From: Mycolicibacterium holsaticum DSM 44478 = JCM 12374
GTDB taxonomy: Bacteria > Actinomycetota > Actinomycetes > Mycobacteriales > Mycobacteriaceae
Assembly: GCF_019645835.1 (NCBI RefSeq)
Contig: NZ_CP080998.1
Coordinates: 2,046,001-2,110,000, forward strand
Length of the DNA stretch: 64,000 bases
Reading direction: 5' to 3'
Position numbers and translations under genes: made by a program. This document shows, in pieces, positions 1 through 64,000 of the stretch (position 1 is the first letter of the stretch; each line of letters opens with the position of its first letter). The notes beneath the pieces were generated by a model. That model was given only the letters and a program-made list of their open reading frames with translations. It did not search any database and was not told where the DNA came from.

Positions 1-572
1 CCGTCGCCGCCGTGCTACCCGGTGAGAGCGACGTGCTGGCGGCGTTGGTCCGGACCACCGATCCGACCGTCGACTCGCACGCGGTCGCCGCTGAGATGGC
101 GGAACTGGTTCCGGCACATATGGTTCCGAAGGTTCTCGTGGTCACCGACCGGATACCGTTCACGCTGGCGGGCAAGATCGACCGCGCGGCCGTGCAACGG
201 CAACTGGCCGACGCCGAGATGCCCGCCGGGCGCGGTTACCGCGCGCCGACGAACCCGCTGGAGTCGGCGCTGGTGGCGATCGTGGCCCGGGTGCTGGGCG
301 TCGAGGCGGGACAGGTCGGCGTCGACGACGACTTCTTCGTCCTGGGCGGGGATTCGCTGCTGGCCACCCAGGCGGTGGCCCGGATGCGGGAGTGGCTGGA
401 CACGTCGTCGGTGATGGTCACCGACATGTTCGCCGCCCGGTGCGTGGCCAAGCTGGCCGAGCGACTGCGCGAGCGGGAACCCGACGCCGACCGGCTCGAC
501 GCGGTGGCCGAGGTGTATCTGGAGGTCGCGGCGATGGACAGCGCCGAAGTCCTCGCCGAACTCACCCGATGA
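1..572 (+). CDS. mbtB: MbtB C-terminal part (phenyloxazoline synthase NRPS), truncated by window start
   Basis: The reading frame is already open at the first base (first full codon at base 3) and ends with TGA at 570-572. The visible part is the last stretch of an adenylation domain, including the A10-type segment 'LAGKID' near base 170, followed by a carrier protein whose phosphopantetheine motif LGGDSLL has its serine codon at 354. MbtB joins salicylate from MbtA to Ser/Thr and cyclises it to the oxazoline of mycobactin. The protein stops about 70 residues after the carrier serine, so it has no C-terminal thioesterase. As I recall, M. tuberculosis MbtB has one, and here a thioesterase is encoded separately at 1778. 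Identity rests on the domain content and on mbtC-H downstream. Confidence 0.85.
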   Translation, partial: VAAVLPGESDVLAALVRTTDPTVDSHAVAAEMAELVPAHMVPKVLVVTDRIPFTLAGKIDRAAVQRQLADAEMPAGRGYRAPTNPLESALVAIVARVLGVEAGQVGVDDDFFVLGGDSLLATQAVARMREWLDTSSVMVTDMFAARCVAKLAERLREREPDADRLDAVAEVYLEVAAMDSAEVLAELTR

Positions 573-639
573 TCCGCCGAAAGGGACAAACGGGCGGGGA
601 AGTGCGAGTAAAACGCGCCGAAACGTCGGTCTCGGCGGA
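573..639. repeat. Palindrome-ended intergenic element between convergent genes
   Basis: Perfect 8-bp inverted repeats TCCGCCGA (573-580) and TCGGCGGA (632-639) bound the gap between the stop of mbtB and the stop of the convergent oxidoreductase gene. It may act as a bidirectional terminator or be a small dispersed element. No T-tract follows, so a classical intrinsic terminator is not clear. Confidence 0.4.
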
Positions 640-641
640 AG

Positions 642-1502
642 CTAACCCAGCGCCGCGGCCAGCCGACGCCACTGCTCGCGCGGGAACTCCCTCGGGTCGG
701 CGGTCAACACCTGCACGCACACGTGGTCGGCGCCCGCGTCGCGATGCTCGTTGACGCGGGCCAGCACCTTCTCCTCGTCGCCCCACGCGATGATCGCGTC
801 GAACAACCGGTCGCTCACCGACGTCACGTCTTCCTCGGTGAAACCGGAGCGCAGCAGGTTGTTGGCATAGTTCGGCAACGCCAGATACGAACGCAGCCAG
901 TCCTTTCCGATCGTATGGGCCACCGAAGCGTCCTCGGTGAGCAGCACGGTCTGCTCGGGCAGCAGGAGGGGACCCGTACCGAGCACCTCGCGGGCGCCCC
1001 GGGTGTGCTCGGGCGTGACGAGATAGGGGTGGGCACCGCGCGCCCGGGTCGCCGACAACTCGAGCATCTTGGGGCCCAGCGCCGCCAGCACCCGGTTGCC
1101 GACCGGCACCGGGGTTTGCGCCGCGTCGATGCCGTCGAGGAAGGCTCGCGTCGCCGCCAGCGGCTTGCGGTAGCGACCCGGTTCCTTCGAGTCGATGAGC
1201 GGCGCGTGGCTCACCCCGATGCCCAGCAGGAAACGCTCACCGTGTTCGGCCGTCAGGGACTGATAGCGCGCCGCCACGTCGGCAGGCTCGTGCATCCACA
1301 GGTTCAGGATGCCGGTGGCGATGACGACCTGCTTGGTCGACGACAGCAGATGGTCCACGGAATCGAGAACCGGCCCGCCGACGTCGGGAATCCACAGCGC
1401 CGTAAAGCCCAGGTCTTCCAGCTCGGCGGCGGCGTCCGCCGCCTCGCCCTGGTCGCCGTAACGCAGCTGCGAACTCCAAATCCCGACGCCTGCCAGATCC
1501 AT
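642..1502 (-). CDS. LLM-class F420-dependent oxidoreductase
   Basis: A 286-residue luciferase-like TIM-barrel protein. The N-terminus 'GVGIWSSQLRYGD', the strand 'FTALWIPDVGGPVLDS' and the segment 'RFLLGIGVSHAPLID' fit the actinobacterial F420-dependent luciferase-like family (the TIGR03620 type, from memory). These enzymes use reduced F420 or flavin for hydride transfer, and the substrate cannot be read from sequence. The gene sits inside the mycobactin locus but on the opposite strand, convergent with mbtB and divergent from the thioesterase gene. A good AAAGGAC Shine-Dalgarno lies just before the ATG and is part of a triple tandem repeat. It could be a passenger gene rather than part of siderophore synthesis. 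Confidence 0.85.
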   Translation of the reverse strand: MDLAGVGIWSSQLRYGDQGEAADAAAELEDLGFTALWIPDVGGPVLDSVDHLLSSTKQVVIATGILNLWMHEPADVAARYQSLTAEHGERFLLGIGVSHAPLIDSKEPGRYRKPLAATRAFLDGIDAAQTPVPVGNRVLAALGPKMLELSATRARGAHPYLVTPEHTRGAREVLGTGPLLLPEQTVLLTEDASVAHTIGKDWLRSYLALPNYANNLLRSGFTEEDVTSVSDRLFDAIIAWGDEEKVLARVNEHRDAGADHVCVQVLTADPREFPREQWRRLAAALG

Positions 1503-1507
1503 GCCCT

Positions 1508-1546
1508 GTCCTTTCGAAGCGTCCTTTCGAAGCGTCCTTTCGACGC
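1508..1546 (-). repeat. Three tandem 13-bp copies carrying the Shine-Dalgarno
   Basis: Three head-to-tail copies of a 13-mer (reverse strand GCTTCGAAAGGAC, with one substitution in the third) end 5 bp before the start codon of the oxidoreductase gene. Each copy carries GAAAGGAC, a strong ribosome-binding sequence. Only the proximal copy is correctly spaced. Copy-number change would alter the leader. Confidence 0.8.
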
Positions 1547-1654
1547 AACTACCGACCCCACGTTACGTAGCCGCCGATCTCCAAGCCGCGACCGGTTGGT
1601 CGATGGCCGCACCCGGTGGCACTCGGGGCGTAGCCGTGTTCGGCGGGCCGACGA

Positions 1655-1673
1655 TAAGGTAATGTCACCCTAA
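1655..1673 (+). promoter_or_regulatory. IdeR-like iron box 1
   Basis: TAAGGTAATGTCACCCTAA matches 15 of 19 positions of the mycobacterial IdeR consensus TTAGGTTAGGCTAACCTAA (allowing A/T at W positions). It lies upstream of the thioesterase-mbtC-H operon. IdeR with Fe(II) represses mycobactin genes in mycobacteria, so this is the expected iron-control site. Confidence 0.65.
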
Positions 1674-1674
1674 C

Positions 1675-1693
1675 TTAGGGCAGCCTGCGCTAA
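1675..1693 (+). promoter_or_regulatory. IdeR-like iron box 2
   Basis: TTAGGGCAGCCTGCGCTAA matches about 14 of 19 consensus positions and starts exactly 20 bp after the first box, putting both on nearly the same helix face. Tandem boxes suggest cooperative IdeR binding. The right half-site is weaker than the left. Confidence 0.55.
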
Positions 1694-1777
1694 TTCTCGG
1701 AGGGACATGATGGGTGGTACCGCCGCGCAGAGCCAGGCCGTCCACTGCCGTGGAGCCGATGCGACGCCACCGCCACG

Positions 1778-2524
1778 ATGATCGATGAACAGCGGGAACT
1801 GATTTTCGCGCCCTGGATCAAACGCACACCCGGCCAGCGCGCCGACGGCTCGACGGTGGTGTTCCCCCACGCCGGCGGCGCCGCCGCGGCCTACCGGGGG
1901 TTCGCGACAGCCCTGGCCGCCACCGGCAACGACGCGTACGTCGTGCAGTATCCGCAACGAGCCGACCGGTTGTCGCACCCGGCGCCCGACACCGTCGAAC
2001 AGTTGGCGGCGGATCTGTACGCGGCCGGTGACTGGGCCCGCATCGGCCCGCTGCGCCTGTTCGGCCACTGCATGGGCGCGATCATCGCGTTCGAGTTCGC
2101 CCGCGTCGCCGAGGAACACGGCGTCGACGTCGGCCAGCTGTGGGTGTCGGCCAGCCAGGCGCCCCACACGGTCGTCACCTCACCGCGGTTGCCGACCGCC
2201 GACGCCGAGGTGGTCGCCAACATGGTCGACCTCGGCGGCACCGATCCGCGCCTGCTCGACGACGAGGAGTTCATCGAGTTGCTGGTCCGCGCCGTGCGTG
2301 CCGACTATGTGGCGTTCAACCGTTACGTGTGCGGCCCGGACCGCAAGATTCGCGCCGACATCCATCTGCTCGGCGGCCGCGGCGATCACCGGGTCAGCCA
2401 GGACATGTTGCGCCGGTGGGAAATCCACACCGAGCAAGCCGTCACGCTCACACTCTTCGACGGTGGACACTTCTACCTCAACGAGCACATCGACACGGTG
2501 GCGGAGCTGATCAATGACAGCTAG
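1778..2524 (+). CDS. Type II thioesterase of the mycobactin cluster, cysteine nucleophile
   Basis: A 248-residue alpha/beta hydrolase of the NRPS/PKS type II thioesterase family. 'FPHAGGAAAAYRGF' is the oxyanion-loop region. The nucleophile elbow reads GHCMG with Cys98 where serine is usual, Asp203 lies in 'GGRGDHRVS', and His231 in 'DGGHFYL'. Such enzymes clear misprimed or stalled acyl groups from carrier proteins. Here it may also stand in for the terminal TE domain missing from MbtB. The ATG at 1778 gives a typical N-terminus, and the tandem iron boxes lie 85-120 bp upstream. The stop overlaps the start of mbtC by 11 bp, so the gene is the first of the mbtC-H operon. Symbol left blank because naming of this gene differs between species. 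Confidence 0.85.
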   Translation: MIDEQRELIFAPWIKRTPGQRADGSTVVFPHAGGAAAAYRGFATALAATGNDAYVVQYPQRADRLSHPAPDTVEQLAADLYAAGDWARIGPLRLFGHCMGAIIAFEFARVAEEHGVDVGQLWVSASQAPHTVVTSPRLPTADAEVVANMVDLGGTDPRLLDDEEFIELLVRAVRADYVAFNRYVCGPDRKIRADIHLLGGRGDHRVSQDMLRRWEIHTEQAVTLTLFDGGHFYLNEHIDTVAELINDS

Positions 2525-3824
2525 CGACCCCGTGGTCATCACCGGTATGGCGCTCGAGGCGCCCGGCGGAATCGAAACCGCCGACCAGTACTGGGCGCTG
2601 CTCGCCGAACAACGCGAAGCGCTGAGCCCGTTCCCGCGCGACCGCGGCTGGGCGATCCGTGACGTGCTGGACGGGTCACGGCGCGACGGCTTCAAGCCGA
2701 TCCAGGACCTAGGTGGATTCCTCACCGGCGCAGCCACATTCGACCCCGAGTTCTTCTCCATCTCGCCGCGCGAGGCCCTCGCCATGGACCCCCAGCAGCG
2801 GGTCGCACTGCGGGTGGCGTGGCGCGCCCTGGAGAACACCGGGATCAACCCCGACGACCTCGCCGGACACGACGTGGGCTGTTACCTCGGCGCGTCGGCG
2901 ATGGGCTACGGACCCGATCTGGCCGAATACACCAACCTGACCGGACATCTGATGGCCGGCACTGCGCTGGGCCCGGTGTCCGGGCGGATCGCCTACACGC
3001 TCGGCCTCACCGGACCCGCGCTCACGATCGACACCTCGTGCTCCTCGGCGCTGACCGCCATCCATGTGGCGAGCCAGGCGCTGCGCTGCGGCGACTGCGA
3101 TCTGGCGCTGGCCGGCGGTGTCTGCGTGATGGGATCACCGGGCTTCTTCGTCGAGTTCTCCAAGCAGCACGCGCTTTCCGACGACGGCCACTGCCGCCCG
3201 TACAGCGCGCACGCCTCGGGAACGGTGTGGGCCGAGGGCGCGGCGATTTTCGTCCTGCAACGCCGCTCGGACGCGCTGCGCGACGGACGCCGGGTGCTCG
3301 CCGAGTTGCGGGCCACCTGCCTGAACCAGGACGGCCGGTCGGCCGGGCTCACCGCACCGAGTGGAGCGGCGCAGGCCCGGCTGTTCAAGCGTGCCATCGA
3401 CCAAGGCGCCGTGCGCCCCGAAGACATCGGCATGATCGAAGGACACGGCACGGCAACCCGACTCGGCGACCGCACCGAGCTGATCTCGCTGTCGCAGACC
3501 TACGGCGCCACCGCAGCCCGCCGCGGCGGACTGCTCGGCTCAGTGAAGTCCAACATCGGCCACACGCAGGCCGCCGCCGGTGGGCTGGGACTGGCCAAGG
3601 TGCTGATCGCCGCCGAGCACGCCGCCGTCCCACCCACGCTGCACGCCGACGATGCCAGCCGCGAAATCGACTGGGACAGCCAAGGACTGCGGCTAGCCAC
3701 CAAGCTGACACCCTGGCCCGCCGTCGACGGTCAGCGGATGGCCGCGGTGAGTGCGTTCGGCATGAGCGGCACCAACGCACACGTGATCGTCTCGATGCCC
3801 GAGCGCGGAAACGAGGCGGCCTGA
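2514..3824 (+). CDS. mbtC: MbtC, polyketide beta-ketoacyl synthase
   Basis: A stand-alone ketosynthase of 436 residues, close to the length I recall for M. tuberculosis MbtC (444). The active-site motif DTSCSSA has Cys176, and the two catalytic histidine motifs are visible as 'EGHGTATRLGD' and 'SNIGHTQAAAG'. It carries out the decarboxylative condensation that builds the beta-hydroxybutyrate unit of mycobactin together with MbtD, which carries AT, KR and ACP. Start and stop overlap both neighbours (thioesterase by 11 bp, mbtD by one base), which indicates translational coupling. Confidence 0.93.
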   Translation: MTASDPVVITGMALEAPGGIETADQYWALLAEQREALSPFPRDRGWAIRDVLDGSRRDGFKPIQDLGGFLTGAATFDPEFFSISPREALAMDPQQRVALRVAWRALENTGINPDDLAGHDVGCYLGASAMGYGPDLAEYTNLTGHLMAGTALGPVSGRIAYTLGLTGPALTIDTSCSSALTAIHVASQALRCGDCDLALAGGVCVMGSPGFFVEFSKQHALSDDGHCRPYSAHASGTVWAEGAAIFVLQRRSDALRDGRRVLAELRATCLNQDGRSAGLTAPSGAAQARLFKRAIDQGAVRPEDIGMIEGHGTATRLGDRTELISLSQTYGATAARRGGLLGSVKSNIGHTQAAAGGLGLAKVLIAAEHAAVPPTLHADDASREIDWDSQGLRLATKLTPWPAVDGQRMAAVSAFGMSGTNAHVIVSMPERGNEAA

Positions 3825-6790
3825 TGCCGGGTCGCCTGCTGCCCGACGGGCGGGTGCCCGTCGTGCTCAGCGCGCACGCCGAAGAACTGATCGGGGCCGA
3901 CGCCGAGGCGATCCTGCGCTACCTGGATCACGGTTGCGCCGTCCATGCGGTCGCCAACACCTTGGTGCGCACCCGCAGGCTGCGCAGGCACCGCGCCGTG
4001 CTGCGCGCGGCCGACCTCGACGAGTTGGCCGACGGTCTGCGCGCGCTGAGCACAGGTGCGGACCATCCGCTTCTGGCCCGGTCGTCGGGGTCAGTCGTGG
4101 CCCGAACGGCGTTCGTCCTTCCCGGCCAGGGCAACCAGTGGCCGTCGATGGGCGCCGACGCCTACCGTCAGTCGGCGGTGTACCGCGCCGAGGTCGACCG
4201 GTGCGCGGCGGCGTTCGTCGCCGCGGGGGAACCCTCCCCGTTGCCGTACCTGACCGCCGACACCGACGGTGGTGGGTGGAGCCAGGTGCAGCGCCAGGCC
4301 GCGCAGTTCGCCCACGCGGCCGGACTGGCCCAGGTGTGGCGATCCTGCGGGTTCGCCCCCGACATCGTGGTGGGACACAGCCTCGGCGAAATCGCCGCCG
4401 CCTACATCGCGGGCTCGATCACCCTCGCCGACGCCGCGGCCGTGGTGATCGCCAGGGCCAGGGCCGTCGACAGCCTGGCGGGCGACTACCGCATGGCGGC
4501 GCTGGGCATCACCTGCGAGGACGCGCAGCGTCTCGCCGCGACGGTCGACGGCTGGCTCGAGGTGTCCGCCGTCAACTCCCCGTCCTCCGTGGTGGTATCG
4601 GGGCACCGCGCCGCCGTCGACGCGCTGGTGGCCGCCGCATCGCAGCGCGCGGTGTTCGTGCGCGCACTCGACGTGACCTATCCCGGCCACACCAGCGCGC
4701 TGGAACCACTGCGCGACGCCCTCACCGCATCGTTGCCGCGCGGTCAATTCGTGGCGGGCACAGCGGAATTCATCGGATCGGCCACCGCAGCGACCGTCGC
4801 TGCGGGCACCGACTTCGTCGACTACTGGTACCGCAACCTGCGCAACACCGTCCGCTTCGACCGCGCGGCGGCCGCAGCCCGCGGGCGCGGGGCATCGCGG
4901 TTCGTCGAGCTGTCGGCGCATCCGTCGCTGCTGTTCGCGTTGGGCGATCTGTTCGCTGATGAGCCCGGCGACGAACCGCAGATCGTCGGGTCGGGTCGAC
5001 GCGGTGAACCGTTCGGCGACGCCGTGTCGGCGGCCATCGTCGCCGCCGCCGTCGCCGACCCCGGCTACCGCTGGGCCGACCTGTTCGACACCGACAGCAC
5101 TGTGCTGCAAGGCTTTCCGAACGCACCGATGCGTGCTGTCGCGCTGTGGGCAGCGCCGGAACCACTTGCGCCGGTGCCTCGGCTCACCGTGGCGGAGGAA
5201 CGGTGGGTGCCGACGGCACGCCCGGTCCCCGGCGATACGGTTCGACGTATCGCGGTCGTCGACCTCTTGGGCCCCGCTGGCACCCTTGGCGATCGGCTGC
5301 GCACCGCCGTGCAGCACCATCCCGGCGCGCAACCCGCCGACGCACACGACGCCGACGTCCTCGTCGCGGTCGCTCCCGTGCTCGATTGCCCGGACGCCGA
5401 ACCGGCCGCACACGACATCGCCAAGCTCATCGACGCCGGACTGCTCGACTACGTCGAAGCCGCCGGATCAGAGTGCGCCACCGTGTGTTTGGTGACCGTC
5501 GGCGGCGAGCAAGTCCGCCCCGGCGACGCCGCGGCCCTGCCGGCCCAGGGCGCCCTGGCCGCAATGCACCGCAGCGTCGGGTTCGAACACCCCGACCTGA
5601 CGTTCGGTCGTCTGGACCTGCCGTCGTGGGACGTCGACGACGCCACCGCCGCGGCCGCTGTCGACGCGGTACTCGGCCAGGCGCAGGACGCGGCGGTGCG
5701 CGACGGAACGGCGTATACCCGCACGGTGACGGCATCGATGACGGCCGCCACCCCGTGGCCGCTCACCGACGGTGTGCTCGACAACGTGGTGATCACCGGC
5801 GGCAGTGGCACCGTGGGCATGCACTTCGCGCGGTACCTCGCCGAGCGCGGCGCCCGCCGGATCGTGTTGCTCAGCCGCAGCGGGATCGGCGAGACGACCA
5901 GGACCCAGCTTCGCTCGCCCGATGTCGAAATCGTCGACGCGCGGTGCGATATCACATCAGCGGAGCAGCTTTTGGCGGTGGCCCGCGAGCACGCAGGTGG
6001 CGGCGCGACGCTGCTCGTGCACGCCGCGGGCGCCGCCACGTTCGCCGAATGCGACCGCATCACCGGCGCCACGTTCACCGACACCGCGGCGGCCAAGATC
6101 ACCGGGCTCGCCCGGATGACGGACCACTGGCCGCTGCATCCCGAGGTACGGATCGTGCTGTGCTCGTCGCTGTCCGGGGTCTGGGGCGGGCGCGGCCATG
6201 GAGCCTACTCCGCGGCCAACCGGATGCTCGACGTGATGGCCGGCCAACTACGCGCGAAGTGCCGGGCCTGTGTGGCCGTCAGATATGGGCTGTGGCAAGG
6301 CGATCCGCAACGCGGCAGCGGCATCGCCGAGGGGGCCGGGGTGGCCAACATCGAACGCTCGGGGCTGTTGCCGATGGCACCGGAGGCAGCGGTCGCGGCC
6401 AGCCTGTGCGATCACCCGGCCGACCCGCTGCTGATGTCCGCCGACGCCGAGCGACTGCGCGTGTTCCTGGACAGCCAACCGGTGCGCGAACCAGCGCCGC
6501 ACACAGCTGAACTCGCCGCCGGCGCCGACGTCGCCGACCGTGTACTGGCCGCGCTGGCCGCCGTGCTGGCCCTCGACGCGACGGCGATCGACCCCGAAAC
6601 GCCGCTGCTGGATTTGGGCGTGGATTCCCTTCTGGCGCTGGACCTGCGCAGCCGGCTGCTGCGCAGCACCGGCACAAAGGTGACGCTGGCGACCCTGCTG
6701 GGCGGCATCACCGCCCGCGAACTCATCGACGCCCTGGACGACCCGACAGCTTCCGCACGCACTGAGAAGGTGGAAACCACGCGTGACTGA
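3824..6790 (+). CDS. mbtD: MbtD, polyketide synthase (AT-KR-ACP)
   Basis: A 988-residue PKS subunit whose ATG overlaps the TGA of mbtC (TGATG). The order of domains is: acyltransferase with GHSLGE (Ser186); ketoreductase with the NADPH loop GGSGTVG starting near residue 659 and the active-site Tyr795 in 'GAYSAAN'; and a C-terminal acyl carrier protein with LGVDSLL (Ser935). With MbtC as the missing ketosynthase it supplies the hydroxybutyryl linker between the two lysine units. The frame is open much further upstream inside mbtC, but conserved sequence and coupling support the start at 3824. Confidence 0.93.
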
Positions 6791-9700
6791 CACCGTTGAT
6801 ATCCGCGAGGACCTCGACCAGCGACGGCTGGAGGTGTTGCGGCGCAGGCTCGCCGAGCGGGGACTGCGGTCGACGAACCCGCAGAACGACGCGGTCGACG
6901 GCCTGTCTGACGGCCAGCGCCGCATGTGGTTCGTCCAGACCGCCGATCCCACCGGCGCGATCCTCAACATCTGCCTGTCCTACCGGCTCACCGGGGCGCT
7001 CGACGTGTCACGGCTGCACGACGCCCTCGACGCCGTCGCAGCGCGCCATCGCGCGCTGCGCACCACCTTTTGCGCCGACGCCGACGGCGAGCCGCAACCG
7101 ACCGTGCACGACGAGCTGACACCGGGCTGGTCCGTCCACGACCTCTCCGAACTGTCCGAGCATGCCCGCCGACTGCGCCTGGAGGTGCTGGCGCAGCGCG
7201 AGTTCAACGCGCCGTTCGACCTGAGCACCGACGCGCCGCTGCGCATCACGGTGGTCCGCACCGGCGCCGACGAACACGTCATGCTGCTGGTCGCGCACCA
7301 CATCGCGTGGGACGACGCCTGCTGGGCAGTGTTCTTCGCCGACCTCACCCGTGCATACGACGGGGAACCGCTGCCCGCACCCACCGCGGTGCCCCGACTG
7401 GACGACGAGCCGAGCGCCGAAGACCTCGACTACTGGCGCGCGGCGATGGCCGATCCGCCCGAACCCCTCGAGCTGCCCGGGCCCAACGGGTCTGCGGTCC
7501 CGACGAGTTGGCGCTCGCAGCGCACCACGCTGACGCTGCCCGGGCAGACCGCCGAGCAGGTGGCCGCGCTGGCCAAGGAATCCGGCGCAACCCCCTACAT
7601 GGTGCTGTTGGCCGCGTTCGGGGTGCTGATGCACCGCTACACCCACGCCGACGACATGCTGGTCGCCACACCGGTGCTGAACCGGCCCGCCGAACTCGAC
7701 GACGTCATCGGCTACTACGGCAACACCGTGGCGCTGCGGCTGCGCCCCCTAGCCGGACAGACCTTCCGTGACGTCCTGGCGGCCACCCGCGACACCGCCG
7801 TCGGTGCGTTCGCCCATCAACACGCCAACCTCGACCGGGTGGTGCGCGAGCTGAACCCCGACCGCCGCCACGGGGTGGAGCGGATGACCCGCGTCGCGTT
7901 CGGCGCCCGCGGCGCCGACGGGTCCGGCTTCTGCCCACCCGGCATCACGTGCGAACGTGCCGAGCTGCGTGGCCAATTCACCCAGCTTCCGCTGACATTC
8001 ATGGTCGAGTTCGACGGCCCGACGGTGGTGGTGGAGGCCGAGTATCTCGTCGAGGTGCTCGACGCGACGCTGGCCCGACAGCTGCTCGATCACTACGCCG
8101 TGCTACTCGACGACGCGCTGCGCCACCCCGACCAGCGGATCGGCGAGCTGCAGGTGATGGGCGCCGCCGATCGCGAATGGCTGCGTGCGGTCGCGGCGGG
8201 CGACGAATTCCACACCCCGGCAAAGACGTTGACCGAGCTGGTGGAGGCGCAGGTCGCCCGCACCCCCGATGCGGTAGCCCTCGTCTACGAGGGCCGTCAC
8301 TACTCCTATCGTGAGCTCAACGAGTCCGCCAACCGGGTCGCGCACTGGCTGATCGAGAAGGGCATCGGCGCCGAGGACCGCGTCGCGGTGCTGCTGGACC
8401 GCTCACCCGAACTGGTGATCACCGCGCTCGGCGTGATCAAGGCCGGCGCGATCTACCTGCCCGTCGACCCGACCTACCCCGAAGACCGGCTCACCTTCAT
8501 CCTGTCCGACTCCGACCCGAAACTCGTGCTGCGCGAACCGGTCACCGGGTTGGACCGGTACCGCTCCGACAACCCGACCGATACCGACCGGGTGCGCGCG
8601 CTGAGCCCGCAGAGCACCGCGTACCTGATCTACACGTCGGGGTCCACCGGTCTGCCCAAGGGGGTGCCGGTACCGCATCGGCCGGTCGCCGAGTACTTCG
8701 TGTGGTTCGCCGACGAGTACGACATCGACCATCGCGAGCGGCTGCTACAGGTCGCGTCGCCGAGCTTCGACGTGTCGATGGGCGAGATCTTCGGCATGCT
8801 GGCCTGCGGCGGGCGGTTGGTGATTCCGCGGCCCGACGGCCTGCGCGACATCGGATATCTCACCGACCTGTTGCGCAACGAAGGCATCACCTCGATGCAC
8901 TTCGTGCCGTCACTGCTCGGGCTGTTCCTGTCGCTGCCCGGCGTGAACCAGTGGCGCACCCTGCAGCGGGTGCCGATCGGCGGGGAGGCGCTGCCCGGTG
9001 AGCTCGCCGACAAGTTCCACGCCACGTTCGACGCGTTGCTGCACAACTTCTACGGCCCCACCGAGACCGTCATCAACGCCAGCCGATACAAGGTGGAGGG
9101 CACCCAGGGCACCCGCATCGTGCCGATCGGCACCCCCAAGATCAACACCCAGATCCACCTGCTCGACGACGCACTGCAGCCCGTGCCGGTCGGTGTCATC
9201 GGTGAGATCTACATCGGCGGAACACATGTCGCGCACGGCTATCACGACCGTCCCGGGTTGACCGCGGAACGGTTTGTCGCCGACCCGTTCACGGCGGGCG
9301 GGCGGCTCTACCGGTCCGGCGACCTTGCGCGCCGCAACGCCGACGGTGACATCGAGTTCGTCGGGCGCGCCGACGAGCAGGTCAAGATCCGCGGTTTCCG
9401 CATCGAGCTCGGGGAGGTCGCCGCGGCGATCTCGGTGGACCCCAGCGTCGGTCAGGCGGTCGTGGTGGCCAGCGACCTGCCGGGGCTGGGCCGAAGCCTC
9501 GTCGGGTATCTGACCGCGGCGCCTGACGCCGAGGTCGTCGACGTCGAGCGCATCCGCAACCGGGTGACCGCCGCGCTGCCCGAGTACATGACACCGGCGG
9601 CATACGTTGTCGTCGACGAGATCCCAATCACCGCGCACGGCAAGATCGACCGGGCGGCGCTGCCGGAACCGGACTTGAATGCGTTGGCCGGTTCCGGCGC

Positions 9701-11882
9701 CGCGTACCGCGAACCCGCCGAGGGCACCGAGCGGCACGTCGCGCAGATGTTCGCCGACCTGCTCGACCGTGACCGGGTGGGCGCCGACGACTCCTTTTTC
9801 GACCTGGGCGGGCACTCGCTGCTGGCCACCAAACTGGTTGCGGGGCTGCGGTCGCGGTTCAGCGTCGACATCGGCGTGCGGGAGGTGTTCGAGCTCGGTA
9901 CCGTCGCCGCGCTGGCCGAGCGGATCGACGCGACGTCCTCGCGCGGTACCGCGCGGCCCCCGCTGGTGGCGATCCCGCACGACGGTCCGCTGCAGTTGTC
10001 GGCCTCGCAGCTGCGGATGTGGTTCCAGTACCGCATCGACGGGCCCAACCCGGTCAACAACATCCCGTTCGCGGCCCGCATCAGCGGGCCCTGCGACGCC
10101 GACGCGTTCGTCGCGGCGGTCCGTGACGTCGTGGCCCGCCACGAGGTGCTGCGCACGACCTACCGCGAAATCGACGGGGTGCCATACCAGATCGTGAACG
10201 CCGCCGGTGACGTGGCGGTTCGCCGGGCCCACGGCGCCGACGACACCTGGCTGCACACCGAACTGGACCACGAGCGGCGCCAGATCTTCGATCTCGAACA
10301 CGACCTGCCGGTGCGCGCCGCCGTGCTGTCGACGCCCGACACACACGTGGTGTCGCTGGTGGTGCACCACATCGCATCCGACCACTGGTCGGCGATGGTG
10401 TTGTTCACCGACCTGCTGACCGCCTACCGGGCCCGCCGCGCCGGTCACCCGCCGAAGTTCGCGCCGCTGCCGGTGCAGTACGCGGACTACGCGGCGTGGC
10501 AGGCGGCCCTGCTGTCCGACACCGACGGACCCGTGGCCGGGCAGCGGGAGTACTGGCGCACCCAACTCGCGGGCCTGCCCGAGGACCCCGGCCTGGCACC
10601 GGATTTCCCGCGCCCGCCGGTGCTGAGCGGCGACGGCGACGCCGTCGAGCTGCGCATCGACGCCGCGACCCGCGCCAAGTTCACCGCGTTGAGCCAGGAG
10701 CTCGGCGTCACCGAGTTCATGCTGCTGCAATCGGCGGTGGCCGTGGCACTGCTCAAAGCCGGTGAACGACCGGACATCCCGCTGGGCACCCCCGTCGCCG
10801 GGCGCACCGAGGCCGAACTGGACCAGCTGATCGGGTTCTTCGTCAACATCGTGGTGCTGCGAAACGACCTGCGGGACAACCCGACGCTGCGCGAGGTGCT
10901 GCGCCGCTCCCGCGACACCGCGCTGGAAGCCTATGCACACCAGGACCTTCCGTTCGACCAGGTGGTGGACGCGGTGCGGCCCACGCGGTCGCTGTCACGT
11001 AATCCGCTGTTCGGTGTCGTGGTGCACGTGCGCGACGGGCTGCCCGTCGACCAACCCATCGAGTCCGGCGCACAAGGCGCGACCACGTTCACCGCGCTGG
11101 AACCCCCTTTCGACGTCGCGCACGCCGATCTGTCGGTCAACTTCTTCGCGACCGAGGACGGATACCGGGGCCACCTCATCTACCGCACCGACCTGTACCG
11201 GCGCGCGACCGCGCAGCGGCTCGTCGGCTGGCTCGGCCGGGTGCTGGCGGCGTTCGCCGACGATCCCGACCAACGGCTGCGCGACGTGCAGATCGCCGAC
11301 GACGCCGAACTGCGCCAGGTGCACCAGTTCAGCGTTGCGGCACAGGTCAGCATCCTCGACGGCTGGCGCGACCCCGTCGCGATCGGCGCCGTCGGCGACG
11401 TCTACGACCACGTCGTCGACCAGATCGGCACGCATCTTCGGGCCCGCGGCACGCGGGGGCGGTGGACCGAGCACGGCTCCGTGCAGATCCTCGACACGAC
11501 CGAGGTGCGCGCGCCGTCGGCGCCCGCCGGGCCGGCCGAACCGGCTCGCACCCAAACCGAGCGGGCGCTCGCGGCGATCCTCGCCGACGTGCTCGGCGTG
11601 CCCGACGTCAACCGCACCGACGGTTTCTTCGAACTCGGCGGTGACTCGATCCTGGCGGTGCAGGTGGCCGCCCGCGCCCGCGACACCGGGCTGGCGCTGA
11701 CCGCGCGAATGGTGTTCGAGCACCCCACCGTTTCCGAATTGGCCGCCAAGATCGACGAGGCCGCCGACACGCCACGGGTCGCCGACACCCGCCACGACCC
11801 GATGTCGGCCTCCGGGCTCTCACCCGACGAACTGGCAGCCGTGACGTCGATGTGGACGGCCTCGCGCGACGGTGCCCCTTGA
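6783..11882 (+). CDS. mbtE: MbtE, lysine-incorporating peptide synthetase
   Basis: A 1699-residue NRPS with a GTG start overlapping mbtD by 8 bp. The domains are: condensation (HHIAWDD, His172-173); adenylation with the core '[11 protein letters not shown]' near residue 617; carrier protein (GGHSLL, Ser1012); a second condensation-type domain (HHIASDH near 1195); and a second carrier (GGDSIL, Ser1622). There is no second adenylation domain. The family role is incorporation of the first (later N6-hydroxylated) lysine of mycobactin. The extra C-PCP pair presumably condenses with or holds the intermediate passed to or from the MbtC/D polyketide step; that part is inference. Confidence 0.92.
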
Positions 11883-14800
11883 CCGCGACGGACGCCAAGG
11901 CGGCCATCGAGGATGTGATGGCGCTCAGCCCGCTGCAACAGGGGCTGTTCTCGCTGGCCAAGCTCAGCGACGACGACCGCGGCGACCCGTACGTGATCGC
12001 CATGGCCGCCGACATCAGCGGCGCGCTGGACACCGCGCTGTTACGCGAATGCGCGGCAGCGATGCTGGCCCGCCACCCCAACCTGAGGGCCAGTTTCCTG
12101 CAGGCCAACCCCGGTCGGCCCGTGCAGGTGGTGCCCACCCATGTCGACGTGCCATGGCGACAGATCACCGCCACCGCCGACGAACTGGACGCGCTCGACA
12201 TCGCCGAACGGCGCCGTCCGTTCGACCTGGAACGCGGACCGGCGATCCGATTCGTGCTCATCGAAATGCCGACAGAAGAGGATGGCGATCGCTTCCGTCT
12301 CACCGTCCTCGCCCACCACATCATCATCGACGGCTGGTCGCTGCCGCTGTTCGTCGGCGAGCTGATCACGCTGTACCGGTACGGCGGTGACCCGGCCGCA
12401 CTGCCGCCACCGCCGCGGCCGTACCGCGACTACATCGGCTGGCTCGCCGACCGCGACCGCGACGCCAGCCGGGCGCTGTGGCGTCAACACCTCGACGGGC
12501 TCGACGGCCCGACGCTGCTGACACCCACGCTGGCGGCGGCCGAGCCGCCGACCGGAGCACCGCGGCGCACCGAGCTGAAGCTCGACCAACAGGCCACCGC
12601 GGAGCTGGCGGAGGCCGCGCGCACCCGCGGTATCACGGTGAACACCCTGATGCAGATGGCGTGGGCCACACTGCTGTCCGCGTTCACCGACCGCAGCGAC
12701 GTGGTGTTCGGCGTGACGGTGTCGGGCAGGCCGGATGAGCTCACCGGCGTGGAGACGATGGTCGGGCTGTTCATCAACACCGTGCCGCTGCGCGTGCGGC
12801 TCGACCCCGTGGCCTCGGTCGGCGCGCAATGCGTTGCGCTGCAGCGCGAGGCCGCCCTGTTGCGCGATCACAGTTATGAGCCGCACGCCGAACTGCGCGC
12901 GCTGGGCGGTATCGGTGAGATGTTCGACAGCCTGCTGGTGTACGAGAACTTCCCGCCGGGCGGGCTGGTCGGCGGCGGCGATTTCACCGCCAACGGCGCG
13001 TCGTTTCGCCCGGCGGCGCTGGAGAGCCTGTCCCATTTCCCGGTGACCATCGCCGCGCACATGGTCGACGACCAACTCACCGTGCTGGTCGAGGTGATCG
13101 ACGACGCGCTGGGGCCGATGAGCGCCGAATCGCTGGGCCGGCGTCTGCTGAGCACCGTGCAGCGCCTGATCACCCACTGGGACCGCCCGCTGCGCGACGT
13201 CGGTGTGCTGCTCGACGGTGAAGCCACCCCGCCAGCCGAATCCATCGACACACCAGCACATCTCGGCATACATGACGCGTTCGCCGAGATCGTCGACAGT
13301 CGGCCGGCAGCGCGGGCGCTGAGCTGGAACAGCGGCGAATTCACCTACCGGGAACTGGACCAGGCCGCCGACCGGTTGGCGGCCGCGCTGGCCCGGCGCG
13401 GGGTCGGTGCCGAACACCCGGTGGCCGTCAACCTCAGCCGCGGCCGACAGTACGTGACCGCGATGCTCGCGGTGCTCAAGGCCGGGGGAGTGATCGTCCC
13501 GCTGGACCCGTCGATGCCCGCCGAGCGCGTCACCGACATCCTGGCGCAGTCCGGTGCCGCGGTCGTCGTCGACGACGCACTGATCGCCGCTGCAGCCGAC
13601 GAACTCACCGGTGACTTCCGGCCCGCTGCCGTGCATCCCGGGCAGGCCGCCTATGCGGTGTTCACCTCGGGCACCACCGGCAGGCCGAAGGGCGTCGTCG
13701 GAACTCATCAGGCCGTCCTGGCCTACGCCGCCGATCACGCGCGGAACATGTTGCGCCCGGCGGCGGCTCGGCTGGGCCGGCCGCTGCGGGTCGCCCACGC
13801 CTGGTCGTTCACGTTCGACGCCGCCTGGCAACCGCTGGCCGCACTGCTGGAGGGGCACGCCGTGCACATCGTCGACGACGACGTGCAACGTGACGCCGAG
13901 GCGTTGGTGGACACGATCGGGCGATACGGCATCGACATGATCGACACCACCCCGTCGATGTTCGCCCAACTGCACGCCGCGGGCCTGCTCACCACCGTGC
14001 CCCTCGCGGTGCTGGCGCTGGGCGGCGAGGCCGTCGGACTTCCGGCGTGGACCCTGATCCGCGACGAATGCGCCCGCACCGGGATGGCGGCCTACAACTG
14101 TTACGGCCCAACCGAAACCACCGTGGAGGCCGTCGTTGCCGGTATCGCCGACCACGAAAAGCCCACGATCGGGCGGCCCACCTCACCCACCCGCGCCTAT
14201 GTGCTGGACTCCTGGCTGCGCCCGGTGCCCGACGGCGTGCCCGGCGAGCTGTACCTGGCCGGCGGGCAGTTGACCCGCGGCTATCTGGGCCGGGCGGGGG
14301 AGACCGCAAGCCGGTTCGTCGCCGACCCGTTCGCCGCGGGCCGGCGGATGTACCGCACCGGCGATGTCGTGCGCCGCCAGCCCGACGGTGCGCTGCAGTT
14401 CCTCGGGCGCTCCGATACCCAGGTGAAGATCCGTGGCTTCCGCGTCGAACCCGACGAGATCGCCGCGGTCCTGCACGCACATCCGGCCGTGCGCCACGCC
14501 CACGTCGCGGTGCGCAGGCACCGCTGGGGGCCACGGTTGACCGCGTACGTGGCCGCGGATCCCGAGCCCGCGGTGGCCGAGCTGCGAGCCCTGCTGGCAA
14601 AACGGTTGCCGCGCTACATGGTTCCGCACGGCATCGTCGTCGTCGACCAGCTCCCGCTCACCGCGCACGGCAAGGTCGACGACGCCGCGCTGGCCGCAAT
14701 CACCGCTGCGGAGGGTCCGTCGGCCGCTGCCGAGACCCAGACCGAGGCCGCGCTGGTGCAGGTGCTGGCAGAACTGCTCGACGGCGCCGAGATCGACGTC

Positions 14801-16231
14801 ACCGCCGACTTCCTGGCGCTCGGGTTGGACAGCATCGTGGCGCTCTCGGTGGTGCAGGCCGCGCGGCGGCGCGGAATCCCGTTGCGGGCCCGGCTGATGC
14901 TCGAATGTGCAAGCGTGCGCGAACTCGCGGCGGCCATCGACAACGAGTGGGTCGGCGTCGAACGCGACGATCGTGACGAGGCCGGGCCGGTTCCCGTGCT
15001 ACCCAACGCCTATTGGCTCTACGAACACGGCGACCCGCGCCGGCTGGCCCAGACCGAGGCGATCTGGCTACCCGACGGCATCACCGGCGATCAGCTGCAC
15101 CAGATGCTGCGCGCCGTCGTCGACGGGCACGAGGTGTTGCGGTGCCGGCTCGACGCCGAGACGATGACGCTGGTGGCTCAGGAACCCGGCGACATCCTGT
15201 CAGAGGTGACCGTCGAGAGCGACCTGGCCGACGCCGTCGCCCGACATACCGATGCCTCGGTGCAACGCCTTGACCCGCAACGCGGTTCGATGCTGTCCGC
15301 GGTGTGGCTGCGCCCACCCGACGGGCCCGGCGTGCTGGTGCTCACCGCGCACGCGCTCGCGCTGGACCCGGCGTCATGGCGGATCGTGCTGGGTGAGCTC
15401 GACGCGGCATGGCACACGATCCGTTCCGGCGCAGCACCGGCCCCGATCCGGGAACACACCAGCCTGCGCCGGTGGTCGCGCCGGCTCCGCGAGCGCGCGC
15501 AGGACCTGCAGACGTGTGACTTCTGGGCCGCGCAACTCGACGGCGAGGATCCCGCCATCGGCGCGCGCCGGGTGCAGCCCGAAACCGACAGGGCCGGTGA
15601 CGTCGTCGTCACCGTGTCGGTCGCCGACGCCGATGTCAGCGCCCGGCTGGTGACATCGAGTGTCCCGACGCCGCACCTGCTGGCCGTCGCGGCCGCGCGC
15701 ACCCTCACCCGCTGGCGACAACACCGCGGGCAGGACCCGCGCCCGCCGCTGCTGGCGCTGGAGACCCATGGGCGCGCCGACGGCATCGTCGCGGACGCGG
15801 ACACATCCGACACCGTCGGGCTGCTCACCGCGATCTACCCGCTGCGGGTGCAGTCCAGCCAGGACCTGGCCGCGATCCCCGGCGACGGCATCGACTACGG
15901 TCTGCTGCGCTATCTGCGCCCCGACACCGCCAGCCGGCTGCGCGGATACCGCGAACCCCAGCTGCTGCTGAACTTCCTGGGCCGCATCCACGTCGGGCTC
16001 GACGGTGGCGTGCTGCGACCGGATCGCACGCTGCTGGCAGGGGTATCGCCGTTGCCGGAGCCCGAACTCGCGGTGCGACACGAGCTGACCATCGTGGCGG
16101 CGGTGCTCGGTGCGAGCGACGCGCCGGTGTTGGCCGCGCAGTGGCGGACGTTGCCCGACATCCTGTCGGCCGACGATGTCGTCATCCTTCAGTCCCTGTG
16201 GCAGGAATCGTTACGAGAGGTGGTGTCATGA
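11879..16231 (+). CDS. mbtF: MbtF, terminal lysine peptide synthetase with epimerase-like C-terminus
   Basis: I chose the TTG at 11879, which overlaps the mbtE stop (TTGA). An in-frame ATG at 11852 would add nine unconserved residues. Domains in order are: condensation (HHIIIDG near residue 146); adenylation ('[10 protein letters not shown]' near 596); carrier protein (LGLDSIV, Ser985); and a C-terminal domain of epimerisation type. In this last domain the HHxxxD motif is degenerate: 'TAHALALD', with Ala1157 replacing the first histidine. The 'NFLGR' motif is kept. MbtF loads the second lysine, which becomes the cyclic cobactin lactam. The degenerate domain argues against epimerisation and may serve release or cyclisation (inference). 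Confidence 0.9.
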
Positions 16232-17541
16232 CCCCGACGTTGGCTGTGGTCGGTGCGGGAGCCAAGGCGGTCGCAGTCGCCGCCAAGGCCGCCGTCCTGC
16301 GCGAGATGGGCGTCGCCGTACCCGACGTCGTCGCCGTGGAACGCACTGCGGTGGCGGCTAACTGGAAGGCCGACGGCGGCTGGACCGACGGTCAACACCG
16401 GCTCGGCACCGGCCCGGAAAAGGACGTCGGCTTCCCGTACCGGTCCTCGTTGGTGCCGCGCCGCAACGCCGAACTCGACGAGCGGATGACCCGGCACAGC
16501 TGGCAGTCCTACCTCATCGGCACCGGCCAGTTCGCCGAATGGGTGGACCGCGGCAGGCCGGCGCCAACGCACAAGAAGTGGAGCCAGTATCTGCGCTGGG
16601 TCGCCGACAACATCGGCATGAACGTGGTTTACGGTGAGGTGCAGCAGATTTCGGTCGACTCCGGCGCCACCGGGCGGTGGGCCGTGCGCACCGCCGATGA
16701 GACCGTGCACGGCGACGGGCTGATGATCACCGGCCCCGGTCAGCCCGAGCGGTCGATCCTGCCAGGCAACCCGCGGGTGCTGTCCATCGCCCAGTTCTGG
16801 CACCGCGCCGCCCAGTGCGAGCTGATCACCGCCGAGCGCGTCGCGGTGATCGGCGGCGGCGAAACCGCGGCGTCGATGCTCAACGAGCTGTTCCGGCACC
16901 GGGTTTCCACGATCACCGTGATCTCGCCGCAGGTCACCCTGTTCACCAGGGGCGAGGGCTTCTTCGAGAACACGCTGTTCTCCGACCCCACCGGATGGAC
17001 GGGCCTGACGCTGGCCGAACGTCGCGACGCGCTGACCCGCACCGACCGTGGGGTGTTCTCCGCGCGGGTGCAAGAGGCCCTGCTGTCCGACGACCGGATC
17101 CGTCACCTGCGCGGCAGGGTGGCGCACGCCGTAGCCCGCGACGGGCGAATCCGGTTGACGCTGAGCACGAATCAGGGCGGTGAGAGCCTGGAGACCGTGC
17201 ATGGTTTCGACCTGGTGATCGACGGTTCGGGCGCCGACGCGACATGGTTCGTGCCGCTGCTGGGCCAGGACGCGCTGGATCTGCTCGAACTCGGCCTGGG
17301 CGGACCGCTCAGCGGCGACCGGTTGCAGGAGGCCATCGGTTATGACCTCGCGGTCACCAACGTCGCCCCGAAACTGTTTCTGCCCGGGCTGTCCGGGCTG
17401 ACCCAGGGGCCCGGGTTTCCCAACCTGTCCTGCCTCGGGTTGCTGTCCGACCGGATCCTCGGCGCGGACCTCGGTGCGGGCACCGAGGCACCCGCCGACC
17501 AAGCACCTCGGAGAAGCGATGCGCACCAACCCATTCGATGA
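16228..17541 (+). CDS. mbtG: MbtG, lysine N6-hydroxylase
   Basis: A 437-residue flavoprotein with ATG overlapping the mbtF stop (ATGA). The N-terminal FAD-binding loop is 'VVGAGAKA', in which the last glycine of the usual GxGxxG is replaced. The second nucleotide loop '[14 protein letters not shown]' binds NADPH. '[13 protein letters not shown]' and the C-terminal '[28 protein letters not shown]' fit siderophore amine monooxygenases. MbtG N-hydroxylates the lysine side chains that form the iron-binding hydroxamates. Its 3' end overlaps mbtH by 23 bp. Confidence 0.92.
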
Positions 17542-17734
17542 CGACGACGGTACGTTCCTGGTGCTCGTCAACGACGAGGACCAGCACAGCCTGTGGCCCG
17601 CGTTCGCCGAACCGCCCACCGGGTGGCGTGTCCTGTTCGGCCAAGCCGCCCGCACGGACTGCATGGCCTACATCGAGCAGCACTGGACCGACATCCGTCC
17701 GCTGAGCCTGAAGGCCGCCATCCAAGCGGAGTAA
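17519..17734 (+). CDS. mbtH: MbtH, NRPS adenylation-domain activator
   Basis: The 71-residue founding member of the MbtH-like family. Hallmarks visible are '[12 protein letters not shown]' (the NxEgQhSLWP motif), 'PPTGW' and 'DIRPLSL'. It binds adenylation domains (MbtB, MbtE, MbtF) and is needed for their solubility or activity. The ATG at 17519 is preceded by GGAGAAG. The gene overlaps the end of mbtG, so the operon ends here. Confidence 0.95.
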
Positions 17735-17761
17735 CACCCCGACTGCTCTACGTTGGTTGCC

Positions 17762-18409
17762 GTGGCGACCACGACGCGGCCGACGACGCTTACGGTGGCC
17801 GCGGCATGTTGGGTTGCCGCGGCGCTCGGCTACGTCGTGCTCGAACTGCTGGCGGCGGCCGCGCTACCCGGATACAGCTACACCCAGCACTACATCAGTT
17901 CGCTGGGCGTTCCGGCCTGGTCACCGCGCGCCTATCTGATGAACGCCGCCTTCTACGCCCAAGGGGTGCTGTTCCTGACCGGGGCACTGCTGGTCGCCAC
18001 GGCGGTCCGGGGCCGCTTCAGCGCGGTGTTCGTCGTGCTGGCGGCGCTCAACGCCGTAGGCAACCTCCTGGTCGGCGTCGTGCACGGCGGCTCCCCGCTG
18101 TGGACGAACGGATATCAGTGGCTGCACGCGCTCGGCGCGTTTCTGGCGATCCTCGGCGGCAACGCCGCGGTGCTGGCCGGATCGGCGGTGGTGGCGCGCG
18201 CCACCGCGGCGCGCTGGTACCGCTGGGTCGGCGCGCTGATCGGCGTCGCCGGGATCGTGATCTTCGCGATGCTGCAGAACTACAACGACTGGGCGGTGAA
18301 CTACGCGCCGGTCGGGCTCGTCGAGCGGGCCTGCGTGTACACGATCCTGGGCTGGCAGTTGCTCAGCGCCCTGCTGCTGTGGACGCGGTCGGCGGCGCCT
18401 CGCGGCTAG
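17762..18409 (+). CDS. DUF998-family integral membrane protein
   Basis: About 215 residues, almost entirely hydrophobic, with six or more predicted membrane segments. The N-terminal 'PGYSYTQHYISSLG' after the first helix, and the later 'LFLTGALL', 'VGVVHGG' and 'NDWAVNYAPVGLVERACVYTILGWQLL', are typical of DUF998 proteins of unknown function. I chose GTG 17762 over TTG 17753 because a -10-like TACGTT ends 7 nt before it, as in leaderless genes. In M. tuberculosis the matching place downstream of mbtH holds cfp2, so this gene is an exchange at that spot. Confidence 0.75.
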   Translation: MATTTRPTTLTVAAACWVAAALGYVVLELLAAAALPGYSYTQHYISSLGVPAWSPRAYLMNAAFYAQGVLFLTGALLVATAVRGRFSAVFVVLAALNAVGNLLVGVVHGGSPLWTNGYQWLHALGAFLAILGGNAAVLAGSAVVARATAARWYRWVGALIGVAGIVIFAMLQNYNDWAVNYAPVGLVERACVYTILGWQLLSALLLWTRSAAPRG

Positions 18410-18421
18410 GCCTGCCGGCTA

Positions 18422-18742
18422 CTAGGCCCACGCGTCAGCTGGGGACGGGATGTCCATGTCGAACACCCGGGCGTGCAGCACGGTGCGGTTACGCAGCGCG
18501 GCCCGCACCGCGCGGTGCAGCCCGTCCTCCAGATAGACGATGCCCTTCCAGCGCACCGCATGCGGAAACAGGTCCCCGTAGAACGTCGAGTCCTCCGACA
18601 ACAACCGGTCAAGGGCGAGCACGGTCGTCGTCGTCACCAACTCGTCGAGCCGGATCTGCCGCGGTGGGATCCGGGCCCACTGCCGGTGGGACAGCCCGTG
18701 ATCGGGATACGGTCGGCCCTCGCGGACGCCTTTGAAGATCAT
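18422..18742 (-). CDS. Small conserved protein, possible ParB/sulfiredoxin-like fold
   Basis: A 106-residue protein matching the position of M. tuberculosis Rv2375, beside hrcA. The segments 'PPRQIRLDELVTTTT' and 'IVYLEDGLHRAVRAALRNRTVLHARV' resemble the ParB/Srx fold pattern, in which a short strand is followed by a DGxHR helix and then a strand. The catalytic or binding residues of ParB are not all present. Databases may label relatives as antitoxins, but I see no toxin partner. It runs opposite to its neighbours and ends just after the DUF998 gene. Confidence 0.65.
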   Translation of the reverse strand: MIFKGVREGRPYPDHGLSHRQWARIPPRQIRLDELVTTTTVLALDRLLSEDSTFYGDLFPHAVRWKGIVYLEDGLHRAVRAALRNRTVLHARVFDMDIPSPADAWA

Positions 18743-18890
18743 CTGCCGGACGCCCCCGGTGTCCTCGATCTGGGCGGAGGGTTCACGCTGCGAAGGCTAT
18801 CGCACAGGCGCCGTTCGCCACGTGAACTGTGCTGGCGGGTATTCGCGCTGCTGATGACCGTAAACTGGACAGCGAAATCGGAGGTGAACC

Positions 18891-19922
18891 ATGGGGAGTG
18901 CCGACGAGCGTCGGTTCGAGGTGCTGCGCGCCATCGTCGCTGACTTCGTGGCCACCAAGGAACCGATCGGCTCCAAGACCCTTGTCGAGCGACACAACCT
19001 CGGGGTGTCGAGTGCGACCGTGCGCAACGACATGGCGGTCCTCGAGGCCGAGGGCTACATCACCCAGCCGCACACCAGCTCGGGCCGGGTGCCCACCGAG
19101 AAGGGCTACCGCGAGTTCGTCGACCGCATCCACGACGTCAAACCGCTGTCCACGTCTGAACGACGCGCGATCCTGACGTTCCTGGAATCCGGCGTCGACC
19201 TGGACGACGTGCTGCGCCGCGCCGTGCGGCTGCTGGCGCAGCTCACCCGGCAGGTGGCGATCGTGCAGTACCCGACGCTGACGGCGTCGACCGTGCGCCG
19301 CCTCGAGGTCGTCCCGCTCACCCCGGCGCGGGTGCTGCTGGTGGTGATCACCGACTCCGGGCGCATCGACCAGCGCATCGTCGAGCTCGGCGACACCATC
19401 GACGACCACGAACTCGGGCAGCTCCGTGATCGGCTGGCGCAGGCGCTGGAGGGTAAACCGCTGTCGGCCGCATCCGCCGCGGTGGCCGAGCTGGCCGCCC
19501 AGCTCGACGGGACCGGCGGACTGTCCGACGCGATCGGGCGAGCCGCGACGGTGCTGGTGGAAACCCTCGTCGAGCACCGCGAAGAACGGCTGCTGCTGGG
19601 CGGCACCGCCAACCTGACCCGCAACACCGCCGACTTCGGCGGCTCGCTGCGCTCGGTGCTCGAGGCGCTGGAGGAACAGGTCGTGGTGCTGCGGCTGCTG
19701 GCCGCGCAGCAGGAGGCCGGCAAGGTCACCGTGCGCATCGGTCACGAGACCGAGGCCGAGGAGATGACGGGCACCGCGGTGGTCAGCACGGCCTACGGTA
19801 GTGCGGGCAAGGTGTACGGCGGCATGGGTGTGTTGGGACCCACCAGGATGGACTATCCGGGAACTATCGCTAATGTCGCTGCGGTTGCTCTCTATATCGG
19901 CGAAGTCTTAGGCAGCCGATAA
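18891..19922 (+). CDS. hrcA: HrcA, heat-shock repressor
   Basis: A 343-residue HrcA. The N-terminal winged helix reads '[26 protein letters not shown]' and '[36 protein letters not shown]', the diagnostic HrcA signature. The C-terminus '[28 protein letters not shown]' is equally typical. HrcA binds CIRCE elements to repress groEL-type genes and is folded with help of GroE. A strong GGAGGTG precedes the ATG. No CIRCE palindrome is visible upstream, so autoregulation through CIRCE is not supported here. dnaJ2 follows after 38 bp, likely in one transcript. Confidence 0.96.
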
Positions 19923-19960
19923 CTCGGCACCAAACACAGGCATAGACAGGCAGGTCAGGC

Positions 19961-21109
19961 GTGGCACGCGACTATTACGGGCTGCTCGGAGTGAGCAAGG
20001 GCGCAAGTGATTCGGAGATCAAGCGCGCCTATCGGAAGCTGGCGCGCGAACTGCACCCCGACGTCAACCCCGACGAGGACGCCCAGGCGCGGTTCAAGGA
20101 GATCAGCGTCGCCTACGAGGTGTTGAGCGATCCGGAGAAGCGCCGGATCGTCGATCTCGGTGGCGATCCGCTGGAATCCGCGGGCGCCGCGGGCAACGGG
20201 TTCGCCGGGTTCGGCGGGCTTGGCGACGTGTTCGAGGCGTTCTTCGGCGGCGGCCCGACGTCGCGCGGGCCGATCGGGCGGGTCCGGCCCGGCTCGGACT
20301 CGCTGCTGCGGATGCGGCTGGACCTGGCCGAATGCGCGACCGGGGTGACCAAGCAGGTCACCGTCGACACCGCGGTGTTGTGCGACCTGTGTCACGGCAA
20401 GGGCACCCACGGCAACTCCAGCCCCGCCACCTGCGACACGTGCGGCGGCCACGGCGAGATCCAGACCGTGCAGCGCTCGCTGCTCGGCCAGGTGATGACG
20501 TCACGGCCGTGCCCGGTGTGCGGCGGCGTCGGCGAGGTGATACCCGACCCGTGCCACCGTTGCGGCGGTGACGGCCGGGTGCGGGCGCGACGGGAGATCA
20601 GCGTCAAGATCCCCGCAGGCGTCGGCGACGGGATGCGGGTGCGGTTGGCGGCCCAGGGCGAGGTCGGGCCCGGCGGCGGACCCGCCGGTGACCTCTACGT
20701 CGAGGTGCACGAGAAGCCGCACGAGATCTTCGTGCGCGACGGCGATGACCTGCACTGCACGATTTCGGTACCGATGGTCGATGCCGCGCTGGGCACCAGC
20801 GTCAGCGTCGAGGCGATCATCGACGGCCCCACGGAGATCACCGTCCCGGCGGGCACCCAGCCCGGGCAGGTGACGACGCTCCGCGGCCACGGCATGCCCC
20901 ATCTGCGGTCCGGGGTGCGCGGTGATCTGCACGCCCACATCGAGGTCGTCGTGCCGTCGCGGCTGGAGCACGAGGACATCGAGTTGTTGGGCAAGCTCAA
21001 GGAACGCCGCACCCGCGACGTCGCCGAGGTGCGCTCCACCAACGGGGCGGCGGGGTCCTCCGGTGGCGGGCTGTTCTCCCGGCTGCGCGAAACGTTCAGC
21101 GGCCGCTGA
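19961..21109 (+). CDS. dnaJ2: DnaJ2, Hsp40 co-chaperone
   Basis: 382 residues with a GTG start. An N-terminal J domain carries the HPD tripeptide in '[13 protein letters not shown]'. A Gly/Phe-rich linker ('[21 protein letters not shown]') is followed by four zinc-binding CxxCxGxG repeats ([32 protein letters not shown]) and the C-terminal substrate-binding domains. It stimulates DnaK ATPase and delivers clients. Placement after hrcA and before rsmE is the standard actinobacterial order. Confidence 0.96.
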
Positions 21110-21115
21110 CCCGTC

Positions 21116-21856
21116 GTGTCGTTGGCGCTGTTCTACGTCGACGCGCTGGCGCCGGTCGGTGAGACCGTCGTCGTCGACGGCGACGATGGTTTCCACGCCG
21201 CCAACGTGCGCCGCATCCGGGCAGGCGAGCGGCTGGCGCTCAGCGACGGCGCCGGCGAGCTGGCGCACTGTGTCGTCGAGGAGGCGGCCAAGGCCCGCCT
21301 GACCGCGCGGGTGCTGGAGCGCCGTTTCGTGCCGCCCCCTTCGCCGACGGTGACCGTCGTGCAGGCGATCCCGAAATCCGACCGTGCGGAGCTGGCCGTC
21401 GAACTGGCGACCGAGGCCGGGGCCGACGCGTTTCTGGCCTGGCAGGCCGCCCGCTGCGTCGCGAGATGGGACGGTGCGGCCAAGGTGGACAAGGGGCTGC
21501 GGCGCTGGGGCGCGGTGGTCCGGTCCGCGGCCCGCCAGTCGCGCCGCGCGCACATCCCGCAGGTCGGCGCCGTGGTGTCGACGGCCGAGCTGGTCGAGCG
21601 CCTCGGCACCCGCGACGCCGTCGCGCTCGTCCTGCACGAATCGGCGACGCGCCCGCTCACCGACGTGCCGGTGGCCGATGCGGGTGCGGTGTACCTGGTC
21701 GTCGGCCCGGAAGGCGGCATCACCGACGACGAGGTCGCGGCGCTGTCCGGTGCCGGCGCGACGCCGGTGCGGCTGGGTCCCACCGTGCTGCGGACCTCGA
21801 CGGCGGCGGCGGTCGCGCTGGGGGCCCTTGGCGTGCTGACCGGGCGGTGGCGGTGA
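21116..21856 (+). CDS. rsmE: RsmE, 16S rRNA m3U1498 methyltransferase
   Basis: A 246-residue SPOUT methyltransferase. The C-terminal knot motifs '[17 protein letters not shown]' and '[14 protein letters not shown]' bind S-adenosylmethionine. The N-terminal PUA-like domain includes '[22 protein letters not shown]'. It methylates U1498 of 16S rRNA in assembled 30S subunits. The GTG start lies 6 bp after the dnaJ2 stop. Confidence 0.93.
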
Positions 21857-21877
21857 ACCGGGCGCCTGCGCTAAACA

Positions 21878-21907
21878 TTGGGAAGCGTCACGACCCGGCG
21901 GTAAACT
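21878..21907 (+). promoter_or_regulatory. Possible SigA-type promoter for phoH
   Basis: A -35-like TTGGGA (21878-21883) and a -10-like TAAACT (21902-21907) are separated by 18 bp in the 110-bp gap before phoH. The gap is the longest since hrcA, so a separate promoter is plausible. The -35 match is weak. Confidence 0.35.
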
Positions 21908-21966
21908 GGGGGTTCTTGACGAACCGCCAGGCCAGGACACACACAGAAAGCAGGCACTGAACCCTC

Positions 21967-24105
21967 TTGACGCCCCGCGAGACGACCGCTGACTCGTCGC
22001 AGGCTGAACAGTCTTCTGAGTCGGTACAAAGCAGCATCTCCAGAATCGATGTGCCACCCGCCTATGTCGTGGGCCTCCTGGGTTCCGCCGACGAGAATCT
22101 GCGCGCGCTCGAGCGGGTGCTGGCGGCCGACATCCATGTGCGCGGCAACGCGCTGACCCTCTCCGGTGAACCCGCTGACGTCGCGCTGGCCGAGCGCGTG
22201 GTCTCCGAATTGCTGGCGATCGTGGCCAGCGGGCAGTCGCTGACCCCCGACGTCGTGCGGCACAGCGTGAGCATGCTCACCGGCGCCGGCAACGAGTCGC
22301 CCGCCGAGGTGCTGACCCTTGACATCCTGTCGCGGCGCGGCAAGACGATCCGCCCCAAGACGCTGAACCAGAAGCGCTACGTCGACGCCATCGACGCGCA
22401 CACCGTCGTCTTCGGCATCGGCCCGGCAGGCACCGGCAAGACGTATCTGGCAATGGCCAAGGCGGTCAATGCGTTACAGACCAAACAGGTCACCAGGATC
22501 ATCCTGACCCGGCCTGCCGTGGAGGCCGGGGAGCGGCTGGGCTTCCTGCCGGGCACCCTCAGCGAGAAGATCGACCCCTACCTGCGACCGCTCTACGACG
22601 CGCTGCACGACATGATGGATCCCGAATTGATCCCAAAACTGATGAGCGCCGGGGTGATCGAGGTGGCACCGCTGGCGTACATGCGGGGCCGCGCGCAGCC
22701 CTTGTTTACCGAAGTACTGACGCCGGAGGGCTTCCAGCCAATCGGTGACCTGAATGTCGGCGACTTCGTCATCGGATCCGATGGCCGACCGACTGAGGTC
22801 TTGGGTGTGTATCCGCAAGGATTCAAGGAGATCTACCGCGTCTACACCCAGGACGGCTCGTCGACCCTCGCATCCGGTGACCACCTGTGGTCCGTATACA
22901 CGCGCAGCGACCGTTATCGCGGGAAACCGGCCCGAGTGCTGCAGACCAAGGAGATGATTGGCAACCTCCGCGCAGCTCATTACCACCGCTATGAACTGCC
23001 ATTGTTGAGCGCCCCCGCGGAGTTCGAACGGCGTTCGGTACCTCTCGACCCGTACGCCCTTGGCTTGCTTCTCGGTGACGGCTGCTTTTCGTGTCGAGCC
23101 ACCCCTGCATTCGCCACGAGTGATCCTGAATTGGCCGACGCTCTGCAGCGCCGCATCCCAGGCATTGACGTTCGTCGGAAAACCGACGTCGATTACGTAC
23201 TGAACCGCGTAAGGCGTCCTGGGGAAGTCATCACGATTGAGAACCCGGTGACAGGCGCTTTGCGCCGCCTCGGTCTGATGGGTCTGAAGTCCGACCGCAA
23301 GTTCGTTCCGCGGGAGTACCTGTTCAACTCGTTCGATGCCAGGCTCGGCGTCCTGCAAGGCCTGTTCGATAGTGATGGAGATCCTGTCACCCAGCAGGGC
23401 CGTACTTGCCGAATACAATTCACCACCGTTTCTGACCGCCTCAGAGATGACGTCAAGTTTCTCGTTCGATCGATCGGCGGTGTCGTCTACTCGCGAACCA
23501 GGAAGGCCGAGGGACGGAAGCCCGGAAAGGCGCGGGGCCAGGACGTACATCACCGGGCTGACGCGCACACTCTCGATATTCGCCTTCCCGAGGGCATCGC
23601 TCCATTTCGACTCGCACGCAAGGCGGCCAAGTATGACGTAACAGGGGGCGGTCAGCCGAAGCGCTATATCGATCGCATCGAGCCGGCAGGAACTGAGGAG
23701 GCTGTCTGTATTCGAGTGGCGGCTGCGGATTCCCTTTATGTGACTGAAGACTTTCTGCTCACGCACAACACTCTCAACGACGCGTTCATCATTCTCGACG
23801 AGGCGCAGAACACCACCGCCGAACAGATGAAGATGTTCTTGACGCGGCTGGGCTTCGGTTCGAAAGTCGTTGTCACCGGCGACATCACGCAGGTGGATCT
23901 GCCCGGCGGCGCAAGCTCCGGACTGCGCGCGGCGATGCAGATCCTCGACGGCATCGACGACATCCACTTCGCCGAACTCACCAGCGCCGACGTGGTGCGG
24001 CACCGGCTGGTCTCCGAAATCGTCGATGCGTACGCGAAATTCGAGGAGCCGGGGTTGGTGAACCGGGCCCAGCGGCGGGCCTCGGGGAACAGGTCACGAC
24101 GGTAG
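21967..24105 (+). CDS. phoH: PhoH-like ATPase interrupted by an intein
   Basis: A 712-residue precursor with a TTG start. The host protein has the Walker A loop GPAGTGKT (Lys158) before the intein and the Walker B region 'FIILDEAQN' straight after it. Removing residues 243-601 leaves 353 residues, the usual size of mycobacterial PhoH1. The intein sits in the conserved 'MRGR/TLNDAF' sequence between the two nucleotide-binding motifs, so the ATPase is inactive until splicing occurs. PhoH proteins are linked to RNA metabolism and, by gene order with ybeY, to ribosome or RNA maturation. Confidence 0.95.
22693..23769 (+). mobile_element. Class 3-type intein with LAGLIDADG endonuclease inside PhoH
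   Basis: A 359-residue in-frame insertion (precursor residues 243-601). It begins with Ala instead of Cys/Ser ('[13 protein letters not shown]') and ends in Thr-His-Asn, with Thr as the first C-extein residue. Block B has Thr300, His306 and Trp308 ('SGDHLW'). Block F has Cys581 ('EEAVCIRV'), and Thr599 precedes the terminal His-Asn. This Trp-Cys-Thr triplet without an N-terminal nucleophile is the published signature of class 3 inteins, which start splicing from the block F cysteine. A homing endonuclease with two LAGLIDADG-type motifs (residues 365-372 'LGLLLGDG' and around 462-471 '[10 protein letters not shown]') lies in the middle. Codon and base use are visibly less GC-rich than the flanking exteins. 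Confidence 0.92.
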
Positions 24106-24111
24106 CCCGAT

Positions 24112-24648
24112 ATGAGCATTGAGGTGTCCAACGAGTCGGGCATCGACGTCTCCGAAGACGAACTGATCAGCGTCGCCCGGTTCGTCATTCGCAAGATGAA
24201 CGTGCATCCGGCAGCCGAGTTGTCGATGGTGCTGCTCGATACCGCGGCCATGGCCGACCTGCACATGCGGTGGATGGATTTGCCCGGGCCCACCGACGTG
24301 ATGAGCTTTCCGATGGACGAGCTGGAACCCGGTGGGCGGCCCGACGCGCCCGAGCCGGGCCCGGCGCTGCTCGGCGACATCGCGCTGTGCCCGGAGTTCG
24401 CCGCCGAGCAGGCCGCGGCGGCCGGTCACTCGCTGGGCCAGGAGCTGGCCCTGCTGACCGTGCACGGCGTGCTGCACCTTCTCGGGTACGACCACGCCGA
24501 ACCCGATGAGGAAAAGGAGATGTTCACGCTGCAGCGCCAACTGCTCGAAGAGTGGGTGGCCGATCAGGTCGAGTCCTATCATCAGCATCGCCAGTCCGAG
24601 AAGGAACGCAGGCTGCTGGACAACTCCCGATACTTCGACGAACTGTGA
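24112..24648 (+). CDS. ybeY: YbeY, rRNA maturation endoribonuclease
   Basis: A 178-residue metalloprotein with the family motif H-x3-H-x5-H in '[21 protein letters not shown]', which binds the catalytic zinc. '[17 protein letters not shown]' is the second conserved block. YbeY takes part in 16S rRNA 3'-end maturation and 70S quality control. It starts 6 bp after phoH, and its stop overlaps the next start (GTGA), as in other actinobacteria. Confidence 0.95.
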
Positions 24649-25934
24649 GCACCGCGGGGCAGCTGATCGTCGCGATCGTGCTGGTCGGTCTCGGTGGGTT
24701 GTTCGCGGCCATCGACGCGGCGCTGAGCACGGTGTCGCCGGCGCGCGTCGACGAACTGCTGCGCGACGAACGCCCCGGCGCGGTCCGGCTGGCCAAGGTG
24801 ATGGCCGAACGGCCGCGCTACATCAACCTCATCGTGTTGCTGCGCATCACGTGCGAGGTCGGCGCGACCGTGCTGCTCGCGGCCTATCTCGACGGTCATC
24901 TCGGCGTGACGTGGGGGCTGTTCGTGGCCGCGGCGATCATGGTGGTGGTCAGCTTCGTGGTCATCGGCGTCGGCCCGCGCACCCTGGGCCGACAGCACGC
25001 GTACACGATCGCGTTGCTGGCCGCCCTTCCGCTGCAAGCGGTTTCGCTGCTGCTGACCCCGATCAGCCGGCTGCTGGTGCTGATCGGCAACGCGCTGACA
25101 CCGGGCCGCGGTTTCCGCAACGGACCGTTCGCCTCCGAGATCGAACTGCGCGAGGTCGTCGACCTGGCCCAGCAGCGCGGCGTGGTCGCCGACGACGAGC
25201 GCCGGATGATCCAGTCGGTGTTCGAACTCGGCGACACCCCGGCCCGCGAGGTGATGGTGCCGCGCACCGAGATGGTGTGGATCGAGGCGGACAAGTCGGC
25301 GGGGCAGGCCACGTCGCTGGCGGTGCGCAGCGGGCACTCCCGGATTCCGGTGGTCGGCGAGAACGTCGACGACATCGTCGGCGTGGTCTACCTCAAAGAC
25401 CTTGTGCAGCGCACCTACTACTCCACCGACGGGGGCCGCGGCACCAGGGTGTCGGAGGTGATGCGGCCGGCGGTGTTCGTTCCGGACTCCAAACCCCTCG
25501 ACGACCTGCTGCGCGAGATGCAGCGCGACCGCAACCACATGGCGCTGCTGGTCGACGAGTACGGCGCCATCGCCGGGCTGGTCACCATTGAAGACGTGCT
25601 CGAGGAGATCGTCGGCGAGATCGTCGACGAATACGACGCCGGTGAAACCGTTCCGGTGGAGGACCTGGGCGACAAGCGCTACCGCGTGTCGGCGCGGCTG
25701 TCGATCGAAGACCTCGGCGAGCTCTACGACATCGAGTTCGACGAAGACCTCGACGTCGACACCGTCGGCGGGCTGGTGGCCTTCGAGCTGGGCCGCGTGC
25801 CGTTGCCCGGCGCCGAGGTCACCTGGGACGGGCTGCGGCTGCGCGCCGAGGGCGGTCCCGACCACCGCGGCCGGGTCCGCATCGGTACCGTCCTGGTCAG
25901 CCCGACGGCGCCGGCACCCAAGGAGACCCAATGA
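24645..25934 (+). CDS. CNNM/CBS-domain membrane protein (HlyC/CorC family)
   Basis: 429 residues from the GTG that overlaps the ybeY stop; earlier in-frame starts lie inside ybeY. The N-terminal CNNM (DUF21) membrane domain has about four hydrophobic segments. It is followed by a pair of CBS domains (including '[18 protein letters not shown]' and '[28 protein letters not shown]') and a C-terminal CorC/HlyC domain ('[23 protein letters not shown]'). Relatives act in Mg/Co ion transport or tolerance; a haemolysin role in older names is unsupported. It corresponds in place to M. tuberculosis Rv2366c. Confidence 0.9.
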
Positions 25935-26248
25935 GTGAGCTCGACCCCGAGGACGCCAAGTTGGTGACGCTGGCCCGCGGCGCGATGGGCCGGGCCGACG
26001 CGACCACCGGCGCCGCCGTGCGCGACGCCGACGGCCGCACCTACGCCGGCGCGCCGGTCGCGCTGGACGCGCTGCGCCTGACGGCACTGCAGGCCGCCGT
26101 CGCCGCCGCCGTCTCTTCCGGCGCCAGCGGGCTCGAAGCGGCGGTGCTGGTCGGCGGAACCGTCGACGACGCCGGCGTCGCCGCGGTGCGCGAACTGTCG
26201 GCCGACGCGGCCGTTCTCATCACCGACCGGTCGGGAAACCCCACATGA
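25931..26248 (+). CDS. Degenerate cytidine deaminase-like protein
   Basis: 105 residues, ATGA overlap with the preceding gene, in the position of M. tuberculosis Rv2365c. The segment '[35 protein letters not shown]' aligns in shape with the start of cytidine deaminases (GRxYxGxN...CAERxAI). The zinc-binding Cys-Ala-Glu and the later PCxxC cysteines are absent; the protein contains no cysteine at all. It keeps the fold pattern but cannot be an active zinc deaminase. A structural or regulatory role alongside Era and YbeY is possible. Confidence 0.8.
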
Positions 26249-26252
26249 GGCT

Positions 26253-26308
26253 CGAGACTGCGCACAGATCGCAGAAACCGCCGAAAACGCGATATGCCCG
26301 CAGTCTCG
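26253..26308. repeat. 56-bp palindrome-ended intergenic element
   Basis: Perfect 10-bp inverted repeats CGAGACTGCG (26253-26262) and CGCAGTCTCG (26299-26308) enclose 36 bp in the gap before era. The end sequence resembles the ends of the larger elements at 50400 and 51462 (GAGCGTGCG), which suggests a shared family of small dispersed palindromic repeats. Confidence 0.6.
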
Positions 26309-26327
26309 GCGCGCGAAGCGGGACGCC

Positions 26328-27239
26328 ATGACGGACTTCCGCTCCGGCTTCGTGTGTTTTGTCGGCCGGCCGAACACGGGCAAGTCCACGCTGACCAATG
26401 CGTTGGTCGGCGCGAAGGTCGCCATCACGTCGAACCGGCCGCAGACCACCCGGCACACGATCCGCGGCATCGTGCACCGCGACGACTTCCAGATCATCCT
26501 CGTCGACACCCCCGGCCTGCACCGGCCGCGCACCCTGCTCGGGCAGCGGCTCAACGATCTGGTGAAGGACACCTACTCCCAGGTCGACGTCATCGGGCTG
26601 TGCATCCCCGCCGACGAGCGGATCGGGCCGGGGGACCGGTGGATCTGCGAGCAGATCCGCGCCGTCGCGCCGAACACCACGCTGATCGCGGTGGTGACCA
26701 AGATCGACAAGGTGGCCAAGGACCGGGTGGCCGCGCAACTGGTCGCGGTCAGTGACTTGGTCGGCCCCGACACCGAGATCGTGCCGGTGTCGGCGACCAC
26801 CGGGGAGAACCTCGGCGTGCTGACCGACGTGCTGGCCGCGCAGCTGCCGCCGGGCCCGGCGTTCTATCCCGACGGGGAGCTCACCGACGAACCCGAGGAA
26901 ACGCTGATGGCCGAGCTGATCCGGGAGGCCGCGCTCGAGGGTGTGCGCGACGAGTTGCCGCATTCGCTGGCCGTGGTCATCGAGGAGGTCAGCCGGCGCG
27001 AAGGCCGCTCACCAGAACAAGGGGACCTGGTCGATGTGCGCGCCAACCTGTTCGTCGAGCGCGACAGCCAGAAGGGCATCGTCATCGGCAAGGGCGGCGC
27101 GCGGTTACGCGAAGTCGGCACCGCCGCGCGCACGTCGATCGAGAAGCTGCTCGGCACCAAGGTGTTCCTGGACCTGCGGGTCAAGGTCGCCAAGAACTGG
27201 CAACGCGATCCCAAACAGCTGGGCCGGCTGGGGTTCTAG
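26328..27239 (+). CDS. era: Era GTPase
   Basis: A 303-residue GTPase with G1 'GRPNTGKST', G2 'TSNRPQTTRHTIRG', G3 'DTPGLHRP' and G4 'TKID', followed by a C-terminal KH domain ('KGIVIGKGGARLREVGTAAR'). Era binds the 3' end of 16S rRNA and supports 30S assembly. This fits the ybeY neighbourhood. The ATG follows the 56-bp palindromic element. Confidence 0.96.
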   Translation: MTDFRSGFVCFVGRPNTGKSTLTNALVGAKVAITSNRPQTTRHTIRGIVHRDDFQIILVDTPGLHRPRTLLGQRLNDLVKDTYSQVDVIGLCIPADERIGPGDRWICEQIRAVAPNTTLIAVVTKIDKVAKDRVAAQLVAVSDLVGPDTEIVPVSATTGENLGVLTDVLAAQLPPGPAFYPDGELTDEPEETLMAELIREAALEGVRDELPHSLAVVIEEVSRREGRSPEQGDLVDVRANLFVERDSQKGIVIGKGGARLREVGTAARTSIEKLLGTKVFLDLRVKVAKNWQRDPKQLGRLGF

Positions 27240-27242
27240 ACC

Positions 27243-27794
27243 TCAGCCCGGCACGCCCGCGCCCGGTTGCCCGAACGGGCGCTGACCCGGGGCGTTGACG
27301 GGCGGGGCGGCGTCGCCCTTGCCGTAGACCGCGACCACCACGGTGCGGTCGATCAGGCTCTCCGACCACACCCCGATGTCGACGTTGGCGCAGTCGGCCA
27401 TGATCGCGTGGTAGTCGGGCCGGTGGTACCACTGGTTGATCAACTCGATACCGCTGATGGCCAACGCCGGGTTGATCGCGACGGTCTCGGCGACGTCGCC
27501 GGCGTAGCCCGCGTTGCGCGCCCGATCAAGTGTGGTCGAGCCGTCCGAGCCGATATCGGAGTTCAGCGCCCGGTTGTGCAGCACGTCGTTGGTGTGCCAC
27601 TGCGCAGCCAACCGCAGCTTGGGGTTGATCTTGATGTCGGTGTCGCACCCGGCCTGGTGCTGCACGGTGTAGACGTTGGCGACCACACCGTCGTTCAGCC
27701 GCTTGTTGTCCGCGTTCGCCGCGGGCATTCCCGCGACCAACCCGCCCGCTAGGGCCAGTGCCGGGACCGCGTATGCGTAGCGCCGCGCATTCAT
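27243..27794 (-). CDS. Secreted CAP-domain (SCP/PR1-like) protein
   Basis: 183 residues. A signal peptide (hydrophobic residues 8-25, likely cleavage after 'AANA') is followed by a CAP-like domain. Visible features are 'LRLAAQWHTNDVLHNRALNSDIGSDGS', 'RARNAGYAGDVAETVA', 'QWYHRPDYHAIMADCANVDIGVW' and a conserved cysteine pair. The C-terminus is Pro/Gly-rich. Function of actinobacterial CAP proteins is largely unknown. It ends 3 bp after era in convergent orientation, between era and amiA2, where M. tuberculosis to my knowledge has no gene. Confidence 0.8.
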   Translation of the reverse strand: MNARRYAYAVPALALAGGLVAGMPAANADNKRLNDGVVANVYTVQHQAGCDTDIKINPKLRLAAQWHTNDVLHNRALNSDIGSDGSTTLDRARNAGYAGDVAETVAINPALAISGIELINQWYHRPDYHAIMADCANVDIGVWSESLIDRTVVVAVYGKGDAAPPVNAPGQRPFGQPGAGVPG

Positions 27795-27805
27795 GATCGA
27801 AGACC

Positions 27806-29296
27806 TTACGCGACCTCGTCGGAGATGGACCCCACAATGTCGGGTTCGTTGCGGCCGGTCGGCGTGGGGTCCGGGGCTGGCCCGGCGGTCCACCACGGCT
27901 GCGGCTGCTTCATCGCCCACCCGTTGATCGCCTCCAGTTCGGCGGCCAGCGACACCAGCAGCGGCTCGCTGTTGGCGGGGCCCATCAGCTGAACACCGAT
28001 CGGCAGCCCGGCCGAGGTGAACCCGGCCGGCACGTTGATCGACGGCCAGCCCAGCAGGTTCCACGGCCACGTCACCGGGCACGCCTTGATCATCGTGCGG
28101 TCGGTGGACAGGCCGCCGCGGTGATCGAAATCGTGCACCAGCGGCGGCGGTTGCGCGGTCGTCGGCGCCAGCACCACGTCGGCGATGTTGAAGATCCATC
28201 CCATCCGGCGCTGTGCGGCGGCCTCCCGAGCGCGCGCCTTACGCAGCACGTTCTCCGAGAGCAACCGGCCCATCCGGAGGTTGGACTTGGTGCGCGCGTC
28301 CAGCCGAACGCCGTAGCCGAGGCGGTCGGCCCAGTCCAGCAGCCCCGACGTCGAGCGGGACAGAAAGTTCCACGACATCCCGAGGCTGTAGCTGGGGTCG
28401 TTCTCGGTGACGGTGTGGCCCAACTCGCCCAGTTGGGCGGCGACGGCCTGCATCGCGGCGCGGATCTCCGGATGCAGGCTGGCGCGGAACCCGGTGAAGG
28501 GGAACTTCGTCGACATCGCGATGCGCAGCGGACCGGGCGCCTGCGCGACCGAATCCGACACCCGCACCGGCGGCGGCTGGTGAAGATCGCCAGGGACGTT
28601 GCCCGACGCGGCGTCCAGCACGATCGCGGCGTCGGCCACGGTGCGCGCCAGCACCCCGTTGACCGTGATGCCGTTGAACGCCTCGGGCAGCGGCCAGGTG
28701 GAGATGCGGCCGCGCTGCGGTTTGATGCCGACCAGATGCGTCCACGCCGCGGGGATCCGTACGCTGCCCGCACCGTCGGAGCCGATCGCCGCGGTCACCA
28801 GCCCGGCCGCGACGGCCGCGGCGCTGCCGCCCGAGGACCCGCCGGGGGTGTGCTCACACGACCACGGGTTGCGGGTGTGGCCGAAACCCGGCCCGCTGGT
28901 GAACGGCCACTGCCCCAACTCGCACGTGTTGGTCTTGCCGACGATCACGGCGCCCGCCGCGCGCAGCCGCCGCACGACCTCGGCGTCCTGGGAGGCCCGC
29001 CGCACCGTGCCGTCGGTGCCGAACCGGGTCGGCACCCCGGCGACGTCGACGTCGTCCTTGACCGCGATCGGAATCCCCAACAGCGGAAGTTGTTCGCCCG
29101 CCGCGCGTTTACGGTCGGCCGCGGCGGCGTCGGCCAACGCCTCCTCCCGCAGGACCACCCGGAACGCGTTGAGTGTGGGTTGGCTGGCCTCGATCGCGTC
29201 CAGCGAGCGCCGGGTCAGCTCGACGGACGTGACGGAGCCACTCGCCAGGCGGAAAAGTTGCTGGGTGAGCGTGGGAAAACGGGCAGTGTCGACCAT
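27806..29296 (-). CDS. amiA2: Amidase, amidase-signature family (AmiA2-like)
   Basis: A 496-residue amidase. The catalytic Ser-cisSer-Lys triad is visible: Lys80 in 'IPIAVKDD', the serine-rich loop 'PGGSSGGSAAAVA' around Ser154-155, and the nucleophile Ser178 in 'GAGSVRIPA'. It hydrolyses an amide bond of unknown physiological substrate. Place and orientation (next to the era side) match M. tuberculosis Rv2363. There the next gene is recO; here 16 kb intervene. Confidence 0.9.
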   Translation of the reverse strand: MVDTARFPTLTQQLFRLASGSVTSVELTRRSLDAIEASQPTLNAFRVVLREEALADAAAADRKRAAGEQLPLLGIPIAVKDDVDVAGVPTRFGTDGTVRRASQDAEVVRRLRAAGAVIVGKTNTCELGQWPFTSGPGFGHTRNPWSCEHTPGGSSGGSAAAVAAGLVTAAIGSDGAGSVRIPAAWTHLVGIKPQRGRISTWPLPEAFNGITVNGVLARTVADAAIVLDAASGNVPGDLHQPPPVRVSDSVAQAPGPLRIAMSTKFPFTGFRASLHPEIRAAMQAVAAQLGELGHTVTENDPSYSLGMSWNFLSRSTSGLLDWADRLGYGVRLDARTKSNLRMGRLLSENVLRKARAREAAAQRRMGWIFNIADVVLAPTTAQPPPLVHDFDHRGGLSTDRTMIKACPVTWPWNLLGWPSINVPAGFTSAGLPIGVQLMGPANSEPLLVSLAAELEAINGWAMKQPQPWWTAGPAPDPTPTGRNEPDIVGSISDEVA

Positions 29297-29322
29297 CGCC
29301 TACCAGGATATCGACGCCGCCG

Positions 29323-30864
29323 TCATCCGGTGCGGGTGAGCCGATCTCGCAGCACACCCTTGACGAGCTTTCCCGTCACCGTCCTGGGCAGGGAGTCGAC
29401 GAACTCGATGCGCCGCGGCACCTTGTATCCCGCAATGTGTTCGCGCAGATACGATTTGATGCGATCGGCGACGTCGGCGTCCGCGACGACGCCGGTTTGC
29501 AACTGGATCATCGCGGCGACGATCTCGCCGTACTCCGCGTCGGGCACCCCGATTACCGCGACGTCGAAGACGTCGGGATGCAACGCCAGAGCGTTCTCGA
29601 TCTCCTGCGGATAGATGTTGACGCCACCCGAGATGATGGTGAACGCCTTGCGGTCGCGCAGGAACAGGTAGTCGTCGGCGTCGACGAAACCGACGTCGCC
29701 GCACGTCGACCACGTCGGGTGGTCGGGATGGCGTGCGTCGTCGGTCTTCTCCTGGTCGCCGTGGTAGACGAACGGCATCGTGTCGCGCTCGAAATACACC
29801 AGCCCCGTCTCGTTGGCCGCCAGTTCGCGACCGTCGTCGTCGCAGATGTGCAGGATGCCGAGCGTGGCCCGGCCGACCGAACCCGGCTTGGCCAGCCATT
29901 CGTCCGGGCCGATCATCGTGACACCGTTGGCCTCGGTCGACGAGTAGTACTCGTGCAGGATCGGACCGAACCACGCCATCATCTGCTTTTTGACCTCGAC
30001 CGGGCACGGCGCCGCGGCGTGGATCACGTGGGTCTGCGAGCTGACGTCGTAGTGGCTGCGCACCGCGCCGGGCAGCCGCAGCATGCGCACGAAGTGGGTC
30101 GGCACCCACTGCGAATGCGTGACGCCGTAGCCCGAGATCACCGCCAGTGACTGCTCGGCGTCGAATTTCGACGTGCTCAGCACGGTGCCGCCCAGCGAGT
30201 GCACGATCATCCCGAACCGCAGGGGCGCGGCGTGGTACAGCGGCGCGGGGGAGAAGTAGACGGTGTCGGCCGACATGGCGTACGCGGCGCCGAACACCGT
30301 GACGTACGGGTCGCCGTCATCGCCGACCTGGCGCTCGGGCAGCGCGGGTTTGATTCCCTTGGGCCGGCCCGTCGTTCCGGAGCTGTAGAGCATGTCGGCG
30401 CCGCGAGGTTCGTCGTCGGATCGCAACGGTGACGCGCCGGCGAGGAAGTCGGCGTAGGCGTCCAGGCCCGGCGATCCGGCGCCGTAGGCAAGACGTAACC
30501 GCAGGTCGGGCGCCGTTTCGGCGGCCTGCAGGGCCAGCGCGCCCAGGTCGGGTGAGGCGATCAGCACCGAGGCGCCGCAGTCGGCGAGGATGTAGGCGGC
30601 CTCGGCGGGGGTCAGGTGGTAGTTGAGCGAGGTCAGGTAGAGCCCGGCGCGCAGGCAGGCCCAGTACACGACGAAGACCTCGACGTTGTTGGTCGACAGC
30701 AACGCGACCACGTCACCGCGGCGGACCCCGGCCTCGCGCAGGGCGTTGGCCAGCCGTACCGACCGCTCCTCCAGGTCGCCGTAGGTCAGCACCTGGTCGG
30801 TGTCGACGATGATGGCGGCCGGCTTCGCCGGGTCGACGGCCGCGTGGATTCCTGGGTACATCAC
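29323..30864 (-). CDS. Acyl-CoA synthetase / AMP-dependent ligase (FadD-like)
   Basis: A 513-residue ANL-family ligase. The P-loop motif reads '[16 protein letters not shown]', the adenylate-binding motif 'LHEYYSSTEAN', the hinge region 'DRKAFTIISGGVNIYPQEIENAL', and the A10 lysine motif 'PRTVTGKLVKGVL'. It probably activates a carboxylic acid produced by the neighbouring P450/ADH/ALDH genes as its CoA thioester (inference from context). AAAGGA precedes the ATG. It is divergent from the LuxR regulator with only 24 bp between the two start codons. Confidence 0.88.
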   Translation of the reverse strand: MMYPGIHAAVDPAKPAAIIVDTDQVLTYGDLEERSVRLANALREAGVRRGDVVALLSTNNVEVFVVYWACLRAGLYLTSLNYHLTPAEAAYILADCGASVLIASPDLGALALQAAETAPDLRLRLAYGAGSPGLDAYADFLAGASPLRSDDEPRGADMLYSSGTTGRPKGIKPALPERQVGDDGDPYVTVFGAAYAMSADTVYFSPAPLYHAAPLRFGMIVHSLGGTVLSTSKFDAEQSLAVISGYGVTHSQWVPTHFVRMLRLPGAVRSHYDVSSQTHVIHAAAPCPVEVKKQMMAWFGPILHEYYSSTEANGVTMIGPDEWLAKPGSVGRATLGILHICDDDGRELAANETGLVYFERDTMPFVYHGDQEKTDDARHPDHPTWSTCGDVGFVDADDYLFLRDRKAFTIISGGVNIYPQEIENALALHPDVFDVAVIGVPDAEYGEIVAAMIQLQTGVVADADVADRIKSYLREHIAGYKVPRRIEFVDSLPRTVTGKLVKGVLRDRLTRTG

Positions 30865-30888
30865 GTTTCCTTTCTCTACGCTGGCGGG

Positions 30889-32004
30889 GTGGATCGCGAG
30901 GACCGCGCGACGTCGGCTGGATCAGCGCCGACCGACGAGCGGCTGCGCGCGGTGCTGGCCGGGTTACGGTCCATCGCCGACCCCGACGATCCGAAATGGC
31001 GACCCGCCGCCGCCGACGCGCGCGCCATCCTCGATGACGCCTGGACGGCGCTGGCCGACGTCCTCGACGACAATTCCGATGCCACGGCCCTGTTGACGGC
31101 CTTGCGCAAACTGGCCGACGCCGACGTGGCGCTGGTGCGGGTCAGGGACGCCTCGCACCGGCTCGGGGAGGCGCTGGGATGTCTGGAGTCGGCGCCGTGC
31201 TCGGTGGCCGAGCTGATGGAACTGGCCCCGCACGCCGTCACCCGGCTCGGCTTCGACCGGGCGATCTTCTCGCGCATCGTCGACGGGGTGTGGATCTCGC
31301 ACTCGGTGTACGTGCCCGACGATCCGGAGTGGGCCGCGCAGATCAACCGCGCCGGGCAGGAGCAACCGCAGCCGCTGGTGCGGGGGCTCTTCGAAACCGA
31401 GATCGTGCGCCGACGGGAAGCCAGGCTGGTCACCGACGTTCAGCACGAGGCGCGCGTGCACCGGCCGATCGCCGAGGCGTCGCGCTCGAACTCGTATGTG
31501 GCCGCGCCGGTGATGGCGGGCGACCGGGTGGTGGCGCTCCTGCACACCGACCGCTACCTGCAGAAACGCGAGACCGATGCCGCCGACTGCGAGATGCTCG
31601 CGGCGTACGCCAAGGGGTTGGCGCTGGCCTTCAGCAGGGCCAGGGCGGCCGCCCAACTCGACGCGGTCGGCGGCGCGCTGCGGTCGGCGTCGCAGGAGTG
31701 CGACAACGCGGTGTCGAGCATGCACGATTTCGATCTGGACGAGACGGCCACCGCGGGTGAACCGGGTCGGGTGCTGGCCGGACCCACGCGCAGGGCGGTG
31801 CGGTCGGTGCGGGACCGGCTGACGTCGCGCGAGATCGAAATCCTCGAGCACATGGCCCACGGACGCACCAACGGCGCCATCGCCACCAAGCTGTTCATCT
31901 CGGAAGGCACCGTCAAACAACACGTCAAGCACATCTTGCGCAAGCTGGGCGCCGAGAACCGGGTCGAGGCCGTCTCGATGCTGTACCAGTCCGACGGGGC
32001 TTGA
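30889..32004 (+). CDS. LuxR-family transcriptional regulator with GAF-like sensor
   Basis: About 371 residues from GTG 30889. A TACGCT -10-like box ends 6 nt before that codon, which supports a leaderless start; the frame is open further upstream without a plausible start context. A GAF-like region covers roughly residues 100-250 ('SVAELMELAPHAVTRLGFDRAIFSRIVDG', 'SNSYVAAPVMAGDRVVALLHTDR'). The C-terminal LuxR helix-turn-helix includes 'LTSREIEILEHMAHGRTNGAIATKLFISEGTVKQHVKHILRKLG'. It lies between the ligase gene and the ferredoxin-P450 operon and is the obvious candidate regulator of this catabolic and mce region. Confidence 0.88.
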   Translation: MDREDRATSAGSAPTDERLRAVLAGLRSIADPDDPKWRPAAADARAILDDAWTALADVLDDNSDATALLTALRKLADADVALVRVRDASHRLGEALGCLESAPCSVAELMELAPHAVTRLGFDRAIFSRIVDGVWISHSVYVPDDPEWAAQINRAGQEQPQPLVRGLFETEIVRRREARLVTDVQHEARVHRPIAEASRSNSYVAAPVMAGDRVVALLHTDRYLQKRETDAADCEMLAAYAKGLALAFSRARAAAQLDAVGGALRSASQECDNAVSSMHDFDLDETATAGEPGRVLAGPTRRAVRSVRDRLTSREIEILEHMAHGRTNGAIATKLFISEGTVKQHVKHILRKLGAENRVEAVSMLYQSDGA

Positions 32005-32010
32005 CGACCA

Positions 32011-32217
32011 TCAATCGACGATCTCGATGCGCAGCGACCGGGTCGGGCAGTTGGTGGCGGCTTCCTCGATTTCAAGGCGCCGGGTGATGTCGACGACCGT
32101 CTGCAGCACATGCATTTTGCCGTCGTCGCCGATCTCGAAGACGTCCGGTGCGGTCGCTTCACACAGCCCGATGCCTGCGCAGCGATCCGCGGAAAACACC
32201 ACCCGGCAGGCGCTCAT
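32011..32217 (-). CDS. 3Fe-4S ferredoxin partner of the P450
   Basis: 68 residues with three cluster cysteines: Cys13 and Cys19 in 'CAGIGLC', and Cys57 in 'TNCPT'. This is the pattern of small 3Fe-4S ferredoxins found next to mycobacterial cytochrome P450 genes. It would pass electrons from a ferredoxin reductase to the P450 encoded immediately upstream, whose stop overlaps this start by 4 bp. Confidence 0.93.
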   Translation of the reverse strand: MSACRVVFSADRCAGIGLCEATAPDVFEIGDDGKMHVLQTVVDITRRLEIEEAATNCPTRSLRIEIVD

Positions 32218-33566
32218 CGCGTTATCCCCGGATCGAACGGCATGCTCAACACCCCGCGGATGAAGTTGGTGCGCACCAATTCCGGTGCACCGGTGCAGAA
32301 ATCCGGTGTCTGATCGCGGAGCTCGCGGAACAGCGAGCGCAACATCACCTTGGCCAACTGACTACCCAGGCAGTAGTGGATACCGCCGCCGCCGAACGCG
32401 ATGTGCGGATTCGGTCGGCGATCGAGGTTCAAGGTGGTGGGGTCGTCGAACACCGTCTCGTCGCGGTTGCCCGATCCGTACATCATCACGACCTTGTCAC
32501 CGGGCAGGATCTGCTGGCCACCCAGTTCGTAGGGCTCCACGGCGGTGCGGCGGAAGTTCTGCACCACCGACCCCCAACGCAGGAACTCCTCGACCGCGGT
32601 GGGAATGCGGCCGTCGAAATCGTCCCAGAGCCATCTGCGCTGATCGGGAAAGTCGTTGAGCGCCTTGGCTGCCAGGCTCGACGTGTGCCGGGTGGTGTCG
32701 TTGGCGGCCACCGAGAACAGCACCATGGTGGCGCCGATCTCGAATTCCGACAACTGCTGACCATCGACCTCGGCGTGCACCAGGGCGCTCAGCAGGTCCT
32801 CGGCCGGCTGCTTGCGGCGCTGCTCGATGAGCCCCTCGGTCATTTCGTGGATCCGCAGCGCCGCCTCGACCTGGACCTCCGCGGGATCCCGCCCGGCGAG
32901 CAACACCGGGTCCGCCCATGCCTGCGTCTCGTCGGCGGCATGCACGAGGTCGGCACGCATCTCCTCGGGAAAGCCGAACATGTCGCCGAACATCTCGGTC
33001 GGCAGGTGCTTGGCGATGTCGGCGACGAAGTCGACCGGTTGGCCGTCGCGGTGCATCGCCACCGCCGCGGTGACGATGCGCTGTGCGCGGGTGGCGATAT
33101 CCCCTTCGATGCGCCGGATCTGACGCGGGGTGAACACCGAGCTGACCAGCCGGCGCACTTTGTGGTGCTGCGGGTTGTCCATCGCCAGAAACGACATGGC
33201 CATCGCCAGAAACACCGGCGGCAACATGTCGAACATCACCCCGTACCGGCAGACGAAGACGTCGTTGTTCTGGCTGACCTCGATGATGTCGGAGTGCCGC
33301 ACCACCGCCCAGTAACCGGGGTCGTCGGGATCCGGGGAGACCGCGGTTTCGATCGGCGGCTGCCAGCTGACCGGGCGGTCCCTGCGCAACTCGGCGAATA
33401 TCGGATCCCGTTCGGGCAGATCGAGATCCCAGAACGCGTCGCTGCTCACGTTGAGCGGATCGTAGGCGCGGGTCGCGGCCACATCGTTGGTGGGCGGGAT
33501 GTCGACGGTGTCGTCGTCGTCGAATGATACGTCGGCGGTGAACAGTTCGCTTTCGACAGGGCTCAT
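32214..33566 (-). CDS. Cytochrome P450 (sterol/lipid-type CYP)
   Basis: A 450-residue P450. The heme motif is 'FGGGGIHYCLGSQLA' with Cys399. The I-helix oxygen-binding motif 'AANDTTRHT', the K-helix ExxR in 'EEFLRW', and 'NRDETVFDDPTTLNLDR' are present. The FGGGG-H-x-C heme loop resembles CYP125/124/142-type enzymes that hydroxylate methyl-branched lipids and sterol side chains; the exact family is not assignable by eye. It lies in the operon SCP2-ADH-ALDH-CYP-ferredoxin. Confidence 0.93.
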   Translation of the reverse strand: MSPVESELFTADVSFDDDDTVDIPPTNDVAATRAYDPLNVSSDAFWDLDLPERDPIFAELRRDRPVSWQPPIETAVSPDPDDPGYWAVVRHSDIIEVSQNNDVFVCRYGVMFDMLPPVFLAMAMSFLAMDNPQHHKVRRLVSSVFTPRQIRRIEGDIATRAQRIVTAAVAMHRDGQPVDFVADIAKHLPTEMFGDMFGFPEEMRADLVHAADETQAWADPVLLAGRDPAEVQVEAALRIHEMTEGLIEQRRKQPAEDLLSALVHAEVDGQQLSEFEIGATMVLFSVAANDTTRHTSSLAAKALNDFPDQRRWLWDDFDGRIPTAVEEFLRWGSVVQNFRRTAVEPYELGGQQILPGDKVVMMYGSGNRDETVFDDPTTLNLDRRPNPHIAFGGGGIHYCLGSQLAKVMLRSLFRELRDQTPDFCTGAPELVRTNFIRGVLSMPFDPGITR

Positions 33567-33585
33567 CGTGGTCTCCTCGGGTGGG

Positions 33586-35091
33586 CTAGTCGGCGTGGCT
33601 GAGCAGGATGTCGTAGGGTTTGGCGTCGCGACCGCCGGACAGATCCAGGTGCACGGTCTTGACCTCGGTGTACGCGTCCAGCGCGTCGGGGCCCAGTTCG
33701 CGGCCCAGCCCACTCTGCTTGTAACCCCCGAACGGGACCTGGCAGTTGATCTGATGCGCGTCGTTGATCCACACGCTGCCGGCCTGGATCCGCTCGGCCA
33801 ACTCCAGGGCCCTGGCGTTGTTGCCACTCCAGATGCTGGCCGCCAGACCGTATTCGGAGTCGTTGGCGATCGCGACGGCGTCATCGTCGTCGGTGTAGGG
33901 GATGACCACCAGGACGGGCCCGAACACCTCCTCCCTGGCGATGCGCATATCGTTGTGCACCCCGGTCAGGATGGTGGGGCTGACCCAGAAACCCGGCTGC
34001 GGCAGCGCTTCACCGCCGAGCACGATCTGGGCGCCCTCGGCGACGGCGCCCTGGATGTATTCCAGAATGCGGCGCTGTTGTCTACCGTCGATCACCGGAC
34101 CCATGTCGGTGTCCCAGTCCCGGGTCGGGCCCAGTTGGATGGTCCGGGCGCGTCGCACCAGCCGGTCGACGAACGCATCGTGGCGATCGGCGGGAACCAG
34201 TGCCCGAGTGCCTGATTCGCACACCTGGCCGGAGTACACGAAGCAGCCGTAGAGCACCCCGTCGGCCGCCATGTCCAGGTCGGCGTCGTCGAGCACGATC
34301 GAGGGGCCCTTGCCGCCGAGTTCGAGGGTGACCTGTTTGACGGTGCCCGACGCCAGCCGCATGATCTCGCGTCCCACCGCGGTGGAGCCGGTGAACGCGA
34401 TCTTGCCGACGTCGGGATGGCTGGCCAGCCGCGCTCCGGCTTCGGGTCCGTCGCCGGGTACGACGTTGAGCACTCCGGGCGGCAACCCGTTGGCCTCGGC
34501 GATGCGGGCGAACTCCAGGATCGACAACGGTGTGTGCTCATCGGGTTTGACCACCACGCTGTTCCCGGCGGCCAACGCCGGGCCGACTTTCCACAGCGTC
34601 AGAAGCAGCGGGAAGTTCCACGGGGCGATCGCACCCACCACACCGATCGGTTCGCGGTGCACGACCGGTTGGCCCAGCGCCGGGAACGACGAGATCGGCG
34701 CGGGGCGCTGCCACGCATACGTTTCGGCCAGATCGGCGAAGTAGTTGAAATGCGTGAGCGCATAACCGATGTGGAATCCGGTGGCCTGGCGCACGGTCGC
34801 GCCGTTGGCACACATCTCCAGCTCGACCAGCTCGTCGGCGACCGCGTTGGCCGCGGCGGTGATCTGGCGCATCACCGTCGCGCGTTCCTGCGGTGTCTTC
34901 AGCCGCCACACACCGGCGTCGAAGGTGGACTTCGCCGCGGCGACCGCGGAATCGACCTCGGCAGATCCGCCTTGGGCGACCGTGGCCACAGTTTCGCCGG
35001 TGCCCGGATCCACGATCGTCATGCGGCGCTCGGAGTCTACGTCGGCACCGCCGATCCGCATCGGATAGTGTTTGACGGCAACGCTTGTCAT
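33586..35091 (-). CDS. NAD(P)-dependent aldehyde dehydrogenase
   Basis: 501 residues. The catalytic cysteine is Cys291 in 'SGQVCESGTRA' and the general base is Glu257 in 'VTLELGGKGP'. 'PWNFPLLLTLWKVGPALAAGN' is the conserved cofactor-binding region. It oxidises an aldehyde to the acid, probably the product of the neighbouring alcohol dehydrogenase. I set the start at ATG 35091 (MTSVAVKHYP), just before the stop of the upstream gene. An earlier in-frame ATG lies inside that gene. Confidence 0.93.
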   Translation of the reverse strand: MTSVAVKHYPMRIGGADVDSERRMTIVDPGTGETVATVAQGGSAEVDSAVAAAKSTFDAGVWRLKTPQERATVMRQITAAANAVADELVELEMCANGATVRQATGFHIGYALTHFNYFADLAETYAWQRPAPISSFPALGQPVVHREPIGVVGAIAPWNFPLLLTLWKVGPALAAGNSVVVKPDEHTPLSILEFARIAEANGLPPGVLNVVPGDGPEAGARLASHPDVGKIAFTGSTAVGREIMRLASGTVKQVTLELGGKGPSIVLDDADLDMAADGVLYGCFVYSGQVCESGTRALVPADRHDAFVDRLVRRARTIQLGPTRDWDTDMGPVIDGRQQRRILEYIQGAVAEGAQIVLGGEALPQPGFWVSPTILTGVHNDMRIAREEVFGPVLVVIPYTDDDDAVAIANDSEYGLAASIWSGNNARALELAERIQAGSVWINDAHQINCQVPFGGYKQSGLGRELGPDALDAYTEVKTVHLDLSGGRDAKPYDILLSHAD

Positions 35092-35092
35092 A

Positions 35093-36151
35093 TCAGCTCC
35101 TCGGATCCAGCACGATCTTGGTCGCTTCACGGGCCTCGAACATGCGGTAGGCCTCGGGCGCCTGCGACAGCCCCATCCGGTGCGAGATGATCGCGCTGGG
35201 CCGCAGCCGGCCCGCGCAGTTCAACGCGATCACTTCGTCGATGTATTCGGTGATGTGGGAGACCCCCATCTCGACTTTGACGCCCTTGAGGTACAGCTCA
35301 CCGAACGGCATCGTGATGGCGTCCTCGTTGTACACCCCCGGAATCGACAACGTGCCGCCCGCGCGCACCAGCGAAATGGCGGTCAGCAGCGCTGATTCGT
35401 GACCGACGGCGTCGACGACGACATCGGCGCCGCGCCAGTCCGTGGCGTCCAGCACGGCGTCGGCGGGGTCCATCTGCGCCGCGTCGACTGCGCTGGCTCC
35501 GAGGTTCTCGGCCTCCTTGAGCCGGGCGGCCACCTTGTCGATGACGATCACCTGCGCGGCACCCAAGGCGCCCGCGGCCATCGTCGCGCACAGACCGACC
35601 GGTCCGGCGCCGACCACCGCCACGGTGTCGCCGGGGATCATCGCCCGCGCGATCGCCTCGTAGCCCGTGGTCATGATGTCGCCGGCGAACAGGATGTCGT
35701 CGTCGCAGGCGGTGCCGCCGGCCGGGATGTGTCGCGCGTTGATGTCGGCGTTGGGCACCACCACATACTCGGCCTGCCCGCCGGCCAGGTCACCCAGCGC
35801 CATCCCCAGCCCGAAAATCCGTGCCCCCGCACAGTTTCCGGGCTGGTGGCGCCGGCACTGGTAGCAGGAGCCGCAACTGGCCACGCACGAGCTGACCACC
35901 CGGTCACCCTCGGTGAACTGGTTGACCGCGTTGCCTGCGTCGACGACGGTGCCCAGAAACTCGTGCCCGAGCACGATATCGGGCTCGAGTTCAAGGCGCC
36001 CTTCATAAGGGTGCAGGTCCGTGCCGCAGATCGCGGTCCGTTCGACCTGGATGAGAATGTCTGTCGGGCTGGTGATGTGGGGTATCGGCAGCTCGGCGAC
36101 CTCGACGTGGTGAGGCGCACGCAGCACCACGGCCCGCATGGTCTCAGGCAT
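35093..36151 (-). CDS. Zinc-dependent alcohol dehydrogenase (MDR family)
   Basis: 352 residues. Catalytic-zinc ligands are in 'CGTDLHPYEG' and 'LGHEFLGTV'. The structural-zinc lobe 'CGSCYQCRRHQPGNC' has four cysteines. The NAD(P)-binding loop is 'VAVVGAGPVGLCA'. It likely oxidises the alcohol formed by the P450. It overlaps the SCP2 gene by 8 bp and is followed one base later by the aldehyde dehydrogenase start. Confidence 0.93.
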   Translation of the reverse strand: MPETMRAVVLRAPHHVEVAELPIPHITSPTDILIQVERTAICGTDLHPYEGRLELEPDIVLGHEFLGTVVDAGNAVNQFTEGDRVVSSCVASCGSCYQCRRHQPGNCAGARIFGLGMALGDLAGGQAEYVVVPNADINARHIPAGGTACDDDILFAGDIMTTGYEAIARAMIPGDTVAVVGAGPVGLCATMAAGALGAAQVIVIDKVAARLKEAENLGASAVDAAQMDPADAVLDATDWRGADVVVDAVGHESALLTAISLVRAGGTLSIPGVYNEDAITMPFGELYLKGVKVEMGVSHITEYIDEVIALNCAGRLRPSAIISHRMGLSQAPEAYRMFEAREATKIVLDPRS

Positions 36152-36542
36152 TGGCGTCCTTGGCGGCGACCTTCTCCCGGTACATCGGGAACAGCGGTTT
36201 GGTCAGCGGAACCAGCTTGAGGATCTTGTTGACCGGTCCCTTGGCCTTGACCTGCCCCTTGGCCAGGCCGATCGCGAGGTTGTAGTCGCCGCGCCAGAAC
36301 TGGTCGGCGGTATCCCCGCGCATCAGCAGGGTGACGTCGGCCTTGTGCTCGTTGGGGCCCGGGATCACCTGGTAGTCGTCGCGAAAGACCATCGTCATCT
36401 CGCAATCGGGGTCGGTGTAGATCACCCGCATGACGATGTTGGCGCCCTTGAGTTTCGGGCCCGATTCCGGGTGCTCGCCGGCGTCGCGGAAGACCCCGCC
36501 GATGTAGGTGTCAAGCTCGTCGGCATCCTTGAAAAAGCCCAT
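36144..36542 (-). CDS. SCP2 sterol-carrier-domain protein
   Basis: 132 residues from ATG 36542, preceded by a GGAG/AAGG region. The sequence 'YTDPDCEMTMVFRDDYQVIPG', 'KADVTLLMRGDTADQFWRGDYNLAIGLAKGQVKAKGPVNKILKLVPL' is typical of small SCP2 proteins that bind hydrophobic ligands such as sterols or fatty acyl-CoA. It is the first gene of the reverse-strand catabolic operon and faces the mce operon. It may present the imported lipid to the P450 (inference). Confidence 0.85.
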   Translation of the reverse strand: MGFFKDADELDTYIGGVFRDAGEHPESGPKLKGANIVMRVIYTDPDCEMTMVFRDDYQVIPGPNEHKADVTLLMRGDTADQFWRGDYNLAIGLAKGQVKAKGPVNKILKLVPLTKPLFPMYREKVAAKDANA

Positions 36543-36863
36543 GCGCCTTGCTCCGATCTGTGTGGTGGTCCGCTCACACCCATGCAAGCACCGCAGGTGT
36601 GCTCTGGTCAGATGCCGTTGGTGAGCACTTCGTATCCCCCAAGGGATATACCCGCGCCCACGACGGGGTGGCGCGACACGACCGCGATCGCGTACCAGCC
36701 GACACGGAGATGTCCCTTATGGGAGAGGGATATATCCCAACGGGGAGCCGAACCGGGCTCACCGAGATCGATAGCCTCTGGGCATGTCGCGAGTCGATCG
36801 GCACTGCCCGCACAACACTTGGCACGATACCTGCCACCGTGCCGCTCGAACCACGTTCACGCC
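36543..36863. promoter_or_regulatory. Shared intergenic control region of SCP2-CYP and yrbE-mce operons
   Basis: A 321-bp divergent region with no credible gene. It contains three GGGATA/TATCCC-type dyads: TATCCC-CCAA-GGGATA at 36633-36648; TCCC-TTAT-GGGA at 36713-36724; and the perfect 12-bp palindrome GGGATATATCCC at 36727-36738. These are the best operator candidates for the nearby LuxR-family regulator or another local regulator. About 200 bp at the mce-proximal and SCP2-proximal ends show nothing distinct. Confidence 0.6.
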
Positions 36864-37637
36864 ATGGTGATTACGGCGGACACACTCGCCACCCCGGTGC
36901 GGGCGATCGGCGGGTTCGTCGGCATGTCGCTGGATGTGGCGGCCGGCATCTTCACCAAACCGCTTGCGTGGCAGGAGTACCTGCATCAAACCTGGTTCGT
37001 CGCGCGGGTCTCGGTGGTGCCCGCGGTGCTGATGGTGATCCCGTACGCGCTGATCAACACGTTCATCTTCAACATCCTGCTGGCCGAATTCGGTGCCGCG
37101 GACTTCTCGGGTGCCGGTGCGGCCTTGTTCAACATCAACCAGATCGGCCCGTTGGTGACCGTGCTGGTGACCGCGGGTGCGAGCGCCACCGCGATGTGCG
37201 CCGATCTCGGTGCGCGCACCATCCGCGAGGAACTCGACGCGCAACGCGTGATGGGTATCGATCCGATCCAGGCGTTGGTGATCCCGCGGGTGCTCGCGGC
37301 CACGACGGTGTCGGTCGCGCTGATCGGCTTGGTGAACCTGGTCGGCATGATCGCGTCGTTCTTCTTCTGCGTGTACAACCTGCACGTCTCGGCGGGTGTC
37401 TTCATCGCAGGGATGACGCTGGTGACGGGGGTCGGCGACGTGGTGGTCTCGATGGTCAAAGCGGCGCTGTTCGGCCTGGCGGCAGGCTTGATCGCCTGCT
37501 ACAAGGGCATCTCGGTGGGCGGCGGGCCGGCCGGCGTCGGCAACGCGGTGAACGAGACCGTGGTGTTCTCGTTCATGGTGCTGTTCACCATCAACATCAT
37601 CGTGACCGCTGTCGGCGTCCAATTCACCCAGACCTGA
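36864..37637 (+). CDS. YrbE-A, Mce transporter permease (MlaE family)
   Basis: 257 residues with five or six hydrophobic segments. The MlaE/YrbE core 'NQIGPLVTVLVTAGASATAMCADLGARTIREELDAQRVMGIDPIQALVIPRVLAAT' includes the conserved EExDA-like coupling helix. It forms, with YrbE-B, the membrane channel of an Mce lipid importer that is powered by the Mkl ATPase encoded elsewhere. ATG 36864 begins 'MVITADTLATPVRAIGGF'; the frame is open upstream only across the intergenic region and SCP2. Confidence 0.92.
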   Translation: MVITADTLATPVRAIGGFVGMSLDVAAGIFTKPLAWQEYLHQTWFVARVSVVPAVLMVIPYALINTFIFNILLAEFGAADFSGAGAALFNINQIGPLVTVLVTAGASATAMCADLGARTIREELDAQRVMGIDPIQALVIPRVLAATTVSVALIGLVNLVGMIASFFFCVYNLHVSAGVFIAGMTLVTGVGDVVVSMVKAALFGLAAGLIACYKGISVGGGPAGVGNAVNETVVFSFMVLFTINIIVTAVGVQFTQT

Positions 37638-37650
37638 AAGACGGCAAGCC

Positions 37651-38517
37651 ATGACACGTACGCTTCCGAAAGCCGTTGCCCGAAACCGGTTTCCACGACT
37701 GCGCCGGATCGGGTCCAAGCTGGCCGCCGAATGGGACCGCATCGGTGCGCAGACCCGGTTCTACTTCACCACCCTGGCCGCGATCCCCGACGCCGTCATC
37801 CACTACCGCCCCGAGGTGTTGCGCCTGATCGCCCAGATGGGTTTGGGCAGCGGCGCGTTGGCAGCCATCGGCGGCACCGTGGTGATCGTCGGCTTCATGA
37901 CCGTGACCACCGGGGCGGTGGTGGCCGCGCAGGGCTACACCCAGTTTCAGAGCGTCGGCGTCGAAGCGTTCACCGGCTTCGCGGCGGCCTACTTCATCCC
38001 CAGGATCATCGTGCCGGGGACCGCGCAGGTCACCTTGACCGCCACGGTCGGCGCCGGCGCGACCGCACAGATGGGGGCGATGAAGATCAACGAAGAAGTC
38101 GACGCGCTGGAAGTGATCGGCATCCGCAGCGTGACCTACCTGGCAGCCACCCGCGTGGTGGCCGGAACCATCGTCGTCATACCGCTTTACGCCGTCGCGC
38201 TGATCATGGGCTTCGTGTCCGCCCGGGTGGGAACGACGGCGATCTACGGTCAGGCCACCGGGGTGTACGACCACTACTTCAACACGTTTCTCAATACCCC
38301 CGACCTGGCCTGGTCGTTCGTCCAGACCATCGCGATGATCGTCGTGGTCATGTTGATCTGCACCTACTACGGCTACACCGCCTCCGGCGGTCCGGCCGGG
38401 GTCGGGGAAGCCGTCGGCCGGGCGGTCCGGGCGTCCATGGTGGTCGGCGCGATTGTGCTGGTGGCTGTCACGCTGTCCGTCTACGGCCAGTCCGGCAACT
38501 TCCACCTGGCCGGGTAG
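37651..38517 (+). CDS. YrbE-B, Mce transporter permease (MlaE family)
   Basis: 288 residues, second permease half. The core 'FIPRIIVPGTAQVTLTATVGAGATAQMGAMKINEEVDALEVIGIRSVTYLAATRVVAG' carries the EEVDAL coupling sequence. There are multiple membrane helices. It begins 13 bp after YrbE-A and is followed by mceA after 4 bp. Confidence 0.93.
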   Translation: MTRTLPKAVARNRFPRLRRIGSKLAAEWDRIGAQTRFYFTTLAAIPDAVIHYRPEVLRLIAQMGLGSGALAAIGGTVVIVGFMTVTTGAVVAAQGYTQFQSVGVEAFTGFAAAYFIPRIIVPGTAQVTLTATVGAGATAQMGAMKINEEVDALEVIGIRSVTYLAATRVVAGTIVVIPLYAVALIMGFVSARVGTTAIYGQATGVYDHYFNTFLNTPDLAWSFVQTIAMIVVVMLICTYYGYTASGGPAGVGEAVGRAVRASMVVGAIVLVAVTLSVYGQSGNFHLAG

Positions 38518-38521
38518 TCCG

Positions 38522-39865
38522 ATGCCACCGCGATCACGAGGGCAGCGTCTCGGCAACCGGTGGTGGCCGCTGATCCTGTTGGCCATCATCGCGCTGCTGG
38601 CCTGCGCGACCGCAGCGTCGTTCACCGGTGCGTTGCGGTCCTACGTGCCGGTCACGCTGACGTCGGACCGTTCGGGGCTGGTGCTCGAAACCGGTGCCAA
38701 GGTCAAATTGCGCGGCGTCAACGTGGGCCGGGTTGCCGAGATCCACGGCGATGCCGGCCAAGCGCGGCTCGAGCTGGAGATCGACCCCGACCAGATCCGG
38801 TTCATCCCCGCCAACGTCGCAGCCAAGATCGACGTCACCACGGTGTTCGGGGCCAAGTTCGTCGACCTCGTGTACCCCACGCAGCCGAGCCCGCAGCGCC
38901 TTTCTGCCGGTGCGGTGTTGCGCTCGGCCAACGTGACCACCGAGGTGAACACCGTCTTCGAGAACCTCGTCGACGTGCTCGACATGGTGGATCCGCTGAA
39001 ACTCAACGCCGTGCTGACCGCCGTGGCCGACGCGATGCGTGGCCGCGGGCAGCGCATCGGCGCGGCCACCACAAGCCTCCAGGAGGTTCTCACCGCGCTC
39101 AACGCCCGCACCGACACCATCCGCGCCGACCTGCGATCCGTGACGGACGTCGGCGAAATCTACAGCTCGGTCGCCGACGACATCGTCGCGATCCTGAACG
39201 CGGCATCCACCACCGCAACCACGGTCACGGACCACCGCAACGCGCTGGATGCCTTGCTGCTCAACGCCGTCGGGCTGACCACAGCCGGAACCAACTTGCT
39301 GGCGAGCGCCAAAGACGATCTGGTCACCGCCGTCGACACCCTGGACTCGACGACCAGCCTGGTCAACTTCTACGGCCCGACCTACACCTGCATGCTGCAG
39401 GGCGCCGACTGGATACTCGACAAGTCCGGCCACATGTTCGGCGGTGACGGTAGAACGTTCGTCGTCGACGTGACACTGCTGCCGGGTAACGACCCGTACG
39501 CCTATCCGGAGAACCTGCCCGTGGTGGCTGCCAAGGGCGGGCCGGGCGGAAAACCCGGATGCGGTTCGCTGCCCGACGCCACGAAGAACTTCCCGGTACG
39601 CCAGTTGATCACCGACACCGGCTGGGGCAGGGGCCTGGACATCCGGCCCAACCCGGGAATCGGACATCCGTGCTGGGCGAACTACTTCCCGGTGACCCGC
39701 GCGGTTCCGCAGGAGCCGAGCATCCGGCAATGCCTGCCCGGGCCGGCCCCGGGACCGCAGCCTCCGTGGGCACCGCCCTACGGCGCCGCGTTGTACGGTC
39801 CGGGCGGTGTTCCCCTGTGGCCCGGGGTTTCTCCCGCCGCACCGAACCCGGCGGGAACGCCGTGA
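38522..39865 (+). CDS. MceA-family substrate-binding protein
   Basis: 447 residues from ATG 38522. An N-terminal membrane anchor ('WWPLILLAIIALLACATAASFTG') is followed by the MCE/MlaD domain ('SDRSGLVLETGAKVKLRGVNVGRVAEI') and a long helical region. The tail is Pro-rich after about residue 395. MceA-F proteins form a periplasm-spanning needle that shuttles lipids to the YrbE permeases. Which of the numbered mce loci this belongs to cannot be told by eye. Confidence 0.92.
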   Translation: MPPRSRGQRLGNRWWPLILLAIIALLACATAASFTGALRSYVPVTLTSDRSGLVLETGAKVKLRGVNVGRVAEIHGDAGQARLELEIDPDQIRFIPANVAAKIDVTTVFGAKFVDLVYPTQPSPQRLSAGAVLRSANVTTEVNTVFENLVDVLDMVDPLKLNAVLTAVADAMRGRGQRIGAATTSLQEVLTALNARTDTIRADLRSVTDVGEIYSSVADDIVAILNAASTTATTVTDHRNALDALLLNAVGLTTAGTNLLASAKDDLVTAVDTLDSTTSLVNFYGPTYTCMLQGADWILDKSGHMFGGDGRTFVVDVTLLPGNDPYAYPENLPVVAAKGGPGGKPGCGSLPDATKNFPVRQLITDTGWGRGLDIRPNPGIGHPCWANYFPVTRAVPQEPSIRQCLPGPAPGPQPPWAPPYGAALYGPGGVPLWPGVSPAAPNPAGTP

Positions 39866-40893
39866 GCGCGAAACTTCGAGGCGTCGTCGTGCGCCTGGCG
39901 GCCTTCATGCTCGTGTGTGCGCTGGCGCTGTTCGCGCTCATCGTGGTCTTCGCACAGTTCAGGTTCGGCGGCGACGCCCGCGACTACCGCGCCGAGTTCA
40001 GCAATGTGTCGGGGCTGCGTGAGGGCAACATGGTCCGCGTGGCCGGCGTCGAGGTCGGCAAGGTCAAAAGCATCGTCGTCAACGCCGACGCGACCGTCAC
40101 GGTGCAGTTCAGCGCCGACACCAGGGCCGTGCTGACCGAGTCCACCCGCGCCGAGATCCGCTACGACGACCTCATCGGCGGCCGATACCTGGCGTTGACC
40201 GACAGCGATGAGAGCCCGACGGTGCTGGCGCCGGGTCAGACGATCCCGATGGCGCGGACCTCCCCTGCATTGGACCTCGAATCGGTCACCGGCGGCTTTC
40301 GTCCGCTGTTTAGGGCGCTGGAGCCTGAACAGGTCAATGAGCTCAGCGGCCAACTCCTGCAAGCACTTCAGGGCCAGGGGCCGTCCATCGAATCGTTCCT
40401 GGACCGGGCCGCCGCGGTCACCAACACCCTGGCCGACCGTGACGTGCTGATCGGTCAGGTGATCGACAACCTCAACGTGGTGCTCGGTTCGCTCGGCGGG
40501 CAATCCGACCAGTTGGATCTCGCGGTGTCGTCGTTGTCGGAGCTGATCCACGGGCTGGCCGAGCGCAGGACCGATATCGCCAACGCGGTGGCCCACACCA
40601 ACGCCGCGGCGGAGTCGGTCGCCGACCTGCTGACCAATGTGCGCGAGCCGGCGCGAAACGTCGTCAACCAAACCGACCGCGTCGCCGCGGTGGTGCTGGC
40701 CGACCACGAGTACTTCGACAAGGTCCTCAACGACCTTCCTGAGGCCTACCAGAAGCTGAACCGGCAGGGGATATCCGGGGATTACTTCAGCTTCTACTTC
40801 TGTGACGTGGTCCTCAAACTCAACGGGAAGGGCGGACAGCCGGTGTTCGTCAAGGTCGCCGGTCAGAGCGCGGGGCGGTGCGCACCGAAATGA
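39862..40893 (+). CDS. MceB-family protein
   Basis: 343 residues from GTG 39862, overlapping the mceA stop (GTGA). Membrane anchor 'LAAFMLVCALALFALIVVFAQF', then MCE domain 'FSNVSGLREGNMVRVAGVEVGKVKSI', then a helical tail ending in 'PVFVKVAGQSAGRCAPK', a typical MceB end. Confidence 0.92.
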   Translation: MSAKLRGVVVRLAAFMLVCALALFALIVVFAQFRFGGDARDYRAEFSNVSGLREGNMVRVAGVEVGKVKSIVVNADATVTVQFSADTRAVLTESTRAEIRYDDLIGGRYLALTDSDESPTVLAPGQTIPMARTSPALDLESVTGGFRPLFRALEPEQVNELSGQLLQALQGQGPSIESFLDRAAAVTNTLADRDVLIGQVIDNLNVVLGSLGGQSDQLDLAVSSLSELIHGLAERRTDIANAVAHTNAAAESVADLLTNVREPARNVVNQTDRVAAVVLADHEYFDKVLNDLPEAYQKLNRQGISGDYFSFYFCDVVLKLNGKGGQPVFVKVAGQSAGRCAPK

Positions 40894-42149
40894 GACTGAA
40901 AAAGACCTTCTCCGAACGCAACCCGCTGACGCTGGGCGTCGTGGGGGCGGTGGCGGTGGTCGCGATCGTGGCGGGTGCGCTGGGCAACCAGAGGCTGCCG
41001 TTTGTCAACGACAACACCTCCTACGCGGCTTACTTCGAGGATGCCGGTGGGCTGTACAGCGGTGCGACCGTGGAAGTGTCGGGATATCCGGTGGGAAAGG
41101 TGTCGGATATCTCGCTGGAGGATTCCGGCGTGCTGGTCACGTTCGACATCGCCGGAAACATCCACCTCGGCGACCGGACCGAAGCGGCGATCGGGGCCAA
41201 GGGCCTGCTGGGTACCAAACAGCTCGCGGTCACCCCGCGGGGTGAGGACGAGCTGGTCGGCCCGATCCCGATCGAGCGCACCTCCTCGCCCTACCAATTG
41301 CCCGACGCCCTCGGCGAATTAGCCGCCACCATCGGGGATCTGGACACCACCCAGCTGTCGGATTCGATGGCGACCCTCGCGCAGACCTTCGCCGACACCC
41401 CGCCCGATGTGCGAAACGCGGTGGACGGGGTGGCACGTTTCGCCGAAACCCTCAACTCGCGGGACGCGCAGTTGCGCAACCTGCTGGACAACGCCGCCGA
41501 GGCGACCGGGGTGCTCGCGCACCGCACGGATCAGATCGTCGACCTGGTGCGCGACACCAACGCGCTGCTGGCTCAGTTGCGGGTCCAGAGCGCGGCGATG
41601 GACGAGATCAGCACCAGCATCTCGGCGGTGGCACGGCAATTGAAGGCGTTCATCGCCGAGAACCGACAACAAATGAAGCCGGCGCTGGACAAGCTCAACG
41701 GCGTCCTGAGCATCGTCGACAACCGGAAAGAACGTATCCAGCAGGCGATCAAGGGACTCAACACCTACGCGATGGCGTTGGGCGAGACAATATCCTCGGG
41801 CCCGTTCTTCAAGGCCTATGTCGCCAACCTGCTGCCGGGCCAATTCGTGCAGCCGTTCATCGACGCCGCGTTCTCCGACCTGGGCCTGGACCCGGCGACC
41901 CTGCTGCCGTCGCAACTCAGCGATCCACAGGTCGGCCAGCCCGGCACGCCCGCGCTGCCCGTTCCGTATCCGCGCACCGGTCAGGGCGGCCAACCGCGGC
42001 TTTCGGTGCCCGACGCGATCACCGGCAACCAGGATCCGCGGCTGCCGACGCAGTTTCCCGGCCGCTACCCCTACACGCCTGAGCCGCCGGCGCCGCCCCC
42101 GGGTGGCCCGCCGCCCGGACCGCCCGCCGCACCAGGAGGCGCATCGTGA
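40890..42149 (+). CDS. MceC-family protein with proline-rich tail
   Basis: 419 residues from ATG 40890 (ATGA overlap with mceB); a GTG four codons upstream is less likely. Anchor 'LGVVGAVAVVAIVAGALG', MCE domain 'FEDAGGLYSGATVEVSGYPVGKVSDI'. The C-terminal 60 residues are rich in Pro and Gly, as common in MceC proteins. Confidence 0.92.
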   Translation: MRLKKTFSERNPLTLGVVGAVAVVAIVAGALGNQRLPFVNDNTSYAAYFEDAGGLYSGATVEVSGYPVGKVSDISLEDSGVLVTFDIAGNIHLGDRTEAAIGAKGLLGTKQLAVTPRGEDELVGPIPIERTSSPYQLPDALGELAATIGDLDTTQLSDSMATLAQTFADTPPDVRNAVDGVARFAETLNSRDAQLRNLLDNAAEATGVLAHRTDQIVDLVRDTNALLAQLRVQSAAMDEISTSISAVARQLKAFIAENRQQMKPALDKLNGVLSIVDNRKERIQQAIKGLNTYAMALGETISSGPFFKAYVANLLPGQFVQPFIDAAFSDLGLDPATLLPSQLSDPQVGQPGTPALPVPYPRTGQGGQPRLSVPDAITGNQDPRLPTQFPGRYPYTPEPPAPPPGGPPPGPPAAPGGAS

Positions 42150-43381
42150 AAAGGTTGGCGGTCAAACCGCGTGCCGCGCTGGCGATCACGTTGATCACGG
42201 TGCTGATCGCGGGGATGGTGGTGACTATTCGGCTCAGCGAACACCGCGACAGGAACGTGGTGGTCGCCTACTTCGACAACAGCATCGGCCTGTATCCCGG
42301 TGACGACGTGCGCATCCGGGGCGTGTCCGTCGGCAAGGTGGTGAAGATCGAACCGCAACCGCTGCGCTCCAAGATCACCTTCTGGTTCGACCGTCGCTAC
42401 CACGTGCCTGCCGAGGCCAACGCGATCATCTTGTCTCCGCAACTGGTGACCGGCCGGGCGATCGCGCTGACCCCGCCCTACACCGGCGGACCCAAACTGG
42501 CCGGCGGTGCGGTCATCCCCCTGGAACGCACCGCCGTGCCCGTGGAGTGGGACGACGTGCGCGCACAGCTCGAACGGTTGACCGACATGCTGAAGCCGGC
42601 CGAACCCGGCGGGATGAGCAGCCTGGGTGCCGTGATCAACACGGCCGCAGACAATCTGCGCGGTCAGGGAACCACGATCCGCGCGACGGTGATCCGGCTC
42701 TCGCAGACGCTGTCCACGCTGGGTGATCACAGCAAGGACGTCTTCGGCACCATCAGGAACCTCGCGGCGCTGGTGTCGGCCCTGCGCGACAGCAGCGACC
42801 TACTCGGCCGGCTGAACGTCAACCTGTCCGCGGTGTCGTCGCTGATTGCCGACGATCCCAACGAGGTCGGTCAGGCGGTCGAGGACCTCAACGACGTCGT
42901 CGACGATGTACGCACGTTCGTCGCCGAGAACCGCGAACCGCTCGGGATCGCCTCGGACAAGCTGACGTCGATCTCCACCGCGGTCGTCGGCAGCCTCGAC
43001 GACCTCGAACAGACCTTGCACATACTGCCGACGGTCATGGCCAATTTCAACAACATCTACGAGCCCGCCAACGGGTCGTTGACCGGTGCGCTGATGGTGA
43101 GCAACTTCGCCAACCCGGTGTCCTTCCTGTGCGGGGCGGTGCAGGCCGCCTCCCGGCTGGGCGCCGAGCAGGCCGCCAAGCTGTGCGTGCAGTACCTCGC
43201 GCCGATCGTGAAGAACCGTCAGTACAACTTCCCGCCGCTGGGGGAGAACCTGTTCGTCGGCACCCAGGCGCGGCCCAACGAGGTCACCTACAGCGAGGCC
43301 TGGATGCGGCCCGACTTCGTGCCGCCCGAGCCCGCCGTCGGCCTTTCGGAGATGATGGTGCCCCACGGGAGTGGCTCATGA
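42146..43381 (+). CDS. MceD-family protein
   Basis: 411 residues, GTG start overlapping mceC (GTGA). Anchor 'AALAITLITVLIAGMVVTI', MCE domain 'FDNSIGLYPGDDVRIRGVSVGKVVKIEP'. Long coiled or helical middle region. It ends 'PAVGLSEMMVPHGSGS'. Confidence 0.92.
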   Translation: MKRLAVKPRAALAITLITVLIAGMVVTIRLSEHRDRNVVVAYFDNSIGLYPGDDVRIRGVSVGKVVKIEPQPLRSKITFWFDRRYHVPAEANAIILSPQLVTGRAIALTPPYTGGPKLAGGAVIPLERTAVPVEWDDVRAQLERLTDMLKPAEPGGMSSLGAVINTAADNLRGQGTTIRATVIRLSQTLSTLGDHSKDVFGTIRNLAALVSALRDSSDLLGRLNVNLSAVSSLIADDPNEVGQAVEDLNDVVDDVRTFVAENREPLGIASDKLTSISTAVVGSLDDLEQTLHILPTVMANFNNIYEPANGSLTGALMVSNFANPVSFLCGAVQAASRLGAEQAAKLCVQYLAPIVKNRQYNFPPLGENLFVGTQARPNEVTYSEAWMRPDFVPPEPAVGLSEMMVPHGSGS

Positions 43382-44535
43382 GATGGCCCGGGTGCCTGCG
43401 GATCTCGGCGATCATGATGCTCGCGGTGCTGATCGCCGCCGGGTCGGGGTGCAGTTGGCGTGGGGTGAACTCGCTGCCGTTGCCGGGAACCGAGGGCAAC
43501 GGTCCCGGCTCGTTCGAGGTGCAGGCACAGATGCCCGACGTCAGCAACATCCAACCGAATTCGCGGGTGCGGGTCGCAGATGTGACGGTCGGCCATGTGA
43601 CGCGGATCGACCTGCAGGGCGGCCACGCGTTGGTGACGATGAGGCTCAACGGCGACGTCGACCTGCCGGCGAACGCCACCGCGATGATCGGTATGACCAC
43701 GATCTTCGGATCGCTGCACATCGAATTGGCCGCGCCGACAAGCGAAGCGCCGCGGGGCAGGCTGACAGACGGTTCGCTGATCGCGCTGTCGAACGCCGGG
43801 GCCTACCCGACGCCCGAACAGACGCTGGCCGCGCTGTCGCTGGTACTCAACGGCGGCGGGGTGGGTCAGGCCGGTGACATCACCGAGGCGCTGAGCACGG
43901 CGTTCCGTGGCCGCGAACACGACCTGCGCAGCCTCGTCGAGCAGTTGAGCCGGTTCGCGGTGAACCTCGACGATCAGAGCGGCGACATCATCGCCGCCAC
44001 CGAGAGCCTCAACGCGCTGACCGGAAAGTTCGCCGCCAACCAACCCGTGTTGGACCGCGCGATCACCACCCTGCCCGGCGCGCTGCAGGTGCTCAACGAG
44101 CAGCGAAACACGTTGGTGCAGGCCGCAGAAGGGCTCGCCAGGTTCAGCGCGCTCACCACCGACACGGTCAACCAGAGCAAGGAGCAACTGGTTCGCGAAC
44201 TGGCGGCGGTCGGGCCGGTGTTGCAGTCGCTGGCCGACGCGGGCCCCAGCCTCACCCGCTCGTTGGGTCTGATCCCCACCTACCCGTTCCCCAACACGGA
44301 CATCGACACATGGCAACGAGGTGACTACGCGAACCTGACCGCGGTCATCGACCTCACGCTGAGCCGGCTCGATGCGGGCTTGTTCACCGGCACCAGGTGG
44401 GAGTGCGATCTGACCCGGCTGGAGCTGCAATGGGGCCGCACGATCGGCCAGTTCCCCAGCCCGTGCCTGGCCCCGGGCCCACTGGGACCGGGCAACCCGC
44501 TGACCGCGCCGTACCGCTGGGATCAGGGACCCTGA
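43378..44535 (+). CDS. MceE-family lipoprotein
   Basis: 385 residues, ATGA overlap with mceD. A signal peptide ends in the lipobox AAGSGC (cysteine near residue 25), making this the lipoprotein member of the Mce complex (LprK-like). MCE domain 'VSNIQPNSRVRVADVTVGHVTRI'. Confidence 0.93.
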   Translation: MRWPGCLRISAIMMLAVLIAAGSGCSWRGVNSLPLPGTEGNGPGSFEVQAQMPDVSNIQPNSRVRVADVTVGHVTRIDLQGGHALVTMRLNGDVDLPANATAMIGMTTIFGSLHIELAAPTSEAPRGRLTDGSLIALSNAGAYPTPEQTLAALSLVLNGGGVGQAGDITEALSTAFRGREHDLRSLVEQLSRFAVNLDDQSGDIIAATESLNALTGKFAANQPVLDRAITTLPGALQVLNEQRNTLVQAAEGLARFSALTTDTVNQSKEQLVRELAAVGPVLQSLADAGPSLTRSLGLIPTYPFPNTDIDTWQRGDYANLTAVIDLTLSRLDAGLFTGTRWECDLTRLELQWGRTIGQFPSPCLAPGPLGPGNPLTAPYRWDQGP

Positions 44536-44536
44536 C

Positions 44537-45946
44537 ATGCATCTGAACCGACGAGCGCGGGTGCAGCTGGCCGTGTTCACCGTCATCGCGCTGATCGCGC
44601 TGGCCCTGATGACCGTCAACTACATGAAGTTACCCGCCCAACTGCTGGGCGTCGGCCGCTACACCGTGGCCGTCGAGTTGCCCCACGCCGCGGGTCTGTA
44701 CGCCACCGGCAACGTCACCTACCGGGGCAGCGAAGTCGGCAGGGTGACGTCGGTGCAGCTGACCGAATCCGGTGTCGTCGCGTACATGTCGCTGGATTCC
44801 GGCGTCGACATCCCCGCCGATCTGACGGCCGAGGTGCACAGCCAGTCGGCCATCGGGGAGCAGTACATCGAGTTGGTGCCGCGCAGCGACACCGCGCCGC
44901 CGCTGAAAGACGGTGACGTCATCCCCGTCGCGGACACGTCGGTACCCAAAGACATCAACGCGGTGCTCGATGCGGTCAAGACGGGCCTGCAGGCGATCCC
45001 GCGCGACAACCTCAAGACCGTCGTCGACGAGTCCTACACCGCGGTCAGCGGCCTCGGGCCGGAACTGGCGAGGATCGTGGACGGCATCACCGACCTGTCG
45101 ATCGACGCGGGGGACAACCTCGAGCCGATGCTGGCCCTCATCGACGACGCCGCGCCCGTACTCGACTCGCAGGTTCGCACCGCGGGGCCGATCCAGGACT
45201 GGGCGTCGCATCTGTCCGTCGTCACCCGGCAGTTGCAGCGCCACGATCCGGCCGTCGCCGCCGTCCTCGACAACGGTGGCCCGGCCCTCGACGAGGCCCG
45301 CCAGTTGGTCGAGCGGCTACAACCCACGCTGCCGATCCTGCTGGCCAACCTCGTCAGCGTCGGCAAGGTCGCGGTCACCTACTCCGACAGCATCGAGCAG
45401 ATCCTGGTCCTGCTGCCCCAACTCGTGGCCATCGAGCAGGGTTCGCTGGCGGCCAACGTGGACACCAAACAGGACTATCGGGGCGCCTATCTGAGCTTCA
45501 ACCTCAACCTCAACCTGCCACCACCGTGCATGACCGGGTACCTGCCTGCCGCGCAGTTGCGCAGTCCGAGCCTGGTGGACCATCCGGCCCGGCCCGACGG
45601 CGACCTGTACTGCCGGGTGCCGCAGGATTCGCAGTTCAACGTGCGCGGCGCGCGCAATCTGCCGTGCACGACCCGGCCGGGTAAGCGGGCGGCGACGGTC
45701 AAGCTGTGCGAAAGCGATGAGGATTACGTCGCGCTGAACGACGGCTTCAACTGGAAGGGCGACCCCAACGCCACCCTGACGGGCCAGGACATTCCGCAGT
45801 TGCCGCCACCGGTGGCTGTGGCGGTGTACGACCCGGCCAGCGGCTCCTACACCGGCCCCGACGGCCGGCGGTACACCCAATCGGATCTGGCGCGCAACGC
45901 CGCAGACCAGACGTGGCAGTCGATGCTGGTGCCGCCGGGAAGCTGA
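44537..45946 (+). CDS. MceF-family protein
   Basis: 469 residues, starting one base after the mceE stop. Anchor 'LAVFTVIALIALALMTVNYM', MCE domain 'LPHAAGLYATGNVTYRGSEVGRVTSVQL'. The C-terminal part has the conserved Cys-containing 'PPPCMTGYLPAAQLRSP' block of MceF. It is the last gene of the yrbE-mce operon; recO follows with its own promoter. No mce-associated (mas/mam) genes follow. Confidence 0.92.
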   Translation: MHLNRRARVQLAVFTVIALIALALMTVNYMKLPAQLLGVGRYTVAVELPHAAGLYATGNVTYRGSEVGRVTSVQLTESGVVAYMSLDSGVDIPADLTAEVHSQSAIGEQYIELVPRSDTAPPLKDGDVIPVADTSVPKDINAVLDAVKTGLQAIPRDNLKTVVDESYTAVSGLGPELARIVDGITDLSIDAGDNLEPMLALIDDAAPVLDSQVRTAGPIQDWASHLSVVTRQLQRHDPAVAAVLDNGGPALDEARQLVERLQPTLPILLANLVSVGKVAVTYSDSIEQILVLLPQLVAIEQGSLAANVDTKQDYRGAYLSFNLNLNLPPPCMTGYLPAAQLRSPSLVDHPARPDGDLYCRVPQDSQFNVRGARNLPCTTRPGKRAATVKLCESDEDYVALNDGFNWKGDPNATLTGQDIPQLPPPVAVAVYDPASGSYTGPDGRRYTQSDLARNAADQTWQSMLVPPGS

Positions 45947-46000
45947 GGCGCCTCGGCGCGCATCCGCGACTGCGTCACCGCGGGATGCCAGACTGTGACG

Positions 46001-46858
46001 ATGCGGCTGTATCGGGACCGGGCGGTGGTGCTGCGCCAGCACAAGCTCGGCGAGGCCGACCGGATCGTCACGCTGCTCACCCGCCAGCACGGGTTGGTGC
46101 GCGCGGTGGCCAAGGGGGTGCGGCGCACCCGCAGCAAGTTCGGGGCCAGGCTGGAGCCGTTCGCGCACATCGACGTTCAGCTGCATCCCGGCCGGAACCT
46201 CGACATCGTCACCCAGGTGCAGTCCATCGACGCGTTCGCCACCGACATCGTCAGCGACTACGGCCGCTACACGTGTGCGTGCGCCATGCTGGAGACCGCT
46301 GAACGGCTGGCCGGAGAGGAGCGGGTGCCGATGCCCGCGCTGCACCGGCTGACCGTGTCGGCGTTGCGGGCGGTGGCCGACGGCGGCCGACCCCGCGAGC
46401 TGGTGCTGGATGCGTATCTGTTGCGCGCCATGGGGATCGCGGGCTGGGCCCCGGCGCTGACCGAGTGCGCCCGCTGCGCCACCCCCGGGCCGCACCGGGC
46501 GTTTCATGTCGCGGCAGGCGGAAGTGTGTGCGTGCACTGCCGCCCGTCGGGGTCGGTGACCCCGCCGCAGGGTGTGGTGGATTTGATGGTCGCTCTGCAC
46601 GACGGCGACTGGGAGTATGCGCAGGCGACGACGTCGTCGCATCGCAGCCAGGCCAGCGGGCTGGTCGCCGCGCATCTGCAGTGGCATCTGGAACGCCAAC
46701 TGCGGACGTTACCGCTGGTCGAACGGGTCTATCGGGTGGACAGGGCGGTCGCTGATCGCCGCGTGTCCGGGTTCGGGCAGGATATGGCGCATGGCAGTGA
46801 AGAGGGCCGGGAACCGGACGCGCAAGGCGACCTACCCCCAGCTGCCTCCGGCGCCTGA
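46001..46858 (+). CDS. recO: RecO, recombination mediator
   Basis: 285 residues. The N-terminal OB fold begins '[42 protein letters not shown]'. A zinc-binding four-cysteine site lies in 'CARC...CVHC'. RecO loads RecA on SSB-coated DNA with RecR. I chose ATG 46001 over GTG 45995 because CAGACT sits 7 nt upstream in the pattern of leaderless starts. The 3' end overlaps uppS by 68 bp. Confidence 0.93.
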
Positions 46859-47687
46859 GGACTACCCGAGCTTCCCCGACAAGTCGACGTGGCCGGTCGT
46901 ATTCCCCGACCTGCCACCCAGAACCAACGGCAGGTTCGCCCGGCCGCCCCAGCACACGTCGAAGGCCGCCGCCCCCCAGATCCCCGCCGAGCAGGTGCCC
47001 AACCACGTCGCCGTCGTCATGGACGGCAACGGCCGCTGGGCCACCCAGCGGGGCCTGCACCGCACCGAGGGGCACAAGATGGGCGAGGCCGTGCTCATCG
47101 ACATCACCTGCGGGGCAATCGAAATCGGGATCAAACACCTGACGGTCTATGCGTTCTCCACGGAGAACTGGAAACGCAGCACCGAAGAGGTGCGGTTTCT
47201 GATGGGCTTCAACCGGGAAGTGGTGCGGCGCCGCCGCGAGAACCTCAACGACATGGGCGTGCGGATGCGCTGGGTCGGCTCGCGGCCGCGCATGTGGCGC
47301 AGCGTGATCAAGGAGTTCGACATCGCCGAGCAGATGACGGTGGGCAACGACGTCATCACGATCAACTACTGCGTGAACTACGGCGGGCGGACCGAGATCG
47401 TCGAGGCGGCGCGCGCCCTGGCGCAGGAGGCGGTCGACGGCAAGATCAACCCGAACCGGATCAGCGAGGCGGCGTTCGCCAAGCATCTGCACCGCGCCGA
47501 CATCCCCGACGTCGACCTGTTCATCCGGACCTCGGGGGAGCAGCGGGCGAGCAACTTCCTGCTGTGGCAGGCCGCCTACGCGGAGTTCGTCTTCCAGGAC
47601 AAGCTGTGGCCCGATTACGACCGCCGCGATCTGTGGGCGGCGTGCGAGGAGTACGTGAACCGCAATCGTCGCTTCGGCAGAGCCTAA
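46791..47687 (+). CDS. uppS: Z-decaprenyl diphosphate synthase (UppS)
   Basis: A 298-residue cis-prenyltransferase. Motifs are '[14 protein letters not shown]' (catalytic Asp), '[12 protein letters not shown]' and '[27 protein letters not shown]'. It makes the long-chain prenyl diphosphate carrier for cell-wall synthesis (decaprenyl phosphate in mycobacteria). The N-terminal extension '[29 protein letters not shown]' is mycobacterial in character. It overlaps the end of recO. Confidence 0.95.
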
Positions 47688-47712
47688 TGATGTACCTGAG
47701 CGGGCGGGCCTG

Positions 47713-48138
47713 ATGGAGCTGCAGGAGCGGTTGGCCGCGGTGCTCGAAGAAATCCTGCCGGTGCAACGGGAGGATGACGGTGCGATCACCGTGCACCACG
47801 ACGAGACGTTCGCCTCGCTGCGCGCGGTGACGATCGCCGAGGGTCTGGAAATGGTGTCGCTGACCCAGATCCTGGCGTGGGATCTGCCGTTGGACGCCAA
47901 GCTGCGGGCCAAGGTGGCCGATCACGCGCACAAGACGCTGCTCGGCACCGTCTCGCTGGCCGCCAAGAGCGCACCCAAGGAGATCGCCGCCGGCGCCGCA
48001 CGCAACTCCAAGAAGGCCGCGGACGTGTTGCTGCGCTACAACTTTCCCGCCGCGGGTCTGACCGATGACGCGCTGCGCACCCTGATCCTCATGGTGCTGG
48101 CCACCGGCGCCGACGTGCGTCGCGCGCTAGTCGGCTGA
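47713..48138 (+). CDS. Conserved mycobacterial protein of unknown function (Rv2360c-like by position)
   Basis: 141 residues, acidic N-terminal half and helical Ala-rich C-terminal half ('KEIAAGAARNSKKAADVLLRYNFPAAGLTDDALRTLILMVLATGADVRRALVG'). I recognise no domain. Position after uppS and before the zur gene matches the M. tuberculosis order. The stop overlaps the convergent zur gene by 12 bp. Confidence 0.8.
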   Translation: MELQERLAAVLEEILPVQREDDGAITVHHDETFASLRAVTIAEGLEMVSLTQILAWDLPLDAKLRAKVADHAHKTLLGTVSLAAKSAPKEIAAGAARNSKKAADVLLRYNFPAAGLTDDALRTLILMVLATGADVRRALVG

Positions 48139-48534
48139 ACAGTCCCCGCAGCGCCCGAAGATCTCGATGGTGTGGCTGACGTCGGAGAAGCCGTGTTCCC
48201 GGGCGACCTCGGCGGCCCAGGTCTCCACGTCGCGGCCCTGGATCTCCACGGCCGCGCCGCAGGCCCGGCACACCAGGTGGTGATGGTGCTCGTCTGAGCA
48301 GCGCCGGTACACCGATTCGCCGGTGTCGGTGCGCAGCGTGTCGACGAGGCCGGCGGCCGCCATCTGCTGCAGCGTGCGGTAGACCGTGGTCAACCCGATC
48401 CCTTCGCCGCGCCGACGCAGTTCGTCGTGCAGCTCCTGGGCCGAGCGGAACTCGTCGACCTTGTCGAGCAGCGCGGCGATCGCGGCGCGCTGGCGGGTCG
48501 AGCGCACGCCGGTGGGCATCGGGGTGGAGGTCAT
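48127..48534 (-). CDS. zur: Zur (FurB), zinc uptake regulator
   Basis: 135 residues, Fur family. Winged helix 'RSTRQRAAIAALL...GIGLTTVYRTLQQMAAAGLVDTL', then the metal-binding dimerisation domain with 'HHHHLVCRACG' and the terminal pair 'CGDC' forming the structural zinc site. With zinc bound it represses zinc-uptake and alternative ribosomal genes. Its start overlaps the smtB stop by 4 bp, the mycobacterial smtB-zur operon. Confidence 0.94.
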   Translation of the reverse strand: MTSTPMPTGVRSTRQRAAIAALLDKVDEFRSAQELHDELRRRGEGIGLTTVYRTLQQMAAAGLVDTLRTDTGESVYRRCSDEHHHHLVCRACGAAVEIQGRDVETWAAEVAREHGFSDVSHTIEIFGRCGDCSAD

Positions 48535-48917
48535 GTGCCGCCCTCGCCTGCGTGGGTGACGGCGGCGACGACGATGTCGGCCAGGTGGTGATCGACAAGG
48601 CGGTACATCACTTCCCGGCCCGACCGTTCCCCGGCCACCACACCCGCGGCCTTGAGGATGCGCAGATGCTGGCTGACCAACGGCTGCGGCACCCCGAGCG
48701 CGTCGACGAGCTCGTGCACGCAGCGGGTCGATTCGCGCAGCTGAAGCACGATCGCGATGCGGACCGGCGCGGCCAGCGCGCGCAGCAGATCACCGGAGGT
48801 GTCCAGCACGTCGCGCGGCGGCAGCTCGGGAAACGGCGCGCCGCTGTGGTCGTGGACGGCATCGACGGTGTTCCCGGCGTTGTCGGCGGTCTTGGCCAAA
48901 GTGGAAACGGTTTTCAT
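48531..48917 (-). CDS. smtB: SmtB, ArsR-family zinc-responsive repressor
   Basis: 128 residues from ATG 48917. ArsR helix-turn-helix '[38 protein letters not shown]'. The alpha-5 metal site Asp-x-His...His-x-x-Glu is visible in '[17 protein letters not shown]'. In mycobacteria SmtB represses its own smtB-zur operon until zinc is abundant. An alternative start at 48932 would lie at the edge of the operator dyad. Divergent from glyS. Confidence 0.92.
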
Positions 48918-48932
48918 TATGGCGCCCACCAT

Positions 48933-48952
48933 ACATGCGCAGTTACGCATGT
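48933..48952. promoter_or_regulatory. Operator-like dyad in the smtB-glyS intergenic region
   Basis: Perfect 7-bp inverted repeats ACATGCG and CGCATGT separated by 6 bp lie 15-35 bp upstream of the smtB start. Size and position fit an ArsR/SmtB autoregulatory operator. Its distance from the glyS start makes a direct effect on glyS less likely. Confidence 0.65.
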
Positions 48953-48988
48953 CAACGGAACGCCGCGGGGTCGCTAGGCTGTGTGCCC

Positions 48989-50383
48989 GTGGCTCCATCT
49001 TCTTCGATCATCGACACCGTCGCGAACCTCGCCAAGCGTCGCGGCCTCGTCTTTCAGTCGGGCGAGATCTACGGCGGCACCAAGTCGGCGTGGGATTACG
49101 GCCCGCTGGGGGTGGAGCTCAAGGAGAACATCAAGCGGCAGTGGTGGCGCGCGGTGGTGACCGCCCGCGACGACGTCGTCGGCCTGGACAGCGCGATCAT
49201 CCTGCCGCGCGAGGTGTGGGTGGCCTCCGGTCACGTCGACGTGTTCAACGACCCGCTCGTGGAGTGCCTCAACTGCCACAAGCGCCACCGCCAGGACCAC
49301 ATGCAGGAGGCCTACGCGGCCAAGAAGGGTCTGGACGACCCCGACGCGGTGCCGATGTCGGAGATCGCCTGCCCGGACTGCGGCACCAAGGGCCAGTGGA
49401 CCGAGCCGCGCGACTTCAACATGATGCTCAAGACCTATCTGGGCCCGATCGAGACCGAGGAGGGCCTGCACTATCTGCGGCCCGAGACCGCCCAGGGCAT
49501 CTTCGTCAACTTCGCCAACGTGGTGACGACCGCGCGTAAGAAGCCACCGTTCGGAATCGCCCAGACCGGCAAGAGCTTTCGCAACGAGATCACGCCGGGC
49601 AACTTCATCTTCCGGACCCGCGAGTTCGAGCAGATGGAGATGGAGTTCTTCGTCGAACCGTCGACCGCCCGCGAGTGGCACCAGTACTGGATCGATGAAC
49701 GCCTGCAGTGGTACGTCGACCTCGGTATCGACCGCGACAACCTGCGGCTCTACGAGCATCCCAAGGAGAAGCTGTCGCACTACTCCGAACGCACGGTCGA
49801 CATCGAGTACAAGTTCGGCTTCTCGGGCAGCCCGTGGGGTGAGCTGGAAGGTGTGGCCAATCGCACCGACTTCGACTTGTCCACGCACAGTAAGCATTCC
49901 GGTGCCGACCTGTCGTTCTACGACCAGGCCAGCGACACCCGCTATGTGCCGTATGTCATCGAACCGGCGGCGGGGTTGACCCGCTCGTTCATGGCGTTCC
50001 TCGTCGACGCCTACGCCGAGGACGAGGCCCCCAACGCCAAGGGCGGGGTGGACAAGCGCACCGTGCTGCGGCTGGACCCGCGGCTGTCGCCGGTCAAGGC
50101 CGCGGTGCTGCCGCTGTCACGGCACGCCGACCTGTCGCCCAAGGCGCGCGACCTGGCCGCCGAACTGCGCAGGCACTGGAACGTCGAATTCGACGACGCA
50201 GGCGCGATCGGCCGGCGCTATCGGCGCCAGGATGAGATCGGCACCCCGTTCTGCGTGACGGTCGACTTCGACACGCTCGAGGATCAGGCGGTGACGATCC
50301 GCGAACGCGACGCGATGACGCAGGACCGCGTCGCACTCGACACCGTCAGCGACTACCTGGCCGCCCGCCTCAAAGGCTGCTGA
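48989..50383 (+). CDS. glyS: Glycyl-tRNA synthetase (dimeric, class II)
   Basis: 464 residues from GTG 48989, with TAGGCT 8 nt upstream as in leaderless genes. Class II motifs: '[25 protein letters not shown]' (motif 2) and '[14 protein letters not shown]' (motif 3). N-terminal '[26 protein letters not shown]' is typical of alpha2-type GlyRS. The CxxC...CxxC insertion ('CLNCHK', '[10 protein letters not shown]') is present. It charges tRNA-Gly. Confidence 0.96.
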
Positions 50384-50399
50384 CCCCCTCTTCTCTTGG

Positions 50400-50485
50400 C
50401 CGCGAGCGTGCGTGTTCCCCTCGCTTCGCGGTGGGCCCAGAGGGCGACACGCCGCACGAATCCGCGAGTTTGCGCACGCTCGCGG
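50400..50485. repeat. 86-bp palindromic element, left copy
   Basis: Ends in perfect 13-bp inverted repeats (CCGCGAGCGTGCG at 50400-50412, CGCACGCTCGCGG at 50473-50485). Its reverse complement recurs almost unchanged at 51462-51540 on the other side of the DUF559 gene. Confidence 0.85.
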
Positions 50486-50575
50486 TCAGCCGGCGTCGTC
50501 CCCAACCGGTTACTCATCCACAGCCGGGGCAACGTGTGCGGGGTGCGCCCCCGCCCAGCACTGAGAATCATCGTC

Positions 50576-51463
50576 ATGACTGGCGATATCGCAGCGCTCT
50601 TCGACACCCAGAACGGCGTGGCCACCACGGCTCAACTGTTAGCGGTGATGGGCCGCAGCCGGCTCGACACCAAGATTCGCAGCGGTGAACTGGTGAAGGT
50701 CTGGCCCGGCGTTTACGGCCGTGACGAACCCGACGACGCCACACGGCTTGCCGGCCTGGATCTCCGTGCCGGAGAAGCCGTCGCGATCTGTCTCGGGACA
50801 GCCGCGGCCGCATATGGATTCGACACCGAAGGGGTCGTGGACCTTCACGTGCTCAACCCCGACGGGCACCAGTTGCGCAACTCCGACGGGTTGTTCGTGC
50901 ATCGCCGCGACGGCGCGCCGCTGGGTTTGGTCGACGGCCGACCCGCGACCACGCCGGGGTGGACCGCCGTCGAGGTGGCGCGTGGCCTGCGTCGTCCACG
51001 CGCACTGGCCACGCTCGACGCCGCCCTGCGCAGCGGCACGTGTGATGCGCGTCAGCTGCGCATCGCGGTCGGAAAGCAGGCGGGCAGGCGCGGCATTGTG
51101 GCTGTGCGCGAACTGATTCCGCTGGCGAGGCCCGAAGCCGAGTCGCCGATGGAGAGCGAGGCGCGCCTGGTCATGATCGACGGCGGTTTGACGCCGCCGG
51201 AGTTGCCGTACGAGATCATCGATCGCGATTTCCGAACGTGGCGGGTCGATTTCGCGTGGCCCGAACGCAGGGTCGCCGTCGAGTACGACGGCTTCGACTG
51301 GCACAGCGACCAGGAGCAGTTTCGTCGGGATCGCCGAAAGCGAGCCGCTCTGCAGGAGATCGACTGGAGTGTGCTGTCGGTGGTTTTCGACGACGTCAGG
51401 GTTAGGCCGGAGGCGATGTTGCGGCGCATCGAGGTCGAGCTAAGGCGCTCGCGGGCGGCGTGA
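50576..51463 (+). CDS. AbiEi-like/DUF559 protein with Vsr-type nuclease fold
   Basis: 295 residues. The N-terminal part ('GVATTAQLLAVMGRSRLDTKIRSGELVKVWPGVYGR') is the winged-helix domain found in AbiEi-type antitoxins. The C-terminal part ('WRVDFAWPERRVAVEYDGFDWHSDQEQFRRDRRKRAALQEIDWSVLSV') is a DUF559 domain related to very-short-patch-repair nucleases, with likely catalytic Asp/Glu and Tyr-Asp residues. No toxin partner is adjacent. The stop codon lies at the border of the right-hand palindromic element. ATG 50576 was chosen as the conserved start. Confidence 0.8.
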   Translation: MTGDIAALFDTQNGVATTAQLLAVMGRSRLDTKIRSGELVKVWPGVYGRDEPDDATRLAGLDLRAGEAVAICLGTAAAAYGFDTEGVVDLHVLNPDGHQLRNSDGLFVHRRDGAPLGLVDGRPATTPGWTAVEVARGLRRPRALATLDAALRSGTCDARQLRIAVGKQAGRRGIVAVRELIPLARPEAESPMESEARLVMIDGGLTPPELPYEIIDRDFRTWRVDFAWPERRVAVEYDGFDWHSDQEQFRRDRRKRAALQEIDWSVLSVVFDDVRVRPEAMLRRIEVELRRSRAA

Positions 51464-51540
51464 GCGTGCGCAAACTCGCGGATTTGCGCGGCGTGTCGCC
51501 CTCTGGGCCCACCAGCGAAGCGAGGGGAACACGCACGCTC
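51462..51540. repeat. 79-bp palindromic element, right copy (inverted)
   Basis: Inverted copy of the 50400-50485 element, differing at only a few bases. Its own ends are GAGCGTGCG and CGCACGCTC. The DUF559 gene stop (51461-51463) overlaps its first bases. Confidence 0.85.
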
Positions 51541-51555
51541 GCCGCCAGGGGTGAG

Positions 51556-53541
51556 TTAGAACCGGCCGCCGCCGCCCGAGAAGCCGCCGCCGGAGCCGCC
51601 GAACGAACCCGGGCTGAACCCGCCACCCCCGCCGAACCCGCCGAAGCCGCCGCGCATCGCGCCGCCCAGCATGTTGCCGATGAGGATGCCGCCGATGACG
51701 GCACCCATGTTCCCGCCACCGCCGCCACCGCCGTACGGGCCGCCCATGTAGTTGCGTCGTGCTTGCTCGACGTCGGCGTTGGCCAACGCCTGCGCCTGGG
51801 CCGCCAGCATCGCCGCGCCGTTGGCGTGCGCGATGGCTTCCGCGGGATCCGTCGACCGCTTGGCTTCGGCGGCGCCGATCTGCCGGACCGCCTCGGCCAG
51901 CCGCGTGCGCGCCTCCGGGCCGATGGTGCCGCGCCGGGTGTCGATGAAGTCCGACACCGACCGCACCCGCGACCGCGCGGTGAACAGCGCCTCCTCCAGC
52001 GCGCGGTTGAGCCGGTCGGCGGCTTCGCGCTCCTGCTCGACGGCGGCCAACAGCCGATCCAGGTCGGCGTCGGCCTTGGTCAGCTCGGTGAACGTGCCGA
52101 GCGGATCCACCGATCCGGTGCGCTGCGCGGCAGCGACGGCGGCCGTCGCGGCGTCCCTGGCGGCCGAGAGCTGGTCGGCCTGCGGCACTGAGCCCTCCGC
52201 CAGCAGCGCACCGGCCTGTGAAATGCCGGCCTTGATGTCCTCGATCGTGGCGGGCAGCGCGGCCGCGGCGCGCCGAATGTCGCTGGCCGCACTGTCGACC
52301 GCATCGAGCAGTGAATTAGCTTGGCCCAGCGCGGATTCCCCAGCGCGCACACTCTCGACGAGCTCGGTCTGGCGTCCGGCCACCGGCCGCTCGGCCAACT
52401 CTCGGGCCCGGGTGATGGACCGGTCGGCGAACGTCAGCAGCTCCTTGGCCGCGTCGACGTTGTCGGCCACCGACGTCAACGCCGCGGAGTCGAACTCGTT
52501 GTGCAGTTCGGCCAGCTTCTGGCGCGACGGTTCGATCCGCGCCGTGATGTCGACGACCTGTTGGGTCATGGTGTTCAGCCGCGCCGGCGCGTTGATCACC
52601 AGGTCGCGCAGCTGGGCGAACTCCTCACTGCGGGTGTCGAGTTCTCGGTCGGCCCTGGCGGCCGCCACCACCACCCGCGTCAACAGGTCCCGGCGCTGTG
52701 CGGGAGTCTCGGGGATCGCGTCGTCGAGCTGTTGGCGCACGTTGAACGCTTGCGTCAGGGTGGTTTTCGCGTTGCGCACCGCGTCGGCGAACTTCGCGGT
52801 CTGCTCGTCGCCGAACTCTTCGACCGCCAGCTCGAGCTCGTGCTCGCTGGTGCGCACCGCGTTGTCGACCTCGACCACCATCGCCCGGGACAGGTCGTCG
52901 AGCGCATCCAGCGACACCGCCGCCAACGCAGTGGGATCCGTCGGGTCAACCCGCCGCGCGGCGGCGAACTCCGCTTCGCGGCGCTTGCGGCGCCGACGCC
53001 GGCTCCACAGCCACAGACCCAGCACGCCCACGGCGATGACCGCCAGCACCACCAGCACCGCCACCCAGCTGATCCCGCCGCCCGGGGCGGTGTTCAGCCC
53101 GGTGGCCGCCGCGACCGCCGCGCCCGCCCAGTCGTTGCGGCGCAGGGCCGGTTCGATGTCGTCGCGCTGCAGCGCCCCCGCGTCGGACTGGTCCATCACC
53201 GCCGTCGGCACCTGAAACGCGTACGAGCGTTCGTTGACCGCGACCGCCAACAGCGCGTCACGCTCACCGAAGTCGCTGAGCTGCATGGTGCTTCGCGCCC
53301 ACCGCACCGGGCTCTGCCCGAAACTGTCGACGTAGACCACCCACAGCCGGATGCGCTTATCGGTGTAGAGCTGGTTGACAGCGGACTCGACCTGGGCGCG
53401 CTGATCGGCAGACAACACGCCCGCGCTGTCGGTGACGTATCCCGGCACCCGGAACGGCGGTTCGGCGGCCGCGCTCGGCGCCACAAGGACACTGACGACG
53501 AGCACCGCCGACACGAGGCTGAGCAGACGAGCGAGACGCAT
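51556..53541 (-). CDS. TPM-domain membrane protein with glycine-rich tail
   Basis: 661 residues from ATG 53541. Signal sequence to about residue 26, then a TPM domain ('[35 protein letters not shown]'). A membrane segment ('[20 protein letters not shown]') is followed by a basic stretch (RRRRRKRR), a long coiled-coil region of about 400 residues and a Gly-rich C-terminus ('[12 protein letters not shown]' and similar). Position next to dgt matches M. tuberculosis Rv2345. TPM proteins in other organisms act in membrane complexes or photosystem repair; here the role is unknown. Confidence 0.9.
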
Positions 53542-53613
53542 GATCGCCAATGTAATGCGGCGCACGACCCGACCACGCGCTACCCGCGAACACGGCTGGC
53601 AGACTGTGCTCCG

Positions 53614-54876
53614 GTGGCAGCGATTTCCGATCCGTACAACGAGTTCGACCGAGAGCGGCTGGTGGTCGAACCGGCCAAGGCTGCCGGTCTACCGGGCACC
53701 GACACCGAACACCGCACCGACTTCGCCCGCGACCGCGCGCGCGTGCTGCACAGTGCGGCGCTGCGCCGGTTGGCCGACAAGACTCAGGTCGTCGGACCCC
53801 GCCAGGGGGAGACGCCGCGCACCCGGCTGACCCATTCGTTGGAGGTGGCCCAGATCGGCCGCGGGATGGCCATCGGTTTGGGCTGTGACCCCGACCTCGT
53901 CGACCTGGCCGGGCTGGCCCACGACATCGGGCATCCGCCGTACGGGCACAACGGGGAGCGCGCGCTCAACGAGTTCGCAGACCAGCACGGCGGTTTCGAG
54001 GGCAACGCCCAGAACATCCGGATCCTGACCGGCCTCGAACCGAAAACCCTTGATAGTCAAGGGTGTAGCGCTGGTCTGAACCTGACCCGCGCAGCGCTTG
54101 ACGCGGTCACCAAGTATCCGTGGCGCCGCGACGGGCAGCACCGCAAGTTCGGCTTCTACGAGGACGACGCGGTTCTCGCCGACTGGATCCGCTCCGGCGC
54201 CCCGGCGCGCCGGCCGTGCCTGGAGGCCCAGGTCATGGACTGGGCCGACGACGTCGCCTACTCGGTGCACGACGTCGAGGACGGCGTCATCTCCGGGCGC
54301 ATCGACATGCGGGTCCTGGCCGACGACGACGCGGCCGCCGTGTTGGGACGGCTCGGCGAGACCAGCGGGATGGGCGCGGGCCTGCCCGCCGAGCACCTGG
54401 CGGCCGCGGCGGAACGGCTGTCGAGCCTGCCGGTGGTCGCCGCCGTCGGTAAGTACGACGGCACGCTGGGTGCGTCCGTCGCGCTGAAACGGCTGACCAG
54501 CGAGTTGGTCGGGCGTTTCGCATCGGCGGCGATCACGGCCACCCGGGAGGTCGCCGGGCGCGGCCCGCTGGTGCGGTACGGCGCCGACCTGGCCGTGCCC
54601 GACCTGGTGCGCGCGGAGGTCGCGATCCTCAAGATCCTGGCGCTGCAGTTCATCATGTCCGACCCGCGGCACCTGGAACTGCAGGCACAACAGCGTGAAC
54701 GCATCCACCGGGTCGCGCACTGGCTGCTCGCGGGTGCGCCCGCGACCCTGGACCCGATCTTCGTACCGGCGTTCAACGACGCCGCCGACGAGGGCGCGCG
54801 CATCCGGGTGATCGTCGATCAGATCGCGTCGTACACCGAGGGCCGGCTGGAGCGGCTGGAACCCGCGGAAGGGTAA
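53614..54876 (+). CDS. dgt: Deoxyguanosinetriphosphate triphosphohydrolase-like protein
   Basis: 420 residues of the HD superfamily. HD motif residues in '[15 protein letters not shown]', '[24 protein letters not shown]' and '[17 protein letters not shown]' form the metal site that cleaves dNTPs to nucleosides and triphosphate. GTG 53614 is 9 nt after CAGACT, fitting a leaderless start; upstream is the divergent TPM gene. Confidence 0.93.
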
Positions 54877-54900
54877 TCGGGCGGGGCCTAGACTGTGGCC

Positions 54901-56826
54901 GTGGCAGGCCGCATTCCCGATCGTGACATCGCGGCCATTCGTGAACGCATCCGCATCGAGGACGTGGTCGGCGACTACGTGCAGCTGCGCCGCGCCGGCG
55001 CGGACTCGATGAAGGGGCTGTGCCCGTTTCACGACGAGAAGTCACCGTCGTTTCACGTCCGCCCGAACCACGGCCACTTCCACTGCTTCGGCTGCGGAGA
55101 GGGCGGCGACGTCTACGCCTTCATCCAGAAGATCGAGCACGTCAGCTTCGTCGAGTCCGTCGAACTGCTCGCCGACCGCGTCGGCTACACGATCACCTAC
55201 TCCGGGGCCTCCGCGACGAACGTGCAACGCGACCGCGGCAGCCGCAGCCGGCTGCTGGCCGCGAACGTCGCCGCCCAGGAGTTCTACGCCCAGGCGCTGC
55301 AATCCGATGAGGCCGCCCCGGCGCGCCAGTACCTGCTCGAGCGCAACTTCGACGCCGAGGCCGCGGCCCGGTTCGGCTGCGGCTTCGCGCCCTCGGGCTG
55401 GGACTCGCTGACCAAACACCTGCTGCGCAAGGGCTTTGAGTTCAAGGAGCTCGAGGCGGCCGGGTTGTCGCGGGAGGGCCGCCGCGGCCCGATGGACCGC
55501 TTTCACCGCCGGTTGCTGTGGCCGATCCGGGCCAGCAGCGGTGAGGTGATCGGCTTCGGCGCCCGGCGGATCTTCGACGACGACCAGATGCAGGCCAAGT
55601 ACGTCAACACCCCTGAGACGGTGCTGTACAAGAAGTCCGCGGTGTTGTTCGGCCTGGACCTGGCCAAGCGCGACATCGCCAAGTCGCACCGCGCCGTCGT
55701 CGTCGAGGGCTACACCGACGTGATGGCCATGCACCTGGCCAACGAGACCACCGCGGTGGCCTCGTGCGGCACCGCGTTCGGGGACGGGCACCTCGCCCTG
55801 CTGCGCCGGTTGATGATGGACGACAACTGGTACCGCGGTGAGCTGATCTTCGTCTTCGACGGCGACGAGGCCGGCCAGGCCGCGGCGTTGAAGGCGTTCG
55901 ACGGCGACCAGCAGGTCGCCGGAAAGTCCTTCGTCGCAATCGCTTCCGACGGGATGGATCCGTGTGACCTGCGGCTCAAATCGGGTGACAAGGCGCTGCG
56001 GGACCTGGTGGCCCGGCGCATCCCGATGTTCGAGTTCGCGATCCGCAACCTGATCCCCGACGGTGACGCTCTCGACAACGATCCGCAGGCCCAGGTCGAC
56101 GCGCTGCGCCAGTGCGTGCCGCTGGTGGCCAGGATCCGCGACTACGCGCTGCGTGACGAATACGCCCGTCGGCTGGCGGGGTGGACGGGATGGAGCGACG
56201 AGGGCCAGGTGTTGTCGCGGGTGCGCGAGGAGGCCCAGAAGCGCGGCATGCCCGACCGCGGCCGGCGTCGCGGCGCGGGGACCGAGGCCCCGGCGCGACG
56301 GTCCGGCGCCCAGCCGGCCGCGGCGGCACGGCCCGATCCCACCGACCCGACCCTGTGGCCGCAGCGGGAGGCGCTCAAGGCGGCGCTGCAGTATCCGGCG
56401 CTGGCCGGTCCGGTGTTCGATTCGCTGACCGTGGAGAGCTTCACCCATCCCGGCTATGCGGCGGTGCGCGCCGCGATCGAGGGTGCCGGCGGCGCATCGG
56501 CGGGCAAGTCGGGCGCGGAGTGGATCGAGGCGGTCCGCGATCAGACCGCAGCGCCGGCCGTGGCGAACCTGGTCAACGAACTCGGCGTGGAGGCGATCAA
56601 CGTCGTCGACGACGAACGGCTGCCGCGCTACATCGGTGGAGTGCTGGCCCGGCTGCAGGAGGTCTGGGTGGGACGCCAGATCGCCGATGTGAAGTCGAAA
56701 CTGCAGCGCATGTCGCCGGTCGAACAGGGCGACGAGTACCACGCGCTGTTCGGGGACCTGGTGGCGATGGAGGCGTATCGCCGCAGCCTGCTCGAACAGG
56801 CCAGCGGCGATGACTTGACTGCGTGA
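54901..56826 (+). CDS. dnaG: DNA primase
   Basis: 641 residues from GTG 54901, with TAGACT 7 nt upstream (an upstream GTG at 54895 is the alternative). N-terminal zinc finger 'CPFHDEKSPSFHVRPNHGHFHCFGCGEGGD' (Cys-His-Cys-Cys). TOPRIM core with 'VVVEGYTDVMAMH' and 'FVFDGDEAGQAA'. The C-terminal helicase-binding domain follows an Ala/Arg-rich linker. It makes RNA primers for replication. Confidence 0.96.
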   Translation: MAGRIPDRDIAAIRERIRIEDVVGDYVQLRRAGADSMKGLCPFHDEKSPSFHVRPNHGHFHCFGCGEGGDVYAFIQKIEHVSFVESVELLADRVGYTITYSGASATNVQRDRGSRSRLLAANVAAQEFYAQALQSDEAAPARQYLLERNFDAEAAARFGCGFAPSGWDSLTKHLLRKGFEFKELEAAGLSREGRRGPMDRFHRRLLWPIRASSGEVIGFGARRIFDDDQMQAKYVNTPETVLYKKSAVLFGLDLAKRDIAKSHRAVVVEGYTDVMAMHLANETTAVASCGTAFGDGHLALLRRLMMDDNWYRGELIFVFDGDEAGQAAALKAFDGDQQVAGKSFVAIASDGMDPCDLRLKSGDKALRDLVARRIPMFEFAIRNLIPDGDALDNDPQAQVDALRQCVPLVARIRDYALRDEYARRLAGWTGWSDEGQVLSRVREEAQKRGMPDRGRRRGAGTEAPARRSGAQPAAAARPDPTDPTLWPQREALKAALQYPALAGPVFDSLTVESFTHPGYAAVRAAIEGAGGASAGKSGAEWIEAVRDQTAAPAVANLVNELGVEAINVVDDERLPRYIGGVLARLQEVWVGRQIADVKSKLQRMSPVEQGDEYHALFGDLVAMEAYRRSLLEQASGDDLTA

Positions 56827-56891
56827 GACCCGGTAACGCGATAGGGTTGGCACGCTATAAACCGTCGGGGGACGGTCAGAAAGGCAAGCTC

Positions 56892-57188
56892 GTGACATCG
56901 ACCAACAACCGGGTGCGGCGGCTCGTCGCTGCGGGCACGCTCGCGGTGGCTGCGGTCGCGGCGCCGTTCGCGGCATCTGTGCTGGTCAGCACCACCTCTG
57001 ATGTTTCGGTGGCGCAGGGTTGCCTGGCCTGGTTCGGCAACAAAGAAGACGGCAAGTGCCTTGGCACCTCCAACGGCAACGGCTTCAACGTCGGCACGCC
57101 GTCCTTCGGCCTCTACGGTCCCGACGGCGCGGGCTTCAGCACCGGCCCGCTGCTTCCGGGCACCACGATCTCCGAGGGCATCAACTAA
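56892..57188 (+). CDS. Small secreted mycobacterial protein (Rv2342-like by position)
   Basis: 98 residues from GTG 56892 with AAAGGC upstream. Signal peptide ('RRLVAAGTLAVAAVAAPFAASVLVSTTSDVSVAQ') followed by a short mature chain with two cysteines ('GCLAWFGNKEDGKCLG') and Gly-rich end. Function unknown; conserved next to dnaG in mycobacteria. Confidence 0.8.
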   Translation: MTSTNNRVRRLVAAGTLAVAAVAAPFAASVLVSTTSDVSVAQGCLAWFGNKEDGKCLGTSNGNGFNVGTPSFGLYGPDGAGFSTGPLLPGTTISEGIN

Positions 57189-57439
57189 CGACGCTGCCCG
57201 CGCTGCGCGGCCTCGGGGCCCATCACCGTGGTGTCGGAGTCGATCTCGGTCAGCGTGACCATCGTCTGGTCCGGTGACACACGGTCGGCGATCTTGCGCC
57301 GCCCCGCATCGATCACGGCCTTGGCGGCCGGGCTCTCGGTGACCGCCTTGTAGGTCCCGGCGATCTGTTCATACCGACGTCGGCCAGCCTTCGTGCCCAT
57401 GACGTAGCCGACAGCCAATACGACGAGATACCGGATCAC
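57185..57439 (-). CDS. Small membrane-anchored conserved protein
   Basis: 84 residues from GTG 57439: 'VIRYLVVLAVGYVMGTKAGRRRYEQIAGTYKAV', a single membrane segment followed by the GTKAGRRRYEQI motif. This pattern is common in small actinobacterial proteins of unknown function. Its stop overlaps the convergent secreted-protein gene by 4 bp. Confidence 0.75.
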   Translation of the reverse strand: MIRYLVVLAVGYVMGTKAGRRRYEQIAGTYKAVTESPAAKAVIDAGRRKIADRVSPDQTMVTLTEIDSDTTVMGPEAAQRGQRR

Positions 57440-57587
57440 AGGGCCCCTCCCGGTCGACGGTGCATACCCATCCATCCTGCCTCACTTCGCGGGGTGCGTG
57501 CCGGGTGGCGGCGTATTGGCGGCCCGCGCGGCACGTAGGCTAGAGTCATCCCTCGATCCGCCGAACACGACGTTCGCGGAGGAGCGA

Positions 57588-57660
<73 letters not shown>

Positions 57661-57665
57661 CAAGG

Positions 57666-57687
57666 TCAGAGCGGTTTTCGGCTCTGA
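57666..57687 (+). terminator. Hairpin after tRNA-Asn
   Basis: A perfect 7-bp stem TCAGAGC/GCTCTGA with an 8-nt loop starts 6 bp after the tRNA. No T-run follows, so termination is plausible but unproven. It could also belong to an attachment site. Confidence 0.45.
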
Positions 57688-57833
57688 TGCACAACATCCG
57701 CACAACATCTTGGTTAGTGTCGCGGGCCAACTCGGCCGCAGTAACGGCTACCATGCCGCGTGGACGAACTCGCGACCGCAATCAGCGTGGGCGGCGGCGC
57801 AGTCCCCTATATGTGAGGGGTGTAGGTGTAGCC

Positions 57834-58667
57834 ATGCCGGCGGACCTGGTCACAGACGCTTGCACTGATTTGGGCGTTCACCGTGTTCGGCCGCTTGTCG
57901 CTGGAGGGCAAAAACAGGTCCACGTCGTCGCTGATGCCGCGGGGACGGAGAGCGTATTGAAGCTGATTGATCTCGGGGCGGCCAGTGACCCGGCAGCACT
58001 TGAGCGGGCACGTCGTGAGGTTGAATTACTCCGCAGCGTCGATCATCCGAATGTCGTCAAGGTCCGCACTGAACTACGGGAACTCGGAACACCGCCGGTA
58101 GCCGCGTTCTGGTTGGAGGAGTTTCTAGACGGCGGAGACCTCCGCCATTGTTGCGGAACGGGATGGTCCGCGGACCAGTTGATCGCGCTTGGAAGTGACG
58201 TTGCGGCTGGCCTTGGGGCGTTGCACGCGAAGAAGGTAATCCATCGAGATCTGAGTCCCGGCAACGTGCAGCGAACGCTGAGTGGTCGGTTCGTTGTGAT
58301 GGACCCCGGCTTCGCCAAACACACTCTCAAGAGCGGATTGACGATCGGCGGTCAGCCAGGAACTCCGGGCTTCATGACGCCCGAGCACCTACAAGCGTAT
58401 TCAGGCGCGCCGACTGCCGCGTCAGACGTCTTTGGTTGCGCCGCTTTGGTCTATCTCGCTGCAACCGGTCAACCGCCCGTCCCCTATAAGGGCGACGATA
58501 CGGAGTACATGCGTCGGCTGAGGACGGCGCAACATATACCGCTGGCTCAGGTGCGCACCGATCTTCCCGCCCCACTGGTAGAGGTAGTCGAGCGTGGCCT
58601 GCACGCGCAGCCAGCTCGTCGATATCGAAATGGAGCGGCCCTCGCCGCAGTCTTCGGGGCTCTGTAA
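57834..58667 (+). CDS. Divergent eukaryotic-like Ser/Thr protein kinase
   Basis: 277 residues, a bare kinase domain with no membrane anchor or sensor. Lys43 ('SVLKLID') and the catalytic loop 'HRDLSPGNVQ' (His137-Arg-Asp139...Asn) are intact. The magnesium loop reads DPG (157-159) instead of DFG, and 'TPE' replaces APE. The Gly-rich loop is weak ('VAGGQKQVHVV'). ATG 57834 was chosen; the frame runs open upstream through the tRNA but lacks conserved sequence. The next gene starts right after its stop. GC content is visibly lower than in the dnaG region, which suggests transfer. Confidence 0.85.
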   Translation: MPADLVTDACTDLGVHRVRPLVAGGQKQVHVVADAAGTESVLKLIDLGAASDPAALERARREVELLRSVDHPNVVKVRTELRELGTPPVAAFWLEEFLDGGDLRHCCGTGWSADQLIALGSDVAAGLGALHAKKVIHRDLSPGNVQRTLSGRFVVMDPGFAKHTLKSGLTIGGQPGTPGFMTPEHLQAYSGAPTAASDVFGCAALVYLAATGQPPVPYKGDDTEYMRRLRTAQHIPLAQVRTDLPAPLVEVVERGLHAQPARRYRNGAALAAVFGAL

Positions 58668-59816
58668 ATGGCGGTGATGATTCAGGACACTGCGAGGAAC
58701 AACCTCATCAAGTGGACCGGCAATGCCATCAGAGACGGGTATGCCAGGGGCGCATTCCTGTCACCGTTCATCTCGCCGCGCGAATCTAATGGTTTCAAGA
58801 AGTCCGCGCTCGAGACGTCGACGGCGATCAGGAATGCGGGCGGCGAATTCTGGTTCGACTCAATGACATACGCGCTCGATATGCCTCGATGTGGGAACTT
58901 TCGCAGTTACGACGGTTGGTCGCTATGGGGTGGAACGAGAGGCGATCTGTCAACCCGAGAGTCGATGCGGACCCATACCTCCACAGTCTTCGGAATCCAG
59001 GACGAGCTGGGAAGTCCGCATCTTGCCCCCACGACCCTGGTTTCATATCCGGACACGCCAAACAGTAAGCGGGCTCTTGACCTCGCCGAAGTTGCCGTAG
59101 AGATAGATCCGGCCGCGTGGCTAACAGTTGCAGGCGACCAACAATTTTGGGCCGCAGGTGCAGAGCTTGACGCTCACATAGGTGCTTTGGATCAGTGTGA
59201 ACCAAGAGGTTGGCTCTTCGTGGTGGCACGCAATGACACATCGATGCCGCCGTCGTCGACACCCGAAGAGGTATTCGGTCTGATGCGGTCGGCATACGCA
59301 TTGAGCCGGGATCGTCCGGTGCGCGTCGCGTTTGGCGATCTCGCGGCGCTGCCGGCAGTCGCTGCCGGTGCCGAGTCGTTGGGCACCGGATGGGATATGC
59401 GGCAACGGATTTGCGCATATCAGGATTATGAGGACCGGGATGCTGATCCCGGCGGTGGCGCCTGGTACCAGAGACCGACGCTCCAAGGCTTGCTGGGCGG
59501 CCTGTCGAGCAATGAGTACGACCTGCTCACGTCGGAACAGCGCGACCTATCGGCCCGTCTAACGCCTGGAACAATCGCACCGCAGGCAGCGAGTGCATTC
59601 CGGCACCATGCGACGGTGCTGTCGAGCGTCATTCGGGCGCTCGAACCCCTGAGCGGACGCGAACGGGTCGACTACCTTCGCGATCGATACACGGAAGCGC
59701 GTGGCGAATGGCCCGAGGTCCTGCGTGTCACAGGAACGAGGATCGGTCCCGGTCGCTGGATCACCCCGTTTCTCGGCGGCTTGAACCTCTTCAGGTCATC
59801 GGAAGGTTGGACCTGA
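58668..59816 (+). CDS. Unknown protein coupled to the kinase
   Basis: 382 residues, ATG directly abutting the kinase stop, so the two are one transcription unit. No family recognised. The pattern of alternating strands and helices ('GAFLSPFISPRE', 'GGEFWFDSMTYALDMP', 'WLTVAGDQQFW', 'GWLFVVARNDTSMPPSSTPEEVFGLMRSAYALSRDRPVRVAFGDLAALPAVAAGAESLGTGWDMRQR') suggests a TIM-barrel-like fold. 'FWFDSMTYALDMP' is reminiscent of barrel enzymes such as tRNA-guanine transglycosylase relatives, but this is a weak, by-eye impression. It could be the kinase's substrate or effector. Confidence 0.75.
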   Translation: MAVMIQDTARNNLIKWTGNAIRDGYARGAFLSPFISPRESNGFKKSALETSTAIRNAGGEFWFDSMTYALDMPRCGNFRSYDGWSLWGGTRGDLSTRESMRTHTSTVFGIQDELGSPHLAPTTLVSYPDTPNSKRALDLAEVAVEIDPAAWLTVAGDQQFWAAGAELDAHIGALDQCEPRGWLFVVARNDTSMPPSSTPEEVFGLMRSAYALSRDRPVRVAFGDLAALPAVAAGAESLGTGWDMRQRICAYQDYEDRDADPGGGAWYQRPTLQGLLGGLSSNEYDLLTSEQRDLSARLTPGTIAPQAASAFRHHATVLSSVIRALEPLSGRERVDYLRDRYTEARGEWPEVLRVTGTRIGPGRWITPFLGGLNLFRSSEGWT

Positions 59817-60557
59817 GGCAAGAGCCGCAAACAAGTGTTCAAATCCCATCGTTCGCCTAGCTAGCGACGGCGACCGTTTACGTGGGCGAACCACCCACCC
59901 CACCGCCGTATAGAGACCCGCGCCGTCTGCCGCCACCGCGGACCGGGCTCGCTCAGCTGCCTTCGGGCCGGTGTCGCCAAGAATCATCACATAGTTGTCG
60001 GCCCATGTTCGGTACCCGCGTCCCTGGATGACGGCGCGTTGCCAGTTCTTGACCTTGGCTTCGATTGCGAAGAGTGAGCCAACAGGCTTCATACCGGGAG
60101 CGCACGAAACGGTCCGGGAACTAGTAGATACAGCAGCGCCCGACCGTAAGAGCCGACCAACTGAACGGTCAACCTGTTCGATGTCCCATCCGAGACGTCG
60201 CGCCAGCGTGGCCAAGCTCAGCGGCCGGACAGGCGAAAGCGCGGAGAGGACAGTGCAGTCGATCTCCGACAGCACCGGGGGGACCCCGGCGGCTTCGCGA
60301 GCGTTCAACCAGCACTGTCCGCCGACGAGGGCAACAAAATCGGGCACGCCCAAGGGGCTTGGCATCTCAGCCACGAGAAGTGCGTGGCCTTTGGGGCCTT
60401 GCAGTGAGGCTGCAACATGGTTCGCAAGGCCGTAGAGACGGCGCTCGGCCCCCGCCTCGAAGCGTCGCCCGCCACGTGAAGAGGTGGGGTCGACTAGTCG
60501 GACGCGTCTCACAGTTGTCGGGCTCCAACCAGAATTGTGACTCGGGGCAGCGATCAC
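59796..60557 (-). CDS. PD-(D/E)XK nuclease-like protein with internal winged helix
   Basis: 253 residues, GTG start. A putative active site is split: 'GVPDFVALVG' (Pro72-Asp73) and 'FAIEAKVKNWQRAVIQGRGY' (Glu166-Ala-Lys168, then Q...GY). In between is a probable winged helix ('LSALSPVRPLSLATLARRLGWDIEQVDRSVGRLLRSGAAV'). The last motif resembles restriction-type and defence nucleases. It is convergent with the kinase-linked gene, overlapping it by 21 bp. Nuclease activity is inferred from motifs only. Confidence 0.7.
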   Translation of the reverse strand: MIAAPSHNSGWSPTTVRRVRLVDPTSSRGGRRFEAGAERRLYGLANHVAASLQGPKGHALLVAEMPSPLGVPDFVALVGGQCWLNAREAAGVPPVLSEIDCTVLSALSPVRPLSLATLARRLGWDIEQVDRSVGRLLRSGAAVSTSSRTVSCAPGMKPVGSLFAIEAKVKNWQRAVIQGRGYRTWADNYVMILGDTGPKAAERARSAVAADGAGLYTAVGWVVRPRKRSPSLARRTMGFEHLFAALASGPTFR

Positions 60558-60584
60558 CCTAATGGAGGGCCTGCGGGGCGTTCG

Positions 60585-61157
60585 TCATCCATCTAGATTA
60601 ATGCGGTCCACCGACCGAAATGGTGAGCCCACGTTCGCCGCCACGGGTTTTGTGATGGTGAACGCGCCCGGCGCCGCGCCTGACCGGATCATTGCCAGTC
60701 CGAGACTGGCTGGCCCGCCGTCGTCGGTCAGGCCGAGCGCGGCGCATACGTCGGCGTGCTCGGCGCGGCCGTGGAAGTAGAGCCGGGATGTGACGGCTTT
60801 GACTGCGGGCCAGCAGCGTTCGAGCAGTGGGACGACGCTGGCGCCCGCTGCCCATCCACCCGCGGCGCACAGAGCGCGGTCGTCTGAGGTGTGGGCGGCC
60901 AGGATGCGGCGGTTGTCGGCGGGGCCGGGGCTGCGGCCGAGGGTCCACCGCGCCTCGCACCACGGACCTGCCAGGCTGACCGCCGGGTCGGTGCCTGCGG
61001 GCAGCGTGTCGAACTCGGTATGCGGGTGTTCGTCATCGAGCACCGACCCGTGTACTCGGCCGCCGAGCACCACGGCTGCCACCGCGTGGCCGGCCTCATG
61101 GAATGCCGTCGACAGCCGGGACAGTTCGGCCTGCGTCAGCCGATGACCGTTGCTCAC
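60585..61157 (-). CDS. HEAGH metallopeptidase-like protein
   Basis: 190 residues with the zinc-peptidase motif His20-Glu-Ala-Gly-His24 near the N-terminus ('STAFHEAGHAVAAVVLGG'). This arrangement, with the rest of the chain Ala-rich and helical, resembles the peptidase M41-like domain proteins often found on actinobacterial mobile elements. A third zinc ligand is not obvious; an Asp/Glu around 'DDGGPASLG' or earlier is possible. No ATPase or membrane domain. GTG start at 61157. Confidence 0.65.
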   Translation of the reverse strand: MSNGHRLTQAELSRLSTAFHEAGHAVAAVVLGGRVHGSVLDDEHPHTEFDTLPAGTDPAVSLAGPWCEARWTLGRSPGPADNRRILAAHTSDDRALCAAGGWAAGASVVPLLERCWPAVKAVTSRLYFHGRAEHADVCAALGLTDDGGPASLGLAMIRSGAAPGAFTITKPVAANVGSPFRSVDRINLDG

Positions 61158-61172
61158 TGCTCGCTGCGCTCC

Positions 61173-61544
61173 TCAATCATCGTCGCGGCGCATTCTCGGG
61201 ATGGGTTTCAGGTTCGCCGGGTTGTTCCCGGTCGATGCGTCGCGCGGCTGATAGCGGCGAAGTACGCCGACCGCCAGGGCCGCAATGGTCAGTACGCCGA
61301 AAACGACGACGACCGGCGTCCGGTCTGCGCGGGCTTCTGCACAGTCGGTCACCTGCCGGTCGTTCGAGAAGTAGCGAGGGTCCGCGAAATCCTCGTAGTC
61401 AGCGAGTTTGGCGTGCTGGTCGTTGGGAGAGAGCCAACTGCCGCAGACGATGCCGTCCCGGTTGTTCACATTCCAGAGCGCAAACAGCGCAGTAAGCACA
61501 AACAGCACGACAGCCACCGCAAGAGCGCCATTACCTGGTTTCAT
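61173..61544 (-). CDS. Small two-helix membrane protein, unknown
   Basis: 123 residues from ATG 61544; longer in-frame starts give a low-complexity Arg/Trp-rich leader. Membrane segments lie at residues 7-24 ('ALAVAVVLFVLTALFALW') and about 79-94 ('PVVVVFGVLTIAALAVGVL'), with an extracytoplasmic-looking loop containing two cysteines between. Sits 15 bp after the HEAGH gene. Function not recognisable. Confidence 0.55.
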   Translation of the reverse strand: MKPGNGALAVAVVLFVLTALFALWNVNNRDGIVCGSWLSPNDQHAKLADYEDFADPRYFSNDRQVTDCAEARADRTPVVVVFGVLTIAALAVGVLRRYQPRDASTGNNPANLKPIPRMRRDDD

Positions 61545-61720
61545 CTTTGCCACGGGCTCGAAGCCTATCTGCACGGACGCGCTTCTCTGTGAGAATCGGC
61601 CGTCGTGATGGCAGTGCGGTCCGCAGCCTGCCCACCGCCACCACGACGCCGGTTCCCGCCGTGGTCTGCGAGAGGCTGCGGCAACCTCGTTTCGCCGCAG
61701 CCCCTCGCACACGACGATGG

Positions 61721-62533
61721 TCACTGGGTGATCACCGCCGTGCCGATCAGGGCCTCATAGCCGACGATCACCGAGCGTTCGGCGATGGCCACGAACTGGC
61801 TTGCCTCGTACTGGATCACCTCGCGCACCACGACCTCGTCGCGCCATCCGTAGGTCGGGCTGGTGCCGACCAGCGTGTCGCCCAACGGCGTTGCGTACCC
61901 GGCGCCGAACACCCATCGGTGACCGGCCGGGGTGCGCAGCACGCCCGGCGCCCCCGGGTCGCGCACGATCATGCGCAGGTGCTCGGCGAGCGCCAGCAGC
62001 CCTACCCGTGCGTGGATGAGCCCGAACGTGCCGGTTGCGGCGAACGTCTGCTCAAGGTGGCCCACCGCCTCCACCAGATCGGCGGCAGCGGTCGGGCTCG
62101 GCGCGTCGGCCAGCAGCCGGGTGGCGAACTGGGTCTCAACCGCCAGCGGCTCGCGGATGGCGAACGTCTGGCGGGCGCGCTCGATCACCTGGCCGCGGTC
62201 GAACTCCGAGAGGTTGCCGCACTCCTGTAGCCGGTCGAACGCCCAAACCGTCTGAGCCGCAAAGGGGTCGGGGTCGCTGTCCTCGGGTGGCGGGCCGGTC
62301 TTGACGTCGCCGGGGTCCAAGTCGTCGGGGTCGACGCACCACGGCGCACCCCAGATCCCGAACGCGCCGGGGTCGCGGTGGGTGCGCGCGCGGATCTGCA
62401 CACCGGAGGGCAGCCAGTGCAGGGCTTCGCCCTCGGTTGCTTGTGTCCAGGTGGTTGCCGCGTCCAGGCCCAACGGGTTGGCCGGTGCGATCAGCGGCGG
62501 GGTGAACTCGACGGGCTGCAATGCAGTGGTCAT
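61721..62533 (-). CDS. Unknown mobile-element/phage-like protein
   Basis: 270 residues from ATG 62533 (MTTALQPVEFTPP). Acidic and lacking transmembrane segments. 'HWLPSGVQIRARTHRDPGAFGIWGAPWCVD', 'HARVGLLALAEHLRMIVRDPG' and 'VIQYEASQFVAIAERSVIVGYEALIGTAVI' look like a structural (capsid- or portal-related) protein of a phage or satellite, but I cannot assign a family. Its start overlaps the stop of the next gene upstream by 4 bp, so it belongs to a three-gene unit. Confidence 0.65.
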   Translation of the reverse strand: MTTALQPVEFTPPLIAPANPLGLDAATTWTQATEGEALHWLPSGVQIRARTHRDPGAFGIWGAPWCVDPDDLDPGDVKTGPPPEDSDPDPFAAQTVWAFDRLQECGNLSEFDRGQVIERARQTFAIREPLAVETQFATRLLADAPSPTAAADLVEAVGHLEQTFAATGTFGLIHARVGLLALAEHLRMIVRDPGAPGVLRTPAGHRWVFGAGYATPLGDTLVGTSPTYGWRDEVVVREVIQYEASQFVAIAERSVIVGYEALIGTAVITQ

Positions 62534-63222
62534 GGAATCGCTACTCCTAGCTCGCGTAGTTGGGCGCGCTTGGTCTGCGCGCGGCTGTTCTGTGACCGGC
62601 GGCGTTTGGCCGCTGCGGCCTCGGCGCGGTCGATGCGGATCTCCAGTTGGCGTGCGGCGGTGTCGACGTCGCGCAGCATGTCGCACAGCCGCTCGGACCG
62701 GCTGGCCACGCCGCGCAACTGCGGGTCGCCGGGTGGTCGGGCGCGGGCCAGCAGCCCGGCCAGTTCGCCGCTGCACGCCTGCGACATCTGGACCAGATGG
62801 GTAGCCCAGATCCCCGACGCCAGCGCGTCGCTTCCAATGTCGGGCAGCGCCGGCCGCTGAGTGAGGTCGACCATCAGCCGCACCGCCTGCGCCTTACCCG
62901 CCGAGTCCAGGTGGGTCAGGTGCTCGGCGCGGGCCTTTGCGTCGATCTCGGCGAGCCACCCGATCACCGTCGACACCAGCTCGTGCACCGCGTCAGCTAG
63001 ATCGGCGGCACAGCTTGCGCAAACTTGCGGGTTGGGCAACCGGCTGACTCGGCGCGCCAGGGGGTGCACGACGGCGCTCACCTCGGCAGGCAGCGAGAAC
63101 GCACCGCCGTAGGCCGTGGTCAGTCCGGCGCGGCGCCGCTGCCGCAACTGGGCCTGCGAGAGCACCGGTTCGGGTCGGGCGGACTGAGCGGTCTTGGCTC
63201 GCCGCCGCGTTACCGGCCTCAT
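62530..63222 (-). CDS. Unknown basic, helical protein of the island cassette
   Basis: 230 residues from ATG 63222. Basic N-terminus, then 'NPQVCASCAADLADAVHELVSTVIGWLAEIDAKARAEHL' with a CxxC pair, and a long Arg/Ala-rich helical C-terminus likely to form a coiled coil ('MLRDVDTAARQLEIRIDRAEAAAAKRRRSQNSRAQTKRAQLREL'). No family recognised. Overlaps both neighbours by 4 bp. A scaffold-like or DNA-binding role is conceivable. Confidence 0.65.
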   Translation of the reverse strand: MRPVTRRRAKTAQSARPEPVLSQAQLRQRRRAGLTTAYGGAFSLPAEVSAVVHPLARRVSRLPNPQVCASCAADLADAVHELVSTVIGWLAEIDAKARAEHLTHLDSAGKAQAVRLMVDLTQRPALPDIGSDALASGIWATHLVQMSQACSGELAGLLARARPPGDPQLRGVASRSERLCDMLRDVDTAARQLEIRIDRAEAAAAKRRRSQNSRAQTKRAQLRELGVAIP

Positions 63223-63461
63223 GCGGACACCACCGGGTGGGCATGGCGCAGCATGTCGGCCAGGGCGGGAATGTGGGCTGGATCGAGGTTGCCGCGTTCG
63301 GCGTCGATAACTCGGCGGCACCGCCAGTAGGCCAGCGCCGTCTGGCATTCGATGACCCGCGGGTCGGTGTCGGGAACTCCGCGACTCTTGAGCGCGGCCA
63401 GTGTGGACGACCAGCTTGACGCTGTGCGTGACGCCGGGTCGGCTGTTGCTGTAACGGTCAT
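63219..63461 (-). CDS. Small unknown protein, first of the reverse cassette
   Basis: 80 residues from ATG 63461 (a TTG 12 bp upstream is the alternative). Soluble and helical: 'SSWSSTLAALKSRGVPDTDPRVIECQTALAYWRCRRVIDAERGNLDPAHIPALADMLRHAHPVVSA'. The motif resembles small accessory proteins of actinobacterial phages and satellites, but no family is assignable. The 219 bp before it (63462-63680) show no gene and probably hold the divergent promoters. Confidence 0.55.
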   Translation of the reverse strand: MTVTATADPASRTASSWSSTLAALKSRGVPDTDPRVIECQTALAYWRCRRVIDAERGNLDPAHIPALADMLRHAHPVVSA

Positions 63462-63680
63462 GGGCGCAGTCAATCACTGCGGGGTGCACCGCTTCTGCGC
63501 TGCGACGTACGAGGGCCTGTTGTCCGTGCCGTATCCAAAGACACTGTGGCACAACGATATTGCCGTTCCGGACGGCGGAGTCCTGAAGTTCAGAGTCCGA
63601 AATCGTGGTGATTGTGGGCACGGTTGGCCTCGTGTACCTGTTAGCTCTGTTTCGACGAGACCGGACGGTATTTTCAGGCC

Positions 63681-63899
63681 ATGCGTACACAAATCGCTCG
63701 AATCATGTTCGCCAGCACCGGTATTGCCATTGCATCCGTTGCGTCGGCGGCGCCGGTATCGGATGCCAAGCCAGTTTGCTCACTGGCTGCGGTGTGCCAC
63801 CAGGCGCCGGCCGGCGTCCCGGTATGGGCGCCCGGCACCGGACCTGCAGCCGATGCGGCCGATGACGCCTTCTACGCCTCGGGCATCGAGTACCAGTAG
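63681..63899 (+). CDS. Small putative secreted protein
   Basis: 72 residues. A clear signal peptide ('RIMFASTGIAIASVASAAP', cleavage probably after ASA) is followed by a 45-residue mature chain with two cysteines ('KPVCSLAAVCHQAP'). Real-gene status is supported by the signal sequence and the position upstream of the next + strand gene, not by a recognised family. Confidence 0.5.
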   Translation: MRTQIARIMFASTGIAIASVASAAPVSDAKPVCSLAAVCHQAPAGVPVWAPGTGPAADAADDAFYASGIEYQ

Positions 63900-63945
63900 C
63901 CCGGCCGTGACCCCTGACCCCACCAACCGAGAGGAACAACAAACC

Positions 63946-64000
63946 ATGAGCGTCTATCACGTCTGTGACACCTGCGCCCCGGCCATCGTCAACGATGACT
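63946..64000 (+). CDS. Start of a phage-like small protein, cut by window end
   Basis: ATG 63946 with GAGAGGAA upstream. The visible residues 'MSVYHVCDTCAPAIVNDD' (with a CxxC pair) resemble small proteins of mycobacteriophages and integrated elements. The frame is open to the last base; the rest lies outside the window. Confidence 0.6.
   Translation, partial: MSVYHVCDTCAPAIVNDD

Follow-up and report, generated by a model that had tools for sequence, protein, structure and literature searches.

An intein with the class 3 signature and a LAGLIDADG homing endonuclease domain in PhoH of Mycolicibacterium holsaticum

The phoH gene of Mycolicibacterium holsaticum lies within the 64,000-nucleotide stretch of DNA analysed here (the window) and is interrupted in frame by an intein. 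We consider it very probable (about 0.92) that this element, inserted just ahead of the Walker B strand of a YbeZ-type PhoH protein, is a self-splicing, homing intein of class 3 whose LAGLIDADG endonuclease is intact. The features of the interrupted gene are collected in Table 1.

Table 1. Window coordinates of phoH, its intein and the residues discussed in the text.
Feature	Position	Strand	Basis or conservation
phoH (PhoH/YbeZ-type ATPase) ORF including intein, 712 aa, TTG start	21967..24105	+	ORF read; Pfam PhoH, 4.5e-90
Walker A GPAGTGKT, N-extein	22420..22443	+	direct reading
Intein, 359 aa, Ala1 to Asn359	22693..23769	+	direct reading; boundaries from empty alleles
N-terminal HINT part (blocks A, B), residues 1-105, approximate	22693..23007	+	alignment, model
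His64 (block B:10)	22882..22884	+	50/50
Trp66 (block B:12), W of WCT	22888..22890	+	50/50
LAGLIDADG homing endonuclease domain, residues 115-315, approximate	23035..23637	+	
Asp129, LAGLIDADG motif 1 (LGLLLGDG)	23077..23079	+	D in 33/35 full-length inteins
Asp226, LAGLIDADG motif 2 (LQGLFDSDG)	23368..23370	+	D in 50/50
C-terminal HINT part (blocks F, G), residues 318-359, approximate	23644..23769	+	alignment, model
Cys339 (block F:4), predicted initiating nucleophile, C of WCT	23707..23709	+	50/50
Thr357 (G:5, T of WCT), His358, Asn359	23761..23769	+	50/50 each
Thr+1, first C-extein residue	23770..23772	+	Thr in 69/69 intein-bearing rows
Walker B strand FIILDE, C-extein	23785..23802	+	direct reading

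The ORF matches PF02562 (PhoH) in two stretches (4.5e-90), and its extein combines a PhoH domain with both the Walker A and Walker B motifs that mark a PhoH/YbeZ ATPase. The intein separates the Arg of MRGR from the Thr of TLNDAF, with Walker A before it and the Walker B strand after it. An intein-less PhoH relative aligns end to end, across the insertion point, with the chain of PDB 3b85 (6.9e-107), which we take to be a PhoH of the Corynebacterium glutamicum type. Upstream of phoH lie mbtD and two NRPS genes, hrcA, dnaJ and rsmE; downstream lie ybeY and then a CNNM/CorC-family gene, an order that is presumably the usual mycobacterial one. The large PKS/NRPS genes upstream of hrcA-dnaJ-rsmE-phoH-ybeY, MbtD among them, occupy window positions 2819-16231 (mycobactin siderophore cluster). 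RecA of the source genome also contains an intein (L004, G000:C1 near 3253651-3254145), whose Cys start, VVHN end and Cys+1 constitute a class 1 signature.

The codon at 22693 is gcg (Ala1) and follows cgc (Arg), while positions 23767-23769 read aac (Asn359) and are followed by act (Thr+1). MRGR directly precedes the intein in the window; intein-less relatives are uninterrupted at this point, the first three residues after the site being TLN or TIS, TLS or SLN, and in DNA the empty phoH site falls in the region GGCCGC/ACTCTCAACGACGCG. These empty alleles establish Ala as the first intein residue, with no displaced Cys or Ser. A class 1 reading, with Cys, Ser or Thr at residue 1 of some other start, is ruled out by Ala1 together with this boundary. 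The sequence-only reading, which had placed an Ala-initiated intein at these coordinates and proposed a comparison with empty alleles of related strains, was exact to the base. Its Trp308, Cys581 and Thr599 are correct in the numbering of the TTG-started ORF and correspond to Trp66, Cys339 and Thr357 of the intein.

Class 3 inteins are defined by Trp at B:12, Cys at F:4 and Thr at G:5 (WCT) and by Ser or Thr at +1 (PMC5222942). An N-terminal nucleophile is usually lacking and is not needed in this class, and His, His and Asn are expected at B:10, G:6 and G:7. The window intein contains the triplet (W66, C339 and T357), has Ala in place of an N-terminal nucleophile and is followed by Thr+1; His64, His358 and Asn359 occupy B:10, G:6 and G:7. 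All 50 distinct PhoH inteins that could be parsed share A1, Q2, P3, S61, D63, H64, W66, C339, T357, H358 and N359, and this invariance of the catalytic residues indicates that the class 3 signature did not arise by chance. The predicted model of the window intein superposes on solved class 3 inteins and has the HINT fold. The parsed set leaves aside L073, which runs into a contig end, and L024/L053, one sequence with the motif variant TLNS; read by eye, the latter has the same Ala1, block F Cys, THN and Thr+1 as the other inteins. The class-wide set contributes another 20 inteins at the PhoH site, found outside the genus in various genera and families: 19 start with Ala and one with Ser, and every one retains HLW, THN and the block F Cys. 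In sequence, the window intein thus falls within the published definition of class 3, which bears out the central claim of the sequence-only reading: a nucleophile-less, WCT-bearing intein with a LAGLIDADG endonuclease, situated between Walker A and Walker B of PhoH.

The exception with Ser (L175, genome G411) pairs Ser1 with Ser+1 yet keeps the WCT residues, giving a mixed class 1/class 3 signature. Its combination of Ser1 and WCT is reminiscent of the mixed inteins that Tori and Perler reportedly assigned to class 3.

The distribution of the intein is patchy; its insertion site is identical in all 72 parsed loci. Judged by match strength and counted by hand, it is present in 30 of the 294 genomes examined within the genus, aligning over its full length in 25 and as two segments that flank an internal deletion in 5; another scan of the genus found it in 31 of 297 genomes. 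A scan of named genomes produced 45 named or partly named loci, 34 of them from Mycobacterium or Mycolicibacterium, with Nocardia, Gordonia and Nocardiopsis also represented. Across the class, 34 of 394 genomes match at 1e-20 or better. At least 24 of the 394 have an intein confirmed at the same PhoH site (the window, 3 of the genus and 20 others), and these 24 span ten family codes, the window's included. One more match (G364) looks similar, judged on the match alone; the remaining class-wide matches sit in other proteins. The window intein is 64-84% identical in amino acids to the other inteins compared.

The intein has a history unlike that of phoH and ybeY. Its GC content is 0.600 as against 0.685 for the window, a value as low being reached by 8 of 1216 overlapping 1077-base windows elsewhere, and its deficits in GC (-0.061) and GC3 (-0.216) are the largest among the 50 distinct inteins. 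We built PhoH trees with empty loci that are the nearest matches to the window rather than a random choice. When all 20 are included, the five rows nearest to the window PhoH by tree path are empty and its relatives are mostly so; intein presence and absence requires 7 changes, at least 5 of them forced by starred branches (7 and 4 in the tree with 12 empties). The window is the sister of empty L141 (support 91) when 12 of the 20 empties are used; with all of them it joins L020, L011, L045 and two empties in a weak grouping (support 88), so its exact position is unstable. By ybeY the nearest genome is L141 (0.20), which is empty at phoH.

Synonymous divergence points in the same direction. For close pairs (83 with N-extein dS below 0.5, 82 of them usable), the intein has a median ratio of 2.99 and ybeY one of 1.47; the intein value is the higher in 77 of the 82, pairs that are non-independent. 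The clearest case is L005/L007, from two M. peregrinum genomes, in which intein dS is 0.74 against 0.12 and 0.11 for the exteins and 0.10 for ybeY; third-position differences counted outward from the C-junction as a check for co-conversion were 6, 0 and 1, all small counts. The pairs L008/L012, L018/L021 and L054/L055 look vertical. Of the 10 pairs that involve the window, 8 give an intein dS of 1.85-2.91 and the other two are saturated, far above PhoH as well as ybeY (0.55-0.91), although codon constraint may inflate the intein values.

Vertical inheritance would explain the same locus by an intein already present in an ancestor of the mycobacterial group, followed by many losses, with low GC as the composition of the intein family. 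Several observations are compatible with this view. Some of the rows close to the window are the same in the intein tree as in the extein tree (L020, L011, L045, L010 and L052), and no near-identical or close donor was found in the sequence sets searched. Full-length inteins are also GC-poor as a group: the mean GC difference is -0.032 for the 35 inteins of at least 350 residues versus -0.001 for the 15 shortened ones, and among the 50 distinct inteins, which like these two groups are related by descent, the deficit increases with length (Spearman -0.62 between length and GC difference). However, the window intein has the largest GC and GC3 deficits of the 50, its dS lies well above ybeY even though intein and extein dS can be equal under vertical descent (L008/L012 and L018/L021), and the forced gains or losses on the PhoH tree tell against a single inheritance. 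We therefore regard vertical inheritance as the less probable account, though one with some weight, and horizontal gain of the window intein as likely. The sequence-only reading had taken the lower GC as a sign of recent homing. Its horizontal component is upheld by the composition, the empty nearest exteins and the excess of intein dS over ybeY; the "recent" part is weaker, given that no near-identical donor was found and that intein and extein trees broadly agree on the neighbourhood. Together, the comparisons suggest that such inteins move between species.

Eight of the 20 empty alleles (L138-L140, L143, L144, L147, L151 and L152) have TIS in place of TLN right after the site, versus none of the 69 intein-bearing rows, the rows being non-independent. 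It is possible that TIS reflects resistance to homing, the scar of a loss or merely one clade.

Pfam places LAGLIDADG_3 (PF14528) at ORF residues 459-519 (1.3e-10, over the cut-off), and the two LAGLIDADG motifs retain the catalytic acids D129 and D226 in an open frame. The dN/dS of the endonuclease domain is 0.03-0.21 in 17 of the 18 usable pairs (19 in total), the exception being L021/L023 at 0.75. The window endonuclease is probably active. Fifteen of the 50 distinct inteins, shortened to 274-347 residues, exist alongside full-length copies. The second motif reads DSDGD in the window (23368-23382) and DSDGG in most relatives and in the 99% identical protein P0001.

These features suggest a model in which splicing would start at Cys339. 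With Trp66 holding it in position and His64 and Thr357 assisting, Cys339 would attack the Arg(-1)-Ala1 bond, and the N-extein would then pass to Thr+1. Cyclisation of Asn359, helped by His358, would release the intein and join MRGR to TLNDAF. Homing would begin with cleavage of an empty phoH site by the endonuclease, and repair of the DNA would copy the intein in. Ala1 on its own is compatible with class 2 as well as class 3, but a class 2-like route, in which Thr+1 attacks the N-terminal junction directly for want of a residue-1 nucleophile and Cys339 is merely structural, is highly improbable in view of the WCT triplet, which identifies class 3 in the published definition and never varies among the 50 inteins. 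Just as improbable is a splicing-dead remnant that keeps the signature without excision and leaves PhoH inactive, for which an inactive class 3 pseudogene intein elsewhere provides a precedent (PMC3196547): all catalytic residues are conserved, HINT dN/dS is about 0.04-0.05 versus the window, both exteins are intact, and the source genome has no second close PhoH of the same type (the other match is 32% identical).

Because the intein adjoins Walker B, it is plausible that the ATPase is off in the unspliced class 3 precursor, as the sequence-only reading proposed. The structure prediction for the full precursor has a mean pLDDT of 59.7, a low confidence, and was therefore not used for this claim. 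It is tempting to speculate, though we hold it rather unlikely as a whole, that PhoH harbors an actinomycete-wide class 3 intein lineage that is still homing and whose conditional splicing controls PhoH and, through it, the maturation of RNA or ribosomes, without a Cys48-type disulfide, unlike M. smegmatis DnaB intein 1 (DnaBi1), and with TIS alleles as possible resistant forms or scars. phoH itself sits between rsmE and ybeY. Predictions on conditional PhoH splicing are now testable. The family also makes a homing cycle of gain, endonuclease decay, GC amelioration and loss readable in one genus and at one site.

Among phage sequences, the closest relative found is the terminase intein of Mycobacterium phage Phrappuccino (42.2% over full length), which starts with Ala-Gln-Pro-Leu and differs from the window intein in host protein and in its Cys+1. 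None of the phage or viral relatives found lies above 44%, and in a tree with 21 phage rows the PhoH inteins of bacteria group as a separate clade; a phage origin of the window intein was accordingly set aside, this separation leaving no phage donor demonstrated. Genes named PhoH in Eggerthella phage LE2-3 and Caudovirales GX15bay were rejected as evidence for phage PhoH inteins since their translated exteins lack GPAGTGKT, the PhoH Walker A motif (L109:1719-3338 and L110:1017-3839); the annotation was probably propagated because these genes resemble the inteins of intein-bearing PhoH proteins. In the PhoH-like proteins encoded by two viral contigs (L128 and L129), a WCT-type intein directly follows GFLPG, at a different site that lies upstream of the one used in bacteria. 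Inteins seem to have invaded PhoH more than once.

Class 3 inteins in mycobacterial PhoH have been published before, a point that the sequence-only reading does not mention, and the window provides an additional, well-preserved example. Kelley et al. 2018 aligned the PhoH inteins (PhoHi) of M. fortuitum and M. xenopi as class 3 (PMC6195587), an M. smegmatis PhoH intein is listed (PMC7360933), and Kelley et al. 2016 treated phage and mycobacterial class 3 inteins (PMC5050341). No paper listed in the largely open-access literature searched pointed to splicing or homing tests of a PhoH intein. By description, the published mycobacterial inteins share host protein and class 3 features with that of the window (PMC6195587, PMC7360933). 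PI-SceI (the VMA intein) differs in its class 1 mechanism and its host. DnaBi1 (PDB 6bs8) and M. chimaera DnaB1 (6rix, 6riy) occupy the P-loop site of DnaB, lack an endonuclease and have Ser+1. Nothing in the window intein, whose cysteines are at 131, 134, 239 and 339, corresponds to Cys48, the redox partner in DnaBi1; residue 339 is the sole HINT cysteine in 36 of the 50 PhoH inteins. To the solved mycobacterial class 3 structures, all mini-inteins, the window adds a full-length and apparently intact class 3 intein with an endonuclease.
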